The notes under the pieces were generated by a model, which was given only the letters and a program-made list of their open reading frames with translations, was not told the origin of the DNA and did not search any database. Shown here piece after piece: positions 1 to 64,000 of a stretch of 64,000 nucleotides of DNA. Made by a program: the position numbers and the translations under genes. This stretch comes from Arcobacter sp. GTDB taxonomy: Bacteria; Campylobacterota; Campylobacteria; Campylobacterales; Arcobacteraceae. Every line of letters starts with the position of its first letter. Positions within the stretch are counted from its first letter, which is position 1. The stretch covers positions 1 to 64,000 of the forward strand of contig QKDL01000054.1 of the NCBI GenBank assembly GCA_003252105.1, in the 5' to 3' direction.

Positions 1-232
1 TATCTATAGTTATCTTTTTATGATAAAGAATATATTCATATATATAATCTATTTCTTTTTTTAAAATGATTCTTTGATTTTTAATATAATCTTTTTCTAT
101 TTTCTTTACTTCAGCATCTAAATAATCTTTTTGAATTGTAATAAGTGAATAAAGTATTGTAGTTGATAACACTATTATCGTAAATATTGGTGCAAATATA
201 ATTAATCTAGGAATATTTCTTTCATTAAACAT
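1..232 (-). CDS. Sensor protein N-terminus, probably a histidine kinase with a Cache-type sensor (partial)
   Basis: The first 77 codons of a leftward gene whose remainder lies beyond the window. The ATG is at 232. The product begins MFNERNIPRLIIFAP, with a hydrophobic segment at about residues 9-32, then a charged helix-forming stretch (DYLDAEVKKIEKDY) ending in an aromatic YIYEYILYH region. A short cytoplasmic tail, one membrane helix and a helical periplasmic entry are typical of Cache-domain sensor kinases and chemoreceptors in this group. It is divergent from the TRAP operon, so it may be the sensor half of a two-component system controlling that transporter. No kinase domain is visible, so a chemoreceptor or cyclase is equally possible. 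Confidence 0.5.
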   Translation of the reverse strand, partial: MFNERNIPRLIIFAPIFTIIVLSTTILYSLITIQKDYLDAEVKKIEKDYIKNQRIILKKEIDYIYEYILYHKKITID

Positions 233-298
233 ATTATGGATATCCTTACTTTTAAACTAGCTTTAAATTATATTAAAAAAATTAAATATATCAAAAAA

Positions 299-328
299 AG
301 AACACATATAAAACACATTTAATATAAT
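299..328 (+). promoter_or_regulatory. dctP promoter with 11-bp tandem repeat operator
   Basis: Two head-to-tail 11-bp units, AGAACACATAT (299-309) and AAAACACATTT (310-320), are followed by a -10 box TATAAT at 323-328. The first unit lies where a -35 box would be, and no good -35 is present. The same unit pair with the same 13-bp offset to the -10 occurs before the VOC gene at 3253. This suggests a shared activator, for example an OmpR-type response regulator. The regulator's identity is inference. Confidence 0.55.
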
Positions 329-364
329 TATAATTTGAAAAATTAATTATAAAAAGGAATAAAT

Positions 365-1396
365 ATGAAAAAAATAATCATATTATCATTAGCAACTTTT
401 GTCTTCTCATCAGCAATATTTGCTGCACCAGAAAAAATGAGAGTAGTAGGTTCTTGGGCACATTTAACAATGTTTAGTGAATTCGAAAAACCTTATTGGA
501 AAAAAATTTTTAAGAATGAATTTCCAAATACTAGAACTAGAGTATCATCTATTAGTCAAGTTAAGTTAAAAGGTGCTGCTGTTTATAGAGAACTAGCAAA
601 TGGAAGTTTTGATGTTGTATCAACAGTTGGAGGATATATTGTTTCAGATTCCCAAGCTCTTGCAGGACTAGACTTACCAGCTATTGCACCTGATATAAAA
701 ACAGCAAAAAAAATTGTTGAAGCTTATAAACCAACCTTAGAAAAAATTGTTTTAAGAGATTTTAATGCTAAATTATTAGGTGTAACGCCTTATCCTGCAC
801 AAGTTTTATTTTGTAATGAAAAAATTGATTCATTAGAAGACTTAAAAGGTAAAAAAGTTAGAGCTGGTTCATGGACATTAGCAGAATATTTAGATGGATT
901 AGGAGCTACAGGAGTAACACCACCTTTTAGTGAGATTGCTTCTGCCTTACAACGAGGTGTATTAGATTGTGCAATTGGAGGAAGTTTATCTGGATATTCT
1001 TCAGGATGGGGTGATATAGCTAAATACCTTTATCCGATTCCTGTAGGAGGATGGGCATATGTTCTAACAAGTATGAATTTAAATACTTGGAATAAATTTT
1101 CAAAAGAAGAACAAGATAAATTACTAATTTCATATAACAAAGATGTGGTTCAACCAGTATGGGATAAATCAAATTTTGAATCAATTGAAGGTGTAAAGTG
1201 TTTAACAGGAAGAGATTGTTCATATGGAAAGTCATATAATATGAAAGTAGTAAAATTCAAAGGAAAAGATTTATCAATTTCTAAAAGAATTTTAGAAGAA
1301 AGAGTTTTACCTAAATGGGCAGAAAAAGTTTCTCCTGAAACAGTAGAAGAGTGGAATAATTCTATAGGAAATATTACAAATTTAAAGATTAAATAA
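365..1396 (+). CDS. dctP: TRAP transporter substrate-binding protein, DctP family
   Basis: Periplasmic solute-binding subunit of a tripartite ATP-independent periplasmic (TRAP) transporter, 343 residues. A Sec signal peptide (MKKIIILSLATFVFSSAIFA) is followed by the mature DctP fold. The conserved core motif is DSLEDLKGKKVRAGSWTLAE near residues 154-173, where the family Arg (R165) pairs with substrate carboxylates. The ALQRGVLDCAIGG motif lies near residues 196-208. AAAAGGAA upstream serves as Shine-Dalgarno. It is the first gene of dctPQM. The ligand cannot be read from sequence. The nearby VOC and RidA genes hint at an organic or amino acid that yields reactive intermediates, which is only inference. 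Confidence 0.93.
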   Translation: MKKIIILSLATFVFSSAIFAAPEKMRVVGSWAHLTMFSEFEKPYWKKIFKNEFPNTRTRVSSISQVKLKGAAVYRELANGSFDVVSTVGGYIVSDSQALAGLDLPAIAPDIKTAKKIVEAYKPTLEKIVLRDFNAKLLGVTPYPAQVLFCNEKIDSLEDLKGKKVRAGSWTLAEYLDGLGATGVTPPFSEIASALQRGVLDCAIGGSLSGYSSGWGDIAKYLYPIPVGGWAYVLTSMNLNTWNKFSKEEQDKLLISYNKDVVQPVWDKSNFESIEGVKCLTGRDCSYGKSYNMKVVKFKGKDLSISKRILEERVLPKWAEKVSPETVEEWNNSIGNITNLKIK

Positions 1397-1410
1397 AAAG
1401 GGATTATATC

Positions 1411-1935
1411 ATGGTAATAATGTTAAAAAATAGTTCTAAATATATTGTTTATATTTCTGGTTCTCTTATTTTCTTTTGTGCAGGTTTAACAGTAATAGAA
1501 GTAATACTTAGAAAATTCTTCCACTTCTCTATTGGAGGAGTGGATGAAATTTCATCATATATTTTTGCAATAGTAATTTCATGGTCACTTGCATACGTAC
1601 TTTTTGAAAAAATGCATATTAGAATAGATATATTTTATAATTTTTTAGAAAATAGATGGAAATATTTTTTAGATTTCTTTTCAATGCTTATTAATTTTAT
1701 ATTTATTTCAAGTATTACATATTTTTCCTTTAATGTATTTTATAATTCTTGGGAAAAGAATTCTTATGCAAATACCCCATTAGGAACTCCACTATGGATT
1801 CCACAAGGTTTTTGGTTTATTGGATTCGTTTTCTTTTTAATAGTCATAACTACATTATTATATAAGTGTATGCAAAATTTATTTCAAAAAGAAAAGAATA
1901 ATCTTTCTGATATAAAAAAGGAGATTGAATGTTAA
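1411..1935 (+). CDS. dctQ: TRAP transporter small permease, DctQ family
   Basis: Small membrane subunit of the TRAP transporter, 174 residues with four hydrophobic segments (about 13-35, 47-64, 87-109, 131-152), the usual DctQ topology. The motif ISSYIFAIVISWSLAYVLFEKMHIRIDIFY is characteristic of the family, here seen around residues 46-75. The start at 1411 follows AAGGGA by about 8 nt; an ATG three codons downstream is an alternative. It sits 14 nt after dctP and overlaps dctM by 7 nt, consistent with translational coupling of the two permease subunits. Confidence 0.92.
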   Translation: MVIMLKNSSKYIVYISGSLIFFCAGLTVIEVILRKFFHFSIGGVDEISSYIFAIVISWSLAYVLFEKMHIRIDIFYNFLENRWKYFLDFFSMLINFIFISSITYFSFNVFYNSWEKNSYANTPLGTPLWIPQGFWFIGFVFFLIVITTLLYKCMQNLFQKEKNNLSDIKKEIEC

Positions 1936-3215
1936 TTATAGTTCTATCATTAGTCATTTTATTATCTCTATTAATATTATCCGTGCCAGTAGGTTCTTCT
2001 ATTGCAGGCGTCGCCATTCTATTAGGCACATTTTTTTCAGATTATCCTATATTTAATGCCATAGGAGAAATAACATGGAGTACTAGTACCGAATACATAT
2101 TATTATCAATTCCTTTTTTTGTATTATTGGGAGAAATTTTTTTACACTCAGGAATGGCAAGTAAAATTTATTATGCTCTAAATGTCTGGTTATCTTGGTT
2201 ACCAGGAGGACTAATGCATTCGAATGTTGCTGCATCAACGTTTTTTTCATCTATTTCAGGTTCATCTGTTGCAACAGCAGCAACAATAACAACTGTTGCC
2301 ATGCCACAAGGTAAAAAATATGGCTATAATGAAGGATTATTTGCAGGAACTATAGCAGCAGGAGGTACTTTAGGGATATTAATTCCGCCATCATTAAATC
2401 TTATCATTTATGGGTTCTTAACTAATACTTCAATTCCAAAATTATTTTTAGCAGGTTTAATACCTGGATTAATATTAGCATTATTATTTATGTTTTTTAT
2501 ATTTATATATTCAAAATTTAAAGGAGTTGTAAATCAAGAAGTAAAAAAATATACTTTAAAAGAAAAAATTAATGAATTAAAAAATTTCATTCCAACATTA
2601 ACTCTATTTATTTTAATAATGGGATCTATTTATACTGGATTAGCAACACCGACAGAGAGTGCTTCATTAGGAGTTTTTGGTGCAATTATTATTACATATT
2701 TTTCTAAATTGTTGAGTAAGGAGGTTATTATCAAAGCTATTGAAGGTACTATAAAGACAACAGGTATGATTATGTTAATTATACTTGCAGCAAGTATATT
2801 GAATTTTGTTCTTATTTCAATTGGATTAGTCGATGACATTGAATATTTTCTTCAAGATATTAATATTTCAAAGTATGAACTATTATTTTTGGTTACTATA
2901 ATGTTTATAGTATTAGGTCTTTTTATAGAAACATTGTCATTAATGGTTATAACAATACCAGTTGTTGCTCCTATTATGATAAACTTAGGTTTTGATGGTA
3001 TTTGGTTGGGTATTTATCTAATTATTTTAATAGAAATGGCTTTAATTACTCCACCTGTTGGATTAAACTTATATGTAGTTCAAAGTATTAGAAAAAATGG
3101 TTCAATAATTGAAGTTATGAAAGGATGTATTCCTTTTGTTTTAATAATGTGTCTAATGGCTTTTTTATTAGTATTATTTCCACAAATTTCACTTTATTTA
3201 ATTAAATTTATATAG
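1929..3215 (+). CDS. dctM: TRAP transporter large permease, DctM family
   Basis: Large membrane subunit that carries out sodium- or proton-coupled transport, 428 residues, normal DctM length. It is hydrophobic throughout with about 11-12 predicted segments. Family motifs visible are SIPFFVLLGEIFLHSG (about 52-67), FFSSISGSSVATAATI (about 95-110), GILIPPSLNLIIYG (about 140-153), GLATPTESASLGVFGA (about 237-252) and the late LITPPVGLNLYVVQ. It is the last gene of the operon; a hairpin begins at its stop codon. Confidence 0.94.
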   Translation: MLIIVLSLVILLSLLILSVPVGSSIAGVAILLGTFFSDYPIFNAIGEITWSTSTEYILLSIPFFVLLGEIFLHSGMASKIYYALNVWLSWLPGGLMHSNVAASTFFSSISGSSVATAATITTVAMPQGKKYGYNEGLFAGTIAAGGTLGILIPPSLNLIIYGFLTNTSIPKLFLAGLIPGLILALLFMFFIFIYSKFKGVVNQEVKKYTLKEKINELKNFIPTLTLFILIMGSIYTGLATPTESASLGVFGAIIITYFSKLLSKEVIIKAIEGTIKTTGMIMLIILAASILNFVLISIGLVDDIEYFLQDINISKYELLFLVTIMFIVLGLFIETLSLMVITIPVVAPIMINLGFDGIWLGIYLIILIEMALITPPVGLNLYVVQSIRKNGSIIEVMKGCIPFVLIMCLMAFLLVLFPQISLYLIKFI

Positions 3216-3235
3216 AAGAGATTTTTTATCTCTTC
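3215..3235 (+). terminator. Terminator hairpin after dctM
   Basis: Perfect 8-bp stem GAAGAGAT / ATCTCTTC with a TTTTT loop, starting at the dctM stop codon. It has no long U-run after it, so it may be only partly effective, but it separates the TRAP operon from the next promoter at 3253-3282. Confidence 0.65.
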
Positions 3236-3252
3236 ATATAATGAACTTTATA

Positions 3253-3282
3253 AAAACACATCTAAAACACATCTATTATAGT
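3253..3282 (+). promoter_or_regulatory. VOC-ridA promoter with the same 11-bp tandem repeat
   Basis: Two exact copies of AAAACACATCT (3253-3263 and 3264-3274), then a -10-like TATAGT at 3277-3282. The start-to-start distance from the second unit to the -10 is 13 bp, identical to the dctP promoter. This makes a shared regulator of the two operons likely. Confidence 0.6.
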
Positions 3283-3314
3283 TAAAATATTAAAATTAAC
3301 ATAAAGGATTACTA

Positions 3315-3734
3315 ATGAAAATTACATTTGATCATATTTCAATAAGAGCAAAAGATGTCGAAGAAATGAAAAATTTCTTAATTAATTTATTAGGTTTAGA
3401 AGTTGGTTTTAGACCTGATTTTCCTTTTTTAGGATACTGGTTATATTCAAAAGATGTAGAAAAAGCTTTAATTCATATATATAATGAAGAAGCATCCTTT
3501 TATAAAAAAGATTTAATTAATGAAAATTTCAAAGAAATATCAAATGGGAAAAACATAGTTAATCATGTATGCTTTTATAGTGATAACTATGAAGAAATTA
3601 TGACTAGACTTAAAAAATATAAATTAGATTATTCAATAAATCTTGTACCCGACTGTCCTATTGAACAAATATTTATTAAAGCACCTGAAGATCTTATTTT
3701 AGAAATACAATCTATACCAAAGGATAAAAAATGA
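3315..3734 (+). CDS. VOC (glyoxalase/dioxygenase superfamily) protein
   Basis: A 139-residue protein with one vicinal-oxygen-chelate domain built of two beta-alpha-beta-beta-beta halves. Metal ligand candidates are H7 (FDHISI), H54 (ALIHIY), H84 (VNHVCF) and E130 (LILEIQ), the spacing expected for glyoxalase-I-like enzymes. The substrate is unknown; VOC enzymes include glyoxalase I, epimerases and extradiol dioxygenases. It overlaps the RidA gene by 4 nt (ATGA), so the two are translated together. It is probably co-regulated with the TRAP transporter through the repeats upstream, suggesting a role in catabolism of the imported compound. Confidence 0.8.
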   Translation: MKITFDHISIRAKDVEEMKNFLINLLGLEVGFRPDFPFLGYWLYSKDVEKALIHIYNEEASFYKKDLINENFKEISNGKNIVNHVCFYSDNYEEIMTRLKKYKLDYSINLVPDCPIEQIFIKAPEDLILEIQSIPKDKK

Positions 3735-4201
3735 ATAAAGTAGAAAAAAAACTTAAAGAACTTAATATTATATTACCAACTGCTAAACTAGGTGTTGGAG
3801 CATATAAATCGTGGACAGTATTTTCTAATAATATTGTATGCACATCAGGACAACTTCCTTGGAATGGAGATGAATTAGTTTATACAGGAACATTAGGAAA
3901 AGATGTTGATATTAAAACAGGATATGATTGTGCAAGATTATGTGCTATTCATGCTATTGCACAATTAAAAGATGCTACAGGTGGTGATTTAACAAAGGTA
4001 AAACAAATTATAAGAGTTGAAGGTAATATCCAAACAACATCAGATTTTTATAATCATTCAGATGTTTTAGATGGTGCTAGTGAATTATTAAATGAGGTTT
4101 TTGGAGATATTGGAATTCATACAAGAACAGCACAAGGTATGAGTTCTTCTCCTCTTAATTCTCCAACATTAATTTATGTATTTGCAGAAATTCATAAATA
4201 A
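3731..4201 (+). CDS. RidA/YjgF/UK114 family protein
   Basis: A 156-residue member of the longer Rid branch, whose characterised relatives hydrolyse reactive enamine/imine intermediates. Visible features are the strand SNNIVCTSGQLP (about 32-43), the helix-rich DVDIKTGYDCARLCAIHAIAQLK (about 58-80) and the segment IGIHTRTAQG, in which R132 lies where the substrate carboxylate-binding Arg of RidA falls. The Rid subgroup cannot be fixed by eye, and not all Rid proteins are deaminases. It is coupled to the VOC gene and may protect against intermediates made when the TRAP substrate is broken down; that link is inference. Confidence 0.82.
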   Translation: MNKVEKKLKELNIILPTAKLGVGAYKSWTVFSNNIVCTSGQLPWNGDELVYTGTLGKDVDIKTGYDCARLCAIHAIAQLKDATGGDLTKVKQIIRVEGNIQTTSDFYNHSDVLDGASELLNEVFGDIGIHTRTAQGMSSSPLNSPTLIYVFAEIHK

Positions 4202-4222
4202 TCTATAGAAAGGTAATGATTA

Positions 4223-4699
4223 GTGCAAACTACTATTCAAACTGTAGATGTAATAGCTCATTTAATTGAATTATCAGTTGCTCCTGTTTTTTTAATAGCA
4301 GGAGTAGCTGGATTATTAAATGTATTTACTAGTAGAATGTCAAGGATAATTGATCGGCTTGAAAAAATTGATAATTTTATTAGTAATCAAAAAACAATAG
4401 AAGATAAAAAAAATGCAGAAAAAAAACTTTTAAAAAGAAGAAGTTTTCTTACAAAAAGATTACAATATATCAATTATTCTATTTTTTTAAGTACTGTAAC
4501 TGGATTGTTAATCGCAATGGTAATTGTAACAATGTTTGCAAGTACACTATTTGAATTTAAAGATAAAGTGTTTATTTCATCCTTATTTATACTTGCAATG
4601 TTTTCATTAATATTATCTCTTTCTCTCTTTTTACTTGAAACTCAGTTCACAACATCATTTATAAAATGTAAAAAAACATCTTTAAAAAGTAATTCATAA
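4223..4699 (+). CDS. DUF2721 family membrane protein
   Basis: A 158-residue inner-membrane protein of unknown function. The N-terminal LIELSVAPVFLIAGVAGLLNVFTSRMSRIIDR region is the DUF2721 hallmark (about residues 14-45). Hydrophobic segments lie at about 17-35, 83-107 and 113-137, with a basic coiled stretch (EKKLLKRRSFLTKRL) between. The start is GTG at 4223, 9 nt after AAAGG. The nearby ATG at 4216 is in another frame. It lies 21 nt after ridA and may be read through from that operon, but I see no functional link. Confidence 0.8.
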   Translation: MQTTIQTVDVIAHLIELSVAPVFLIAGVAGLLNVFTSRMSRIIDRLEKIDNFISNQKTIEDKKNAEKKLLKRRSFLTKRLQYINYSIFLSTVTGLLIAMVIVTMFASTLFEFKDKVFISSLFILAMFSLILSLSLFLLETQFTTSFIKCKKTSLKSNS

Positions 4700-4758
4700 A
4701 TTATTAAAAAATATATTTTAATATATAAATTACAACTAAAATATAATTTTATAAACAA

Positions 4759-4793
4759 ATTTGCATATTTTTTATTGTAAAAAATATGCAAAT
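4759..4793. terminator. Bidirectional terminator between convergent genes
   Basis: Perfect 15-bp stem (ATTTGCATATTTTTT at 4759-4773 with its complement at 4779-4793) and a 5-nt loop. It has T-rich arms on either strand, placed between the rightward DUF2721 gene and the leftward hydrolase gene. Confidence 0.8.
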
Positions 4794-4833
4794 CTAATAA
4801 TAGAGTATAAATAGTAATTTATATGTAATTTAA

Positions 4834-5667
4834 CTATTCAAAATAGATAATTTTAGACAAAAAATTTTGTAATATTTCATAATATGTATCTGTTGCTTCA
4901 ATAACTGGTTCATGCCCACATTTTTGTATTAATACTAATTTTGATCCAGCAATACCTTCATGTAATTTATGGCCTAAATGAACAGGAGCAATTTCATCTT
5001 CTGTTGATTGAATAATTAAAACAGGCAATTGAACTAAAAGATGTAAAATAGTATCTAAAGGCTCATCTCTATTAGCCCATGATTCAATTATTGAAGTAAT
5101 ACTATGACCATCTTGTGCATTTAAACGCCAATTAAGTAATTCATTAACTGCTTCAGATGTAACATATTTTTCTTTATCATAAAATACTGCACTTAATAGT
5201 TTTTTTGTCTCTTCTTTGTTACTTGGATTTAACATTTTTAAACCATTTGGTGTGTGTCCATTGGAATTTTTTGGTAAAGCTATTCCATAGCCAGCATTAG
5301 ATAAGACTAATCCTCCATAATTTTCCGGCGAACGAGATGCCATTAAACCTGCAATGTGACCACCCATTGATTGACCTATAAGAATTGGATTTTTCAACTG
5401 AAGAATTTTGATAAACTCTTCCATAACATCAGCCAATGTTGAAGGCTTTATTTTGATATTGGGTTTAGAAGATGATCCAAAGCCTAAATGGTCTGGTGCA
5501 ATTACATGCCAACCATCTTCAGCTAAAAGTTTTAAAATAGGTTCCCAGTTAGAACCTTGTGTTCCCAATCCATGCATTAATAGAATAGAGCGAGAGCCAC
5601 TTCCCATTTCAAGATAACTAATATTTTGTCCATATACAGTGGCAATATGTCTCATTGAATTACTCAT
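4834..5667 (-). CDS. Alpha/beta hydrolase
   Basis: A 277-residue cytoplasmic serine hydrolase. The oxyanion-hole motif HGLG is at 32-35 and the nucleophile elbow GQSMGG puts Ser100 at the turn. Asp224 (STEDEIAP) and His252 (CGHEP) complete the triad. The layout matches C-C bond hydrolase/haloperoxidase-like or carboxylesterase members; the substrate cannot be assigned. A GGAG Shine-Dalgarno lies 8 nt before the ATG. It is transcribed alone, with a repeat-rich promoter region upstream and an AraC-type regulator gene beyond it in the same direction. Confidence 0.88.
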   Translation of the reverse strand: MSNSMRHIATVYGQNISYLEMGSGSRSILLMHGLGTQGSNWEPILKLLAEDGWHVIAPDHLGFGSSSKPNIKIKPSTLADVMEEFIKILQLKNPILIGQSMGGHIAGLMASRSPENYGGLVLSNAGYGIALPKNSNGHTPNGLKMLNPSNKEETKKLLSAVFYDKEKYVTSEAVNELLNWRLNAQDGHSITSIIESWANRDEPLDTILHLLVQLPVLIIQSTEDEIAPVHLGHKLHEGIAGSKLVLIQKCGHEPVIEATDTYYEILQNFLSKIIYFE

Positions 5668-5689
5668 AATTTTTCTCCGATAATATATT

Positions 5690-5735
5690 ACTTACTTAAA
5701 TTAATGTAATAAGAGTTGAAGTAAGTTGAGTAAGT
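5690..5735. promoter_or_regulatory. Repeat cluster upstream of the hydrolase gene
   Basis: ACTTACT at 5690-5696 is inverted against AGTAAGT at 5719-5725 and 5729-5735. The latter two are direct repeats spaced 10 bp apart, one helical turn. Such spacing suits a dimeric activator such as the AraC-type protein encoded at 5801-6679. No experimental or consensus evidence ties them together. Confidence 0.3.
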
Positions 5736-5800
5736 ATATAGATTAATTTTTCAAAAACATAGTGTATTTGTGTGAATATAATCAATCAAATGTGCTATTT

Positions 5801-6679
5801 TTATATTTTTAATTGTATGGGCATATAGAAATCAACTTCTAAAACTTCTTCATTTAAAAGACTTCTAAGATTTTTATACTCTACATATGCTGGAAAATTT
5901 CTAACTTCATAATTAGAATTAGATAGCCAATCTACATATGCCAAGTGCATAAGCTTATAAAGTTCTTGATGCTTGCAAAAAAAATTAAACTTTGCAAATT
6001 TACCTTCACTTATAACACATTTACCAACTTTTCCATTTCTAAATAGAGCTACATCTGTTTGAATACATGCTAAATACCTCATTTTATTTTGGAACGTAAA
6101 AGAGGGATGATTTAGAAATAAACCTATATATCTATGTGGCTTATTTAAAACTTCTTGAATATTACACCATTCATATATATGATTCCAAACATCAATCATA
6201 TTGTTTTCATAACTATAAACTCTCATATAAACCATTGGTATTTTATCTTCACTTACAATTGTAGGTGTCCCTATATCAATTTTTTTATCAATTTTGATAC
6301 TTTCTAAAAATTTATATTTATTTTTATCATAACCATTATTTCTCCACTCTTTTGGCGTAATTCCAAATTTGTTTTTAAAAGCGGAGCTAAACCCTGTTGC
6401 AGTAGTAAATCCAGAATCAATCGCTATATTTTGAATTGTTTTATGTTGATTATAAAGTAATAAATTAGATGCCCTTTCTAATCTTGTATTTTTTATGTAT
6501 TCATTCACATTTTCACCCATTAATTCTTTAAAAATTCTATGAAAATGGAAGATTGAATATCCACTAATTACTGCTAATTCTTTTGCAGTAATTGATGCAG
6601 TTAAATTATCATGAATATAGGTTAATGCTAAATTTATTTGTTCAAAATGTAGTTTGTTTGTCCCTGATCTTTTAGCCAA
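5801..6679 (-). CDS. AraC-family regulator with GyrI-like effector domain
   Basis: A 292-residue transcription regulator. The N-terminal AraC DNA-binding domain (about 12-115) has two helix-turn-helix motifs, the first around ITAKELAVISGYSIFHFHRIF and the second around IQNIAIDSGFTTATGFSSAFKNKFGITPKEWR. The C-terminal part (about 130-292) looks like a GyrI-like/SOUL effector-binding domain (VYMRVYSYENNMIDVWNHIYEW), as in the Rob/SoxS-related multidrug sensor group. The start is a TTG at 6679 with AAAGGA 7 nt upstream. It likely acts on neighbouring promoters, possibly the hydrolase gene downstream. Confidence 0.87.
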   Translation of the reverse strand: MAKRSGTNKLHFEQINLALTYIHDNLTASITAKELAVISGYSIFHFHRIFKELMGENVNEYIKNTRLERASNLLLYNQHKTIQNIAIDSGFTTATGFSSAFKNKFGITPKEWRNNGYDKNKYKFLESIKIDKKIDIGTPTIVSEDKIPMVYMRVYSYENNMIDVWNHIYEWCNIQEVLNKPHRYIGLFLNHPSFTFQNKMRYLACIQTDVALFRNGKVGKCVISEGKFAKFNFFCKHQELYKLMHLAYVDWLSNSNYEVRNFPAYVEYKNLRSLLNEEVLEVDFYMPIQLKI

Positions 6680-6807
6680 ATATAATCCTTTCTAATTGTT
6701 ATAAATTTTTATTCAAAATTATGATATATAAGAAATACTTCATGATTAACTTCAAAGTAAATAGCTAAAAAATTTATCCTCAATATTGATATTGATACTA
6801 GAATATA

Positions 6808-6836
6808 AGCCTCAATAAAACTATTATTTAGAGGCT
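6808..6836 (-). terminator. Hairpin at the end of the DUF445 gene
   Basis: AGCCTC (6808-6813) pairs with GAGGCT (6831-6836), and inner TAAA/TTTA extend the stem past a 2-nt bulge. It overlaps the TAG stop codon of the gene ending at 6835, a common arrangement in this window. Confidence 0.55.
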
Positions 6837-7542
6837 ACATTACAAGTGTAGAAATTAATCCAATAAGTCCACCCAAAACAGCACCCCAAATAACTAACCA
6901 TCCCAAGTGTTCTTTTATCATCTCTTGAACTATCTCTTTTACCATTTTAGGAGTTAGTTCATCTAATCTTGCATTTACTATTTCACTTAGTTTATCGTAT
7001 ATATCACTTGAAAAACCATCCGATTTTATTGCATCATTTAATACACTTTGAAAAGAATCTGTTTGTGATATTTTTATAATAGAAGTTTGTAGTTTTTTTA
7101 TAAAAGGCTCTTTTAGTGGCTCTAGTGCTGCTTCTCCACCAAACATTCCAAGCATTCCTCCAAAAGGTGATTCAATAACTGCTTCTTTTAAGGAATCATA
7201 AGAGGGTGTAAAATCTGTTTTTTCTAAAATCTTTTCAAAATCTATTGTTTTTTTTGCACTATCAACCTCATCTTCAAAAAATCTTTTTAGATTCTCTTTT
7301 GTAAAAAACTGATTCATCAAAAGATTATGTATAGATAGTTTAAATAAATCAAACTTTTTTTCTATAACTCCACTTCCATATAAAAGTGGCACTTTTTCAA
7401 AAAGCATATGTATTGCAAGTGTATTTGTAATAGCTCCACTAAAAGCAAAAAGTCCTATCATAAACACTATGTTATTATCAAAAAAATAACCAAAAACTAA
7501 TATTAGTATTGTAATTATATTTGTAATATTTGATCTATTCAT
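6835..7542 (-). CDS. DUF445 family membrane protein
   Basis: A 235-residue protein with hydrophobic segments near residues 8-35 and 213-233. The conserved DUF445 signature GAITNTLAIHMLFEKVP lies at about 37-53; the middle is a soluble amphipathic helical region. In longer DUF445 relatives the two ends are both in the membrane. No biochemical function is established that I can name. Its Shine-Dalgarno AAGGGGA (7551-7557) lies inside a strong hairpin that also terminates the upstream nucleotidase gene, so initiation may be affected by readthrough RNA. Confidence 0.75.
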   Translation of the reverse strand: MNRSNITNIITILILVFGYFFDNNIVFMIGLFAFSGAITNTLAIHMLFEKVPLLYGSGVIEKKFDLFKLSIHNLLMNQFFTKENLKRFFEDEVDSAKKTIDFEKILEKTDFTPSYDSLKEAVIESPFGGMLGMFGGEAALEPLKEPFIKKLQTSIIKISQTDSFQSVLNDAIKSDGFSSDIYDKLSEIVNARLDELTPKMVKEIVQEMIKEHLGWLVIWGAVLGGLIGLISTLVM

Positions 7543-7543
7543 A

Positions 7544-7580
7544 GATAAAATCCCCTTAAAAAATAAAAAGGGATTTTATC
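7544..7580 (-). terminator. Terminator after the nucleotidase gene, overlapping the DUF445 ribosome binding site
   Basis: Perfect 11-bp stem GATAAAATCCC (7544-7554) / GGGATTTTATC (7570-7580) with a 15-nt A-rich loop. On the minus strand it follows the nucleotidase stop by about 20 nt, and its 3' arm holds the DUF445 Shine-Dalgarno. Confidence 0.65.
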
Positions 7581-7599
7581 ATAACTTATGTAAAGACTA

Positions 7600-9408
7600 C
7601 TATTCAAGTCCAACAAAACTTTTTATTGGATGGTCTTCTGCAGGTAATTTTGTTAGTGTTTGATTATTTGCAGTTAAAGTTTCCATATATTTTACAAAAC
7701 TCATTGCATAATCTAAATATGTATCAACTCCTAATCCTCTTTCATCTTGAACAGTTTTAAAAGTTACATATCCATCTTTTCCACCAGCAGTATAAGAGTT
7801 AGTAACAATTGTATACATAGTATTATTACTAATTGTTGACCAAACTCCTGTTTGTCTATTTTTAATCTCTAAATTTGAGATTCTATTATTTGCAGTTGCA
7901 GTTAAATCTACATCATATTTTAAACCATAAGCATATGGGAAAGAACCAGTTGAACCTTCTGGGTCTATTGTATTTGTTATAGCATCTTCTAATACTTGTT
8001 TTATTTCATTTCCATACATTTGTAATTCAAATAGTGTGTTTGCAAAAGGTAACAGTGTATATGCATCGCCCATAGTAACTTCACCAGCTTCTATAGCAAC
8101 TCTAACTCCACCTGCATTTTGAATACAAGCATCAGCTAAATTACTTAAATCATAAAAAGATTTTGCAACAATTGGAGCAATATCACTTCCTAAAGGTAAA
8201 GCAGCAACACCATCTTTTGCATCACCAGGGATTCTATTGTGTCCAAGTCTTTCACTTGCAGTTCCAATTACAACTGTTTTTTTAGCATCCACTTCATCAG
8301 AATAAGTTTTTACAACACTTAAAGTATAAGCATCTTCAGTTGTAACTTCAATATTATTATTTGAAGCTATTGAATTTAAAATTGATGTTTTTATACTATC
8401 ACTTACTACTTGGTCATCACCATTAGCATCCTCTTGAGTAAACTCATCACCTACTAAAAGTAAAGGATTTCCACCACAAGATGTTACTTCTCCTGATTTA
8501 TTAAACTCAACATCTAAATTTCCAAGAATATGTCCATATTCCCAAGCATGAGCTATACAAACTTTTTTACCATCTTTTGATTGTTCAACAGTTGGATATG
8601 TACTTACACTACTTTCTAATCCTAAAGATGCAAAATCACCTTGTAAAGTGTGAGAATCTCCACCAATTATTACGTCAACTCCATTTAAAGCTTTTGCCAT
8701 AGTTACATCATTTGAATAACCTTGGTGAGTAAGTAATACTATTTTATTAACACCTAAAGAAATTAATTCATTTATATAATTTTGTGCCGTTTCTAATTCA
8801 TCTGAAAAGATTATCTCATCACTTGGATTTGAAGAATTTTGAGTTTTTCCAACAATATCAATACCTATAACTCCAACTTTTTCACCTGCTATCTCTTTGA
8901 TAATATATGGAGTCCAATACCCTTCTAATATATTCCCTGATTGAGGTACAACATTTGCAGAAACTACAGAAATCGTATCATTTAACATATCTAAAAATGA
9001 TTTTAATCCTGCATCTCCATCATCAAATTCATGATTTCCTAAAGCATAAGCATCCCAAGAGATTAGATTCATCATAGCTGCATCAGCTTCACCTTTAAAT
9101 AGTGAATAAAAAAGTGTCCCTTGAAAAACATCTCCAGCATTTAGTGTTAAAGAGTTTGGTTTTGTTTGTTTAAACTCATTTAATTTTGTTACAAACCTAG
9201 CATATCCACCTACAGATACATTTGTTGCTACTCCATCAAACTCTAAAGACATTGATTCACTTTCAATATGAGAATGGGTATCATCTACATGAAAAATCGA
9301 TAGATTAAAACTCTCTTCATCATTACTAGAAGAACTACTACTTCCACAACCTACAAATATGCTTCCTATTAAAAATAGTGAAGCTATATTTAAATAAAAC
9401 TTTTTCAT
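7600..9408 (-). CDS. 5'-nucleotidase / UDP-sugar hydrolase family lipoprotein
   Basis: Surface or periplasmic phosphoesterase of the UshA/5'-nucleotidase family, 602 residues from the chosen start. The lipobox FVGC puts Cys21 at the lipidation site, followed by a run of Ser. The N-terminal metallophosphatase domain shows D43/H45 (DDTHSH), D93 (NAGDVFQG), GNHEFD at 124-129, then LTHQGY and GGDSHTL. The C-terminal 5_nucleotid_C domain has NAGGVRVAIEAG. The open frame reaches GTG at 9417, but AGGAG (9416-9420) covers that codon and sits 8 nt from the ATG at 9408, which also gives a standard signal peptide (MKKFYLN...). It would release phosphate from nucleotides. A Pho-box-like promoter lies upstream. 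Confidence 0.9.
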   Translation of the reverse strand: MKKFYLNIASLFLIGSIFVGCGSSSSSSNDEESFNLSIFHVDDTHSHIESESMSLEFDGVATNVSVGGYARFVTKLNEFKQTKPNSLTLNAGDVFQGTLFYSLFKGEADAAMMNLISWDAYALGNHEFDDGDAGLKSFLDMLNDTISVVSANVVPQSGNILEGYWTPYIIKEIAGEKVGVIGIDIVGKTQNSSNPSDEIIFSDELETAQNYINELISLGVNKIVLLTHQGYSNDVTMAKALNGVDVIIGGDSHTLQGDFASLGLESSVSTYPTVEQSKDGKKVCIAHAWEYGHILGNLDVEFNKSGEVTSCGGNPLLLVGDEFTQEDANGDDQVVSDSIKTSILNSIASNNNIEVTTEDAYTLSVVKTYSDEVDAKKTVVIGTASERLGHNRIPGDAKDGVAALPLGSDIAPIVAKSFYDLSNLADACIQNAGGVRVAIEAGEVTMGDAYTLLPFANTLFELQMYGNEIKQVLEDAITNTIDPEGSTGSFPYAYGLKYDVDLTATANNRISNLEIKNRQTGVWSTISNNTMYTIVTNSYTAGGKDGYVTFKTVQDERGLGVDTYLDYAMSFVKYMETLTANNQTLTKLPAEDHPIKSFVGLE

Positions 9409-9436
9409 TAACATCACTCCTAAAAAAATATGGCAA

Positions 9437-9470
9437 ATTGTATTATTTAAAAGTTACATAATAATAACAA
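9437..9470 (-). promoter_or_regulatory. Pho-box-like promoter of the nucleotidase gene
   Basis: Reading leftward: TTGTTAT (9470-9464), TATT, ATGTAAC (9459-9453), 10 nt, then -10 TACAAT (9442-9437). The two 7-bp units are spaced 11 bp, as in PhoB operators of enteric bacteria. The same geometry occurs at 12419-12452, 12515-12548 and 16404-16437. Confidence 0.75.
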
Positions 9471-9518
9471 GTTTATTTATTGATTATTGTTAGATAGTTG
9501 TATTTTATTATTTTATCT

Positions 9519-9546
9519 TAATAAAGGGAAAAATTTCCCTTTATTA
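9519..9546 (-). terminator. Terminator after the phytase-like gene
   Basis: Near-perfect palindrome: TAATAAAGGGAAA (9519-9531) and TTTCCCTTTATTA (9534-9546). It lies just downstream of the stop at 9550 on the minus strand and ends in T-rich sequence. Confidence 0.75.
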
Positions 9547-9549
9547 GGT

Positions 9550-12387
9550 TTATTTAATTTCATAGATTGCAGTAGAACCACTCATCTCATAAGAAACTAA
9601 TAATAGATTTTTTCCATTTGGAGAATCATTAGCTGGAATAAATTTCATACCTTCAGGAGAGATATCACCTTTTGATTCAGTTTCAATATAATCCACAAAA
9701 GTTGCATTTGAAGGGTTTGTGATATTATAAACTAAAATAGCATTTTGTCTTTCTAATCCAACAAATGCATAAGTAACACCATCTATTGTTCCTAAAGCAA
9801 GAGCTTCAGGCTCTCCACCTTTATTTCCACTTCTTCCATCCATTTGACCTTCATCTTGATTAAATAGTGCTGGTTGAAGTTCTGCTATTTTTTTAGAAAT
9901 CTCATCACCACTATCCCATACTAAATCACCATTTGCATCCCAAATAGCAAAGCTTCTTGCACCATAAGTATATAATTTATCATAATCACCATCATTGTCT
10001 GTATCACCTAAATCAATCATAACTTTTAGGTCATTATCATTTTCATATGCAGATGCAATTGAAGGATCAAGTGTAAGTTTTGAGATTTTACTTTCATCTG
10101 TTAAAGCATCTCCAGTTTCTAAAGTATCACTTACATCATCTATAGGATATTCTCTTCCATCACCTTCATTTGCAGTTACTAAATATGTTTGACCATTATA
10201 AGTATATGAAGCTATTGAATCTGGTTGGTATAAACCAAAAAGTTGTAGATAGTTTTTCATCTCTATGATACCATTCTCTTCAATATCAATAGTATTTTGA
10301 CTTGAATAATCTTTTGCACCAAATGATTTGATATATGATAAAGTATTTGTAGTCAAATCAACTTTTGCTAAAGCATTATTTTCTTGTAAAGTTACATAAG
10401 CAAAATTACCATCAACAGTGATATATTCAGGTTCTAAATCTTTTGTTTGAGAGTTACTAGGAGTTCCACCAAGTCTAACAGCTGTACCATCATTTGCAGC
10501 AGTTGTAGCAATATTTAAAGCGATATCAGTATATGAATAATCAGATGTATTAATAACCCCAATAGTTCCCTCTGGGTCTACACTATAATCACCATTTGGT
10601 TCACCTTCATTTGCTACAATAACTCTTGAACCATCATCATTAAATGTAACCATATCTGGTAAATATCCAACTTGTACTGTATGTAAATGGTTTCCATTAA
10701 TGTCAAAGAATACTACATTTCCTTTGCTATTTGTTCTTAATCCATCAGTTGATTTAGTTTCAACTGCAACTGCAATCTTACCATCATGAGCAGTAACAGA
10801 ATTTACACCTGTACCATAAGAGCTTAAATCAATACTTGATACTAAAGTAGCAGAAGTTACATCTGAAATATTAATAATATCAATCTTATTATCCGCACCA
10901 TTTGTTACAAACATTCTTTTAGAAGCTTTATCATATGCAACGATTTCACTTCCTGCTTCTTTATTTGTATTGTATGAACCAACTTTTTCAAGTTTAGAAG
11001 ATAAATTTGGGTTTTCAACAACATATAAAGTATTTCCATCTACAGTTTTCATCTCAGAATCTATATATTTTTGTTCTAATACTCCTGATGTTGACCATGT
11101 AGCAAAGTCATCATCATTTAAAACACCTAAGTTACCATTTTTAAATACAATTAAACCTTCCATTTTATCATGTGGATAGTTTACCTCTTGAACCATATCT
11201 ACTACTAATTGTTTAGATACAGGATAGATACCATTTGAAGCTAAGGCTTCCCATCCACCATTTAATACAACTTGCTCTAATGTTAAACCATCAATTGTTA
11301 ATCCAATAGATCCATCTTGCGCCATATTATTTGCTAAAGAAAAACCTTCTAACTCTGTTCCTGAAGATAATTTGATTTTATATACATATTTTTGTAAATC
11401 AGAAGTATCTTTTAAGAAACTTCCATCTCTTTCAATAATTAAAAACTCATCATTACTTAATGCTACAATCTCAGAGTTTGAATTTTCATTTTTATCTTGT
11501 TTATAAAGATATTGTTTTGTTGCTCCTGTTTCCACATCAACAGTAACAATTCTTGTAATATTTAGTTTTCTAACTTCAGAAGATGGTAAATCCATTGTTG
11601 ATTGCATAATCCCAACAAGTGTTTTTTGATCAGGAGTTATAGTTAAACCTTCCATACCTCTGTTTGCTCTTCTATATGCAAACTCTGCTGGTAATGTAAA
11701 AGTATTTCTAGCATCAGAAATAAAAGGATTAATTCTTCCAATCTCTTTACCATTTGCATCAAAGTGTACCATATGTGGACCATACTCATCACTTATCCAA
11801 AATGTTCCATCATTTAATACTGCTAAACCTTCCCCATCTAAACCATAATCATCAAGTTTAATATTACCATCTTCATCTACAATTGTATTACCCTCAGCAT
11901 CATATGGAGTTTCACCAGTTCCTCCTAAAGCAGAAGTATTTGGTAATCCAGAAATCTCAGTTCCATCAGGTCTTTTTAAAAGTATATCTTTTATTTTTTT
12001 AACTGAGTTATCTGCTTGAATTTCAAAAAGTCCAATTCTAGGTACATAATTTGGAACTGGAAACATTTTCCCTTTTCCATCATCTCCTGTATATGTTGCA
12101 TTTGGACCTCTATCAGTTAATGCATAAAATTGTTTTTCATTTGTTGGATGAGCTGCAGCAGCAGAACCATACCCACCATTTCTTACAAAAAACTTTTCAC
12201 CATCTTTTGCACCATTATCTAACTCTTCACCAATCTCTACATATGGTAATAGTGCTCCACCATTAAAAAACTTTTCTATTACTGAATCTGTACTAGAATC
12301 ACTGCTAGATGAACTACCGCACCCCACTAAAGAGATAGATAAAACTGCACTTGCAACCGTTAAACTTAACCAATTTTTTTTATTCAT
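9550..12387 (-). CDS. Phytase-like esterase / choice-of-anchor I domain lipoprotein
   Basis: A 945-residue lipoprotein (lipobox LVGC, Cys23, then a Ser-rich linker). The N-terminal half (about 50-430) matches the 'esterase-like activity of phytase' family, with motifs ALTDRGPN, DGEGLAVLNDGTFWISDEYGPHM and RRANRGMEGLTITPD. The C-terminal half (about 460-940) matches the choice-of-anchor I beta-propeller-like domain, with repeats such as SEIVAYDKASKRMFVTNGADN and DMVTFNDDGSRVIVANEGEPNGDY. Related fusions occur among phosphate-starvation lipoproteins. I infer phosphoester hydrolysis; exact substrate is unknown. It has its own Pho-box-like promoter, back to back with that of phoX. Confidence 0.8.
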   Translation of the reverse strand: MNKKNWLSLTVASAVLSISLVGCGSSSSSDSSTDSVIEKFFNGGALLPYVEIGEELDNGAKDGEKFFVRNGGYGSAAAAHPTNEKQFYALTDRGPNATYTGDDGKGKMFPVPNYVPRIGLFEIQADNSVKKIKDILLKRPDGTEISGLPNTSALGGTGETPYDAEGNTIVDEDGNIKLDDYGLDGEGLAVLNDGTFWISDEYGPHMVHFDANGKEIGRINPFISDARNTFTLPAEFAYRRANRGMEGLTITPDQKTLVGIMQSTMDLPSSEVRKLNITRIVTVDVETGATKQYLYKQDKNENSNSEIVALSNDEFLIIERDGSFLKDTSDLQKYVYKIKLSSGTELEGFSLANNMAQDGSIGLTIDGLTLEQVVLNGGWEALASNGIYPVSKQLVVDMVQEVNYPHDKMEGLIVFKNGNLGVLNDDDFATWSTSGVLEQKYIDSEMKTVDGNTLYVVENPNLSSKLEKVGSYNTNKEAGSEIVAYDKASKRMFVTNGADNKIDIINISDVTSATLVSSIDLSSYGTGVNSVTAHDGKIAVAVETKSTDGLRTNSKGNVVFFDINGNHLHTVQVGYLPDMVTFNDDGSRVIVANEGEPNGDYSVDPEGTIGVINTSDYSYTDIALNIATTAANDGTAVRLGGTPSNSQTKDLEPEYITVDGNFAYVTLQENNALAKVDLTTNTLSYIKSFGAKDYSSQNTIDIEENGIIEMKNYLQLFGLYQPDSIASYTYNGQTYLVTANEGDGREYPIDDVSDTLETGDALTDESKISKLTLDPSIASAYENDNDLKVMIDLGDTDNDGDYDKLYTYGARSFAIWDANGDLVWDSGDEISKKIAELQPALFNQDEGQMDGRSGNKGGEPEALALGTIDGVTYAFVGLERQNAILVYNITNPSNATFVDYIETESKGDISPEGMKFIPANDSPNGKNLLLVSYEMSGSTAIYEIK

Positions 12388-12418
12388 TTATATTCCTTCC
12401 TAATTACGAAAATCAAAA

Positions 12419-12452
12419 ATTTTAGCTATAGAAAGTTACAAATTAATAACAT
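12419..12452 (-). promoter_or_regulatory. Pho-box-like promoter of the phytase-like gene
   Basis: Reading leftward: ATGTTAT (12452-12446), TAAT, TTGTAAC (12441-12435), 10 nt, then -10 TAAAAT (12424-12419). The 10-nt gap from second unit to -10 is the same as in the other three sites. Confidence 0.75.
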
Positions 12453-12514
12453 TATTTGATATGGCTACCTTTATTTTTTAACCTTAAAGAATACTAAAAT
12501 CTTTGATAGGTAAC

Positions 12515-12548
12515 CTGTAACTTAAATGTAATTTAAAAGTTTTAACAT
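12515..12548 (+). promoter_or_regulatory. Pho-box-like promoter of phoX
   Basis: CTGTAAC (12515-12521), TTAA, ATGTAAT (12526-12532), 10 nt, then -10 TAACAT (12543-12548). It forms a divergent control region with the site at 12419-12452, 62 bp away. It also places the probable transcript start near 12555, ahead of the chosen ATG at 12608. Confidence 0.78.
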
Positions 12549-12607
12549 TCACGTCTACTCGGTGGTATTGTAGAGTAAAAATGAAACTAAAAATAAGGAA
12601 TAATAGT

Positions 12608-14545
12608 ATGAGAAAATCATATATAAGTATAGCAGTAGCTTCAATGGTTGCTTCATTGGCACTTGTTGGTTGTGGAAGTAGTAGTAGCAGTTCAGATACA
12701 ACTGTTGACACTCCTTCATCTAACTCACTTGTTAGAGAATCTGGAATTGCAAAAAAAGTTGTTTTAGCAGAAATTCCTGCTCCTTTAACAAATGAAGAAA
12801 AATCTTCAATTATTGCTACAGATAGTGTAACTTATGATAATGGTGAAGGTAGTACAAGTACAATTGGTTTTACAAAATTAATTAGTGCAAAAACTATTAA
12901 CAACGGTCAAACATTTGGTGCAGTAAAAGATTTCAATGATGCAACAGTTACAGATAATGATGGTAATCTTATCATCTGTGATGGAGCAAATGGTAATATT
13001 GGTGGTTCAGGTTTAGACCATACATCAATATTAACAAACAATGGAAGAATTTTTGCAGTTTCTCAATTTGAGTGTGCAAATGGTTCTATGTATGGATATG
13101 AGTTATCTCAAGATGCATCAACTGGAGCTTTATCAGTTATTCCTAACTCGATGCAATATATTAGCCAAAAATCTGGTTTTGGTGGATGGGTTCACTGTGC
13201 TGGTATGGTAACACCTTGGGGTACTCACTTAGGTTCTGAAGAGTATGAACCTGATGCAAGAGCATTTACTGCTGCTTCTTATGATGCAAATTTAGGTTAT
13301 TTTAACGCTGGATATGGAGAAAGTGATTATTTTAACCAAAACTTAAAATACTACTGGAATGGTGATCATACTAAAACTAGTCCATACTACTATGGATTTA
13401 TCCCTGAAGTTTCTGTAAGTGCAACATCAACAACTCCTACTTATACATATACAAAACACTTTTCTATGGGTAGAGCTGCTTGGGAACTTGCATATGTTAT
13501 GCCTGATCAAAAAACTGCATACCTTTCAGATGATGGAACAAACGTAGGTTTTTATATGTATGTAGCTAACACTGCTGGTAACTTAAGTGCTGGTTCATTA
13601 TATGCTGCAAAATGGAATCAAACTTCTGGAGAAGAAGCTGGAGCTGCTGATTTAACATGGATTAAATTAGGAACTGCTACAGATGCTGAGATTAAATCAA
13701 TTTTAGATGCAGGTATAGAGTTTAGTGATATTTTTGATGCAGTTGATCCTGCTGATGATAACACATGTGCACAAGGTTACACAAGAATCAATACATCATG
13801 GGGATTAGAGTGTTTATCTGTAAAAGCTGGTAAAGAAAAAGCGGCAGCATTTTTAGAAACAAGAAGATACTCTGCAATGTTAGGTGCAACTACTGAGTTT
13901 AGAAAAGAAGAAGGTATTACTTATAATCCTGATCATAATAAACTTTATGTAGCTATGAGTGAGATTAGAAAAGGTATGTTAGATGGGGACTCTAATGATA
14001 CTGGTGGAAACAATGATATCAGATTAGCTGAAAACAAATGTGGTGCAGTTTATGGTTTAGATGTTTATGGTGCAACTGAAACACCTAAAGATAGTACAAA
14101 TACTACAATCAATAGTTCATATGTTGTAAAAAATATGTATGGTGTAGTAAGAGGAATCGCAGCTTCTTATGATGCTGGTTCAGATTATGAAGCATATACA
14201 TGTGCTCCTGATTCAATTGCACATCCAGATAATATCACTTATTTACAAGGTGAAAACCTATTAGTTATTGGTGAAGATACAGACAGACATCCAAATGACT
14301 TTATTTGGGCATATGATGTTGTAAGTGGAAAAATGACAAGAATTTTATCAACTCCATATGGTTCTGAAACTACATCTCCATACTGGTATAAAGATATCAA
14401 TGGATTTGGTTACTTAACTGCTGTTACTCAACACCCATTTGGTGAAACAAGTAGTAGTGATCCTGATTATTCATTAGTTGAATCTGCAACAAACAAAGAA
14501 TCATCTTTTGGTGTTGTTGGACCATTTAACTTCACAGCTAGATAA
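12608..14545 (+). CDS. phoX: PhoX-family alkaline phosphatase (DUF839), lipoprotein
   Basis: Monomeric alkaline phosphatase of the PhoX type, which uses calcium and iron rather than zinc. It has 645 residues from the chosen start. The family block GGWVHCAGMVTPWGTHLGSEEY falls at about 192-213, and FSMGRAAWELAYVMPDQKTAYLSDDG and IAHPDNITYLQGENLLVIGED follow. The lipobox LVGC puts Cys22 ahead of a Ser run, so this copy is a lipoprotein rather than a Tat-exported soluble enzyme; no twin-Arg is present. The frame extends to ATG 12581, but AGGAA at 12595-12599 lies 8 nt from ATG 12608, which starts a normal signal peptide (MRKSYIS). The Pho-box-like site upstream fits phosphate-starvation induction. 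Confidence 0.9.
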   Translation: MRKSYISIAVASMVASLALVGCGSSSSSSDTTVDTPSSNSLVRESGIAKKVVLAEIPAPLTNEEKSSIIATDSVTYDNGEGSTSTIGFTKLISAKTINNGQTFGAVKDFNDATVTDNDGNLIICDGANGNIGGSGLDHTSILTNNGRIFAVSQFECANGSMYGYELSQDASTGALSVIPNSMQYISQKSGFGGWVHCAGMVTPWGTHLGSEEYEPDARAFTAASYDANLGYFNAGYGESDYFNQNLKYYWNGDHTKTSPYYYGFIPEVSVSATSTTPTYTYTKHFSMGRAAWELAYVMPDQKTAYLSDDGTNVGFYMYVANTAGNLSAGSLYAAKWNQTSGEEAGAADLTWIKLGTATDAEIKSILDAGIEFSDIFDAVDPADDNTCAQGYTRINTSWGLECLSVKAGKEKAAAFLETRRYSAMLGATTEFRKEEGITYNPDHNKLYVAMSEIRKGMLDGDSNDTGGNNDIRLAENKCGAVYGLDVYGATETPKDSTNTTINSSYVVKNMYGVVRGIAASYDAGSDYEAYTCAPDSIAHPDNITYLQGENLLVIGEDTDRHPNDFIWAYDVVSGKMTRILSTPYGSETTSPYWYKDINGFGYLTAVTQHPFGETSSSDPDYSLVESATNKESSFGVVGPFNFTAR

Positions 14546-14552
14546 TATTAAA

Positions 14553-14626
14553 TATTTATAAAAGGGTTTATCCCCTTTTATAAATAGATTGTGAACTAAA
14601 AAATAGTTTAGAATCTATTTATAAAA
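14553..14626 (+). terminator. Two mutually exclusive hairpins between phoX and the cytochrome gene
   Basis: Arm 1 (14553-14566, TATTTATAAAAGGG) pairs perfectly with arm 2 (14573-14586). Arm 2 is also part of a 15-nt segment (14576-14590) that pairs perfectly with arm 3 (14612-14626), enclosing a smaller stem AACTA/TAGTT. Only one pairing can form at a time. Arm 3 ends 3-5 nt before the ribosome binding site of the next gene. It may be a simple terminator plus a second hairpin or a switch. Confidence 0.55.
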
Positions 14627-14639
14627 ATTAGGGTGAATT

Positions 14640-16385
14640 ATGCAAAAAAAAGTTTTTTACGGTATATCGACTTTAGGAATATTATCAATATTAGTATTTA
14701 TTGGTTGTGGAGGAAGTAGTTCTTCAACAAATATCTCTTCTAGTAGACAAGTTTTAGATATAAATTTTAAAGCAACGGATTCTATAAACAATAGAGCGGC
14801 ATATGTAACAAGTCAATGTTATACTAAAACTACAGATGATAATAATAGTGTTCATAATCCATGTTTTACATGTCATATTAATTCTGCTACACCAAATTAT
14901 ATCAATGATTTTGAGTTACAAGAGCTTCATGATTTTGGAGATTATACAAAAACAAATAGATTCACAAATCTATTTAAAGATAGAACAGAGGCTGTAAATG
15001 CTATAAGTGATGAGAAAATTTTAAGTTATGTTAGAGAAGATAATTATAAAGACAATAACAATAATCTAATTTTAGCAAACAAATTAAATAGCATACCTTC
15101 AAACTGGGATGTAAATGAAAATGGTAAATGGGATGGTTATATTCCTGATTGTTATTTCAATTTTGATAATGAAGGTTTTGATAAAAATCCAAATGGAGAT
15201 TATACAGGATGGAGAGCATTTGCATATTATCCATTTTTGGGAACATTTTGGCCAACAAATGGAAGTACAGATGATGTTTTAATAAGATTGGCAAAAGAGT
15301 TTCAACAAGACACAAATGGAGTATTTAATAAAGAAGTTTATAAAATAAATCTTGCGATTGTTGAATCATTGATAAAGAGAAAAGATATTGATTTAGAAAA
15401 TAGTGTTGATGAAAACTTATATCAAGTTGACTTGGATAAAAATGGTACTTTAGGTACTGCTTCAAAAATAGTTTATAATTGGGAAAAATACTCTTATAAT
15501 TCAATTACTGGGAAATACTACAATTTTGCTATGAGTTATGTTGGTTTAGCAAAAACACTTTTAGAATCAAATACTTATTTAATAGGCCCTGGAAGATACC
15601 CTAAAGGAACTGAGTTTTTACATACAGTAAGATATATTGATATTGATGAAAATACTGACACAATAAAAATAGCTCCTAGAATGAAAGAGCTTAGATATGG
15701 TAAAAAATATACTTGGCTTGGAGATTGGGATTTAGAAAATGCCACTTCTGCTGAAGTTAAAGATAAAAATGATTTCCCTGATAGAATTAGAACAATCCAA
15801 GGAAACACAGAAGAAGGACTTCTTACAGGTCTTGGTTGGGTATATCAAGGTTTTATCGAAGATGAAAATGGAGAGTTAAGACCACAAAACTATGAAGAAA
15901 CACAATATTGTATCGGTTGTCACTCTGGTATTGGAGCAATTACAGATAGTACTTTTGTATTTCAAAGAAAATTTGACAATTCACATTTTCAAAAAGGATG
16001 GTATCACTGGTCACAAGATACAAATGGTTTAAATGGAATATTAGAACCAAAAACAGCAGATAATAGATATGAATATACACTTTATTTAGAACAAAATAAA
16101 GCTGGTGATGAGTTTAGAAGTAATAGTGAGATTATGGAAAAATTCTTTGATAACGAAGGAAATTTACTTGATGGTCAAGTACAAATAATGAGAGAAAATA
16201 TAGCATATTTATTATATCCTAGTACACAAAGAGCTTTAGAGTTAAACAAAGCTTATAAAGTGATTGTTGATGAACAAAGTTTTATTTATGGAAGAGATGC
16301 TCATGTTAAACCACTAGACAATGTAGAACAAGAGATAAAAGATGTAGGTCTAAGTACAGGAATTACGGCGGTAAAATATGAATAG
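14640..16385 (+). CDS. Di-heme c-type cytochrome lipoprotein, function unknown
   Basis: A 581-residue lipoprotein (lipobox FIGC, Cys23, Ser-rich linker) with two heme c motifs, CFTCH at 75-79 and CIGCH at 424-428, about 350 residues apart. The long region between, rich in Asp, Asn and Tyr, matches no family I recognise by eye; DENGKWDG-like and DLDKNGT segments could bind calcium. AGGG precedes the ATG. It lies 94 nt after phoX behind hairpins and has no Pho-box-like site of its own, so it may depend on readthrough from phoX. A redox role next to a phosphatase is unexplained. It was not called as a decaheme or peroxidase because only two CXXCH motifs exist. Confidence 0.8.
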   Translation: MQKKVFYGISTLGILSILVFIGCGGSSSSTNISSSRQVLDINFKATDSINNRAAYVTSQCYTKTTDDNNSVHNPCFTCHINSATPNYINDFELQELHDFGDYTKTNRFTNLFKDRTEAVNAISDEKILSYVREDNYKDNNNNLILANKLNSIPSNWDVNENGKWDGYIPDCYFNFDNEGFDKNPNGDYTGWRAFAYYPFLGTFWPTNGSTDDVLIRLAKEFQQDTNGVFNKEVYKINLAIVESLIKRKDIDLENSVDENLYQVDLDKNGTLGTASKIVYNWEKYSYNSITGKYYNFAMSYVGLAKTLLESNTYLIGPGRYPKGTEFLHTVRYIDIDENTDTIKIAPRMKELRYGKKYTWLGDWDLENATSAEVKDKNDFPDRIRTIQGNTEEGLLTGLGWVYQGFIEDENGELRPQNYEETQYCIGCHSGIGAITDSTFVFQRKFDNSHFQKGWYHWSQDTNGLNGILEPKTADNRYEYTLYLEQNKAGDEFRSNSEIMEKFFDNEGNLLDGQVQIMRENIAYLLYPSTQRALELNKAYKVIVDEQSFIYGRDAHVKPLDNVEQEIKDVGLSTGITAVKYE

Positions 16386-16403
16386 TATTTATACTATTTA
16401 TAG

Positions 16404-16437
16404 CTGTAACTTTTTTGTAATTCATTTTTCTTAAAAT
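16404..16437 (+). promoter_or_regulatory. Pho-box-like promoter of the ornithine-lipid synthase gene
   Basis: CTGTAAC (16404-16410), TTTT, TTGTAAT (16415-16421), 10 nt, then -10 TAAAAT (16432-16437), 20 nt before the start codon at 16458. It is the best match of the four sites. Confidence 0.8.
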
Positions 16438-16457
16438 TCTAAATTTAAGGAGAAAAA

Positions 16458-18170
16458 ATGATAGATGTGCAAAAAGAGATAGAAAAAAAGTTCCCAAAAT
16501 TAGCAAAAAAACCGAACTTTTTAAATCAATCTTTAATTAAAGTAGCAAAAAAATTAGTACATGAAAACTCTATAAATGACTTTTTAGAAAAGAATTCTCA
16601 TCTTAAAGGATTTGAATTTGTAGATGCGGTACTTGATTATTTCAATTTTGATTATACTGTTTCAAGTAACGATTTACAAAATATCCCAAGTTCAGGAAAG
16701 GTTGTAATTATTGCAAACCATCCACTTGGTGCACTTGATGCTTTGTGTTTATTAAAACTTGTTGGAACTGTAAGAAGCGATGTAAAGATTGTTGCAAATG
16801 ACTTTTTAGTAGGAATTGAAGCTTTAAAATCTTTATTTATTCCTATAAACAATTTTAAAATGAGACAATCAAAAAACGATATAAAAGCAGTTTATGAAGC
16901 TTTAACAAATGAAGAAGCGGTAATTATATTCCCAGCAGGGGAAGTAAGCCGTGCAAGTGCAAAAGGGATAAAAGATCCTAACTGGAGTAAAGGTTTTTTA
17001 AATTTTGCATTGAATTCAAACTCTCCAATTTTACCTATTTTTATAGGTGGTAAAAACTCTAAAACTTTTTATACTATCTCTATATTGAATAAAACATTTT
17101 CAACTTTGCTTTTATCAAATGAGATGTTTAAAAAGAAATCTTCAAACATCAATGTAAAAGTTGGTGAGATTATTCCAAATGAGAATATTATGCCAAGAGG
17201 TATTGATAAAAAATACTTGGTAAACCTTTATAAAAAACATCTATATTGTTTAAAAAAAGGGAAAAAATCTTTTTTTGTAACTCAAAAAGCTATTGCCCAT
17301 CCTCAAAAAAAAGAGGATATTATAAAAGAGCTAAAAAAATCTTTACTAATTGGTGAAACAACAGATGGTAAAAAAATCTATTTATATGATTATGTTGAAG
17401 ATTCTGTTGTATTAAAAGAGTTAGGAAGATTAAGAGAACTATCTTTTAGAAAAGTTGGTGAAGGTATTAATCAAAAAAGAGATACTGATAAATATGATAT
17501 ATATTACCAACATATAATTCTTTGGGATGAAAATGATTTGGAAATCGTTGGTTCATATAGAATTGGAAATGGTAACTATATAAATAAAAATAAAGGAATC
17601 AAAGGATTTTATTCTAACTCTTTATTTAAATTCAATGAAGATTTTTATCCATATTTAAAAGACTCAATTGAATTAGGTCGAAGTTTTGTTCAACCAAAAT
17701 ATTGGGGAACTAGAGCACTTGATTATTTATGGTTTGGAATTGGAGCATATTTAAAAAACAATCCAGAAATCAAATATATGTTTGGACCTGTATCAATCTC
17801 TGCTAGTTTTCCAAGTGTAGCAAAAGATATGATGATTTTTTATTACACTCACTATTATGGAACTGAAAAAAATATGGTTGAATCAAAAATACCATATCAA
17901 TACTCATCAAATATTCAAGATAGCAAAGATTTATTTACATTAGATGATAAGAAAAAAGATTTTAAAGTATTAAAATCAACACTAAATAATATGGGTGTAA
18001 CTGTTCCAACTTTATTTAAACAATACTCAGATATTTGTGAAGATGGTGGAGTAAAATTTCTAAGCTTCAATGTAGACCCAGATTTCTCAGATTGTGTAGA
18101 TGGATTTATATTAGTTGAAGTTTCAAAAATAAAAAATAGTGCAAGAAAGAGATATATAGATAAAGAATAA
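16458..18170 (+). CDS. olsF: OlsF-type bifunctional ornithine-lipid synthase (O-acyltransferase plus N-acyltransferase)
   Basis: A 570-residue fusion. The N-terminal half (about 60-270) is a PlsC-like acyltransferase with the HPLGALD motif (HX4D box) near 93-99, FPAGEVSR near 157-164 and a late ILPIFIGG. The C-terminal half (about 290-560) is an OlsB-like GNAT/hemolysin-type N-acyltransferase with RELSFRKVGEG, DKYDIYYQHIILWDE, ELGRSFVQPKYWG and KYMFGPVSIS. This order matches OlsF of Serratia, which acylates ornithine and then the 3-hydroxy group to give phosphorus-free ornithine lipids. AAGGAG precedes the ATG. The upstream Pho-box-like promoter and phosphatase neighbours support a role in replacing phospholipids when phosphate is scarce. 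OlsF naming rests on domain order, not on assay. Confidence 0.85.
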   Translation: MIDVQKEIEKKFPKLAKKPNFLNQSLIKVAKKLVHENSINDFLEKNSHLKGFEFVDAVLDYFNFDYTVSSNDLQNIPSSGKVVIIANHPLGALDALCLLKLVGTVRSDVKIVANDFLVGIEALKSLFIPINNFKMRQSKNDIKAVYEALTNEEAVIIFPAGEVSRASAKGIKDPNWSKGFLNFALNSNSPILPIFIGGKNSKTFYTISILNKTFSTLLLSNEMFKKKSSNINVKVGEIIPNENIMPRGIDKKYLVNLYKKHLYCLKKGKKSFFVTQKAIAHPQKKEDIIKELKKSLLIGETTDGKKIYLYDYVEDSVVLKELGRLRELSFRKVGEGINQKRDTDKYDIYYQHIILWDENDLEIVGSYRIGNGNYINKNKGIKGFYSNSLFKFNEDFYPYLKDSIELGRSFVQPKYWGTRALDYLWFGIGAYLKNNPEIKYMFGPVSISASFPSVAKDMMIFYYTHYYGTEKNMVESKIPYQYSSNIQDSKDLFTLDDKKKDFKVLKSTLNNMGVTVPTLFKQYSDICEDGGVKFLSFNVDPDFSDCVDGFILVEVSKIKNSARKRYIDKE

Positions 18171-18184
18171 AAATATTCTTTATC
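18159..18184. terminator. Bidirectional terminator overlapping two stop codons
   Basis: Perfect 11-bp stem GATAAAGAATA (18159-18169) / TATTCTTTATC (18174-18184) with an AAAA loop. It contains the stop codon of the rightward olsF gene and that of the leftward small lipoprotein gene. Confidence 0.8.
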
Positions 18185-18482
18185 TTTGAATATGAGCTGT
18201 ACCACTTTGGATACATACTCTTGAATTTTGATCAAGTGGAGTATGTATTTGTACAATACTTCCCTCCTCATCTTTAATAATTATATCCCCTTCAAGTAGT
18301 TCTTGATATGTTAAAATATCTTCTAAACTTGGAGTTGCAGGATCAATGGTTGTACATTGTACAGTTATTTCAATATTGCTCGTATCAGGAGTGGTAGTAT
18401 CAGATGAACCACCACCTCCTCCACAACCTTGGAAACCAACTATAGCAATAAATAATAAACCCAAAGTATAAATTTTATTCAC
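18180..18482 (-). CDS. Small lipoprotein, unknown function
   Basis: A 100-residue lipoprotein. The signal peptide ends in the lipobox GFQGC (Cys20), followed by GGGGGSSDTTTPDTS, then a short soluble domain with two Cys (VQCTTIDP and SRVCIQSG) that could form a disulfide. It is not recognised as any family. It lies 10 nt after the large surface protein gene and is its likely operon partner, so it may be an anchoring or assembly factor for that protein. Confidence 0.7.
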   Translation of the reverse strand: MNKIYTLGLLFIAIVGFQGCGGGGGSSDTTTPDTSNIEITVQCTTIDPATPSLEDILTYQELLEGDIIIKDEEGSIVQIHTPLDQNSRVCIQSGTAHIQR

Positions 18483-18492
18483 TATTAATCCT

Positions 18493-21400
18493 TTATTTTA
18501 TTATAATATTACCATCTAGTGGTACTGTTGTTGAAATATAAATTTCACCATTGATTATATTGATACTTAAACTACTTCCAACAGGGAAAGGTGTATCTTG
18601 TGAAACTGGTGAATAAGTTGATACTACATCTCCTGTTTGTAAATCTATTTTTTCATATACAATTACACTTTTTCCATTTTTATCTGTAGAGATTACTACT
18701 TTATATACAGTATCTCCTTGTTCTACAAAAGATGAAAGCTCAGTATTTCCATCACTATCTGTATCTATTCTACTTCCTGGTAAATTTGAACTCATATTTG
18801 TAGATTTTGAATCAAGTGTAATATTGAATAAGATATTGCCATCTTTATTTATTGTTAATGAAATAGTATTTCCACTTACATCTGATACTGTTGTTACAAC
18901 ATTTCCATTTGCATCTACATATGTATTTGACCCATTCATTTGCATATTCATAGCTGAATTTGAACCATTTCCATTTTGTACATTTGTTTGTGATGAACCA
19001 TTTGTATTTAGATATACATTAACTATATTATCTATAAATTCTATAACAGTTTTAGCACTATTCTCATCTAAAATTTGTTCCAATAAATTTTTAACCTCAT
19101 CACTAAAAGTTAAAGTTGTATTTTTTTCTTCACCATTTTCATTTGTATTAACTTGAGTTTTAGAACCATTATTTTCAATATTGATAAAAATTATATCCTT
19201 TTTATCAATAATCTCATTTTTTAATACTTTTAATAAAAATGATTTTGTATCACTTTGTGTACCATTTGTTAAAGTAGCTTTAAGTCTTACTACTTTATCA
19301 CCATTTGGATCTCTATAAACATCTCCATTATTACTAACATAGTTTATATTAGAACTTTGCCAAGAAATAATACTATTAAATGCACCTATAGTAGGTAAAG
19401 GTTTTGTTAAATCATACAAGATATTGTTTGTATCACTATTTTTTCCAAGGATAGAAGAAGCTGTTAAAAGTTCTAAATCTTTTGATAACTTATCTTCATT
19501 TGAAACTACTTCTTGTAATACAACTAATGAGAATGTTTTTGAATACTCCCCTATTGTTGCTGTCAAATCAACATTGGTATCATTACTTCCTCTAATTATT
19601 GTTCCTGTTATAGGATTAATATTTAAACTATTACTTGTCCATGTTATAGTTTTACCTGAAATACTCTCTAACAATTCTAATGTATATACAATTTTATCTT
19701 TTCTTTGGTTTTCACCTTTTATTGCTTCAAAAGTGATTTTATTTACTGCATCTTCATCACTTATATTATTTGATAAAACTGTAATCAAAAATTGTTTTTG
19801 AGTACTAGAAAGATTTTTAGTAATAGTAGCTGTTAACATTATCGTCTTTTCTTCTAATGTTTGAGTAACTAAACCATTTACATCTACTACACTACTATCA
19901 CTACTTTGCCAAGTGATAACAGCATCACAAATAGAGTTTATAGAAGATATTAAATCTAAGTTTTGACTTACCTCATCTTGGAAACTATTTGTAGCTTTTA
20001 TTTTGTCAAAATCAAGTGCAACCGCTACATTACTAACACATAATACCTCATCAACAGAAGTAACTGTTATACTGAAATTTTCTGTATATGAAAGGTTTTC
20101 ATTATCAGTTGCAGTTATACCAATATTTGATGTTCCTGTTTTATTAGCATCAATACTAAAAGAGAAACTTGCCATAGTATCAGAGGTTTTTGTAAGAGAA
20201 ATATCACTATTTTTTATTAACTCTATATTACTATTTGTAAAACTCAATTGTAAATCTGTACTATCATCTATGACTTCAAAATTTATCGTTCCAGTAATTT
20301 TTTCTTGACTCTTACTATAAACAATATTTTCAATAGATGAGATAAATGGAATATCATTTATCCCAATTAAAGAATAAACAAATGATTTAACTGGTCCTGT
20401 AATACCATCAATTGTAGCTGAAAGACCAATTGTTACACTTCCTACTGCATCTTTTAACGGTATTATAAATAATTTACCATTTAAAACATATGCATTTACC
20501 ATTTTATTATTTGAAGTAGTCACATTATAAGTTATTATTGAGTTATCACTTACTTTTACACCTAAATAGGTAATTAATGGTATAGATAAACCTTCCGAAT
20601 CTTCATTTTGAATAACATTTTCAAAACTATTATTTATTATTGGTATTTCTTTAACAGATACATTAATTATTTTTGTTTCATTATAACCATTATCAAAGTG
20701 AAAATATAATGAAAAACTATCTTCACCAGTGAAATTTGCTTCGGGTGTATATGTTATAGTCTGACCATTTATATTTACAGTCCCATAAGAAGCACTTAAA
20801 GATATACTAACTGTAGGAACTAAATTTTCTGCTTGGGAATAAGAATATTCTATACTTCCTGCTGTCCCTTTTTTAATCAGCATTGAAGAATCTAGATTTA
20901 TTACTCCTGCATTATCAATATTTGTATTTGTTAATGCAACACTTCTATACATAACTGTTCCATCATAATTATCATCTGTATCTGTAAAAGGCATCAATTC
21001 AATTGAATAATTTATAGTTGTATCAAGATAATTATCTTTTACACCTCTAATAACTACTGTCTGTGCTTGATTCCAATTTGTTTCATCAAACTCTAGATAT
21101 TTTGAAGATGGTGTTACTACTACACCTTCAGTTGTATCTGTTGAATTTAAATTTACTCTTAAAAACTTTTTTGGTTGTTTATTTAAAACCACACTAAAAG
21201 AAGCTGTATCTTCATTTTCATCTGTTTTTGAATCTATTGGTGTTACTGTTAGTATAGGAGTATCGTTATCTGCATTTTTTAATTCAAAGAATTTTGTATT
21301 GTATAATACCAAATCGTTTGGATCAGAATATCCGGGATATATACTAAATTTTCCATCTGAAGATGAAGTTACCCAAGTAACTTTTATCCTACAATTTCTT

Positions 21401-22869
21401 GTAAAATCTAATAGTTCATCATCAAGACCTGTAATTATAATATCTTTACTGGTTATAGCTTCTGCAGAAGTAAAATTAAGTGTTGTCGATGAGATACTAC
21501 ATTCTGCAGGATCTAATGATTCTATAGTGAAATTTACAAAACTAGCTGGAACTTCATCTAATGATATATTTAGTGTAGCAGTTGTGCCATCTTCACTTAT
21601 GTTTGTTGTATCTAAAGTGAAACTAATAGGTAAGGTATCATCTTCAGTTATATTAAAATCTGTATTATTATTCCAATACGTACCAAAACCAGCTATAAGT
21701 TGAAGCTGTTCAGTAACATCTCCATGAGAATATACATCATTTGCGCTAACAGTTATTTGTTGTGGCACATTATAATTTGTAGAATCAAAATTGAGTACAT
21801 TTGGTGTAACAGTAAGAAAAGGTTGACTAAAACGATATTCTTTAAGTAATGATAATGATGAACTAGGAACTAAAGGATCTTGGTTTAATGTAACATAATA
21901 AGTTAAAGATGTTGTCCCCTCTAATATTTCAATAGGACCCTCTACAACATCATACTGAGATGGATTATCTACATTTTGAGTTGTTATTATAAACTCTTTA
22001 TCAAGTGATGAAGGAGCTACATAATCATCATCTATATTTACAATATTAATATCAGCTAAATCTACACCATTATAATAACTATCACTACTACTTGCAGCTA
22101 ATATTTCAACAATAAAACTAATATTTCCATCTACATCTACATCATCAACCCCAATAATATTTACACTTTGTCTTTGATTCCAATTTGATGGGGTAAAAGT
22201 AACACTAGAAGTTGACAATGTTCCTTCTGTTGTATCTGTAGAATTAAAGCTTATAGTTACATCATCAGTAGGTTGTTGTGACAAAACCAAAGAAAATGAA
22301 GCTTTATCACCAGATTCATCAGAACTATTATCATATAAATCTAAAATGATTTTTTCTGAAGTTACAGGAGGAGTAATGACGACACCACTATTATCTCCAT
22401 CATCAATATTGACAAAACTAAAGACTGAACTACCTTCAGGATCTGCTTGGTATTGCCCCTCTTCGGTATTTTCATCATTAAATTTTGATGTTCCTATCGA
22501 AACTTTAAAATTCTGATCACCATCTGCTATTTGATCAGTCTTACTATAAATTCTAAATGTGTAACTATTATAGTATAAATTGTTTGAATCAAAAACAGCC
22601 TTATTTATTTCAAAATAATTATAATTTCTTAAACTTCCATTATAATAAGTTTTACACTCAGCTTCTGAACCATCATTTACAGTACAATGAATAGTTCCAT
22701 TTTCTAAAACTGAGCTTATATTAAGTTGAAACTCCACATAAGATGAACTATTAGCTTCATCTACTTGCAATGCGCTTGTAGGAGTTGCTGTAAACTCTAA
22801 AGCCCATAAACTATTAGCAAACAATAAAAAGAATAGTAGTATCCTTTTTATGATATTTATATTTTTCAT
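18493..22869 (-). CDS. Large exported repeat protein with Calx-beta and Ig-like domains
   Basis: A 1458-residue secreted or surface protein, probably an adhesin. A Sec signal peptide (about 1-24, ending SLWA) is followed by at least four Calx-beta-like repeats to about residue 650. Two contain an almost identical NSTDTTEG ... NWNQ pattern. Next come cadherin/Ig-like strands (TYTPEANFTGEDSFSLYF), then three 'atrophied Ig' type repeats marked by ITWQSSDSSVVDVNG, ITWTSNSLNINP and ISWQSSNINYVSNNG. The last 200 residues are Ser/Asn/Gly-rich with a DTDSDGNTE calcium-type motif. I see no autotransporter barrel, LPxTG, or type IX signal, so the attachment mode is unknown. It sits second in a three-gene operon after the S74 protein. 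Confidence 0.8.
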   Translation of the reverse strand: MKNINIIKRILLFFLLFANSLWALEFTATPTSALQVDEANSSSYVEFQLNISSVLENGTIHCTVNDGSEAECKTYYNGSLRNYNYFEINKAVFDSNNLYYNSYTFRIYSKTDQIADGDQNFKVSIGTSKFNDENTEEGQYQADPEGSSVFSFVNIDDGDNSGVVITPPVTSEKIILDLYDNSSDESGDKASFSLVLSQQPTDDVTISFNSTDTTEGTLSTSSVTFTPSNWNQRQSVNIIGVDDVDVDGNISFIVEILAASSSDSYYNGVDLADINIVNIDDDYVAPSSLDKEFIITTQNVDNPSQYDVVEGPIEILEGTTSLTYYVTLNQDPLVPSSSLSLLKEYRFSQPFLTVTPNVLNFDSTNYNVPQQITVSANDVYSHGDVTEQLQLIAGFGTYWNNNTDFNITEDDTLPISFTLDTTNISEDGTTATLNISLDEVPASFVNFTIESLDPAECSISSTTLNFTSAEAITSKDIIITGLDDELLDFTRNCRIKVTWVTSSSDGKFSIYPGYSDPNDLVLYNTKFFELKNADNDTPILTVTPIDSKTDENEDTASFSVVLNKQPKKFLRVNLNSTDTTEGVVVTPSSKYLEFDETNWNQAQTVVIRGVKDNYLDTTINYSIELMPFTDTDDNYDGTVMYRSVALTNTNIDNAGVINLDSSMLIKKGTAGSIEYSYSQAENLVPTVSISLSASYGTVNINGQTITYTPEANFTGEDSFSLYFHFDNGYNETKIINVSVKEIPIINNSFENVIQNEDSEGLSIPLITYLGVKVSDNSIITYNVTTSNNKMVNAYVLNGKLFIIPLKDAVGSVTIGLSATIDGITGPVKSFVYSLIGINDIPFISSIENIVYSKSQEKITGTINFEVIDDSTDLQLSFTNSNIELIKNSDISLTKTSDTMASFSFSIDANKTGTSNIGITATDNENLSYTENFSITVTSVDEVLCVSNVAVALDFDKIKATNSFQDEVSQNLDLISSINSICDAVITWQSSDSSVVDVNGLVTQTLEEKTIMLTATITKNLSSTQKQFLITVLSNNISDEDAVNKITFEAIKGENQRKDKIVYTLELLESISGKTITWTSNSLNINPITGTIIRGSNDTNVDLTATIGEYSKTFSLVVLQEVVSNEDKLSKDLELLTASSILGKNSDTNNILYDLTKPLPTIGAFNSIISWQSSNINYVSNNGDVYRDPNGDKVVRLKATLTNGTQSDTKSFLLKVLKNEIIDKKDIIFINIENNGSKTQVNTNENGEEKNTTLTFSDEVKNLLEQILDENSAKTVIEFIDNIVNVYLNTNGSSQTNVQNGNGSNSAMNMQMNGSNTYVDANGNVVTTVSDVSGNTISLTINKDGNILFNITLDSKSTNMSSNLPGSRIDTDSDGNTELSSFVEQGDTVYKVVISTDKNGKSVIVYEKIDLQTGDVVSTYSPVSQDTPFPVGSSLSINIINGEIYISTTVPLDGNIIIK

Positions 22870-22881
22870 AATAAAGCCTAA

Positions 22882-23676
22882 TTATTTAGCTAATGCTACT
22901 GGTTTTTCTTTATTAGGATTTAATAAAACTCCAACTAACGTTTCAAGGTTTTTAATAGATTTTTCTAAAGATTCTAATTGTTTAACTTTTTGCTCTAACT
23001 CTTTTATTTTTTGATCTTTTTGTTTATTTTGCTCAACTAATTCTTGAACTCCAACCATTGAGATGAAAGCAACATCTCTTGGAGAAATATGTAAATTATC
23101 TGGTCCAAAAGCAAAACTTTTATAAAAATCCTGAGCCATTGCCCCAATATGAGAAGATGTATCTCCTTTATAATTCCATGTAGTAATTGGTAATTTCTCA
23201 ATTTTTTCTAATACTTCAGATGATTTTACCTCTTGAAAATTTTCTTTTAAATTTTTATCTGAAGAGTCACTAAGTGTTCCTCTAATTGTTAAGTTTCCAC
23301 CAGAAGAAAGACTAAAAGCACCATTATGCCCTAAAGAAACTGCTCCATCAGCCCCAATTTTTAAAGGCATTGTAGAAGAATCAATATTCTCAACTGCAAA
23401 ATAGTTTTCACCACCATTTGTTGTATCATTTATTGTGATTTGCCAATCATTTGTTGGAAATGAACCACTATTTGAAGTATCTTGAAATTTGATTCTTAGA
23501 TTATTCTCTTTTAATCTAAGAGTGTCAAAACCAAAACCTTCACCATTGACACAATCATAACCCACACATTGTGAGTTTTGAACTATAAAGTCATCAGATT
23601 GTACAACATCTGCTAAAAGATTAACACTAAATGTAGATAAAATTACCGCCGACGTAAATAAATTTCTTAATTTCAT
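22882..23676 (-). CDS. Exported protein with S74 endosialidase-type intramolecular chaperone domain
   Basis: A 264-residue protein with a Sec signal peptide (MKLRNLFTSAVILSTFSVNLLA). It has a beta-rich middle (about 40-135) typical of tail-fibre-like stems, then a Peptidase_S74 domain starting SDKNLKEN at 139. The self-cleaving Ser-Lys pair of phage endosialidase chaperones is conserved as Ser139 and Lys144. A coiled coil of Lys/Glu/Leu heptads spans about 213-250. In phages this domain trimerises a fibre and cuts itself off. Here the gene sits in a chromosomal operon ahead of a giant surface protein, with no phage genes nearby. Confidence 0.82.
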   Translation of the reverse strand: MKLRNLFTSAVILSTFSVNLLADVVQSDDFIVQNSQCVGYDCVNGEGFGFDTLRLKENNLRIKFQDTSNSGSFPTNDWQITINDTTNGGENYFAVENIDSSTMPLKIGADGAVSLGHNGAFSLSSGGNLTIRGTLSDSSDKNLKENFQEVKSSEVLEKIEKLPITTWNYKGDTSSHIGAMAQDFYKSFAFGPDNLHISPRDVAFISMVGVQELVEQNKQKDQKIKELEQKVKQLESLEKSIKNLETLVGVLLNPNKEKPVALAK

Positions 23677-23684
23677 AATATTCT

Positions 23685-23709
23685 CCCATATCTATATGGG
23701 TAGATTATA
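23685..23709 (-). promoter_or_regulatory. Promoter and small palindrome before the S74 gene
   Basis: On the minus strand TGTTATAAT gives a strong -10 (TATAAT, 23709-23704). Just downstream CCCATA (23700-23695) and TATGGG (23690-23685) form a palindrome whose second arm runs into the GGGAG ribosome binding site. With a start near 23697 the first arm would be only partly transcribed, so an RNA hairpin is uncertain. Confidence 0.45.
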
Positions 23710-23782
23710 ACATAAAGTAAACTTATTAGCTAAATAATATTCATTTATAGTTTATCTCTTAATCTATATTTAATTTAACTAT

Positions 23783-24994
23783 TTATTCATACCTTAATGC
23801 ATCGATAGGATTTAATCTTGCAGCTTTTCTTGCAGGAAAATAGCCAAAAATTATCCCAATTAAGGTTGAAAATACAAAAGATATTATTATAATTTGGGTA
23901 TTAATTATAAAAGCTAATTCCATAAAGTGAACTGCTGTATAACCTATTAATAATCCAAGTATAATTCCTACTATTCCACCAAGTGTTGATAATACAATTG
24001 ATTCAACTAAAAATTGCAATAACACTTCACTCTCCATTGCACCAATTGCTAATCTTATCCCTATCTCTCTTGTCCTTTCAGTAACTGATACAAGCATTAT
24101 ATTCATAATTCCTATCCCACCAACTAGTAAAGAAATAGCTGCTATTGAACCTAGAAGATAAGTTAACATCTTAGTTGTTGAAGTCATAGTTGATAATAAA
24201 TCTTCCATATCTCTAATATAAAAATTATTATCCTCCCCTAGTTTTATACCTCTTCTTTCTTGCATTAGAAGAGTAATATCCTCTTTTGCTTTTTCTATAT
24301 TTTTACTCTCATTTATTGAGATTAAAATAGAATCAATATCAGTATCACCTTGTATTTTTCTTTGGAACATTTTAAGTGGAGTGATAATAATTTCATCTTG
24401 GTCTCTACCAAAAGCTGCTGCACCTTTTGATTCTAAAACACCAATAACTGTACAACCAAAATTTTGAAGTCTTATTTTAGAACCAATAGGATCTTGCCCA
24501 TCAAATAACTGTTTTACTATAGTAGTTCCCAAAATACAAGAACTTTTACCAAAACTTTGTTCACTCTCATCAAACTCTCTACCACTTTTTAAAGGCCAAT
24601 CTTTTATTATAAAATAGTCATTGCTAGTACCAATTATACTTGTAGTATAACTTTTATTTGAATAGATTGCATTGATACTACGAGCACTTTCTGCTGATAC
24701 TGCTTTTATATTTTGTATTTCACTTTTTATTGCATCAATATCTTCTTGTTTAAAAGCTCTGGCACTATTATCACTTCTTACTTTTCCTCTTCTTTCTTGT
24801 CCAACTCTTAAAACCAACATATTTGTACCAAGCTTTGAGATATCTGCTCTAACTTTTGCGGTGGTTCCATCCCCTATCATCACCATACCAATAACAGAAG
24901 CAACACCGATTACTATTCCTAAGATTGTCAAAAATGATCTTAACAGATTTCTTCTTATCTCTTTTATTGCTATTAAAAAGGCATTTACTAACAT
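23783..24994 (-). CDS. MacB-like ABC transporter permease
   Basis: A 403-residue inner-membrane permease of the MacB/LolC-type (FtsX superfamily). It has a first membrane helix near 15-40 (SFLTILGIVIGVASVIGMVMIGDG), a large MacB_PCD periplasmic domain (about 45-240), and three C-terminal helices (about 275-395) with the family ending FGYFPARKAARLNPIDALRYE. The ATPase is a separate gene, overlapping by one base upstream, unlike the fused E. coli MacB. It is the last gene of a four-gene operon and together with the ATPase, adaptor and TolC-like protein would export macrolides, peptides or lipoprotein-like substrates from the periplasm. Confidence 0.9.
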   Translation of the reverse strand: MLVNAFLIAIKEIRRNLLRSFLTILGIVIGVASVIGMVMIGDGTTAKVRADISKLGTNMLVLRVGQERRGKVRSDNSARAFKQEDIDAIKSEIQNIKAVSAESARSINAIYSNKSYTTSIIGTSNDYFIIKDWPLKSGREFDESEQSFGKSSCILGTTIVKQLFDGQDPIGSKIRLQNFGCTVIGVLESKGAAAFGRDQDEIIITPLKMFQRKIQGDTDIDSILISINESKNIEKAKEDITLLMQERRGIKLGEDNNFYIRDMEDLLSTMTSTTKMLTYLLGSIAAISLLVGGIGIMNIMLVSVTERTREIGIRLAIGAMESEVLLQFLVESIVLSTLGGIVGIILGLLIGYTAVHFMELAFIINTQIIIISFVFSTLIGIIFGYFPARKAARLNPIDALRYE

Positions 24995-25698
24995 TATTTG
25001 TATCCTTTTTTCAAACTATCTTCAATATGACCATCTCTAAAATATATGATTCTATTGGCATATTTTGCCATCTCATCTTCATGGGTTACCATAATAATTG
25101 TAATACCCAACTCTTCATTTAATTTTTTTAATAATTCCATAATCTCAATACTTTTTATACTATCAAGATTTCCTGTTGGTTCATCTGCTAATAAAACCAA
25201 AGGATTTGTAACAATCGCCCTAGCTATTGCCACACGCTGTTGTTGTCCCCCTGAAAGTTCAGCAGGTGTATGATGAATAACACTTTCTAAACCAACTTTT
25301 TTTAAAGCTTCAAAAGCCATTGTTTTTCTCTCTTTTGAAAGGACTTTTCTATAAACTAAAGGCAACTCAACATTTTCTAAAGAACTTGTTCTTCCAAGTA
25401 GATTAAAGCCTTGAAAAACAAATCCTAAATAGTTTCTTCTAATCAAAGCCATTTGGTTTCTGTTTAATTGTTCTACATTTATTCCATTAAACAAATACTC
25501 TCCACTGCTTGCAGAATCTAAACATCCAATAAGGTTCATAGCAGTTGATTTTCCACTACCACTTGCACCCATGATAGCTACAAATTCACCCTCTTTTATT
25601 GATAGATTTACTTTATTTAGAGCATAAGTTTTAGCTTCTCCTTCGCCATAGGTTTTAACTATATCTTTAAACTCTATAATTGTTTTTGATTCATCCAT
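24994..25698 (-). CDS. MacB/LolD-type ABC transporter ATP-binding protein
   Basis: A 234-residue ATPase. Walker A is GASGSGKST at 44-52, the signature is LSGGQQQRVAIARA at about 145-158, and Walker B with the family tag is LLADEPTGNLDS at about 168-179. The final switch His is in MVTHEDEMAKYA. Sequence length and motifs match the MacB N-terminal/LolD group. It shares the stop/start junctions with both neighbours (single-base overlaps at 24994 and 25698), so stoichiometric translation is expected. Confidence 0.93.
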   Translation of the reverse strand: MDESKTIIEFKDIVKTYGEGEAKTYALNKVNLSIKEGEFVAIMGASGSGKSTAMNLIGCLDSASSGEYLFNGINVEQLNRNQMALIRRNYLGFVFQGFNLLGRTSSLENVELPLVYRKVLSKERKTMAFEALKKVGLESVIHHTPAELSGGQQQRVAIARAIVTNPLVLLADEPTGNLDSIKSIEIMELLKKLNEELGITIIMVTHEDEMAKYANRIIYFRDGHIEDSLKKGYK

Positions 25699-26945
25699 TA
25701 GTTACTCTTTTGTGAAACTACAATCTCATCATCAATTTTTAAATCTTTTGATTCCACACTAGAATATTTTCCATCTGTTTCTAAAACTTTTACACTAGTC
25801 TCTTTTAGTTTATTATTTTCTAATATATATATTGTTCTTATATTTTCACCCTGTAAACTTTTAGATTTTCTTTCAACGATATCTCTTTTTGGAGGTCCAA
25901 CAAAATTAACCTTCTCATTTGTTTTAACAGTTGGTTTAAATCTTAAAGCACTATTTGGAACAAGAAGTTTATCTTTTATCTCTTTTGTTATAATCTTAGC
26001 AGATGCAGTCATCCCAGGTCTTAGATGTAAATCTTTATTATCTACTAAAGCAACTGTTTCATAAGTTACCACACCACTCTCTTCTATTGGGTTGTACCTT
26101 ACTTGTTTTATTTTACCTTTAAAAGTTTGTGTTGGGTAAGCATCAACATTAAAAGTAACATTTAATCCCTCTTTTATATCTGCAACATCTGCTTCATCAA
26201 TACTTACAACCAAATCCATCTTTGATAAATCTTTTGCAAGAGTAAATAACACAGGAGTAGACATAGAAGCAGCTACTGTTTGACCAACCTCAACAGCTCT
26301 ATTTAACACTATGCCTTTTATAGATGATTTAACTACTGCTTTATCAAGATTCTCTTCATCTGTTTTTAGATTGTACTCTGATTGTTTTACTTGTGCTATT
26401 GCTGCTTCATAAGAAGCTTTTGCACTCTCATATGAAAACTTAGCATCATCTACATCGTTTTGTGAAGGGTATTTTCCTTTTGATTGTTTGAACATTTTTA
26501 ATGTTCTTTCATAATTTAATTTTTTACTACTAAGATTTACTTCTCTTTCTTTCATATTTGCTTTAGTTACAGCTAATGATGCTTTTGAACTATCAACTTG
26601 AGCTCTTAATTTTGTAGTATCTAGTTTTGCTAAAACTTGCCCTATTTCAACCTTATCATTAAAATCAACAAGTATCTCTTTTATAGTACCTGAAACCTCA
26701 ATACCAATATCAACACTATTTGTTGGATTTAGATTTCCTGTTGCCATTACAGTAACTTCTAAATCACCCTTTTTTACTTTTTGGGTATTGTAAGTAATCT
26801 GTTCATTTGTAGTTTTATTTTTAAAGATAAAAAAGTAATAAAAACCTGCTAAAACTATTATTGCAACAAGAATAATCCAAATATATTTTTTATTTGAACT
26901 TGATTTTTTATATGAGTTTAATTGCTCTTGTAAATTTGTTTCCAT
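25698..26945 (-). CDS. MacA-like periplasmic adaptor (HlyD/RND-type membrane fusion protein)
   Basis: A 415-residue adaptor with one N-terminal membrane helix (about 22-42, YIWIILVAIIVLAGFYYFFIF). Next is a barrel-sandwich/lipoyl half motif VEIGQVLAKLDTTKLRAQVDSSKASL, a coiled-coil hairpin (about 115-205), the second lipoyl half GIVLNRAVEVGQTVAASMSTPVLFTLAKDLSKMDLVVSIDEADVADI, and a beta-barrel with LRPGMTASAKI. It bridges the permease to the TolC-like channel. It overlaps the next gene by one base on each side. Confidence 0.92.
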   Translation of the reverse strand: METNLQEQLNSYKKSSSNKKYIWIILVAIIVLAGFYYFFIFKNKTTNEQITYNTQKVKKGDLEVTVMATGNLNPTNSVDIGIEVSGTIKEILVDFNDKVEIGQVLAKLDTTKLRAQVDSSKASLAVTKANMKEREVNLSSKKLNYERTLKMFKQSKGKYPSQNDVDDAKFSYESAKASYEAAIAQVKQSEYNLKTDEENLDKAVVKSSIKGIVLNRAVEVGQTVAASMSTPVLFTLAKDLSKMDLVVSIDEADVADIKEGLNVTFNVDAYPTQTFKGKIKQVRYNPIEESGVVTYETVALVDNKDLHLRPGMTASAKIITKEIKDKLLVPNSALRFKPTVKTNEKVNFVGPPKRDIVERKSKSLQGENIRTIYILENNKLKETSVKVLETDGKYSSVESKDLKIDDEIVVSQKSN

Positions 26946-28138
26946 TAGTTGTTTACCTTTGTATTAAAATATAATTTTGCATACTCTAATTGAATATTTA
27001 TCTCATTTATTGCTAAATCGTATTGATTTATTTTTTTTGTATTTTTTAGTATCTCTAAATCATAATCTGAAGACATCCCTGCACTATTTGACGCCTCATT
27101 TACTTCTATTAAATCATCATATAATTTTATATTTTCATTTATAATTTTATTATAGTTTTCAAAGGTATCAATTCTTGTAATCGCTTCTTCATATTCATTT
27201 GAGACTTGTGTTTTCATATCACTTAAATTTAGTTTTTGTTTTAAAACCTCTAATTTTGATTTTTCCAAAGTTGACTTTTTATTGATATCATAAATTGGTA
27301 AAGATAAGTTTAAAGATATAGAACCACTACTATTATCACTTTGGGTATTATCAGTCAAATCATCACTATTTGTATATCCTACATTTGTACTTAAGTTTAC
27401 TTGTGGAAGATAGTCTGTTTTATCTTTTTTATAACTTGTATCAGCCAAATTAACTAAAGATTTTTCATATAACAAATTTATGTTTTTTTTCAAATAATCA
27501 TCTTTTTTGATTTTATTAAAATCTATTAGATTTATTTGTTCATATTTTAAATCAGTATATTTTGCAAGGTTTAGTTTTGATTCTTTTAAAGAGTTTTTTA
27601 AATCTATATTTGTTTTATATTGAGTATTTTTTGCCATGATTGCATCATTTAATTCAGTTATATCACTTTTTCCATTTTCATATTGAATTTTTTTTAAAAT
27701 TAGTTCTATATCTTTGTTTTTTAATTGATACTCACTTTGTTCCAGTTGAATTGTTAATTTTTTTATTTGTAATAAAGTTTCATAAATTGTTTCTAAAAGT
27801 GTTAGGTTATCATTTTCCCAAGCTAATAAATCTGATTTGTATTTATCATTTGCATAATCAATAGTAAACTCAATTCCACCAGATTCATAAATACTTTGTG
27901 TAAATCCTATAGATACACTTTTTGAAAAACTATCCTCTTTATCATTAAAAGAATGACTTCTACTTAGACCTGAATTTAAATTTAATGGTGAAATCCAACT
28001 ATTTTTTGAACTTTTATAATCCTCTTGTATAATCTGTTTTTCAACCTCTCTTAACTCTTTTTTATCTTTATTTAATAGATTTAAATCATTAGCAAATATA
28101 AAAGAACATAAAAGGGGTAATATAACTATTTTTTTCAA
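26945..28138 (-). CDS. TolC-family outer membrane efflux protein
   Basis: A 397-residue outer-membrane channel with a signal peptide (MKKIVILPLLCSFIFA). It has two OEP repeats of long amphipathic helices (for example YESGGIEFTIDYANDKYKSDLLAWENDNLTLLETIYETLLQIKKL in the first half and NEYEEAITRIDTFENYNKIINENIKLYDDLIEVNEASNS in the second), shown here as positions about 90-135 and 310-350. It starts with TTG at 28138, 8 nt after GGAG. It is the first gene of the efflux operon. Confidence 0.88.
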   Translation of the reverse strand: MKKIVILPLLCSFIFANDLNLLNKDKKELREVEKQIIQEDYKSSKNSWISPLNLNSGLSRSHSFNDKEDSFSKSVSIGFTQSIYESGGIEFTIDYANDKYKSDLLAWENDNLTLLETIYETLLQIKKLTIQLEQSEYQLKNKDIELILKKIQYENGKSDITELNDAIMAKNTQYKTNIDLKNSLKESKLNLAKYTDLKYEQINLIDFNKIKKDDYLKKNINLLYEKSLVNLADTSYKKDKTDYLPQVNLSTNVGYTNSDDLTDNTQSDNSSGSISLNLSLPIYDINKKSTLEKSKLEVLKQKLNLSDMKTQVSNEYEEAITRIDTFENYNKIINENIKLYDDLIEVNEASNSAGMSSDYDLEILKNTKKINQYDLAINEINIQLEYAKLYFNTKVNN

Positions 28139-28177
28139 TACTACTTCTCCTTGGTCAGTAATAATTCTACTTATAAA

Positions 28178-28206
28178 ATTATAATAGAATATTGTAAATA
28201 GTTTCT
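28178..28206 (-). promoter_or_regulatory. Candidate promoter of the efflux operon
   Basis: Reading leftward, a -10 TATAAT lies at 28183-28178 with AGAAAC 17 nt upstream (28206-28201) as a weak -35. A GTTT...AAAC inverted pair at 28201-28216 overlaps the -35 and could be an operator. No regulator gene is adjacent. Confidence 0.35.
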
Positions 28207-28269
28207 AAACGTAAACTTAATAATAGTTTAATAAAAGATTTTGATAATTGTTATTAGTAAGTAGTTTTT

Positions 28270-28297
28270 AAATAAAAGGGCATTTACCCTTTTATTT
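28270..28297 (-). terminator. Terminator of the leuS-to-DUF302 operon
   Basis: Perfect 11-bp stem AAATAAAAGGG (28270-28280) / CCCTTTTATTT (28287-28297) with a 6-nt loop. It overlaps the TAA of the DUF302 gene and is followed on the minus strand by a T/A-rich stretch. Confidence 0.8.
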
Positions 28298-28669
28298 ACA
28301 AGCAGATATAAGTTCTAATAGTATCTCTTGAATTTCTTGTGCAGTTTCAACTAAATCTGGATTTATATCATCTATTAGTTGAACAACTGAATTCATAGAG
28401 ATATAAGTTTGATTATCTTCACTATAAATTGCTATTTTACATGGTAAAATTACAGATAATTTCATATCTTCATCTAAAAGTTTTTTTGCATATGCAGGAT
28501 TACATACATCCAAAACAACACACTCTTTGTCAAACTCTAAACCTTTTGATTTTAAAGTATTTTGAATCTCATGAATATGTAAAATCCCAAATTTATATTC
28601 AGCAATTTTTTCTTGTATTGTTTTTACAAGCTCTGTAACACTTTTATCACTCGTTTCTATATATTGCAT
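28292..28669 (-). CDS. DUF302 family protein
   Basis: A 125-residue cytoplasmic protein with the DUF302 fold. Recognised blocks are ELVKTIQEKIAEYKFGILHIHEI near the start, the CVVLDVCNPAYAKKLLDED block (about 51-69) and SVILPCKIAIYSEDNQTYISMN (about 72-93). Function is unknown; DUF302 proteins often sit near transport or redox genes. The ATG at 28669 overlaps the kefB stop by one base; a TTG one codon upstream is also possible. It is the last gene of the long leftward operon. Confidence 0.82.
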   Translation of the reverse strand: MQYIETSDKSVTELVKTIQEKIAEYKFGILHIHEIQNTLKSKGLEFDKECVVLDVCNPAYAKKLLDEDMKLSVILPCKIAIYSEDNQTYISMNSVVQLIDDINPDLVETAQEIQEILLELISACK

Positions 28670-30315
28670 CAAGTTTTCCTTTTTATAATTGTATCTTCTA
28701 TAAAATCAATTTTACACTCTTTAGTTTCATTAACTAAAGCCCTAGCAATAATATCATCTTCTACAATAATATGTTCTAAATGTAAATTTTCCAATTCCTC
28801 TTTTTCTGAAAATCTTGTAACCTTTACAATAGTTTTAGTATTGTGTGTCAGATCATCAATAACTTCACAAATCAAGTGTAGCTTTTCAGGGTTATCAATA
28901 GCTATAATAACTGCACAAGCATTTTTAATATTTACAGCTTCCAAAATATGTTTACTAGTTGCATTTCCAAAAACAATCGGTTCCTTATCAGTTGTTCCCA
29001 TCTCAAAAAATACTTGGTTATGCTCAACAATAACATACTCATGTCCATCTTCTCTTAGATTATGTGCTATTTGTTGTCCTAAATGTCCATAACCTAATAA
29101 TACAATATGACCTTTTGTATCTTTATCTACTAAATGAGTGTTACAAACTATCAACATATCATCAGGTACTAAAGAAGCAGCCAACGACGAAAGATTTTTT
29201 AAGATTATTGGAGTAATAATCATCGAAATAACAATTGTTACAATCAAAATTTGTGTATGGGTTGAACTTAATAAACCACCACTTCTTGCTAACTCTAAAA
29301 TTGCCAGTGAAAACTCACCTATTTGTACCAAGGAAAGTGCAGTTTTAAAAGCTACTCTTTTTGAATCATCTAATTTAACTATTGCAAATATGATAAAATA
29401 TTTTAATACTAATAAAATAGGAAGAAGTAATAAAATTATCAAAATATAATCAGCAATAATTTGAAAGTTTATTTGCATCCCTACAGTGATAAAGAAAACA
29501 CCTAATAAAAGGTTTCTAAAAGGTGTAAGGTCAGCTTCAACTTGATGTTTAAATTTTGTTTCACTAATCATCATACCAGCAACAAATGCTCCAAGTGAAT
29601 ATGTAAATCCAAAATAGTGTGCCAGATATGAAGCTCCTATTGCCACAAGTAAAACAGAAGCTACAAATAACTCTTCTGATCTTGATTTTGTAACATGTTC
29701 AAAAAATGGTTGAAGTAAATATTTTCCAGAAAAATATAACAATGCCAAAAGTGCTATTGCTGCAAGAGTTGTTTTTAAAATAAGAAAAAATATACTTCCA
29801 CTTTCGTGAGAAGAGAACAATGAAATCATAAGTAATATTGGAATTACTGCAATATCTTGCATAATCAAAATACCAAGTATTCTTTGCCCATGTCTTTTTT
29901 TAATCTCATTGTTTTCATTATATGTTTTTAAAACAATTGCTGTTGAAGATAATGATAAAGCAGCACCTATAACAATAGAGGTTTTGATATCAAAACCTAA
30001 AATAAACATACAGATTAAAAATACAAATCCAGTTGTTACAATAATTTGTAAAGTTCCTGTAAAAAATACCTCACGTTTCATTCTTTTTAGATGTTCAATT
30101 GAAAACTCTAAACCAATTGTAAACATAAGAAAAACTACACCAAACTCTGCTATCTCTTTTAAATCATGATTGTTAACTGCTGTATGTAAATTAAAAACAT
30201 AAGCTATAATAGTACCAGTTACTATATACCCAATTATAGTGGGTAAATGAAACCTTTTTAATATAAGATTAACAACTATTGCAATAAATAAAGTCCAAAC
30301 TATAATACCTAACAC
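28669..30315 (-). CDS. CPA2-type cation:proton antiporter with TrkA-N domain (KefB/RosB-like)
   Basis: A monovalent cation:proton antiporter of 548 residues. The membrane part (about 1-380) has roughly 12 hydrophobic segments with GYIVTGTIIAYVF and the family GAALSLSSTAIVLKTY. It is followed by a Rossmann TrkA-N/RCK domain beginning HIVLLGYGHLGQQIAHNL, which should bind NAD(H). The frame extends further upstream with MRVINRC, but that would overlap the helicase gene by 32 nt. The GTG at 30315 has GGAG 5 nt upstream and leaves a 10-nt gap, so I use it. Glutathione gating as in KefB is not shown by the sequence. Confidence 0.88.
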   Translation of the reverse strand: MLGIIVWTLFIAIVVNLILKRFHLPTIIGYIVTGTIIAYVFNLHTAVNNHDLKEIAEFGVVFLMFTIGLEFSIEHLKRMKREVFFTGTLQIIVTTGFVFLICMFILGFDIKTSIVIGAALSLSSTAIVLKTYNENNEIKKRHGQRILGILIMQDIAVIPILLMISLFSSHESGSIFFLILKTTLAAIALLALLYFSGKYLLQPFFEHVTKSRSEELFVASVLLVAIGASYLAHYFGFTYSLGAFVAGMMISETKFKHQVEADLTPFRNLLLGVFFITVGMQINFQIIADYILIILLLLPILLVLKYFIIFAIVKLDDSKRVAFKTALSLVQIGEFSLAILELARSGGLLSSTHTQILIVTIVISMIITPIILKNLSSLAASLVPDDMLIVCNTHLVDKDTKGHIVLLGYGHLGQQIAHNLREDGHEYVIVEHNQVFFEMGTTDKEPIVFGNATSKHILEAVNIKNACAVIIAIDNPEKLHLICEVIDDLTHNTKTIVKVTRFSEKEELENLHLEHIIVEDDIIARALVNETKECKIDFIEDTIIKRKT

Positions 30316-30325
30316 ATCTACTCCG

Positions 30326-32446
30326 TTATATATAATGCATCTGTTTATAACCCTCAACTCTTTTTTTATAAGTTGAGTTTAACATCGAATTTTTGAAATC
30401 TAGAAAATCAATAGCCAAACACTCTTGATTTCCCCTTCCAATTCTTCCTAAATATTGAACCAGTCTTCCATAATAAGAGATTGGTGTTGCAAATATTATT
30501 GTGTTTAAATGGGGAAAATCAATACCCTCACCAAAATATGAAGTTGTAGCCAAAATCAAATTTGTAGTTTCAATTTGAGCCATTTTTTCTATTTGTTCTT
30601 TTTTACTTAAACTTCCATGGATGGAAACAAAATCTATATTTTGTTCTTGAAGTTTTTTTTCTAAAATATTGATATGTTCTATTCTATCAGTTAAAACTAA
30701 AATTTTTCTGTGTTTATACTCAATTATCTGATTAATTATTAGATTATTCCTATTTTCATCAACACAAACCTCATTTATCAAAGTTGAGTAATTATCGCTT
30801 GTACTTGTAAACTCTGTTTTTACAACTTTTAATTTATTATTATATGTTCTTTTTTTCTTATGTTCATAAACTACCATTCCTAGTTGTTGAAACAATATTG
30901 GCTCTAATCCATCTTTTCTATTAGGCGTTGCACTAAGTCCTAAAATATATTTTCCAAAAAACTGTTTTACTATTTGTTCAAAGGTAACAGCAGGGATATG
31001 GTGACACTCATCAACTATTACAAAAGAGTAATCATTTATAACTTCAGGAGAGTTTTTCAAACTTTGCATAGTTGCCACATCTAAAACTCCATTTAATTGG
31101 TTTTTACCCTTACCTAAATATCCTATCTCTTTTTTATTATAATCAAAATAGTCTACAAATCTTTGTCTCCACTGATCTAAAAGCATATTTTTATTTACAA
31201 TAACTAAAGTTGAACAAGCTCTAAGTTCAAACATTTTTGCACCAATTAAAGTTTTTCCAAAACCAGGAGGAGCTACACAAATACCGAAATTTTCTTTTGA
31301 TATTTTTTTTATTGCCTCTTGTTGTTCATCTCTTAACTCATATTTCACTTTTTTTGTTTCTATATTTTCAACATAAGTTTTATCATCAATTGTGTATTTT
31401 ATTTTATTTTGTCCAAAATACTCTCTTAACTTAAAAATCAAACCTCTAGGAAGTTTTAAATATTTTTCATCCTCTTCAAAGTTTTTTATCTGCCTTGGAG
31501 TGTTAAATAGTGGTTTTCGCAAATTTAATAAAACTTTTATTTGAGGGTTATCAAAAGTAGCAAAACCTTTTAATTTGTTTATAAAAGATTTTGACAAGTT
31601 TATTGTTGGAATATATAAAAAATCATAAAGTTTTATATCTAAAGAAAACAAAGGAAACTCTATCTCTTCAAAAGCCAAATCGTTTGATACATTATCAAAA
31701 TCCAAATATTTATTTACTATATTTATTGGAATAAACTCAATATTTTGTAAAACACTCCATTGTTCTTCAAAAACATTTAAAGTGTTTATATCAAAAAAAA
31801 CTGTTTTTTGATATTCCCTAAATTTCAAGTGTAAAGGTAACTCTATAGGTTCTTCAAAAGAAGCATTTGTACTAAAATCTCTATTGGGAAAAAGTTTTGC
31901 ACTAATATTTGTTTTTTTCAAAATATAAAAAGCAAATTTTCTAGCATCTTTTGTATCAATTTTTATTTCAAAAAAAAGCCAAATTAAAATTGAACCATAC
32001 GAACTATACTCATATAAAGAGTTGATTTTTAAACTTTTTAAAGTTTTATCTATTTTTTCTAAGTCATTATTGGAAATTTCTAAAACAATAAATTTTGATT
32101 TATTTTGATTATCTATTAAATAAGTTGCTAATTGAACATTTCCTCTTAAATGTTCTTCAATATCTTTATTTGTTAAAGGTAAGTAATCATTGCCTTTAAA
32201 TGATTGTGTTGCTGGAAAGTAGTTTTGTTTTGTACCATCTTTACTTATCCATTTTTTTGCATATTTATCAAATCTATTTATAAATAAAGATTTAAAAAGC
32301 TCTATTTTTTCTATTTTAGAAAGCTTTTTATTGTTTAAAGTTTGAGTTTTTAGTTGAGACTCTAACTTACTAATCTGCTCTTCTAAAACTCTTTTTTTAG
32401 CATATAAATCTTGTAATTGTTCATTGATTTTATTTATCATGTTCAA
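30326..32446 (-). CDS. SF2 helicase with N-terminal degenerate primase-like (TOTE-type AEP) domain
   Basis: A 706-residue protein. An N-terminal coiled coil (about 3-45) is followed by a region (about 50-240) that resembles the archaeo-eukaryotic primase domain of TOTE conflict-system helicases. It ends in the family-like LPLHLKF ... KTVFFDINTLNVFEEQW. The usual catalytic Asp pair (hhhDhD) reads VLEISN at 121-126, and the Gly-His motif reads YGSILIWLFF at 150-159 without His, so primase chemistry is probably lost. The helicase core is intact: APPGFGKT at 392-399, DECH at 479-482, SATPNR from 505, LGRIGRG near the end. It overlaps the bactofilin gene by 17 nt. The TOTE relationship is my reading of weak motifs. 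Confidence 0.75.
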   Translation of the reverse strand: MNMINKINEQLQDLYAKKRVLEEQISKLESQLKTQTLNNKKLSKIEKIELFKSLFINRFDKYAKKWISKDGTKQNYFPATQSFKGNDYLPLTNKDIEEHLRGNVQLATYLIDNQNKSKFIVLEISNNDLEKIDKTLKSLKINSLYEYSSYGSILIWLFFEIKIDTKDARKFAFYILKKTNISAKLFPNRDFSTNASFEEPIELPLHLKFREYQKTVFFDINTLNVFEEQWSVLQNIEFIPINIVNKYLDFDNVSNDLAFEEIEFPLFSLDIKLYDFLYIPTINLSKSFINKLKGFATFDNPQIKVLLNLRKPLFNTPRQIKNFEEDEKYLKLPRGLIFKLREYFGQNKIKYTIDDKTYVENIETKKVKYELRDEQQEAIKKISKENFGICVAPPGFGKTLIGAKMFELRACSTLVIVNKNMLLDQWRQRFVDYFDYNKKEIGYLGKGKNQLNGVLDVATMQSLKNSPEVINDYSFVIVDECHHIPAVTFEQIVKQFFGKYILGLSATPNRKDGLEPILFQQLGMVVYEHKKKRTYNNKLKVVKTEFTSTSDNYSTLINEVCVDENRNNLIINQIIEYKHRKILVLTDRIEHINILEKKLQEQNIDFVSIHGSLSKKEQIEKMAQIETTNLILATTSYFGEGIDFPHLNTIIFATPISYYGRLVQYLGRIGRGNQECLAIDFLDFKNSMLNSTYKKRVEGYKQMHYI

Positions 32447-32864
32447 TTTGAGGCGATGAAACTATTATATTATTTATTTTTTGTTCTATCTCTTCATATC
32501 TACTTTTTAGTTTAGAATCTTTTCTAATCCCTTGACCTTCAAATTTTCCATCCTCTTCAATCACAAGTTCATTGTACCTCATCTGTCCAATCACTTTTCC
32601 TGAAGCTAAAATTTGAACCTCATTGCAATCAATCTTTCCATCAAGAAGTCCACTAACTATTAGATTGTTTGCTTTGATATCACCTATAACTTCTCCTGTT
32701 ACTCCTATGGAAATCATATCTGCTTCTAATATAACACCTTCAAATTTTCCATCTATATGAACAGTTCCTTCTGTGGAGATACCACCAATAATACAAGTTC
32801 CTTTAGCAATTACTGTTGCACCATTTTTGACTGTTCTCTTATTAGATTTACCAAAGATTCCCAT
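32430..32864 (-). CDS. ccmA: Bactofilin (CcmA-like polymer-forming cytoskeletal protein)
   Basis: A 144-residue bactofilin. The core (about 15-110) is a right-handed beta-helix built of short repeats such as GTVHIDGKFEGVI, GEVIGDIKANNLIVSG, GKIDCNEVQIL and GKVIGQMRYNELVI, with charged flexible ends. In Helicobacter pylori the homologous CcmA lies beside M23 peptidases that set helical shape. The same pairing here with the peptidase gene overlapping by 55 nt suggests a cell-curvature role. Named by family and context. Confidence 0.88.
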   Translation of the reverse strand: MGIFGKSNKRTVKNGATVIAKGTCIIGGISTEGTVHIDGKFEGVILEADMISIGVTGEVIGDIKANNLIVSGLLDGKIDCNEVQILASGKVIGQMRYNELVIEEDGKFEGQGIRKDSKLKSRYEEIEQKINNIIVSSPQIEHDK

Positions 32865-33730
32865 TTAACTCTCCTCTCTTTTTTGAAGATATCATTAAAG
32901 TTATCCATCTGCCATTTTATAAAACTTTTTGGATTTAATATTCTACCACCATATTTTAATTCATAATGAAGATGTGGAGCTGTACTTCTACCGCTACTAC
33001 CACTTAAACCTATCTCTTGGTTTTTCTTTATTATATCCCCTGCATTTACTTTTGTTTTATTTAGATGTGCATATGTTGTTTCAAATCCAAAATTGTGTTG
33101 TACTTTTATAACTCTTCCAAAATCTCCAATATTTTTTGATTGTACATAAGTTACAACTCCATCTGCAGTTGCATAAACTGGTGTATTCCATCCAGCTTTT
33201 AAATCAATCCCTCTATGAAACTTTTTTTTATGAGTTACTGGATGTATTCTATAACCATAATTTGAAGTTACTCTTGTCTCTTTTAGAGGCGCTCCATTTG
33301 GAATAGAGATAAACATCAACATCTTATTTCTTTGACTAATTGATTCTAATATCTCTTTTGAAACCTCTTTTTCTTTTTTAACTTTTAGTCCAATCATCTC
33401 TTCTATTTCATCAAGTTTTGAACTTAAAGCTTCTATATCTTCAACTTTCCCTTTAATTTGCATAGAATAAAATTGATTTTGAGCTTGAAGTTTTTTCTCT
33501 TTTTCAGTTAAAACTTTTATCTCATTTTCTTTCTCTTTTATCTCTCTTTGCTTTTCAATTTTAATAGTTTCAATCTCATCACTTAGGTTATTTATAAATA
33601 AAAAACTAACACCTAATATTACTATAACTGCAATAATTATAATTATACTTAATTTTCTTACAATTTGATGTATATTATATGCTTTTGTTCCATGTACATC
33701 TGATACAGTAATAATTAATCTATTTTTCAT
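32810..33730 (-). CDS. M23-family peptidoglycan endopeptidase (Csd-like)
   Basis: A 306-residue membrane-anchored murein hydrolase. It has one membrane helix (about 29-50), a Glu/Lys coiled coil (about 52-120) and a LytM domain (about 150-275). Zinc-site motifs are FHRGIDLKAGW (H and D) and HLHYELKYGG. H. pylori Csd1/Csd2, encoded beside CcmA and folC, are the nearest parallels; only one such gene exists here. Its 3' end overlaps the bactofilin start by 55 nt, an unusually long overlap. It probably trims cross-links to shape the cell. Confidence 0.87.
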   Translation of the reverse strand: MKNRLIITVSDVHGTKAYNIHQIVRKLSIIIIIAVIVILGVSFLFINNLSDEIETIKIEKQREIKEKENEIKVLTEKEKKLQAQNQFYSMQIKGKVEDIEALSSKLDEIEEMIGLKVKKEKEVSKEILESISQRNKMLMFISIPNGAPLKETRVTSNYGYRIHPVTHKKKFHRGIDLKAGWNTPVYATADGVVTYVQSKNIGDFGRVIKVQHNFGFETTYAHLNKTKVNAGDIIKKNQEIGLSGSSGRSTAPHLHYELKYGGRILNPKSFIKWQMDNFNDIFKKERRVKWESLVNLIREQSKMVQQ

Positions 33731-34892
33731 TAAATCTACCCATTTGTCTTAAGAACTTTTCCACAACTAAAAATGAACCAAATACTAAATACTCTTTTTT
33801 ATCATCTATTTTTGAAAAGTTGGTAACCATTATATTCAAACTTTTACAAATATTTAATAAATTATTTTTATCACATACTCTTTTATCATCAAGTTCTATA
33901 ATAGTTATTGTTTCAATAATTGGTTTTAATATGGTTAATACATTTTCATAATCTTTATCTTTATAAGAGTTATATATCAAATGTACCTTTTTTTCATTTT
34001 TAAATTCTTCTAATAATACTTTTGCAGCTAAAGGATTGTGCCCCACATCAATAGTAACATTTGGCAATATCTTTTGACATCTTCCAAAAAGTTCAACTTG
34101 GGAAAAAATATCCATATCTATTTTTATATCTAAATCTTTTAAAAGATGAATAACCAAAGCCAAGTTTTTATTTAGATAATTTGCATAACTATCAGGAAGT
34201 TTATATTTATCAAATTCATTTACAATCTCAATATCTATATCTAAATTTTCCTCTTGCTTTAACTCCTCTTTTACCTCTTTAGCTACTTCAAAAACCTCTT
34301 TATACTCTTGGTAACCTATTATCATCTTTTTATCAACAGATCTTAGTTTTGTTTTTGCAATCTCTTCAATTGTATTACCTAAAAAGTTTTGATGATCTAG
34401 TCCTATTGTTGTTACCAAAGTAACATCACTAGGTACCACATTTGTGGCATCAAACTCTCCACCAAGTCCTGCTTCTAAAACTAGATAATCTAAACTTGAA
34501 GATAAAACCAAAGCTAAAAGTGTTGTGTATTCAAAATATGTTAGTTTTTCTAAAAGATATGTATCTAAAATATCTTGTAATGTTTTATGAGCAATCTCTA
34601 ATTCTAAATCAGAACTATCTCTACCATCAAGCCAAATTCTTTCATTGAATTTTAAAATATGAGGAGAACTATAATGAACTGTTTTAAAAGATTTTTTTGA
34701 AAGATAAGAAGCCAGAAATCTTCCTGTACTTCCTTTTCCATTTGTTCCAATTATATGGATCACATAGGGAAGTTTGACATTTTTTGAGAGTATCTCCCAT
34801 GATTTTTTTACAATAGAAAAATCTATTTTATCATAATACATGGTTTTATGTTCTAATAGCTTCATTAAAGAAGCTGTTTTAAAATCTATCAT
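33720..34892 (-). CDS. folC: Folylpolyglutamate synthase / dihydrofolate synthase
   Basis: A 390-residue Mur-ligase-like enzyme that adds glutamate to dihydropteroate and folates. The P-loop HIIGTNGKGST is at about 46-56, the omega-loop region follows, and EAGLGGEFDATNV (about 135-147) and TTIGLDHQNFLG are typical. The C-terminal glutamate-binding domain begins near 275 (GHNPLAAKVLLEEF). It overlaps the M23 gene by 11 nt and lies 5 nt after lptE. Confidence 0.92.
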   Translation of the reverse strand: MIDFKTASLMKLLEHKTMYYDKIDFSIVKKSWEILSKNVKLPYVIHIIGTNGKGSTGRFLASYLSKKSFKTVHYSSPHILKFNERIWLDGRDSSDLELEIAHKTLQDILDTYLLEKLTYFEYTTLLALVLSSSLDYLVLEAGLGGEFDATNVVPSDVTLVTTIGLDHQNFLGNTIEEIAKTKLRSVDKKMIIGYQEYKEVFEVAKEVKEELKQEENLDIDIEIVNEFDKYKLPDSYANYLNKNLALVIHLLKDLDIKIDMDIFSQVELFGRCQKILPNVTIDVGHNPLAAKVLLEEFKNEKKVHLIYNSYKDKDYENVLTILKPIIETITIIELDDKRVCDKNNLLNICKSLNIMVTNFSKIDDKKEYLVFGSFLVVEKFLRQMGRFNEK

Positions 34893-34897
34893 AAAAC

Positions 34898-35413
34898 CTA
34901 TTCTTTAAATGAATACACTGCTAATTGAGAGATAACATCATCTAAAGCTCTTTTTGCTGCTATTTTTATAGCTTCAAATCTTTTTGTATCTGTTATTGTT
35001 GTTCCATTGTCTATAGAGAAGTCATAATCTGATTTAACTATAAAACTATTTGTATTTTCTGATTCTTTATTTTTATATTTTACTAAGATAGAAACAACAG
35101 CTTTATATAGCTTGTTGTATCCTAAAGAGTCATATTGTAACTCTAACATAGATACAGAATCAATTTTTAAATCCAAAATTGTATCAGCAGCTTCTTTAGT
35201 ATCTACAATTTGAGAATCAAGTCTGTGTACTATTAGTTCATTCATTACATCTTTGATTATTACTGAGTTTCTTGGATCTTTCAAACTAATATCCAAATTA
35301 ACAAATACTTTACCATTTAACTCTTTTTTTACATAATAATTAGATGGTTTGTATCCACAACCTGCAATAATAAAAAGCAGTAAAAAAGGAATTAACAATA
35401 CACTTTTTTTCAT
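34898..35413 (-). CDS. lptE: LptE-like LPS-assembly lipoprotein
   Basis: A 171-residue lipoprotein with lipobox IIAGC (Cys19) followed by GYKPSNYYVKKEL, the usual start of LptE proteins. The rest is alternating strands and helices ending in RFEAIKIAAKRALDDVISQLAVYS. LptE plugs LptD to deliver lipopolysaccharide to the outer leaflet. Identification rests on the N-terminus, size and its place between leuS and folC, which is conserved in Campylobacterota. Sequence conservation in this family is low. Confidence 0.78.
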   Translation of the reverse strand: MKKSVLLIPFLLLFIIAGCGYKPSNYYVKKELNGKVFVNLDISLKDPRNSVIIKDVMNELIVHRLDSQIVDTKEAADTILDLKIDSVSMLELQYDSLGYNKLYKAVVSILVKYKNKESENTNSFIVKSDYDFSIDNGTTITDTKRFEAIKIAAKRALDDVISQLAVYSFKE

Positions 35414-35414
35414 C

Positions 35415-37880
35415 TTATCCCTTTATAACCAAATTAACCAATTTATTTGGTACAACTATCTCTTTGATGATTTGTTTATCTTCAATCCATTTAGCAGCAA
35501 GCTCTTTTGCATTTGCTAAAATCTCATCTTTTGAAGCATCAGGTGAAACTTCTAATTCACATCTTTTTTTACCATTGATTGTTACAGCTAAAGTGATAGA
35601 ATCTAAAGCAAATACCTCATCTTTTATCTCAATATTATCTGTAAAATTCTCTTTTGCAAATAAATTATCTGCTAACTCCCAACATAAATGTGGAATAATA
35701 GGCTCTAAAATATTTGTAAGGATATAATACCCTTCTGCCCATACAAACTCATTTTCTTGAACTTGAAGTGCATTCATAGCTTCCATTGAAGCTGCAATTA
35801 GTGTATTAAAGGCATACGTTTTATTAAATACATCATTTGATTTTTGTAAAGCTTCATAAACTTTTCTTCTAGCCTCTTTTTCATCTTTATTAAGTGAAGA
35901 ATGGTCAATATTTTTAAAGTTTTTAGCCCCATTTTGTGTAACTTGACTAGCTCTTTCAGAAAATTTTCTAATAAATCTAAATGCTCCATCAACTGCACTA
36001 TCATTCCACTCTAACTCTTTTGTAGGAGGAGCAGCAAATAACATAAATAATCTAGCTGTATCTGCACCATATTTTTCTACAATTAAATCTGGGTCTACAA
36101 CATTTCCTTTAGATTTTGACATCTTAGCACCATCTTTTAAAACCATACCTTGAGTAAGTAATCTTTTAAATGGTTCTCTAGAATTCGTATATCCTAAATC
36201 ATTTAATACTTTTGTAAAAAATCTTGCATATAGAAGGTGTAAAATTGCATGTTCAATCCCACCAATATATTGGTCAACATCCATCCAATAATCACTATCA
36301 GTTTCAGATACACCCTCTTTTGTCCATTTTTTAGGATTTGTTGCATATCTTAAAAAATACCAAGATGATTGTACAAATGTATCAAGAGTATCTGTTTCTC
36401 TTGTAGCATCTTTTCCACATTTTGGACATTTGCAATGTTTCCATGTAGGGTGTTTATCTAAAGGATTCCCTTCCCCTGTAATCTCAACATCTTCTGGAAG
36501 AGCTATAGGAAGATTTTCTAATTTTTCAGGAACTAAACCACAATCGTCACAATGTACAAAAGGTATTGGAGCACCCCAATATCTTTGACGACTCACTCCC
36601 CAATCTCTTAGTTTAAAGTTTATCTTTTTTGTACCAAAAGAGTTTTGCTCAAAATGGTAGATAATAGCTTTTTTTGCTTTTGTATTAGGTAAGTTTGTAA
36701 ACCCTTCAGAGTTTACTAAAGTTCCCTCATCTGTATATGCTTCAGTCATTCTATCAATCAAGCCATCTGGACCTTGAATAACTTGTTTTAATGGTAATTC
36801 ATACTCTCTAGCAAACTCAAAATCTCTTTGGTCATGTGCTGGTACTGCCATAACTGCTCCACCACCATAAGAGCTTAATACAAAGTTTGCAACCCATACA
36901 GGGATTCTTTCAGCTGTAAGAGGATGGATAACCTCTATCTCTAAAGAAACACCCTCTTTTGGCATAATTGCTCTATCTCTTTCTGGAACTTTTTGCATAG
37001 CTTTTATTTTATTTAGTTTATTTTCATCTAAAAGCTTATTATCCACTAGATATTGTACTATTGGATGTTCTGGCGCAAGAGCAGAGTATGTAACTCCATA
37101 AATAGTATCTGGTCTTGTTGTAAATACTTTGTATGAAGAGAATCTTTTATCAAGTTTATATCTAGCCTCTTTTGTAAGTTCAAAAGTAAACTCTAAACCT
37201 TCACTTCTTCCTATCCAGTTTTCTTGCATAGTTAAAACTTGAGATGGCCATTGACCTTCTAATGTTTTTAAATCATCAAGTAACTCTTGAGCATATTTAG
37301 TGATACCTACATAATATCCAGGCATCTCTTTTTGTACAACAGGAGTATCACATCTCCAACAACACCCCTCTTCAACTTGCTCATTTGCTAATACTGTATG
37401 ACAAGGTTCACACCAGTTTACAGTTGTAGACTTTCTATATAAAAGTCCTTTTTCAAACATTTTGATAATAAACTCTTGTTCCCATCTTGTATAAAGTTCA
37501 TCTGATGTAGCAAACTCTCTTGTTGTAGAAAAAGACAAACCTAAAGCTTTTAGTTCATCTCTCATATAATCTATATTTTCATAAGTCCATTTTTTTGGAT
37601 GAAGTTTGTGTTTAATAGCAGCATTTTCTGCTGGCATACCAAAACTATCCCAACCAATTGGGTGTAATACATTGAAATTTGCTTTTCTAAAAAATCTAGC
37701 AAAAGCATCACCTAAACAGTAGTTTCTAACATGTCCCATGTGGATTCTACCACTTGGGTATGGAAACATACTTAAAATATATTTTTTCTCTTTTTCTGTG
37801 CTATCTTCTGGTTCAAAACTATCATTTTCAATCCAATATTTTTGCCATTTTGCTTCAATATCTTTTGGATTATATTCCAT
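35415..37880 (-). CDS. leuS: Leucyl-tRNA synthetase
   Basis: Charges tRNA-Leu; 821 residues, normal bacterial length. The HIGH-type motif is [10 protein letters not shown] at 41-50, zinc-type cysteines occur in CEPCHTV/CCWRC and CDDCG/CPKCG, the CP1 editing domain includes [12 protein letters not shown], and KMSKSKGN is present in the second half. It starts one base inside the preceding gene's stop and is followed one base later by lptE. Confidence 0.97.
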
Positions 37881-38224
37881 TAATACTCTTCCTTATCTTG
37901 ACTTTTTGCACTCTCAATTAAAGCTAATGCAATTGAGAATATATTTGCTACAACTGCACCTATTGCAAGAGATGTAGCCATTGATTCATCTCCAATAAAA
38001 GTTAATACCATGAATGCAGGAATAAGATGTAAGTCTGCAACCAACGAACTAGCTAATAACTCAGCTGCTAAAAGATTTTTAACTCCAATTTTTAAAATTG
38101 TAGAAATCACATTAACCCCAGCTGCTAAAAAAAGAGCCACTGCATTTGGCTCATATAAAAACCCCGCTGTTGTTGTTAAAGACATAAGTGAAAAGAATAT
38201 GTATGTTACCTTACCCCAATCCAT
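37880..38224 (-). CDS. DUF6394 family membrane protein
   Basis: A 114-residue very hydrophobic protein with about three segments (8-40, 50-75, 82-106), rich in Ala, Leu and Ile. It matches the small DUF6394 family found in Campylobacterota; no function is known to me. It heads the leuS operon and overlaps leuS by one base, so its promoter also drives the nine-gene operon. Confidence 0.7.
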
Positions 38225-38304
38225 GATTATCCTTCTTTTATTGTATATTTAAGGGTAGATTTTATCTAAAATATACTAAAAAATCACTTTGAGGAAAACT
38301 TTTA

Positions 38305-38772
38305 TTATTCTCTGTTTTTGATAGTAACAATCAATTGGAAAACTAAATAAGTCATAAGAAGTTTAAAAAACAACTCCACAAAAAATACAATACCAAACTC
38401 CAAATCAAAGAAATGTAGAGGGTTTAGATTTTGAATAAGAAAGTTAAGTGTAAAATCGTTTGTAATAATAAAATAAAGCCCAACAGCACTAAAAAACATA
38501 AACTTCATAATAGTTCTTTTAGTACCATTAATAATGTTATAAATAAAAAAACCTACATAAGCTGTAACAAGTAAAGCAACAGCAACTTCAGTATAAATAG
38601 TATGAGGAATTGTTTCAGTAAGATTTTCCATTTTATCAGCATATACATACTCAATAATAGAAGCAACTAACTCAACAACAATCAACCAAAAAAGCAACAA
38701 CTGCCAGTTTGTAGAGTTTTGAGATGTGATTTTGTCAAAAGTGTATTTAAATTTTTTAATATTCTCTTTCAT
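38305..38772 (-). CDS. Membrane protein related to the C-terminal domain of the neighbouring pentapeptide protein
   Basis: A 155-residue protein with four hydrophobic segments. It aligns by eye with the C-terminal 150 residues of the 38876-40573 product: NWQLLLFWL against NWLLPLFWI, LYFIITNDFTLN against FYFLITNDLLLE, and TYLVFQLIVTIKN against AYLIYQLIISIRQ. It lacks the repeat domain. The frame is open for 24 more codons upstream, but GAGGGA precedes ATG 38772 by 5 nt, which I take as start. Function is unknown, possibly a partner subunit. Confidence 0.72.
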   Translation of the reverse strand: MKENIKKFKYTFDKITSQNSTNWQLLLFWLIVVELVASIIEYVYADKMENLTETIPHTIYTEVAVALLVTAYVGFFIYNIINGTKRTIMKFMFFSAVGLYFIITNDFTLNFLIQNLNPLHFFDLEFGIVFFVELFFKLLMTYLVFQLIVTIKNRE

Positions 38773-38875
38773 ATCGTCCCTCATAAAAAATAACTTTTGT
38801 ATTATAGATATTTTAACATTAAAATAGTAACAAAATAATGTCATTTTGTTTATTTTTTGTTATTTTTTATGTGTT

Positions 38876-40573
38876 TTATTTCCTTCTTGTGTTTTGGCGA
38901 ATTGAGATTATTAGTTGATAGATTAAATAGGCGATTGTTATTTTGAAAACTAATTGCACTCCATTTATATTATCACTATCATTCATAACTGAAAAAGGGT
39001 TAATTGCCTTTGCAGGTAATTCTAGTAATAAATCATTAGTTATTAAAAAGTAAAAACCAACTACTACGAATATAAAAGGTAAGGAATAATTCTTTAATTT
39101 CTTATTTTCTATAATATTATCAACTATAAAAGAAAAAGATAAAAATACTAAAATATATCCTATTATTTTTGATATTATAGGATAATAATTTGAGATACAT
39201 TTATCCAGAAAAAAATCTTGATATAAGCCATATCCACAACTTAATATAAGTATCCAAAATAATGGTAAAAGCCAATTTTGAGAATGTCCACTAGACCAAT
39301 CATGCAATTTAAATATAAGCTTTTCTTTGAAATTCTTTTTCCACGTTATCTCTTCATCATATTTTTTCATTTCTAAAGCATAAAATTTATTTGCTTCTAT
39401 TATGTTATTTTGTTGTTCAAATGAGTTTTTTATAATTCTAGCTGTTTCTCTATTATTTACTTTTAATTCCATATCTTTATGAATATCTAAAAAATTTGAT
39501 TCTCTTTTAAATATTGTATCTTTTAAGTCTAATCCATCATAAAAATATGCTTCTCTAAATATAGACAATTCTAGAAATTTAACATATTTAAACTCTACAA
39601 ATTTATTGAAATTTGTATCTGTAAATACTGTAATTCCTTCAAAATCTGCTTTAGTAAAATTAACTTTATTAAATACTGTATGTTGAAAATCTGCCAAATC
39701 TTTAAATGTGCTATTAAACAAATTAAAACTATTTGAAAATAAAATATTTTTTAATTTTACTTTTGATTTAAAAATCGAATTGATAAAAGATAAATTATTA
39801 ATTATGAATTGAGACTCAATTGATATAGTCTTATCAAATATACATCTATTAACTTCTATATTTTCTATTATCTTACTTTTATTATAAAATTTATCATATT
39901 TAAAAAGTTCTCTACCTAGTTTGAGACTATCCATCGTTATTACTTTAAACTCACAATTCCAAAATAAAATTAATAAATCAAATTTTTCATTTCCAGACCC
40001 ATTATGGTTATATTCATTAAAAGTACAACTATTATAATGTATTAAATTTTTACTTTTTATACCAAACCATATATTTGAAAACTCACACGAATAAAAAGAT
40101 ATTTCTATATTTGTAGAATCAATGAATAGTTTATTTATAGATTCTATTTCAAACTTACAAAAATTAAAACTTACATATTTAAGTTTTGAAAATATTTTTT
40201 TCAATTCACCTAAGTTTAAATCACATTTTATAATAAATGTAATGGATTCTTTTTCTATTTTTATTAGTTTATCTTTTAATTCATCAGAAATTATTTTTTC
40301 TAGTTCATCTATGTATAAAAATTCTTCATTAATATTTTCATCTAAAATATAATTTCTAATTTCTTTTTCTAACTCTTGCTCAAAATCTAAATTTTTAAAT
40401 TTTGAAAAAAAATCACTTTTATTCACTAATTCTATAAGCTGTTTATTATCCTTATTTGATTTTAAATCTATATAATTTTTATACTTAAATAGAAGTTCTT
40501 CAATCTTGATAGAATCTATAATAAAATCTATCAATATATCTGGTGTTAAGTCTCTATGATTTTTATTTAACAT
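38876..40573 (-). CDS. Pentapeptide-like repeat protein with C-terminal membrane domain
   Basis: A 565-residue protein. An Asp/Lys-rich N-terminus is followed by divergent pentapeptide-type repeats (about 150-380). The clearest run is DFQHTVFNKVNFTKADFEG ... FTDTNFNKFVEFKYVKF, in which F recurs every five residues. A helix containing RIIKNSFEQQNNIIEANKFYALEM and a four-segment membrane domain (about 435-560) follow. This layout occurs in many Campylobacterota membrane proteins without known function. The frame runs 43 codons further, but AGGAAAATT just before ATG 40573 decides the start. Confidence 0.75.
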   Translation of the reverse strand: MLNKNHRDLTPDILIDFIIDSIKIEELLFKYKNYIDLKSNKDNKQLIELVNKSDFFSKFKNLDFEQELEKEIRNYILDENINEEFLYIDELEKIISDELKDKLIKIEKESITFIIKCDLNLGELKKIFSKLKYVSFNFCKFEIESINKLFIDSTNIEISFYSCEFSNIWFGIKSKNLIHYNSCTFNEYNHNGSGNEKFDLLILFWNCEFKVITMDSLKLGRELFKYDKFYNKSKIIENIEVNRCIFDKTISIESQFIINNLSFINSIFKSKVKLKNILFSNSFNLFNSTFKDLADFQHTVFNKVNFTKADFEGITVFTDTNFNKFVEFKYVKFLELSIFREAYFYDGLDLKDTIFKRESNFLDIHKDMELKVNNRETARIIKNSFEQQNNIIEANKFYALEMKKYDEEITWKKNFKEKLIFKLHDWSSGHSQNWLLPLFWILILSCGYGLYQDFFLDKCISNYYPIISKIIGYILVFLSFSFIVDNIIENKKLKNYSLPFIFVVVGFYFLITNDLLLELPAKAINPFSVMNDSDNINGVQLVFKITIAYLIYQLIISIRQNTRRK

Positions 40574-40719
40574 AATTTTCCTAAATAAAATTAATAAAAA
40601 TATTATATTTAAAATATAATTTATTCTCTCTTGAATAATTAAGTAGACAAAAACTTCCTGATATAAATTGAGTATCACACTAATTAAAACAAAATGGTAC
40701 AAAAAAATGCAAAGGTCAA
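40574..40719. other. AT-rich spacer upstream of the pentapeptide-like gene
   Basis: No gene seen. It should hold the promoter of the leftward gene at 38876-40573; several TATAAT-like words occur near 40600-40620, but none can be chosen with confidence. Confidence 0.4.
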
Positions 40720-41280
40720 TTTCCCTTTTCCCGCATTTGAGAAGCCGAGTGTTTATTTATTGTTTCGGAAAAGTTTTGTAACTGTCTGAGCATAAGAAAT
40801 ATGCTGGGAGCATATTTTTATGTGAGTTTTACAAAACAGAAACAATAAATAATAAGCGAGGGAAGTTTCACCTTCGAAACCCGCGGGATAATTTCTTTGC
40901 TACTTTCTTTTTTACAAAAGAAAGTCGAGAAAACCAAGACGTACAGTAAAAGTTTATTTACATTCAAATGTTTTGATAATGGTTTTAACTGTATGCAGTT
41001 GTCTTGTAGAGCAAAGCTCTCCGCTTTCTCACTTTTTAGTTGTAAAAAGTAAGACAAAAAGCAACCAGACGGTTGGCGAAGCTAAAGTTCCCTCCAGCTT
41101 TCAAATAAGTTTTCTGACCTGCGGGACTCCTTCCTAAACGTGACATTCAGTCACCTTTATCCAGTCAAACATGTCCTCGGTCTTTTCCGAAAATTATTTA
41201 AAAACTTCCGGCTTCAACAAAGTCTGGACAAATACTCTAGCCACAAACTTTTTCTTAAAAATTGAATATCTCACAAATTT
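40720..41280. repeat. Hairpin-rich, GC-richer non-coding element of unknown type
   Basis: About 560 bp with no credible gene and visibly higher GC than its surroundings. Perfect stems include ACTTTCTTTT/AAAAGAAAGT (40902-40925), AGAGC/GCTCT (41008-41020), ACTTTTTA/TAAAAAGT (41031-41050), CAACC/GGTTG (41062-41075) and GTGAC/GTCAC (41140-41154). A much longer imperfect hairpin fills 40751-40853. The pattern suggests a dispersed repeat, a structured RNA, or a degenerate mobile-element remnant. I cannot name the family. Confidence 0.6.
40751..40853. repeat. Long imperfect hairpin of about 100 nt
   Basis: TTATTTATTGTTTC (40752 on) pairs with GAAACAATAAATAA (ending 40852), GTTTTGTAA with TTACAAAAC inside it, and CATAAGAAATATGCT (40791 on) with AGCATATTTTTATG around a GGG loop. 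All three stems stack as one continuous interrupted hairpin, on either strand. Confidence 0.7.
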
Positions 41281-41311
41281 AAAATCAAAAAATTTGTTTA
41301 AGAAGAATTTA

Positions 41312-41656
41312 CTAATGTAAAGATATCTTTACATCCTTTTCAATCAACCCCTTTACATAAGAATTCAAAGAAACACCCATTTTCAAAGCATTTCTTACAG
41401 CTGCTATATGTAGTTCACTTCCTGTTCTTACATTAAAAACACCCTTAAATGCTTTTTGTGGTTCACGTCCAAGTTTTTTGCATGTTTCAATATATTCATC
41501 AACTGCACTTTTAAAGTTGTTTTCTAATTCTAAGGCATTATTCGCTTCAAATGTCACTAAATCATTTATCATATCTAACTTACCAAAAAAACATTTATCT
41601 TCTTGAGAGTATTCTATTGTGCCAATATATCCATTGTATTCAATTGTATTTGACAT
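41312..41656 (-). CDS. hicB: HicB-family antitoxin
   Basis: A 114-residue antitoxin with the HicB-like beta fold (YIGTIEYSQEDKCFFGKLDMINDLVTFEAN, about 9-38) and a C-terminal ribbon-helix-helix segment (SELHIAAVRNALKMGVSLNSYVKGLIEK) for DNA binding and autoregulation. It starts at the base where hicA ends. The toxin-first order hicA-hicB is usual for this system. Confidence 0.88.
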   Translation of the reverse strand: MSNTIEYNGYIGTIEYSQEDKCFFGKLDMINDLVTFEANNALELENNFKSAVDEYIETCKKLGREPQKAFKGVFNVRTGSELHIAAVRNALKMGVSLNSYVKGLIEKDVKISLH

Positions 41657-41904
41657 TAGATAAGCTCCTTTAATTTATCTTGTATCTGTTTAACTATATA
41701 TACTTTTAAAATATCACTTGGATGTGGTTTATGTAAGTTTATCAATAAATCTTTTTCTTTATTGAAAAACTTCACAGCAGAACCTGCTCCCTCAATCTTT
41801 TTAAAACCTAAATAACTAAGTAAAGAAGTTAATTCTTTAAAAGTCAAATCATTTCTTGGTGGTTTTTCTAAAAACCTTATTAAAAGTTTATCTTTTTTAC
41901 TCAT
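41656..41904 (-). CDS. hicA: HicA-family toxin, variant active site
   Basis: An 82-residue toxin of the double-stranded RNA-binding-like HicA family, an mRNA interferase. The core reads FKELTSLLSYLGFKKIEGAGSAVKFFN ... INLHKPHPSDILKVYIVKQI. In common HicA proteins a GSHH-type motif carries the catalytic His; here it is G41-S42-A43, and His58 and His61 in LHKPHP are the only nearby candidates. This variant is seen in a recognised HicA subgroup, so it need not be inactive. No clear Shine-Dalgarno precedes the ATG. Confidence 0.85.
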   Translation of the reverse strand: MSKKDKLLIRFLEKPPRNDLTFKELTSLLSYLGFKKIEGAGSAVKFFNKEKDLLINLHKPHPSDILKVYIVKQIQDKLKELI

Positions 41905-42102
41905 GATTATGATACCATATTTTAGTTACAAATTCAATTTTATTTGTTGTATGTTTTCTAATAAAATTTTTACACATTTTACAACCCCTATATCAATTAT
42001 AGGATTTTAACTAGTTTTATTGATTTTGATTAAAATGATTTCATTTTGTAATATTTTTAATTATAATTTTTCACAAGAAAAAGTTTTTTTTATAAAAATA
42101 AA

Positions 42103-42133
42103 AAAAGGAGATAGCAAACTGCTATCTCCTTTT
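42103..42133 (-). terminator. Strong terminator of the yajC-secD-secF operon
   Basis: Perfect 13-bp stem AAAAGGAGATAGC (42103-42115) / GCTATCTCCTTTT (42121-42133) with a 5-nt loop and a following T-rich run on the minus strand. Confidence 0.88.
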
Positions 42134-42145
42134 ATAGATTAGATG

Positions 42146-42166
42146 ATAAGAAACTTTGTTTCTTAT
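42146..42166 (-). terminator. Second hairpin overlapping the secF stop
   Basis: Perfect 9-bp stem ATAAGAAAC / GTTTCTTAT with a TTT loop, containing the secF TAA (42163-42165). Together with the hairpin at 42103 it gives a tandem terminator. Confidence 0.6.
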
Positions 42167-43143
42167 ACAGTCCCTTGCTCATACATAGCTCTCATCTTAT
42201 CTTTCTCTTTTTGCTTCTTCATCTTCTCAGCTTCTTTAGCTCTAAAGCTTTGAATATTGAATTTTAATTGTACTAAGAAAGATGCTGCAATGAAGATAGA
42301 TGAATATGTACCTACAATTATACCTACAAGCATAGTAAAGGCAAATCCGTGGATAATCTCTCCACCAAAAGCAAAAAGTGTTACAACAACAAAGAATGTT
42401 GTCAATGATGTAAGTGTAGTTCTTGATAGTGTTCTACTTACTGATTCATTTGTGATTAGATTAAGTGCTGTTTCTTTTGATGTTTGAATCCCTTCTCTAA
42501 TCCTATCAAATACAATAATTGTATCGTTTAGTGAATATCCTAAGATTGTAAGAATTGCTGCTAAGATATCTAAGTTTACTTCCACATTAAATAAACTAAT
42601 TGCTCCCATAGCAATAGTAACATCGTGTGCTAATGCTAAGATTGATGCTACTGCAAATCTCCACTCAAATCTAAAAGATACATAGATTAGAATTACTATC
42701 AAAGAAAGTCCTAAAGCCATAAGACCTTTTTCTCTTAACTCTCCACCAACTTTAGGTCCAACCATATCTACCCGTCTAACCTCAAAGTTTCCAGTTGTAT
42801 CTAAGATTTTATGCATCTCATCACCAATATCTGTTGCTAAACCAGAAGATGTTCCTGTTATTCTTATAACTACTTCTTCAGGTGTACCAAATTCTGTTAT
42901 TGATGAGCCTTTATATTTTGTATCTGCTAATACTTCTCTAATTTTATCAATTGGCGCTTTTTGTTCATATTTTACTTGTACAATTGTACCACCTGCAAAG
43001 TCAATACCAAAGTTTAAACCCTTTGTAGTAAGTAAAATAATTGAAGCTATAACTAAAATAGCCGATAGACCCAAAAATGGGATTCTTTTTCCCATAAAAT
43101 CATAAATTTTATCGTTGCTAAAAATTTCCATATTAAATCCCAA
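42163..43143 (-). CDS. secF: Protein translocase subunit SecF
   Basis: A 326-residue membrane protein that, with SecD, uses the proton gradient to pull preproteins through SecYEG. It has six membrane segments, the first near 20-40. Motifs include FGIDFAGGTIVQVKY (about 46-60), EVRRVDMVGPKVGGELREKG and LDILAAILTILGYSLNDTIIVFDRIRE. It overlaps secD by 11 nt. Confidence 0.95.
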   Translation of the reverse strand: MGFNMEIFSNDKIYDFMGKRIPFLGLSAILVIASIILLTTKGLNFGIDFAGGTIVQVKYEQKAPIDKIREVLADTKYKGSSITEFGTPEEVVIRITGTSSGLATDIGDEMHKILDTTGNFEVRRVDMVGPKVGGELREKGLMALGLSLIVILIYVSFRFEWRFAVASILALAHDVTIAMGAISLFNVEVNLDILAAILTILGYSLNDTIIVFDRIREGIQTSKETALNLITNESVSRTLSRTTLTSLTTFFVVVTLFAFGGEIIHGFAFTMLVGIIVGTYSSIFIAASFLVQLKFNIQSFRAKEAEKMKKQKEKDKMRAMYEQGTV

Positions 43144-44695
43144 ACCATTTTTTTGTATTTTTATCTTTCATTATTTTAGGTAATATGGCTTCATACATAC
43201 CATGTGTTCCTAAAATAGCCGTTAACATTGAAGCTAAAATACCAATAGAGATAGTTACTGCAAATCCTTTAATTGGTCCTGTACCATACGCATAAAGAAT
43301 AACTGCTACAAGTAGCGTTGTGATATTTGCATCTAAAATTGCTCTCATTGCATTTGAATATCCATCTTCAATAGCTTTTGGTATAGATTTACCTGATCGT
43401 ATAAGCTCTCTAATTCTTTCACTAATAATTACGTTTGCATCAACTGCCATACCTACAGTAAGAACTATACCAGCCATACCAGGTAAGGTCAGTGTGGCTC
43501 CAAACATTGCCATAACTGAAATGATAATAAATATATTTGTAACAAGTGCAACATTTGCAATAACTCCAGCATTTCTATAATAAATAATCATAAAAATAAA
43601 TACTATTAGAAATCCAGAGATAAGTGCTATCATTGAAGCTTTAATTGAATCAGCTCCCAAACTAGGTCCCACACTTCTTTTTTCTAAAAGTTCAACTGAT
43701 GCTGGTAAAGCTCCACTTCTTAAAGCAATAGCTACATTTCCAGCTTCTGTAGTTGTAAATCCACCTGAAATTTGTCCACTTCCTCCACCAATTCTCTCTC
43801 TAATATTTGGTGCAGAGTAAACTTTTCCATCTAAAACAATAGCCAGTCTTTTACCTACATTTTTTCCAGTAAACTCTCCAAAAATTCTTGCTCCACTTGT
43901 ATTTAGTGTGAAGTTAATAATTGGTTGATTTGATTGGTCAAAAGCTACTTGGGCATCTATTACTTGACTACCATTTAAAATAGGAATCTCTTTTACAAGA
44001 TATTTTGTATTTGCATCTCTTGTATCTTCTAAAATAATATCACCATATTGTGCTGCTTGTACTTTTGACATTGCATATACTTGGTCTGCTCTTTCTTCAT
44101 CTACAGACATAAGTTCTAAGTTTGCAGGTTTAGAGATAAGTTCTCTTGCTGCTTTTTCATCTTCTTGAGTTTTGATACCTGGAAGTTCAACAACAATATC
44201 AGTATCACCTTGTCTTATAACTGTTGGTTCTGCAAGTCCAAATTGGTCAAGTCTATTTCTAATAGTCTCAACAGCTTGTGCTACTGATAAATCTTTTGTT
44301 CTTGAAATCTCTTCATTTGTAAGTTCAACTTTTAGATTTAATCCATCTTTAGATACTTTTAAACCTTTGATTTCATCTAACATTTTATCAACTTTTGGTA
44401 TTTCATCTTTATCTAATACTGAAAAGATTACGCTATTACTTTTGATAGCTAAACCATCTATTAATATATCTTCATCTTGAGCAAAATACTTAATTGAAGT
44501 AGCTATTGATTTGATTTTAGATGTAACTGCTTCATCAGTTTTCACACCTAAAAGCATATGTAATCCACCTTGCAAGTCAAGCCCAAGCGAGATTTTCTTT
44601 CCGCTTTCTGTTTGTAAAAAAGATGGAATTGAGAAAACAACTCCAAAAATTATACTCAACATAAATATAATCATTCTATAATTAAAGATTTTCAA
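43133..44695 (-). CDS. secD: Protein translocase subunit SecD
   Basis: A 520-residue membrane protein. The first helix is at about 7-25, followed by SLGLDLQGGLHMLLG, the large P1 periplasmic domain with AVETIRNRLDQFGLAEPTVIRQG, and five C-terminal helices. The motif GMAVDANVIISERIRE near 420 carries the conserved Asp of the RND-type proton relay. It pairs with secF and lies downstream of yajC behind a hairpin. Confidence 0.95.
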   Translation of the reverse strand: MKIFNYRMIIFMLSIIFGVVFSIPSFLQTESGKKISLGLDLQGGLHMLLGVKTDEAVTSKIKSIATSIKYFAQDEDILIDGLAIKSNSVIFSVLDKDEIPKVDKMLDEIKGLKVSKDGLNLKVELTNEEISRTKDLSVAQAVETIRNRLDQFGLAEPTVIRQGDTDIVVELPGIKTQEDEKAARELISKPANLELMSVDEERADQVYAMSKVQAAQYGDIILEDTRDANTKYLVKEIPILNGSQVIDAQVAFDQSNQPIINFTLNTSGARIFGEFTGKNVGKRLAIVLDGKVYSAPNIRERIGGGSGQISGGFTTTEAGNVAIALRSGALPASVELLEKRSVGPSLGADSIKASMIALISGFLIVFIFMIIYYRNAGVIANVALVTNIFIIISVMAMFGATLTLPGMAGIVLTVGMAVDANVIISERIRELIRSGKSIPKAIEDGYSNAMRAILDANITTLLVAVILYAYGTGPIKGFAVTISIGILASMLTAILGTHGMYEAILPKIMKDKNTKKWFGI

Positions 44696-44731
44696 TTTTG
44701 ATCCTTAAAGTCTTTGAGGTAAAACATAGAG

Positions 44732-44765
44732 ATTTAAAACATCTAAAAATATAGATGTTTTAAAT
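44732..44765 (-). terminator. Hairpin between yajC and secD
   Basis: Perfect 14-bp stem ATTTAAAACATCTA (44732-44745) / TAGATGTTTTAAAT (44752-44765) with a 6-nt loop. No U-run follows on the minus strand, so it may stabilise yajC RNA or reduce readthrough into secDF rather than fully terminate. Confidence 0.6.
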
Positions 44766-44771
44766 AAAAAA

Positions 44772-45041
44772 TTAGTCTAATTTTTTTGCAACAAACTCTT
44801 TTACTAGTTTCATTTCTGTATTATCATGGTTTTTTACAACTAAGTGATCTTCTTCCACTTTAGTTATTTCAACCATTAAGCCACCATTTGTTACAATCTT
44901 GTCACCTTTTTTAAGTTCCGCAATCATCTCTTTGTGCTGTTTAGCTTGTTTTTGTTGTGGTCTTATGATTAAGAAATAAAAAATTGCAAATAATGCAACT
45001 AGAGGTAATAATGAACTTATTAAATCTGTACTTTGACCCAT
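44772..45041 (-). CDS. yajC: Preprotein translocase subunit YajC
   Basis: An 89-residue single-span protein: hydrophobic segment LISSLLPLVALFAIFYFLIIRPQQKQ (about 7-32), then the basic helix and short beta domain ELKKGDKIVTNGGLMVEITKVEEDHLVVK. The frame is open 20 codons further to 45101, but that would overlap the divergent lnt start at 45070. AAGGA 6 nt before ATG 45041 decides the start. It is an accessory part of the SecDF complex. Confidence 0.93.
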   Translation of the reverse strand: MGQSTDLISSLLPLVALFAIFYFLIIRPQQKQAKQHKEMIAELKKGDKIVTNGGLMVEITKVEEDHLVVKNHDNTEMKLVKEFVAKKLD

Positions 45042-45069
45042 CAGGTTTCCTTTGTAAAAGTTTTTTTCT

Positions 45070-46299
45070 ATGTTTTTAGTAAAACGCGAACATTTTAACA
45101 AAACCTATATTATAAAAGGCTTGATAACATCTTGCTTTATTAGTGCATTTATTTACTTAGCTTATTTTAATTTACAATATAAACTTCTAGATACTATTTT
45201 AGGAATTATTGCTTTTTATCTTTTATTGAAAATTGAGAGAAAAGCTTTATTTTATACAGGTTTTTTTACTGCCATTTTTTGGTTTTATTGGATTGGTATA
45301 AGCTTCCAATACTATGATTTAAGCCTTCTTGGACCACTTGTTATTATATTTTTTGGTTTTGTTTATGGATTGATTTTTTATTTAACTGCTATTATTGATA
45401 AACTGTGGTTTAGAGTTTTAGCAATATTTCTTTTATCTTATATTCATCCTTTAGGATTTAATTGGTTTATTCCTGAACTAATTTTCATAAATAGTTACAT
45501 TCCAGTTACAAAAGAGTATTTTGCAATTGTTTTGGCTTCTATTTATATGTTTATAAAATTAAAAAGATTAAAACTCCTTGCAATAATTCCTATACTATTT
45601 ATTTTAACAAATAAAGGGGTATATGTAAATAATCCCAATTTAAAAATATCTATGCCTCAACTAAATATAAATCAAACTACAAAATGGGATAAAACATATC
45701 TTTCACACCAAATTGATTTAAACTTCAAATTAATAGATAAAGCAATAAAAGACAAAAATGATTTAGTAATTTTACCTGAGACAGTCTTTCCTTTGGTATT
45801 AAACAAAGAAAATTTCTTATATCATAATCTTCAAAAAAAATCTTTAGATATTGATATAGTTGTTGGTGGAATATATTTTGAAGATAAACATTACTACAAT
45901 GTATCTTACCACTTTTCAAAAACAAATGTTGTAGTAGCAAAAAAAGTTGTCTTAGTACCTTTTGGAGAAGAGATTCCTTTGCCTAAATTTTTTGTAGATT
46001 TAATTAACAATACTTTTTATAATGGTGCAGAAGATTTTAAAAAAGCAAATAAAGCTACCGATTTTGATATAAAAGGTATAAAATTTAGAAATGCAATTTG
46101 TTATGAAGCAACTAGTGAGAAAATCTATAAAGAGTTAAATGGACTAAAGTATATGATTGCCATATCAAATAATGCTTGGTTTACACCATCGACTGAACCC
46201 ATACTGCAAAAGCTTCTTTTACAATATTATGCAAAAAAATATAATATAACAATTTTTCACTCAATCAACGGAAGTAACAACTATATCATAAGACCTTAA
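45070..46299 (+). CDS. lnt: Apolipoprotein N-acyltransferase
   Basis: A 409-residue membrane enzyme that adds the third acyl chain to lipoproteins. About six membrane segments (roughly 14-180) precede a nitrilase domain whose triad is Glu237 (ILPETVFP), Lys291 or Lys292 (VVAKKVVLVPFGEEIP) and Cys344 (NAICYEAT). It is shorter than the roughly 500-residue E. coli enzyme, as usual in Campylobacterota. It is divergent from yajC with 28 nt between starts, so the promoters overlap. No good Shine-Dalgarno is visible. It would modify the several lipoproteins of this window. Confidence 0.92.
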   Translation: MFLVKREHFNKTYIIKGLITSCFISAFIYLAYFNLQYKLLDTILGIIAFYLLLKIERKALFYTGFFTAIFWFYWIGISFQYYDLSLLGPLVIIFFGFVYGLIFYLTAIIDKLWFRVLAIFLLSYIHPLGFNWFIPELIFINSYIPVTKEYFAIVLASIYMFIKLKRLKLLAIIPILFILTNKGVYVNNPNLKISMPQLNINQTTKWDKTYLSHQIDLNFKLIDKAIKDKNDLVILPETVFPLVLNKENFLYHNLQKKSLDIDIVVGGIYFEDKHYYNVSYHFSKTNVVVAKKVVLVPFGEEIPLPKFFVDLINNTFYNGAEDFKKANKATDFDIKGIKFRNAICYEATSEKIYKELNGLKYMIAISNNAWFTPSTEPILQKLLLQYYAKKYNITIFHSINGSNNYIIRP

Positions 46300-46349
46300 C
46301 AAATCTTCAGATAATATAACTTTTTATTTATCATTAAAAGGATTATCTT

Positions 46350-47156
46350 ATGGAAGAATATGCTTCACAGTTTTTAAGTCTTACTATTGAGTATGCACCG
46401 AAACTTGCACTAGCAATTATTACTTTAATAGTTGGTTTATGGCTTATTGGTATTGTTGCTAATATTTTGGAGAAAACTTTAGTTACTGCTAAAACGGATA
46501 AAACACTTATCCCATTTTTGAAAAGTCTAGCTTCATGGGTTTTAAAAATATTGTTGTTTATCTCTGTTGCTTCAATGGTAGGAATCGCAACTACCTCTTT
46601 TGTGGCTGTACTTGGTGCTGCTGGTCTTGCTATTGGATTAGCACTTCAAGGTTCTTTATCAAACTTTGCAGGGGGAGTTTTACTTCTAATTTTTAGACCT
46701 TATAAAGTTGGAGATTTAATAGAATCTCAAGGTCATGTGGGAAAAGTAAAAGAGATACAAATCTTTAATACTATTTTAACTACATTTCAAAATAAAACTA
46801 TCATTATTCCTAACTCTGTTGTTTCATCAAACTCTATTACAAATATTAGTGGAAATGGAACTATTAGAGTAGATATGGAGATTGGTATTTCATATGGTAG
46901 CGATATTGACAAAGCAAAAGAGGTTATTTTAAATACAGTTTCTAAAAATGAAAAAGTATTAAAAGACCCTGCATGTGCAGTTGGTGTAAATGCTCTTGCA
47001 GATAGCTCTGTAAATCTTCTTGTTATGCCTTGGTGTAAATCAGAAGATTATTGGGATGTATATTTTGGTGTTAGAGAAGAGATTAAAAAAGCTCTTGATG
47101 CAAATCAAATTGTTATTCCATTTCCTCAAAGAGATGTACATATTATCAACTCTTAA
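46350..47156 (+). CDS. Small-conductance mechanosensitive channel, MscS family
   Basis: A 268-residue MscS with three membrane helices (about 16-37, 57-80, 84-110). The pore helix GAAGLAIGLALQGSLSNFAGGVLLLIFRPYKVGD is at about 92-125, followed by the beta domain (ITTF...TIIIPNSVVSSNSITN) and the C-terminal cage. It releases solutes on hypo-osmotic shock. A paralogue lies at 48545-49354. Confidence 0.93.
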   Translation: MEEYASQFLSLTIEYAPKLALAIITLIVGLWLIGIVANILEKTLVTAKTDKTLIPFLKSLASWVLKILLFISVASMVGIATTSFVAVLGAAGLAIGLALQGSLSNFAGGVLLLIFRPYKVGDLIESQGHVGKVKEIQIFNTILTTFQNKTIIIPNSVVSSNSITNISGNGTIRVDMEIGISYGSDIDKAKEVILNTVSKNEKVLKDPACAVGVNALADSSVNLLVMPWCKSEDYWDVYFGVREEIKKALDANQIVIPFPQRDVHIINS

Positions 47157-47185
47157 TATAAAGTAGTCAAAAAGACTACTTTATA
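47157..47185. terminator. Bidirectional terminator between convergent genes
   Basis: Perfect 12-bp stem TATAAAGTAGTC (47157-47168) / GACTACTTTATA (47174-47185) with an AAAAA loop. It overlaps the end of the leftward nucleotidyltransferase gene. Confidence 0.85.
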
Positions 47186-48552
47186 AACTCTTGTTTTATC
47201 TTTTCTAAAATCTCATCTTTTTGTAAGTTTTCATCAATTTGAAGATTTAAGGCATATTCTAAAATCGTGGCAAACTCTTTTGATGGTTTCATACCAAGAT
47301 TTATTAAATCTCTTCCTTGAACCAAAGGTTTTAAACCCTCATTTGAAATATTCATTTCTCTTGCTTGTGATAATACCCAAGTAATGGCTTTGTCACATTT
47401 ATCTTTATCTGGTATTGTTCTTCCTTTACAATCACAGAGACAAACAATACATAAATCTTCAATATTACACTTCAAAGACAATCTTTTTACTGCTTTAATA
47501 GATGACTCAGCTTTATAAAGTTGAAATGGTGCTAGATGGTTTTTTACAAGTGGAACCACTTTTTCTATAAACTTTTTTTCATCGGTTAATCTACTTAAAA
47601 AACTAATAGTTGGCTCAACTCCTAAACTCTCATGTTTATGAGAAGTTACTCTTCCTTCATCTGTAGTTTCAGTACAAAAAGGTTTTCCTAAATCATGACA
47701 AAATAAAGCATAAAACAGATAAAGATCTCTATATTCATCCCCTGTTTTGTATTTTACCATCTCATCAAGTGTCATTAAAGTGTGTACCCAAACATCCCCT
47801 TCTGGATGATACTCTTTATCTTGGATACAACCATCAAGAGCTTTTAGTTCTGGAAAATATCTCAATACTCCTAAATCTTTTAAAAGAGTTAGTCCAATTG
47901 AGGGTTTAATTGATTTTAAAAATAGTTTTTTAAACTCCTCAAAAATTCGCTCTTTAGGTAACTCTTCAAGTAGATTTTCTTCAACCATATTTTTACAAAG
48001 ATTAAAAGTATTCTTATGTAGAACCAAATTAAATCTAGCACAAAACTGAACTGCTCGATAAACTCTTAAACTATCTTCTATAAAAGTATCATCTTTTATA
48101 TGTTTTAAAACACCATTTTTTAAATCTTCTATTCCATTATTTGGGTCTAAAAACTCTTTTTTTAAATAATCATACCCAATAGAGTTTATTGTAAAATCTC
48201 TTCTCAAACTTGCAGTTTTAAAATCCATATTGGGATTTATATTTACCTCAAATCCTTTATGACCTTGAGATACTTTTTTTTCAGTTCTAGCTAATGCAAA
48301 ATCAAAATCATATCCATCTACACTTAGGATTAAAACTCCAAAAGATTTTCCAACTTGTTTCACATTTCCAAATTTTTGTAATGATTTTTCGACCATATCT
48401 AAAGAATCTATTTTAAAAAGTTCAATATCATAGTCTTTTATAGGAAGATTTAAAAAGTGGTCTCTAACACAACCACCTACAAGTATAGGTAAAGCACCTA
48501 TACTTCCAAGTTCATCTAAGATATTTTCTAATATCTTAGGTATTTTAATCAT
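47176..48552 (-). CDS. tRNA nucleotidyltransferase / poly(A) polymerase family, with HD domain
   Basis: A 458-residue class II nucleotidyltransferase that adds CCA ends to tRNA or A-tails. The head motif LVGGCVRDHFLNLPIKDYDIELF carries the GG/VRD and D-x-E catalytic residues. The RRDFTINSIGYD and the HD-type YALFCHDLGKPF motifs follow. The open frame begins 19 codons earlier, but ATG 48552 overlaps the upstream stop by only 8 nt (coupled translation) and starts the conserved MIKIPKILENIL. CCA-adding versus poly(A) activity cannot be settled by eye. Confidence 0.88.
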   Translation of the reverse strand: MIKIPKILENILDELGSIGALPILVGGCVRDHFLNLPIKDYDIELFKIDSLDMVEKSLQKFGNVKQVGKSFGVLILSVDGYDFDFALARTEKKVSQGHKGFEVNINPNMDFKTASLRRDFTINSIGYDYLKKEFLDPNNGIEDLKNGVLKHIKDDTFIEDSLRVYRAVQFCARFNLVLHKNTFNLCKNMVEENLLEELPKERIFEEFKKLFLKSIKPSIGLTLLKDLGVLRYFPELKALDGCIQDKEYHPEGDVWVHTLMTLDEMVKYKTGDEYRDLYLFYALFCHDLGKPFCTETTDEGRVTSHKHESLGVEPTISFLSRLTDEKKFIEKVVPLVKNHLAPFQLYKAESSIKAVKRLSLKCNIEDLCIVCLCDCKGRTIPDKDKCDKAITWVLSQAREMNISNEGLKPLVQGRDLINLGMKPSKEFATILEYALNLQIDENLQKDEILEKIKQEFIK

Positions 48553-49354
48553 TGTTGTAGTGATGAACGTCTTGTTGTGGATATGGTATTGTGATACCTT
48601 CGTTATCAAATGTTACTTTGATATTTTCTGTTAAATCAAACTTTACATTCCAGTAATCAGGTGTATTTACCCAAGCTCTTACCACAAAGTTTACAGAAGA
48701 ATCTGCTAACTCAGAAACAGCAACTGTGATTCCTTTATCTTTTAATACTCTTTCATCAGCTTCAACAATTGAGTTTAAAATATCTTTTGCTTTTTTAATA
48801 TCATCATCATAAGAGATTCCAATAACTAAATCAACTCTTCTTTCAGGTTTTGCATTGATATTTGTAATTGAACCACCCAAAATTGAACCATTTGGTACTA
48901 TGATTTTTTGGTTATCACCAGTGATTAAAATAGAGTTAAAAATAGATACCTCTTCAACTTTTCCTGTAACACCAGCTGCTGTAATTACATCACCTACATT
49001 AAAAGGTCTAAACATAATAATCATTACACCAGAAGCTAAGTTTCCTAAAGAATCTTTTAACGCCAAACCAATAGCAAGACCAGCTGCACCTAAAATTGCA
49101 AAGAATGAAGTTGTGTCAACTCCAAGTTGTTTTACAGCTGTTAAAATTACAACAACCATTAAAACATAATAGATAATATCATCTAAAAAATTAGCCAAAG
49201 TATCATCTACATTTTTATTTTTTATCATTAATTTTTTAGCAAAATCTGCAATCTTTTTTGCTATCCATTTACCAATAAAAAATATTACAATAGCAATTGC
49301 AATATTTAAAGCATAAACCCCTATCATATCTGAAACAGTTTGAACACTATCCAT
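48545..49354 (-). CDS. Small-conductance mechanosensitive channel, MscS family
   Basis: A 269-residue channel and close paralogue of the one at 46350-47156. The pore helix is GAAGLAIGLALKDSLGNLASGVMIIMFRPFNVGD (about 93-126) and the C-terminus ends with ITIPYPQQDVHHYNND, nearly the same as VIPFPQRDVHIINS in the other copy. The pore differs in charge (KDSLGNLASG against QGSLSNFAGG), which may change conductance or ion preference. Confidence 0.93.
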   Translation of the reverse strand: MDSVQTVSDMIGVYALNIAIAIVIFFIGKWIAKKIADFAKKLMIKNKNVDDTLANFLDDIIYYVLMVVVILTAVKQLGVDTTSFFAILGAAGLAIGLALKDSLGNLASGVMIIMFRPFNVGDVITAAGVTGKVEEVSIFNSILITGDNQKIIVPNGSILGGSITNINAKPERRVDLVIGISYDDDIKKAKDILNSIVEADERVLKDKGITVAVSELADSSVNFVVRAWVNTPDYWNVKFDLTENIKVTFDNEGITIPYPQQDVHHYNND

Positions 49355-49404
49355 CTTTTCTCCTAATAATTTTTGAAATTATAACAAAATATTTGTATAA
49401 ATTC

Positions 49405-51126
49405 TTATTTTAATTTATCAAATAATACTTGTGTAACTCTTTTGATATCAACCTCTTGTTTTTCTAAAGTTTTTCTATCAACAATTTCAACTAATCCTTC
49501 ACTTAATTTTTTCCCAACAACAACAGCATAAGGGAAACCAATAAGTTCAAAGTCACCCATTTTGAAACCGAATCTAGCATTTATTCTATCATCAATAATA
49601 GTATCTATTCCCAGTGCTTTTAAATCATCATAGATTTTCATTCCAGCTTCTAACTCATCATCTTTTTTTGCATTTGATACAATAATATCTACTACAAATG
49701 GAGCTGTTTCTTTTGTCCAAATAGCACCTTTTTCATCATGGTTTTGTTCAATTACAGCAGCAACTAATCTACTAACACCTATCCCATAACATCCCATAAT
49801 AAATGGTTGTGCTTTTCCATTTTCATCTAAAAATTTTGCATCCATTGCACTTGAATATTTTGTTCCTAATTGGAAGATATGTCCTGCTTCAATCCCTTTT
49901 GTATATTCTAAAGGAACCCCACAACAAGAACATTTATCCCCTTCTTGAACTGCAATTAAATCAAAATATTTTACATTTTTTAAAGATGTTAAATCTGTTC
50001 CAGTAAAGTGGTAGTTTTCTTCATTTGCACCACACACTAAACCTATTTCATCTTTTAATTCACTATCAATTACAAAAGTTATATCATCAGGTAATTCAAA
50101 TGGTCCACAGAAACCAGCAACTAAACCAACTTCTGATATTTCATCTTCTGTTGCATCAATTAACTCCAAACAATCAACTGCATTTGTTGCTTTTGTTTCC
50201 TCTAATTCATCATCACCTCTTACAAAAAATACTACAATCTCTTGTGTATCTTCATAAATAGCTTTTTTGATAACTGCTTTTATAGTTTGTGCTTTTGGAA
50301 CACTTAAAAAGTTTGAAACCTCTTCAATAGTTTTCATATCTTCTGTTAAAACTTTTTCCATTGTTATATCAACAGCAGTTAAATCAAACCATTTTTTAAC
50401 ATCTTTTTTTGCTCTAACAGCTGCTTCAATATTTGCAGCATAATCACACTCAGGACATACAACAATTGTATCTTCTCCAGAGTTTGCTAATACCATAAAT
50501 TCTTTTGAACCACTTCCACCTATAGCACCACTATCAGCAGCAACTACTCTAAAATCAAGCCCTAATCTTGTATAAACATTTTTATATGTTTGTTCCATAA
50601 GATTAAATTCTCTTATTAAATCCTCTTCACTGCTATGGAAAGAGTAAGCATCTTTCATTAGAAACTCTCTACCTCTCATAAGTCCAAATCTTGGTCTTGC
50701 TTCATCCCTAAATTTTGTATTTATTTGGTATAAATTTACTGGTAAGTCTTTGTATGAAGTGATTCTATTTTTTACCATATTTACAACAGCTTCTTCATTT
50801 GTTGGAGATAAAACATAATCTCCATGTTTTCTATCTTTAAATTTTAACATTTCAGGTCCCATTGCATTTGCACGTCCTGATTCTTCCCATAAAGATAATG
50901 GTGTTACAAAACCAAATTGAACCTCATTTGCTCCTGCTTTGTCCATCTCTTCTTTTACTATTGCTCTAATTTTATCTAAAACAATTTTTCCTAAAGGCAT
51001 AAAATCATAAATTCCAGAACCTGTTTGAGATATAAATCCACCTCTAACTAAATATTGGTGAGATGGTAGTGTTGCATCATTTGGTGTTTCTTTTGTTGTT
51101 GGTATAAACAATTTAGAAAATTTCAT
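49405..51126 (-). CDS. proS: Prolyl-tRNA synthetase
   Basis: A 573-residue class II synthetase of the bacterial type. Motif 2 is [26 protein letters not shown] (about 137-162). A YbaK/INS editing insert is at about 235-375 ([14 protein letters not shown] ... [17 protein letters not shown]), motif 3 is [17 protein letters not shown], and the anticodon domain ends the protein. It lies 2 nt after hemA; proS-hemA-ispB order is also found in Helicobacter. Confidence 0.96.
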
Positions 51127-51128
51127 AT

Positions 51129-52442
51129 TTACTTATCCTGTTCGTTAATTTTAAGTACATGGTCGCACTTATATTTATTTATAAAATTTGTTTCAGAACT
51201 AAATCCAAAAATTGATTGTATAGTTCCTACAACCACATCACACTCCATATCTCTTGAGATACCTTTTAAAGTGCTTGTTGGTTGGTGTAGATATTCAGTT
51301 AAAACTGTTTGACAAAGTTTTTTAATATTCTCTTCATCACTTCTTGAGATAAAACCTTTTTTTATAGCATTTTTAATCTTCTTATCAATGATTTCATCAC
51401 CTTTTAGATACATATTTTTTATAACTGGTTCTATCTCTAAAGATTTTAGCCACTCAAAAAACTCTAAAGACATTTTATTTACTATTGAGTAAGCCATTTT
51501 TGCTTGAGATGCTCTTTGAGTCATATTACTATCAACTATATCTTGTAAATCATCTACTGAATAGATTAATAAATTTGATGATTCTATATTTTCATCTATA
51601 TCTCTTGGAACTGCTATATCAAACCAATATCTTTCAAAACTACACTCTTTTGTTAACTCTTGTGTAATAATAGGATATGGTGCAGAGGTTGCAGTTATCA
51701 TAACTGGTGTTTCATTTAAAAGTTTTTGAAGATTTGAATACTCTTGAACCTCTACATGTTGTTCAAAACTATCTGCTAATATTGAAGCCTTTTTAAAATC
51801 TCTACTTGTCAATATAACATCAAAACCAGAAGATAAAAGATGTTTGATTGTAAGTTCACTCATCTCCCCAGCTCCAATAACTAAAGCTTTTACTCCAGAA
51901 GTATCTCCTACAATCTCTTTTGCTTTTGCTACAGCTGTACTTGCAACAGAAACAGAACCTGTACCTAAACTTGTTGCATTTCTAACAGCAGCTGCACACT
52001 TAAAAGCATAATGTAAAGCTCTTGGAAGTTTTTGTTCACAGTATCTTTTTGCTAAAGAGAATCTAAAGGCATCTTTTAACTGACCTACAATTTGAGTCTC
52101 CCCAATAACCAAAGAATCCAAAGCAGAAGCTACAGAAAACAAGTGATGAATAGCTCCATCATTTTCATAAATATCTGCTCTTTCATATAAATCTTCATAA
52201 TCAACACCTGCATATGAAGCTAGTTTTTCCACAATAGATTTTGAAGCATTTTTTGTATTTAATGCTGTTGTAACTATTTCAACTCTATTACAGGTTGAAA
52301 GAAGAATGGCTTCAGATACGAGCTCTTGTGCTAATATTTGTTTTAAAAATCTATCTTTATTTTCTTCATTTGCAAAAGCCAACTTTTCCCTAGTTTGAAT
52401 ATCTGTATTTTTGTGGGAAAAACTTATTACTAAATAACTCAT
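51129..52442 (-). CDS. hemA: Glutamyl-tRNA reductase
   Basis: A 437-residue enzyme making glutamate-1-semialdehyde, the first committed step of haem synthesis by the C5 path. The catalytic Cys51 is in LLSTCNRVE, the NADPH domain has [15 protein letters not shown], and a C-terminal dimerisation helix follows. Heme from this path is needed for the cytochrome encoded at 14640-16385. Confidence 0.96.
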
Positions 52443-52445
52443 TAA

Positions 52446-53342
52446 TTAAAACTCTCTATCAATCATCGCACTCATAATTTGAACAAGTGACTCATTGTTT
52501 TCACTTTTTACAGCATCTATTGCTTCAAGCCCTAGTTTTTTTGCTTCATTTATTGAATCTTCTAAAGCTTTAGTTTGAACCATTTGCTCTTTTATCCAAG
52601 CTGAATCCTCATCATTTAAAGGTTTTTTATATAAAGATTCCAATCTTTTTTTATCATCAACTCTTTCGTGTAATAGTAAATATGGAATAGTCACTTTACC
52701 TTCAACAAAATCAAGAAGTGCTGGTTTACCTAAAGTTTTACTATCTTGCGTAATATCCAAAATATCATCTATCATTTGAAAAGCAAGACCTAAATTTTTA
52801 CCATATAAAGCAAATTTTTCTTTATCAAGATTAGCTAAAATAGCTGCACTTTTAGCACTAGCTTCAATCAAAGATGCTGTTTTTTTATAAATCATATCAA
52901 GATATTTTTCATATGAAGTATTAAACTCATTTGTCAAATCTACATCTAACATCTCACCAATACTAAGAAGTGTTACAGCATTTGAAACTGTATATGCAAC
53001 TTCTCTATCCATTTGTGAAAGTTCTGTAAATGCTTTTGAATATAAAATATCTCCAAACATAATTGAGGTTTTATTATCGAAAAGTGCATTTATAGATGGT
53101 TTTCCTCTTCTAGTATCTGCTTCATCAATTACATCATCATGTAAAAGTGATGCTGCGTGAATCATCTCAACAATTGCACAAAGCTTTATAGACTGTTCAT
53201 TTACACCTGCAATTTTTAAAATAAGTTTACTTCTTAACATCTTTCCTGTTGCAAGTAAATCAAGAAGTTTTAAACTCTTCTCATCATTACACTCTTTAAC
53301 AAATATTTTGATTTGCTCTTTAACTTGAACTAATTCTTCCAT
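52446..53342 (-). CDS. ispB: Polyprenyl diphosphate synthase
   Basis: A 298-residue trans-prenyltransferase. The first Asp-rich motif LLHDDVIDEADTRRG is at about 67-80 and the second is QMIDDILDI. Such enzymes make the octaprenyl or heptaprenyl tail of (mena)quinones. Chain length cannot be read from sequence; the ispB symbol is by context. Confidence 0.9.
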   Translation of the reverse strand: MEELVQVKEQIKIFVKECNDEKSLKLLDLLATGKMLRSKLILKIAGVNEQSIKLCAIVEMIHAASLLHDDVIDEADTRRGKPSINALFDNKTSIMFGDILYSKAFTELSQMDREVAYTVSNAVTLLSIGEMLDVDLTNEFNTSYEKYLDMIYKKTASLIEASAKSAAILANLDKEKFALYGKNLGLAFQMIDDILDITQDSKTLGKPALLDFVEGKVTIPYLLLHERVDDKKRLESLYKKPLNDEDSAWIKEQMVQTKALEDSINEAKKLGLEAIDAVKSENNESLVQIMSAMIDREF

Positions 53343-53363
53343 TTTTAACTTTTCATTTTTTAT

Positions 53364-53660
53364 TTAACTATCTAATCTACAAACAATATCACCAGTAAGT
53401 TCTACATAAAGACCTTTTTTCATCTCTTCAACTTCATCCATATTTTCAAAAACATATTGTTTGATAACTCTATTTATATCAAACTCTATATCTTTATCTT
53501 TAGATAAAAGTATCTCCATTACTGCTAATTTTTCTAAAAGTTTATCAAACTCATCTTCAACAATCTCTTCGTTTGCTTGTCTACTTATATCAAAATATTT
53601 AGATTTTGGACTTCCTGTAAAAATATCATCTTCATCTTCTAAAAACCAATCTTTTCCCAT
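53364..53660 (-). CDS. DUF2018 family protein (HP0242-like)
   Basis: A 98-residue helical acidic protein of the DUF2018 family. The H. pylori member HP0242 forms an intertwined helical dimer and lies in the same neighbourhood near hemA. Visible are WFLEDEDDIFTGSPKSKYFDIS at the start and a helix-rich centre (LLEKLAVMEILLSKD). Function is unknown. It sits between ispB and hisD with short gaps, so it is co-transcribed. Confidence 0.85.
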   Translation of the reverse strand: MGKDWFLEDEDDIFTGSPKSKYFDISRQANEEIVEDEFDKLLEKLAVMEILLSKDKDIEFDINRVIKQYVFENMDEVEEMKKGLYVELTGDIVCRLDS

Positions 53661-53664
53661 TACT

Positions 53665-54963
53665 TTACTTCCCCTCTTCTAATCTTACTCTTACTGATTT
53701 AGCGTGAGCTGTTAATCCTTCTGTATCAGCTAATAAAGCACAAGCTTCACCCAACTCATCAATTGCTTGTTTTGAAAAGTTTATAATTGAACTTTTTTTC
53801 ATAAAATTTTCTACATTTAAAGGACTATAAAATTTAGCAGTACTTCCAGTTGGCAGTGTATGATTTGGCCCAGCTATATAATCCCCAATTGGTTCTGGCG
53901 TATTCTCACCTAAGAAAATAGCTCCTGCATGTTTAATCTTTGGTAAAAGTTCAAAAGGATTTTGTGTCATAACTTCTAAGTGTTCAGGAGCTATCTCATT
54001 CATAAGTTCAATTGCTTCATCCATTGAATTTGCAACAATAATCGCACCTCTATCTTCTATAGATTTTCTAGCAATAGTTTCTCTACTTAATGTTTTAAGA
54101 TAGTTTTCCACCTCATCAGATGTATATTTTGCAACCTCTTCACAAGTGGTAATCATAATTGAACTTGCCATTTCATCATGTTCTGCTTGTGATAAAAGGT
54201 CAATTGCCAAATATTTTGGTTTAGCGCTTCCGTCAGCTAAAATACCAATTTCAGAAGGCCCTGCAATCATATCAATATGAACTTCACCAAATACAAGTTT
54301 TTTTGCAGTCGCCACAAAAATATTTCCAGGTCCTGTTATAACATCAACTTTAGGAATAGTTTGTGTACCATAAGCCATAGCAGCAATTGCACTTGCACCT
54401 CCAACTTTATAAGCTTTAGTTACATTACAGATGTGACATGCTGCAAGTAAAAGTTCATTTATCTCATTGTTTGGTGTTGGAGTACATACAACTATCTCTT
54501 CTACACCTGCAACAATAGCTGGGATTGCATTCATAAGTAAACTACTTGGATAAGCTGCTTTTCCACCAGGAATATAAAGCCCTGCTTTATCTACAGGAGT
54601 TACTTTTTGTCCTAAGATTGTTCCATTTTTTTCAAAATCAACCCATGATTTTGGAAGTTGTTTTTCGTGATATGTTTTGATTCTATCATAAGCGATATGT
54701 AAAGCATTTTTTAAATCACTATTAATATTATCATATGCTGCTTTCATTTGCTCCTTTGAAATCATCAAGTCTTCATCACTTTTAACTTCCCATTTGTCAA
54801 ATTTTTCAATATGAGATTTAAGTGCTTCGTTTCCATTTTCAACAATTTCATCAATAATTGTAGTAACTATTTTTGAAACCTCTTTAATATCTGTTTTTGC
54901 TCTAGCCAATATTGATTCAAACTCATTTTTAAAATCTGAATCACTTGTTCTTAAAATCTTCAT
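53665..54963 (-). CDS. hisD: Histidinol dehydrogenase
   Basis: A 432-residue zinc-dependent enzyme for the last two steps of histidine synthesis. Motifs include PGGKAAYPSSLLMNAIPA, GPGNIFVATAKKLVFGEVHIDMIAGPSE (the family signature), SQAEHDEMASSIMIT and GDYIAGPNHTLPT. It overlaps aroK by 4 nt. This is a lone his gene without other his genes nearby. Confidence 0.96.
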   Translation of the reverse strand: MKILRTSDSDFKNEFESILARAKTDIKEVSKIVTTIIDEIVENGNEALKSHIEKFDKWEVKSDEDLMISKEQMKAAYDNINSDLKNALHIAYDRIKTYHEKQLPKSWVDFEKNGTILGQKVTPVDKAGLYIPGGKAAYPSSLLMNAIPAIVAGVEEIVVCTPTPNNEINELLLAACHICNVTKAYKVGGASAIAAMAYGTQTIPKVDVITGPGNIFVATAKKLVFGEVHIDMIAGPSEIGILADGSAKPKYLAIDLLSQAEHDEMASSIMITTCEEVAKYTSDEVENYLKTLSRETIARKSIEDRGAIIVANSMDEAIELMNEIAPEHLEVMTQNPFELLPKIKHAGAIFLGENTPEPIGDYIAGPNHTLPTGSTAKFYSPLNVENFMKKSSIINFSKQAIDELGEACALLADTEGLTAHAKSVRVRLEEGK

Positions 54964-55475
54964 TTAATCTTTCCTAATATATCTTTTATAATATCTTTCA
55001 TATCTTTATCTTCAACATCCACGATAATATCTGCAACTTTTTTATAATCTTCTATTCTTTGATTATAAATCTTTTTTGCCTCTTTTAAATCTTGAAGAAG
55101 AGGTCTTTTTCTTAACTTTGCTTTTGCATTTGGCGCTTTATGAATTCTTGCTAAAATCCCTTCAAAGCTTGATTCTAAATATACTATTGTTCCAATATTG
55201 TGAATATTTTCTTGTCTAAAGAAACCACCACCTGTTGAGATTATTGTATTGTCAACATTTTTTTCAAGCCATAAAGCACACTTTTTTTCTAAATTTCTGA
55301 AATATGCTTCACCCTCATCGTTAAATATTCTTTTTATTTTTTTGTTTTCAACACTTTCTATTAAATCATCGGTATCTATAGCAAAATAATCTGTTGCCTT
55401 AACAAGCGCCCTTGCAACAGTTCCTTTCCCTACTCCCATAAAACCAATTAAAATGATATTATTTTTTTTACTCAA
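54960..55475 (-). CDS. aroK: Shikimate kinase
   Basis: A 171-residue kinase of the chorismate path. The P-loop is GFMGVGKGT at 11-19 (GKGT in place of the commoner GKST), the shikimate-binding DTDDLIE is at 35-41, and FRNLEKKCALWL, STGGGFF and KRPLLQ follow. It is the first gene of the hisD group, with promoter in the 55476-55637 spacer that it shares with the divergent GGDEF gene. Confidence 0.93.
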   Translation of the reverse strand: MSKKNNIILIGFMGVGKGTVARALVKATDYFAIDTDDLIESVENKKIKRIFNDEGEAYFRNLEKKCALWLEKNVDNTIISTGGGFFRQENIHNIGTIVYLESSFEGILARIHKAPNAKAKLRKRPLLQDLKEAKKIYNQRIEDYKKVADIIVDVEDKDMKDIIKDILGKIK

Positions 55476-55637
55476 TTTTAATTTCCTATTGTGATAAATC
55501 CAGAGATTATATCTAAATTTAGGTAAACTTATTATGAAGAAGTTTTTGTTTTATTTTTTATAAAAATTATTATATAGTTTTATATAAAATTTTACTCCAT
55601 TTCAATATAATATTATTAACTTAATAAAGGTTATCTA

Positions 55638-56357
55638 ATGAAAAAAATCATCTTATTATTTTTACTATTTATTTCTATAACATATGCAAATGTAAGTGTT
55701 GATGAAACAACACTTGAATTATTAAGTATGCTTAAACTTATCTCAAAATCATTGGGTGTTTTAGCCATAATGCTATTAGCTTTATTAGTTTATTTTATAA
55801 CTGATAATATAAGATTTAAAAGAAAAACCTTAAAAGAATTAGAAAAAGCGAAACAAGAACTTGAGAACTCAACTATAAAAGATACTTTAACAGGATTATC
55901 AAATAAAAAATATTTTGATGATATTTTTAATGTGGAGCAAAGTATTTCAACAAGGGAAAAATCTTATTTAAATCTCTTTATTTTAGATATAAACAATTAT
56001 AATAATTTTAAAATAGAATCAGAAAAAGAACTTAATGAAACACTAAAAATCATATCAAATTTTTTGAAACATCATTTTAAAAGAGCTACAGATTCAATTT
56101 TTAAATTAGAAGAAGGTCAATTTGCAGGGATTATTCTTTCAAAAAATAAAGATGAAGTAAAAAACTATTTGGAAAAGTTACTAGAAAATATTGACAATTC
56201 AAATCAATATATATCTATTTCAATTGGACTAAAAACTAATCATATAGAAGAAAAATTAAATAAAGAGACAATCTATAAAATGGCACTTCATGCTTTACAA
56301 AATGCAAAAAAGATTGATACTAATAAAATAATTGAGTTTGATGAAATTTTAAAGTAA
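55638..56357 (+). CDS. Degenerate GGDEF-domain membrane protein
   Basis: A 239-residue protein with a signal-like N-terminus (MKKIILLFLLFISITYA), a membrane helix at about 38-56 and a GGDEF fold (about 78-238). KDTLTGLSNKKYFDD and the metal Asp117 (FILDINNYNNFK) are kept, but the signature loop is E158-E-G-Q-F162 instead of GGDEF. It is therefore unlikely to make cyclic-di-GMP and may bind nucleotide as a sensor or be inert. A -10 TATAAT lies at 55606-55611. It is convergent with the next small gene, 5 nt apart. Confidence 0.82.
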   Translation: MKKIILLFLLFISITYANVSVDETTLELLSMLKLISKSLGVLAIMLLALLVYFITDNIRFKRKTLKELEKAKQELENSTIKDTLTGLSNKKYFDDIFNVEQSISTREKSYLNLFILDINNYNNFKIESEKELNETLKIISNFLKHHFKRATDSIFKLEEGQFAGIILSKNKDEVKNYLEKLLENIDNSNQYISISIGLKTNHIEEKLNKETIYKMALHALQNAKKIDTNKIIEFDEILK

Positions 56358-56362
56358 TAAAT

Positions 56363-56551
56363 TTATCCATTTTGTGCATCTATAATCACACTATTTGCTT
56401 TATTGATTAATCTATCTTCATGATCTGCAACCCATGAATCTAAACCAACAAAAGCAACCATTACTATAATTAAAAGAATGAATGTAACCAAAACTTTATC
56501 CATAGCTCCACGTTGGCTTTTGATAATTCTTCTTTTTATTAAATTTGTCAA
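56363..56551 (-). CDS. Small single-span membrane protein, unknown
   Basis: A 62-residue protein: basic N-terminus (TNLIKRRIIKSQRG), one hydrophobic helix (about 20-38, VLVTFILLIIVMVAFVGLDSWV), then an acidic-to-neutral tail (HEDRLINKANSVIIDAQNG). The start is TTG at 56551, supported by AAGGA about 7 nt upstream; the internal ATG (MDKVL) has its GGAG too close. The basic-Gly-helix layout recalls short pilin-like proteins, but no prepilin motif fits. I do not recognise it. It lies 42 nt after the kinase gene in the same direction. Confidence 0.55.
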   Translation of the reverse strand: MTNLIKRRIIKSQRGAMDKVLVTFILLIIVMVAFVGLDSWVADHEDRLINKANSVIIDAQNG

Positions 56552-56593
56552 TATTTTTCCTTATTATTTGTAAAGAATATAATTATAACATAA

Positions 56594-59464
56594 TTAATTT
56601 AAAGGTAATACGATAGAAAACTCTGCACCCTCATATGAAATATCTTTATATCTTCCAGAGATATTTTGCACGCTAATTTTCCCTTTCATATTATTTTCTA
56701 TAATTTGATGGGTCATATATAATCCTATTCCTGTTCCTTGACTTTTATGTTTTGTTGTAAAGTATGGATCAAATATTTGATTTATTATTAAAGGGTCTAT
56801 CCCTTTACCATTATCTTTAATACGTATAGTGATATATTTTTTATCAGCTATTACATTTATAAAAATAAATCTTTGAGTTTCAATCTTTTCTAAGGCATCT
56901 TTTGCGTTATTAAATATATTTATCAATGCTTGAGTAAATTCATTTTCGTAGTTATATATTTTTGCATCATCTTGATTTGATTCAAAAACAATTTCAATAT
57001 TGTATTTTTCAAACATACCCTCTAAAAGCTTTAGATTTTTATTTATTGCACTTAGTATTGAAAAACTTACTTTTTCTTTATCTGTTTTAAAGAAGTTTCT
57101 AAAATCATCAATTGTTTGCGATAAATATTGTGTAGTTCTATTTATTAAAGCCAAAGATTTTTCTTGGTCTGCTTTATCTAATACATCTAACTGACTTTTT
57201 AATTCTAAACTTGTAGCCGTTGTGCTTATAACACTTAAAGGTTGTCTCCATTGATGGGCTATATTTTCAAGCATTTGTCCCATTGAAGCCATTTTTGACT
57301 GTTGGAAAAATATTTTATCTTTATGTTTCATTTCAGTAGTATCAACTATAGATAAGATTTTAACACTTTTTCCTCTATAAGTATTGTAACTCTCTTTTAA
57401 AAGTAATGTAAATAAACTTTTATCTTTTTTTATCCCTTTAGCTTCATAATTATTCTCTTTTTTTATATCTTCATTTATATCTATAAATTCTGAGATATCT
57501 CTTTTTAAAACTTCATCTTTTATCTTATAGCCAAACATATTTAACATAATACTATTTACTTCAATACAACTATTTTTTTCTAATATAATAATCCCTTCCA
57601 TTACAGAATCTAATAAAACTTGAGAATCTTTTATAGATTCTTGAAGCTTTTTCTGAGCTGAATTTAGTTCATATTGTTTCTTTTTAAGTTTTTGATTATA
57701 TTTTAGAAGTTGAAAATGTCTATATACTCCTAAAAATAATAACAATGCAATAGCTGCTAATATTTGATAAAAAAGTTCATAATCAAACCCTTTTTCAAAC
57801 TTTACAGAGATATATTTATTTAAGATTTTTTGTTTTGTTTCTTCATCTATTGAGTTAACTGCTTTTTCAAAAAGTTCAAAAAGAATAGTATCATCATTTC
57901 TAACTCCAACTCCTAACTGTAAATAATCATCAAGTTTTCCTGCAATCTTTAATTCACTAATATATTCATGCTGTAATTCATAAGCAACTGTTGGTAAAGC
58001 ATCTAAAAATCCAAAAATTTTACCTTCATTTACCTTTTTCATACCCTCAGCTACATCTTTTACATCAATTATTTTGTGATTTGGATATCTTTTTTTCATA
58101 AGTTCTGCTATGGCATAACCTTTTACTATACCTATTTTTTCTTTTGTTAATAAAGATTCTACATCTGTAATAAAAAGTTTATCAGTTTTTGTAGCCAATA
58201 CAATAGGAAAAGAAACATATGGTTTAGTAAACTTCATATATTTTAATCTATCAGGTGTTGGCATAGCTAATGAGAATATATCACATTTTCTCTGTTTTGC
58301 TAAATCTATAGATTCTGGCCAATCTTTTGTAGGAACAAGTGTTATTGGTATACCTATTTTCTTAGAAATCAAAGGGATATAATCTGATGTCATACCAATA
58401 TATTTTCCATTTTCTATTTTTTCATAAGGCATCCAATTAGGATCTATACACATTTTTATATCTTTTTTAGCAGATATATATAGTTTTTGTTCATTTGTAA
58501 AATCTAATTCTTCATCTTTTTTGCTACTCAAATCAAGAATTATTTCATTAATATTAAATTGTTTCTGAACTAAACCTTCATTTGCTAATTCATAAATACT
58601 TTTTTGTAAAAGTGATTTATTTATCTCTCCTATTTTATAAATATTTACCATAAGCAATTTTTCTATTTGATCTGCTTCAAATTTTAAAGCTTCTTTTGTT
58701 TTTCTTTTTGTATATTTATCAAAAATTATGTTTATTATTTCATCTTTATTTTTTATTGCATACTCCCAACCTTTGGTTGTGGCATCAACAAATTTTTTGA
58801 CTCTTGAAAGATTGTTTTTAATCTCATTAGTTGATGTAAAAAGATTTAGTCCTGAACCATAAATACCATAAGAAAGAGGATCAATGATAGTATAAGGCTT
58901 TTTAGATTTTTTTATATCATAAAGTTCATTTGATAAGTATATACTTACTGCATCTACATTTCCATTTATAAAATCATCTGCATTAAAACCATGTGGTACA
59001 AATTTATAATCATCCCTTTTTATATTAAATTTTTTAAGTAAAGTGCTTAAAGTAGATTCTTCTAGCTGCATTTTTTCAGCCATTATCACTTTTCCTCTTA
59101 AATCTTCAGGGGTTATAATATCTTGTGTAGCTACAAAAGCAAGTGGAGAACGTTTAAAATAGTTTGCTATAAGTTTTACCGAATCCCTTACTGAATAAAT
59201 ATAAGATAAAGAAAGATCATAAACTGCATATTCTGCTTTATTGTTTTTTAATTCTTCAACAATGTTTAAACCATCTTTGAACTCTTTGATATTTACATCT
59301 AATCCAAGCTCTTTATAAAATCCCTTCTCACGTGCTGCAATAAAACCTGCATATTCAAATTGATATTTCCAATTTAGTTGTAAAGAGATTTTTTCTAATT
59401 CTTTTTGTGATGAGTATAAAGAACTTATTGATAAAAAAATAAATATCAAAACTTTGTAAAACAA
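56594..59464 (-). CDS. Histidine kinase with two periplasmic solute-binding sensor domains and a PAS domain
   Basis: A 956-residue membrane sensor kinase. It has a signal peptide, an NMT1/THI5-like binding domain (about 25-300; LNWKYQFEYAGFIAAREKGFYKELGL) and a type 3 amino-acid-like binding domain (about 325-560; DPNWMPYEKIENGKYIGMTSDY). Next are one membrane helix (about 568-585), a PAS domain (about 615-735), a kinase core with His737 (ENIAHQWRQPL), and the ATPase with NNAKDAL, DNGKG and GTGIGL. The cognate response regulator is not in the flanks. The ligands are unknown; thiamine-precursor-like and amino-acid-like molecules would fit the folds. Confidence 0.9.
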   Translation of the reverse strand: MFYKVLIFIFLSISSLYSSQKELEKISLQLNWKYQFEYAGFIAAREKGFYKELGLDVNIKEFKDGLNIVEELKNNKAEYAVYDLSLSYIYSVRDSVKLIANYFKRSPLAFVATQDIITPEDLRGKVIMAEKMQLEESTLSTLLKKFNIKRDDYKFVPHGFNADDFINGNVDAVSIYLSNELYDIKKSKKPYTIIDPLSYGIYGSGLNLFTSTNEIKNNLSRVKKFVDATTKGWEYAIKNKDEIINIIFDKYTKRKTKEALKFEADQIEKLLMVNIYKIGEINKSLLQKSIYELANEGLVQKQFNINEIILDLSSKKDEELDFTNEQKLYISAKKDIKMCIDPNWMPYEKIENGKYIGMTSDYIPLISKKIGIPITLVPTKDWPESIDLAKQRKCDIFSLAMPTPDRLKYMKFTKPYVSFPIVLATKTDKLFITDVESLLTKEKIGIVKGYAIAELMKKRYPNHKIIDVKDVAEGMKKVNEGKIFGFLDALPTVAYELQHEYISELKIAGKLDDYLQLGVGVRNDDTILFELFEKAVNSIDEETKQKILNKYISVKFEKGFDYELFYQILAAIALLLFLGVYRHFQLLKYNQKLKKKQYELNSAQKKLQESIKDSQVLLDSVMEGIIILEKNSCIEVNSIMLNMFGYKIKDEVLKRDISEFIDINEDIKKENNYEAKGIKKDKSLFTLLLKESYNTYRGKSVKILSIVDTTEMKHKDKIFFQQSKMASMGQMLENIAHQWRQPLSVISTTATSLELKSQLDVLDKADQEKSLALINRTTQYLSQTIDDFRNFFKTDKEKVSFSILSAINKNLKLLEGMFEKYNIEIVFESNQDDAKIYNYENEFTQALINIFNNAKDALEKIETQRFIFINVIADKKYITIRIKDNGKGIDPLIINQIFDPYFTTKHKSQGTGIGLYMTHQIIENNMKGKISVQNISGRYKDISYEGAEFSIVLPLN

Positions 59465-59483
59465 TTTAGTTTCCTTTGAGGAT

Positions 59484-60392
59484 TTAGTTAATAATATCTA
59501 AAGAATATTTAAATTTTCTATTATATCTTAAAAGCATACTTTCATTTCCTAGAAGCCCACCTTGATGGATATATAATATTGTTGGTAAATTATTTGATGA
59601 ATAATTAGCCAAATATTCAAAAAGCGTTTTAAATCCTAATGAATCATAAAGCAAATCAAATTCAATTTCAGTTTCATCTAAAAGTTCATAATATATATCG
59701 ATAAAATCTTTATATAATTTTCCAAAATGGTATTTTTTTTCTGGTTCTAAAATGGTTGGGTGTATCTTTTCATCCTCTTCCAAAGAGAAAAACTGTTTTT
59801 TTAAATAAGAACTTCCTCCTACACACGATACAGTTAAAACTTCTATAGGAAGATGTTTTTGTAAAAATAATGCAGTAGTTCCCGTACCACTTGGTAAAAA
59901 CACTTTTACATCTTTTAAATTATTATTTTCAAGCCAAGATTTTATCTCATTTGCTAAAATCTTAATCCCATATTCAGCTTCTTTTACTCTGCCACCCTCT
60001 TCTATATATAAAATATCATCAGCAAGTAAGTTTTCTTTTATATATTTATCTAAGTCCTCTACATCTTTTTCTATAATATTTACACCATTTTCTAAAGCTT
60101 TTTTATAGTTTCCATTTGGATTCTCTTTTAGGTATGAACTTATATGTTTTACATAAAAATCTAAAGGTAAACCTTTTTGTTTTGCTAAAAATGATAAAGA
60201 GTATAAAGAGTTTGCTTGAGCTGAACCATAACTTATAATCTTTTTTATATTAGGAAAATCATTTACTAAAAAGTAATAAAATTTTCTAGCTTTATTACCA
60301 CTAAAATCTTTATGTAATAGATCATCTCTTTTTATAAAAAATTCTAATTTTTTAAATTTAATTTTGTCTATTGGGGAGTTTATATAATTCAT
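59484..60392 (-). CDS. PLP-dependent D-cysteine desulfhydrase / ACC deaminase family protein
   Basis: A 302-residue fold-type II PLP enzyme. The Schiff-base lysine is K34 in FSGNKARKF, SYGSAQANSLYSLSFLAKQKG follows, PSGTGTTALFLQ binds phosphate, and the end reads ILYIHQGGLLGN. The family splits 1-aminocyclopropane-1-carboxylate or D-cysteine and releases ammonia or sulfide. Which substrate cannot be decided here. It lies 20 nt upstream of the kinase gene on the same strand, so may be co-transcribed. Confidence 0.87.
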   Translation of the reverse strand: MNYINSPIDKIKFKKLEFFIKRDDLLHKDFSGNKARKFYYFLVNDFPNIKKIISYGSAQANSLYSLSFLAKQKGLPLDFYVKHISSYLKENPNGNYKKALENGVNIIEKDVEDLDKYIKENLLADDILYIEEGGRVKEAEYGIKILANEIKSWLENNNLKDVKVFLPSGTGTTALFLQKHLPIEVLTVSCVGGSSYLKKQFFSLEEDEKIHPTILEPEKKYHFGKLYKDFIDIYYELLDETEIEFDLLYDSLGFKTLFEYLANYSSNNLPTILYIHQGGLLGNESMLLRYNRKFKYSLDIIN

Positions 60393-60450
60393 TAAGATTA
60401 TTATACTAAAATTACACGAAACATAAAGAAAATATATAAAAGAGTTATAG

Positions 60451-60924
60451 ATGGGTTTATTAGAATATATTGATAAAGGTGGAATAATAGTTTATATCTT
60501 GATATTTTTAAATATCATTGGATTTACAATTATTATCTGGAAATTTTTAACAATACCAAGAAAAAGAGCAATGGTTCAAAGAATAAGAGATAAGGTAGAT
60601 ATTACAAATACTAAAAACTTAGAGATACAAATAGAGTATGAAGTAAAAAGATTAGAAAGTGGATTAACTTATATAAAAAATATCGCTTCAGTAGCGCCAC
60701 TTTTAGGACTTTTAGGAACTGTTTATGGAGTTTATAAATCTTTTGAGATAATTACTCAAAAAGGATTAGGAGATCCTACTATTTTTTCAAGTGGAATATC
60801 AATTGCTCTTATTACAACAATAGCAGGTCTAATTGTGGCTATTCCTCATCACATAGCCTATAATCATTTTATCTCTATGTTAGATTCAATTGAACTTAGA
60901 GCAAAAAAAGAGTTAATCGGCTAA
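60451..60924 (+). CDS. exbB: ExbB/TolQ/MotA-family proton channel protein
   Basis: A 157-residue membrane protein with three helices (about 12-31, 76-99 and 110-135). The family motif is VAPLLGLLGTVYGVYKSFEII and ALITTIAGLIVAIPHHIAYN. With ExbD it passes proton energy to TonB or TolA. It is compact compared with E. coli ExbB, common in this phylum. No tonB follows. Confidence 0.88.
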   Translation: MGLLEYIDKGGIIVYILIFLNIIGFTIIIWKFLTIPRKRAMVQRIRDKVDITNTKNLEIQIEYEVKRLESGLTYIKNIASVAPLLGLLGTVYGVYKSFEIITQKGLGDPTIFSSGISIALITTIAGLIVAIPHHIAYNHFISMLDSIELRAKKELIG

Positions 60925-60927
60925 TTT

Positions 60928-61314
60928 ATGAAAAGAAGAGAACAATTAGGAATTGATTTAACCCCTGTTATAGATGTTGTATTTATTTTACTTATATTTT
61001 TTATAGTAACTTCTGTATTTAAAAAAGAAGAGTTAGCACTTATGCTTGATTTACCAGAAGCAAATGCAAAAGAGACTCAAATAAAAAATGATCAGATATT
61101 TATTGAACTTAGTCAAGATAAATTGGCCATAAAAGGGATAGAAGTATCGTTTATATCTTTAGAAGATAATATAAAACAGATTAAAGATAACAAAGAACCA
61201 GTAATCGTAAGAATTGATAAAAATACTACTTATGATAGAGTAACTAAAGTTTTAGATTTACTTCAAAAATATAATTTAAATAATTTAGCTTTGGTTACAA
61301 ATAAAGCAGAATAA
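60928..61314 (+). CDS. exbD: ExbD/TolR-family protein
   Basis: A 128-residue protein with a short cytoplasmic tail, one membrane helix with the key Asp (LTPVIDVVFILLIFFIVTSVF, D16) and a periplasmic domain ending RVTKVLDLLQKYNLNNLALVT. It lies 3 nt after exbB. No tonB or tolA lies nearby. Confidence 0.9.
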   Translation: MKRREQLGIDLTPVIDVVFILLIFFIVTSVFKKEELALMLDLPEANAKETQIKNDQIFIELSQDKLAIKGIEVSFISLEDNIKQIKDNKEPVIVRIDKNTTYDRVTKVLDLLQKYNLNNLALVTNKAE

Positions 61315-61339
61315 AAACCAGTCTTTAAGACTAGTTTTT
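61313..61339. terminator. Convergent terminator between exbD and fba
   Basis: AAAAACCAGTC (61313-61323) pairs with GACTAGTTTTT (61329-61339) with one internal mismatch. It overlaps the ends of both genes and is A/T-rich on either side. Confidence 0.7.
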
Positions 61340-62398
61340 ATTTAATGAACAAAGGTCAGAATATGCTATTTCAAGTCTAGCTATCATAGACTCTTGACCT
61401 GCTCTTAAGAATTTTCTTGGATCATAATAAGATTTATTAGGTTTATCTTCACCCTCTGGGTTTCCAATTTGACCTTGTAGGTAATCATGGTTTTTAGCTT
61501 CATACTCTCTTACACCATCCCAAAATGCCCATTGAGTATCTGTATCAATATTCATTTTGATTACACCATAAGAGATTGCATCTCTGATATCTTTTAACTC
61601 AGAACCACTTCCACCATGGAAAACAAAATCAACTGGTTGTTCAACAGTTGAATGTTTTTCTTGAATAAATTTTTGAGAATTAGCTAAAATTACTGGACTT
61701 AATGTTACATTTCCTGGTTTATAAACCCCATGTACATTTCCAAATGAAGCTGCAATTGTAAAATTAGGACTAACTTTACCTAACTGTTCATATGCAAAAC
61801 AAACATCTTCTGGTTGAGTATAAAGTAGAGAGTTATCAATACTAGTGTTATCAACACCATCCTCTTCACCACCTGTAATTCCAAGCTCAATCTCAATCAA
61901 CATATCAATTTTACTCATTCTTTCAAAATACTCAATGCAAGTTGAAATATTCTCTTCTAATGAATCCTCACTTAAATCAAGCATATGTGAAGTAAATAAA
62001 GGTTTACCATGCTTCTCATAAAAAGTTTCACCAGCTTTTAGTAAAGCTTGTATCCAAGGAAGAAGTTTTCTTGCTGCATGGTCTGTGTGTAAAATTACAG
62101 GTATTCCATAAGCTTCTGCTAATGCATGAACATGCATTGCCCCTGATATTGCACCTAATGCTGCTGCATTTTCAGCTTTTAGTCCTTTTCCTGCGAAAAA
62201 TTGTGCTCCACCATTTGAAAACTGAACTATTATAGGTGAATTTACTTTTGCAGCTACTTCTAAAACTGCATTTACTGAATCAGTACCAACAACATTTACA
62301 GCAGGAATTGCAAAATTATTCTCTTTTGCATAAGCAAATAATTTTTTTGCTTCACTTCCACTTAATACACCTGGTTTAACAATATCTAATACAGCCAA
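61331..62398 (-). CDS. fba: Class II fructose-bisphosphate aldolase
   Basis: A 355-residue zinc aldolase of glycolysis and gluconeogenesis. Motifs are VILHTDHAARKLLPW (zinc His), IEIELGITGGEEDGVD and FVFHGGSGSELKDI, with GVIKMNIDTDTQWAF. It lies 14 nt downstream of the peptidyl-prolyl isomerase gene, the same pairing as peb4-fba in Campylobacter jejuni. Confidence 0.95.
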   Translation of the reverse strand: MAVLDIVKPGVLSGSEAKKLFAYAKENNFAIPAVNVVGTDSVNAVLEVAAKVNSPIIVQFSNGGAQFFAGKGLKAENAAALGAISGAMHVHALAEAYGIPVILHTDHAARKLLPWIQALLKAGETFYEKHGKPLFTSHMLDLSEDSLEENISTCIEYFERMSKIDMLIEIELGITGGEEDGVDNTSIDNSLLYTQPEDVCFAYEQLGKVSPNFTIAASFGNVHGVYKPGNVTLSPVILANSQKFIQEKHSTVEQPVDFVFHGGSGSELKDIRDAISYGVIKMNIDTDTQWAFWDGVREYEAKNHDYLQGQIGNPEGEDKPNKSYYDPRKFLRAGQESMIARLEIAYSDLCSLNKN

Positions 62399-62412
62399 CT
62401 TATACTCCTTGT

Positions 62413-63237
62413 TTATTTGATAACTATTTTAGCATTTTTTCTTAATGATTTTAATTCAGTATCAACTTTTTCTCTGAATTTTGTTTGTAATAACATATTG
62501 TCTATATTTTTTTCAACCTCTTCATAAGCTAATGTTTTAGAAGCTTCTTTACCATCTAAATAGATAACATGATAACCAAATTGAGTTTTAACAGGTTCTT
62601 TTGTGTATTTACCAACAGCTAAAGCTTTTGCAGCTTTTGAAAATTCTGGAACCATTTTATCTTCTGAAAATTTACCAAGATATCCACCTTTTGGACCAGT
62701 TGGACCAACTGATTTAGCTTTTGCTAATTTTTCAAATTCCTCTTTTTTCTTTGAAGCTTTATCAAGTTCTTTAATTATCTCTTTTGCTTCATTTTCTGTT
62801 TTTACTAGAATATGTCTAGCTTCTAACATAGTTGGAGTAACAAATTTAGCTTTATTTTCTGTGTAATAATCTTTTTTCTCTTTATCAGATACTTTGATTT
62901 TTTTGAACTCTTTTTGCATCCAAACTTCTAATGCTAAATCATTTTTTAGTTTTTCTAAAGCTTCTTTATACTCTTTTTCTTTGCTTATACCACTTTTTAC
63001 AGCTTGTTGAGTTAATAATTTTCTTTCAATAATTTGATCTATCACTTTATCCTGTGATTTTTTTGGTAAAGCCTCAAAATCTATTTTTGCATTTCTTAAT
63101 GCAACATTTACATCTGCTTTTGTAATCTCTTCTCCATTTACTGAACCATAACTATTAGCAGCACATAAAGATGTTGTTGCTAATGCCATTGAGACTATAA
63201 TACTTGATACTAATTTACTTCGTGTAATTTTAAACAT
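62413..63237 (-). CDS. Periplasmic peptidyl-prolyl isomerase, PpiC/SurA type (PEB4-like)
   Basis: A 274-residue exported chaperone. The signal peptide ends SLCA, followed by a SurA-like N-terminal chaperone helix region and a parvulin domain (about 135-235) with ARHILVKTENEAKEIIKEL, GGYLGKFSEDKMVPEFSKAA and TQFGYHVIYLDG. It helps outer-membrane proteins fold. It lies upstream of fba, as in C. jejuni where PEB4 is encoded beside fba. Confidence 0.92.
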   Translation of the reverse strand: MFKITRSKLVSSIIVSMALATTSLCAANSYGSVNGEEITKADVNVALRNAKIDFEALPKKSQDKVIDQIIERKLLTQQAVKSGISKEKEYKEALEKLKNDLALEVWMQKEFKKIKVSDKEKKDYYTENKAKFVTPTMLEARHILVKTENEAKEIIKELDKASKKKEEFEKLAKAKSVGPTGPKGGYLGKFSEDKMVPEFSKAAKALAVGKYTKEPVKTQFGYHVIYLDGKEASKTLAYEEVEKNIDNMLLQTKFREKVDTELKSLRKNAKIVIK

Positions 63238-63365
63238 TATTTTCCTTCTTCTTAATTAACTTTTATGGTTTGTATTCTATCTTTATTTTATTAACAAAAA
63301 GTTAATTTAGTTGAAACATTTATTACACGAGGATTTATAAATTTTAAAATTTAGCTTAAAAAACC

Positions 63366-63427
63366 TTTAAATTTTAAGGATTTTATGATATAATTCCGAC
63401 CAAAATTAAAATTAACTTAAATTTAAG
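63366..63427 (+). promoter_or_regulatory. hsrA promoter with TTTAAG-type words
   Basis: A strong extended -10, TGATATAAT (TATAAT at 63389-63394), lies 60 nt before the start codon. TTTAAA and TTTTAAGG words lie just upstream (63366-63379), and a perfect palindrome CTTAAATTTAAG lies downstream (63416-63427). HP1043-type regulators bind TTAAG-containing sequences, so autoregulation is possible; this is inference. Confidence 0.5.
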
Positions 63428-63453
63428 CTAATTTAAAAGCAAGGGAAGTCTAA

Positions 63454-64000
63454 ATGAGAATACTGATTATTGAAGATGAAATTACATTAAATAGAACATT
63501 ACAAGAGGGTTTAACTGATTTTGGTTACCAAGTTGATACAGCAGAAAATTACAAAGATGCTGAATATTTCATCGATATTAGAAATTATGATTTAGTTTTA
63601 ACTGACTGGATGTTACCAGATGGTGACGGAATTGAATTATGTAAAATTGTAAAAAATAGAAGCTCAAGAACTGCTGTTGTTATCCTTTCTGCAAGAGATG
63701 ACAAAGATTCTGAGATTGAAGCACTTAAATCAGGTGCAGATGATTATATTAAAAAACCATTTGATTTTGATATTTTACTAGCTAGAATTGAAGCTAGATT
63801 AAGATTTGGTGGTACAAATGTAATAGAGATTGAAGATTTATCAATCAATCCTGATGAAGAAAAAATTGAATACAATGGTGAAGAGATTGAATTAAAAGGT
63901 AAACCTTTTGAAGTATTAACTCACCTAGCAAGACATAGAGATCAAATCGTATCTAAAGAGCAATTATTAGATGCTATCTGGGAAGAACCAGAATTAGTAA
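63454..64000 (+). CDS. hsrA: HsrA/HP1043-like OmpR-family response regulator (partial, 3' end outside window)
   Basis: The first 182 codons of a response regulator, cut off within the DNA-binding domain. The receiver (1-120) has the canonical set: acidic E7/D8, phosphoacceptor D51 (LTDWMLPDGDG), S79 and K101 (YIKKPF). The DNA-binding part reads KGKPFEVLTHLARHRDQIVSKEQ, matching Helicobacter HP1043 almost exactly. The H. pylori and C. jejuni orthologues are atypical and lack phosphorylation residues. GGGAAG lies 6 nt from ATG. The Campylobacterota regulator is essential in those species. Confidence 0.93.
   Translation, partial: MRILIIEDEITLNRTLQEGLTDFGYQVDTAENYKDAEYFIDIRNYDLVLTDWMLPDGDGIELCKIVKNRSSRTAVVILSARDDKDSEIEALKSGADDYIKKPFDFDILLARIEARLRFGGTNVIEIEDLSINPDEEKIEYNGEEIELKGKPFEVLTHLARHRDQIVSKEQLLDAIWEEPELV

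What the first reader, a model, noticed from the sequence alone, without database searches (positions are those of the whole stretch)
9437..16437. Four Pho-box-like promoters with one exact geometry control a phosphate-scavenging island
Four promoters share the same architecture: two 7-bp units nTGTnAy spaced 11 bp, then exactly 10 nt to a -10 box TAnnnT. They are TTGTTAT-TATT-ATGTAAC with TACAAT (9470 to 9437, minus), ATGTTAT-TAAT-TTGTAAC with TAAAAT (12452 to 12419, minus), CTGTAAC-TTAA-ATGTAAT with TAACAT (12515 to 12548), and CTGTAAC-TTTT-TTGTAAT with TAAAAT (16404 to 16437). Each precedes a gene expected in a phosphate-starvation response: 5'-nucleotidase, phytase-like lipoprotein, PhoX and OlsF. 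The 11-bp repeat with CTGTnAy resembles the enteric PhoB box and, from memory, not the published C. jejuni PhosR box. If right, it defines the regulator's binding code in this lineage.
Basis: partly seen in the sequence, partly recalled or inferred. Interest (0 to 1): 0.85.

Follow-up and report, generated by a model that had tools for sequence, protein, structure and literature searches.

The report
Phosphate-starvation regulon of an Arcobacter relative
The four promoters are real and belong to a genome-wide set of at least 16 phosphate-starvation (PhoB) promoters that share one exact layout with E. coli; the system itself is well known, but in this lineage its DNA code differs from the one used by Campylobacter and it includes a so far undescribed cytochrome gene.

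Summary
Confirmed. With the half-site tightened to TGTWAY, the window holds 4 matches against 0.01 expected. The 10-nt gap to the -10 box holds genome-wide: 14 of 32 TGTWAY boxes have TANNNT at exactly 10 nt and at most 2 at any other spacing. E. coli pstS and phoA have the same layout. Beyond the four genes, the sites precede pstC, pstS, plcP-like/agt-like, phn, ugp, phoH, phoD and a secreted nuclease; relatives repeat this. A phoB-phoR pair lies in the pst operon.

Corrections: (1) nTGTnAy is too loose; six TGTGAC sites with the same layout look like another regulator's. (2) The C. jejuni-type box has the same layout and differs mainly at one half-site base (A5 to T5), together with PhoB residue 197 (V to I/T). 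(3) A fifth island gene, a diheme cytochrome c, was missed; all 20 copies found sit in a Pho context. Binding and phosphate response remain inferred.

The parts
9437..9470 (-). Pho promoter 1: box 9470-9453, -10 box TACAAT 9442-9437; drives the 5'-nucleotidase gene
   Evidence: profile hit E 0.017
7600..9417 (-). UshA-type 5'-nucleotidase lipoprotein
   Evidence: PF02872 111 bits, PF00149 41 bits; an orthologue in relative G077 also has a box
12419..12452 (-). Pho promoter 2: box 12452-12435, -10 box TAAAAT 12424-12419
   Evidence: profile hit E 0.001
9550..12387 (-). phytase-like (PF13449) plus choice-of-anchor I lipoprotein
12515..12548 (+). Pho promoter 3: box 12515-12532, -10 box TAACAT 12543-12548; drives phoX and probably the gene behind it
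   Evidence: profile hit E 8e-4
12608..14545 (+). PhoX alkaline phosphatase lipoprotein (start at ATG 12608 after AAGGA; the listed ORF begins at 12581)
   Evidence: PF05787 64 bits; start codon read from sequence
   Evidence: motifs, invariant in 5 homologues; weak PF16694 at the cut-off; 20 of 20 copies in 17 genomes lie beside Pho genes or have their own Pho box
16404..16437 (+). Pho promoter 4: box 16404-16421, -10 box TAAAAT 16432-16437
   Evidence: profile hit E 1.5e-4; letters identical in congener G050
16458..18170 (+). OlsF, bifunctional ornithine lipid synthase (phosphorus-free membrane lipid)
   Evidence: NF052615 836 bits, over the cut-off of 620; orthologues in relatives carry the box

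Best explanation
The four sites are sigma70 promoters activated by PhoB, the phosphate response regulator, and the island is one cluster of a genome-wide Pho regulon. When phosphate runs low, PhoR (encoded in the pst operon, here contig C53) would phosphorylate PhoB. Two PhoB effector domains would then bind head to tail on the two TGTWAY half-sites, 11 bp (one helical turn) apart. The box takes the place of a -35 element and sits exactly 10 nt before a TAnAAT -10 box, so PhoB would recruit sigma70 RNA polymerase. The products free phosphate from nucleotides and other esters (5'-nucleotidase, phytase-like protein, PhoX, PhoD, nuclease), import phosphate, phosphonate and glycerol-3-phosphate (Pst, Phn, Ugp) and replace phospholipids (OlsF; plcP-like and agt-like genes). 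Shown: the sites, their geometry, statistics, gene neighbourhoods and conservation. Inferred: PhoB binding, phosphate dependence and transcription start sites.
For: Window: 4 hits against 0.01 expected. Spacing peak at 10 nt, 14 of 32 boxes, no other spacing above 2; 10 of 28 without the window's own four. The fifth -10 base is A in 14 of 14 sites although the search did not require it. Same geometry read from E. coli pstS and phoA. Gene contexts: pstC operon with phoU, PsiE family, phoB, phoR; plcP-like/agt-like with back-to-back boxes; PhnR/F-like, PhnC, PhnD; GlpR-like with UgpC/UgpB-like; PhoH; LTD nuclease. A profile built without pstS and phoD found both. 81 family genomes: 410 hits against 41 reversed. 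In relatives the sites precede orthologues of pstC, olsF, phoX, ushA, the cytochrome, plcP, agt, ugp, phnR, phoU, phoH. The regulator keeps PhoB base-contact residues T194, V197 and R201 (contacts named in PMC3264566).
Against: No expression or binding data. The regulator does not reach NCBI's PhoB equivalog cut-off (173.7 against 296.2 bits), so its identity rests on operon position and residues. A few hits have no evident phosphate link: C51:21001 (inside a gene), an aldo/keto reductase, a REC-PAS-HD protein, a site facing away from a Pit-family gene. The genome is a draft (92% complete, 96 contigs). The pattern choice was guided by the first four sites.
Confidence: 0.93

Rival explanations
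1. The sites belong to a different OmpR/PhoB-family regulator that shares the 11-bp, 10-nt geometry (for example the one behind the TGTGAC sites), and the phosphate genes are only part of a wider stress response.
For: Six sites with TGTGAC half-sites and the identical layout exist in this genome before PspA/flotillin, outer-membrane efflux and response-regulator genes, and the genome has 66 PhoB-profile matches, so geometry alone does not name the regulator.
Against: The two classes separate cleanly at half-site base 4 (W or C against G) and by gene content; only the TGTWAY class precedes pst, phoB-phoR, phn and ugp genes. The best PhoB match of the genome lies inside the pst operon that has a box.
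Confidence: 0.05
2. The four sites are chance matches in AT-rich intergenic DNA that happen to lie near phosphate genes.
For: The window is 28% G+C, and box-only matches without the -10 rule have a sizeable background: 34 hits against 16 in the reversed control.
Against: Full pattern: 0.01 expected against 4 seen, 14 against 0 genome-wide, and conservation before orthologous genes in other genera.
Confidence: 0.01
3. The sites are PhoB boxes, but some of them repress (for example near the Pit-family gene) or act together with a second regulator.
For: A box that faces away from the Pit-family gene, some 30 bp from its annotated start, recurs before the same 69-aa gene in at least three relatives.
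Against: For the four window sites the box-to-(-10) layout is that of activated E. coli promoters.
Confidence: 0.1

Closest known systems
E. coli PhoB Pho box (pstS, phoA promoters)
   Same: Two 7-bp direct repeats with a 4-bp gap, 10 nt to the -10 box; targets of the pst, phn, ugp, psiE and phoH kind; TGT and A5 of each half-site.
   Different: Half-site base 4 is C in E. coli and A or T here, apart from one half-site of the plcP-like promoter. The target set includes OlsF, PhoX, PhoD, plcP-like/agt-like genes and a diheme cytochrome.
Campylobacter jejuni PhosR box (GTTTC-N6-GTTTC, recalled from memory; Campylobacter-type pst promoters read here)
   Same: Same 11-bp repeat and the same 10 nt to TANNNT; same phylum; pst and phoX are PhosR targets in C. 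jejuni (PMC3197622).
   Different: Half-site TGTWTC instead of TGTWAY; the regulator has I or T at the position of V197.
PlcP/Agt and OlsF lipid renovation under PhoB control in other Proteobacteria
   Same: plcP next to a glycosyltransferase with Pho boxes in marine bacteria (PMC4796936); V. cholerae OlsF VC0489 under PhoB (PMC12186959).
   Different: Here the plcP-like and agt-like genes are divergent with back-to-back boxes, and both lipid routes occur in one Campylobacterota genome. plcP identity rests on protein family and neighbourhood only.

Membership tests
Pho box / PhoB-activated promoter | two direct repeats with 11-bp period | tested here: met
Pho box / PhoB-activated promoter | box replaces the -35 element, about 10 nt before the -10 box | tested here: met
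   E. coli comparison
Pho box / PhoB-activated promoter | present before pst genes and the cognate phoB-phoR operon | tested here: met
   C53 pstC and pstS promoters; relatives
Pho box / PhoB-activated promoter | E. coli half-site letters CTGTCAT | tested here: not met
   TGTWAY in nearly all half-sites; species variants of the letters are accepted in the literature (PMC4415409), so this bears on the subtype
Pho box / PhoB-activated promoter | binding by phosphorylated PhoB and induction by low phosphate | not testable with these tools
   needs footprinting and RNA-seq
PhoB (TIGR02154 equivalog) | score over the curated cut-off | tested here: not met
   173.7 against 296.2 bits; of the 12 control genomes with matches only 2 exceed it
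PhoB by context | operon with pst, phoU and a PhoR-type kinase; base-contact residues T194, V197, R201 kept | tested here: met
   contacts from PMC3264566
Campylobacter PhosR box | GTTTC half-sites | tested here: not met
   the window's boxes lack it; Campylobacter-type pst promoters have it
OlsF | NF052615 score over the cut-off | tested here: met
   835.8 against 620 bits

The most novel reading that the evidence does not exclude
Within Campylobacterota the PhoB promoter layout stayed fixed while the half-site letters switched from TGTWAY to TGTWTC together with one base-contact residue of PhoB (V197 to I or T). This would be a natural specificity switch, with the diheme cytochrome as a new class of phosphate-regulon enzyme.
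Probability: 0.35. Interest if true: 0.65.

Novelty: new member of a known kind. Interest (0 to 1): 0.5.

Why it matters
It gives a usable Pho-box definition (TGTWAY-N5-TGTWAY-N10-TANNNT) for Arcobacteraceae and several other Campylobacterota families, for which I found no published box in the library searched, and it names a target set that predicts two routes of membrane-lipid replacement. It shows that the C. jejuni box is the same promoter with one altered half-site base, tied to one regulator residue, which can be tested with a single substitution. It also points to a conserved diheme cytochrome whose role in phosphate scavenging is unexplained.

Tried and rejected
A simple rule 'PhoB D196 reads C at base 4, N196 reads A or T' was considered and dropped as general: D196 regulators occur beside boxes with TGTAAC or TGTTAT half-sites (L269, L271). 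Its sequence search against solved structures gave only chance matches. The named-genome scan returned few Campylobacterota. Papers searched gave no published Pho box for Arcobacter; the original C. jejuni PhosR paper is not in the library, so its consensus is from memory.

Full report
OBSERVATION. The four sites are present as described. With both half-sites written TGTWAY and the gap to TANNNT fixed at 10 nt, they are the only four matches in 64 kb, against a mean of 0.01 in dinucleotide shuffles.

GENOME-WIDE TEST. The window lies in a 3.02-Mb draft genome (contig C61). These fall into two classes. Fifteen have half-sites with A or T at position 4 (one half-site has C); six have TGTGAC in both. 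Downstream of the first class lie pstC; a back-to-back pair before a LpxH/PlcP-like metallophosphatase and a GT4 glycosyltransferase; the four window genes; a PhnR/PhnF-like regulator followed by phnC and phnD; a GlpR-like regulator followed by ugpC-like and ugpB-like genes; phoH; a secreted LTD nuclease; an aldo/keto reductase divergent from the phn genes; a REC-PAS-HD protein; one site facing away from a Pit-family transporter; and one site inside a gene that looks like chance. A sequence-only profile built from sites that did not include pstS or phoD found both in this genome (C53:9752, E 8.5e-4; C75:20770, E 3.4e-4).

GEOMETRY. Of 32 TGTWAY-N5-TGTWAY boxes examined, 14 have TANNNT starting exactly 10 nt after the box, and no other spacing from 0 to 29 has more than 2. 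The fifth base of the -10 box is A in all 14 sites tabulated although the search left it free. E. coli pstS and phoA, read from MG1655, have the same 7-4-7 box and the same 10 nt. The layout is therefore the classical PhoB-activated promoter.

REGULATOR. The best PhoB match of the genome is in the pst operon: pstC-pstA-pstB-phoU-PsiE family-phoB-phoR. It is below NCBI's equivalog cut-off, so the name rests on context and on residues. T194, V197 and R201, listed as base contacts of E. coli PhoB (PMC3264566), are kept.

CONSERVATION. In 81 genomes of the family the TGTWAY pattern totals 410 hits against 41 reversed. Sites in relatives, fetched with their downstream DNA, precede orthologues of pstC, olsF, phoX, ushA, plcP-like, agt-like, ugp, phnR, phoU and phoH. 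Named Arcobacter and Aliarcobacter records, including an A. nitrofigilis assembly, have the box before pstC. At phylum level the pattern occurs in most families sampled but is nearly absent from f2 and f3.

THE CAMPYLOBACTER BOX. In the f3 genomes with a pst operon, and in one f2 genome, the pst promoter reads TGTWTC-N5-TGTTTC or close to it, again with 10 nt to TANNNT. All regulators from TGTWAY genomes have V at the position of E. coli V197; the 13 regulators from TGTWTC genomes that could be paired with a box have I or T. This is a correlation across perhaps one or two evolutionary events, not a proof. A parallel rule for residue 196 and base 4 fails outside the phylum.

SECOND CLASS. The six TGTGAC sites, with the same 11-bp and 10-nt layout, precede a PspA/NfeD-like/flotillin operon, an outer-membrane efflux gene, a response regulator and others. 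They are most simply the boxes of another OmpR-family regulator, kept apart from PhoB by half-site base 4. That regulator was not identified.

A FIFTH ISLAND GENE. The gene at 14640-16385, behind phoX, encodes a secreted protein with two CxxCH heme motifs that are invariant in its relatives. It occurs in 17 of 81 family genomes. All 20 copies lie beside phoX, the phytase-like gene or olsF, or have their own Pho box. Pfam gives only a borderline cytochrome P460 match. Its function is unknown; a role in oxidising a phosphorus compound or in maturing a metal-dependent phosphatase are guesses.

VERDICT. The kind of system is well known; the new parts are the lineage's code, the target list with two lipid-replacement routes, the relation to the Campylobacter box and the cytochrome.

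Noticed in passing
L022:5369-5385 (G000:C5) and L158, L170, L176, L193: A Pho box faces away from a Pit-family (PHO4) transporter gene and recurs 210-250 nt before a small conserved 69-aa gene (broken frame in L193); it could drive the small gene, a leader RNA, or repress the transporter.
   Followed up: partly
L023, L024, L025, L026, L032, L034 (G000 contigs C22, C23, C29, C37, C82, C86): Six TGTGAC-N5-TGTGAC sites with the same 10 nt to the -10 box, before PspA/flotillin, efflux and response-regulator genes: a second regulon with the Pho geometry.
   Followed up: partly
L161, L172, L181, L207: A ~985-aa chemoreceptor (NIT-MCP-CZB domains in L161) carries a full Pho box in four relatives, suggesting phosphate-controlled chemotaxis.
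   Followed up: partly
L028:6998-8719 (G000:C53): A 573-aa protein, probably of the EAL type by eye, lies between pstS and pstC; with the Pho-box REC-PAS-HD gene on C83 it hints at a link between phosphate and cyclic-di-GMP.
   Followed up: no
L163, L183, L043 (G000:C46:4187): A conserved box 240-260 nt upstream of a small ferredoxin gene and ndk; the -10 box at 10 nt is missing in the window's own genome.
   Followed up: partly
G000:C52:2711 (L337): Profile hit just before an inositol monophosphatase family gene; possible further Pho gene.
   Followed up: partly
L214 and L215: Contigs titled as a gammaproteobacterial MAG and a Bathymodiolus methanotrophic symbiont carry PstC 73-77% identical to the window genome's; L215 has a TGTCAC box, so mislabelled bins or transfer are possible.
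   Followed up: no
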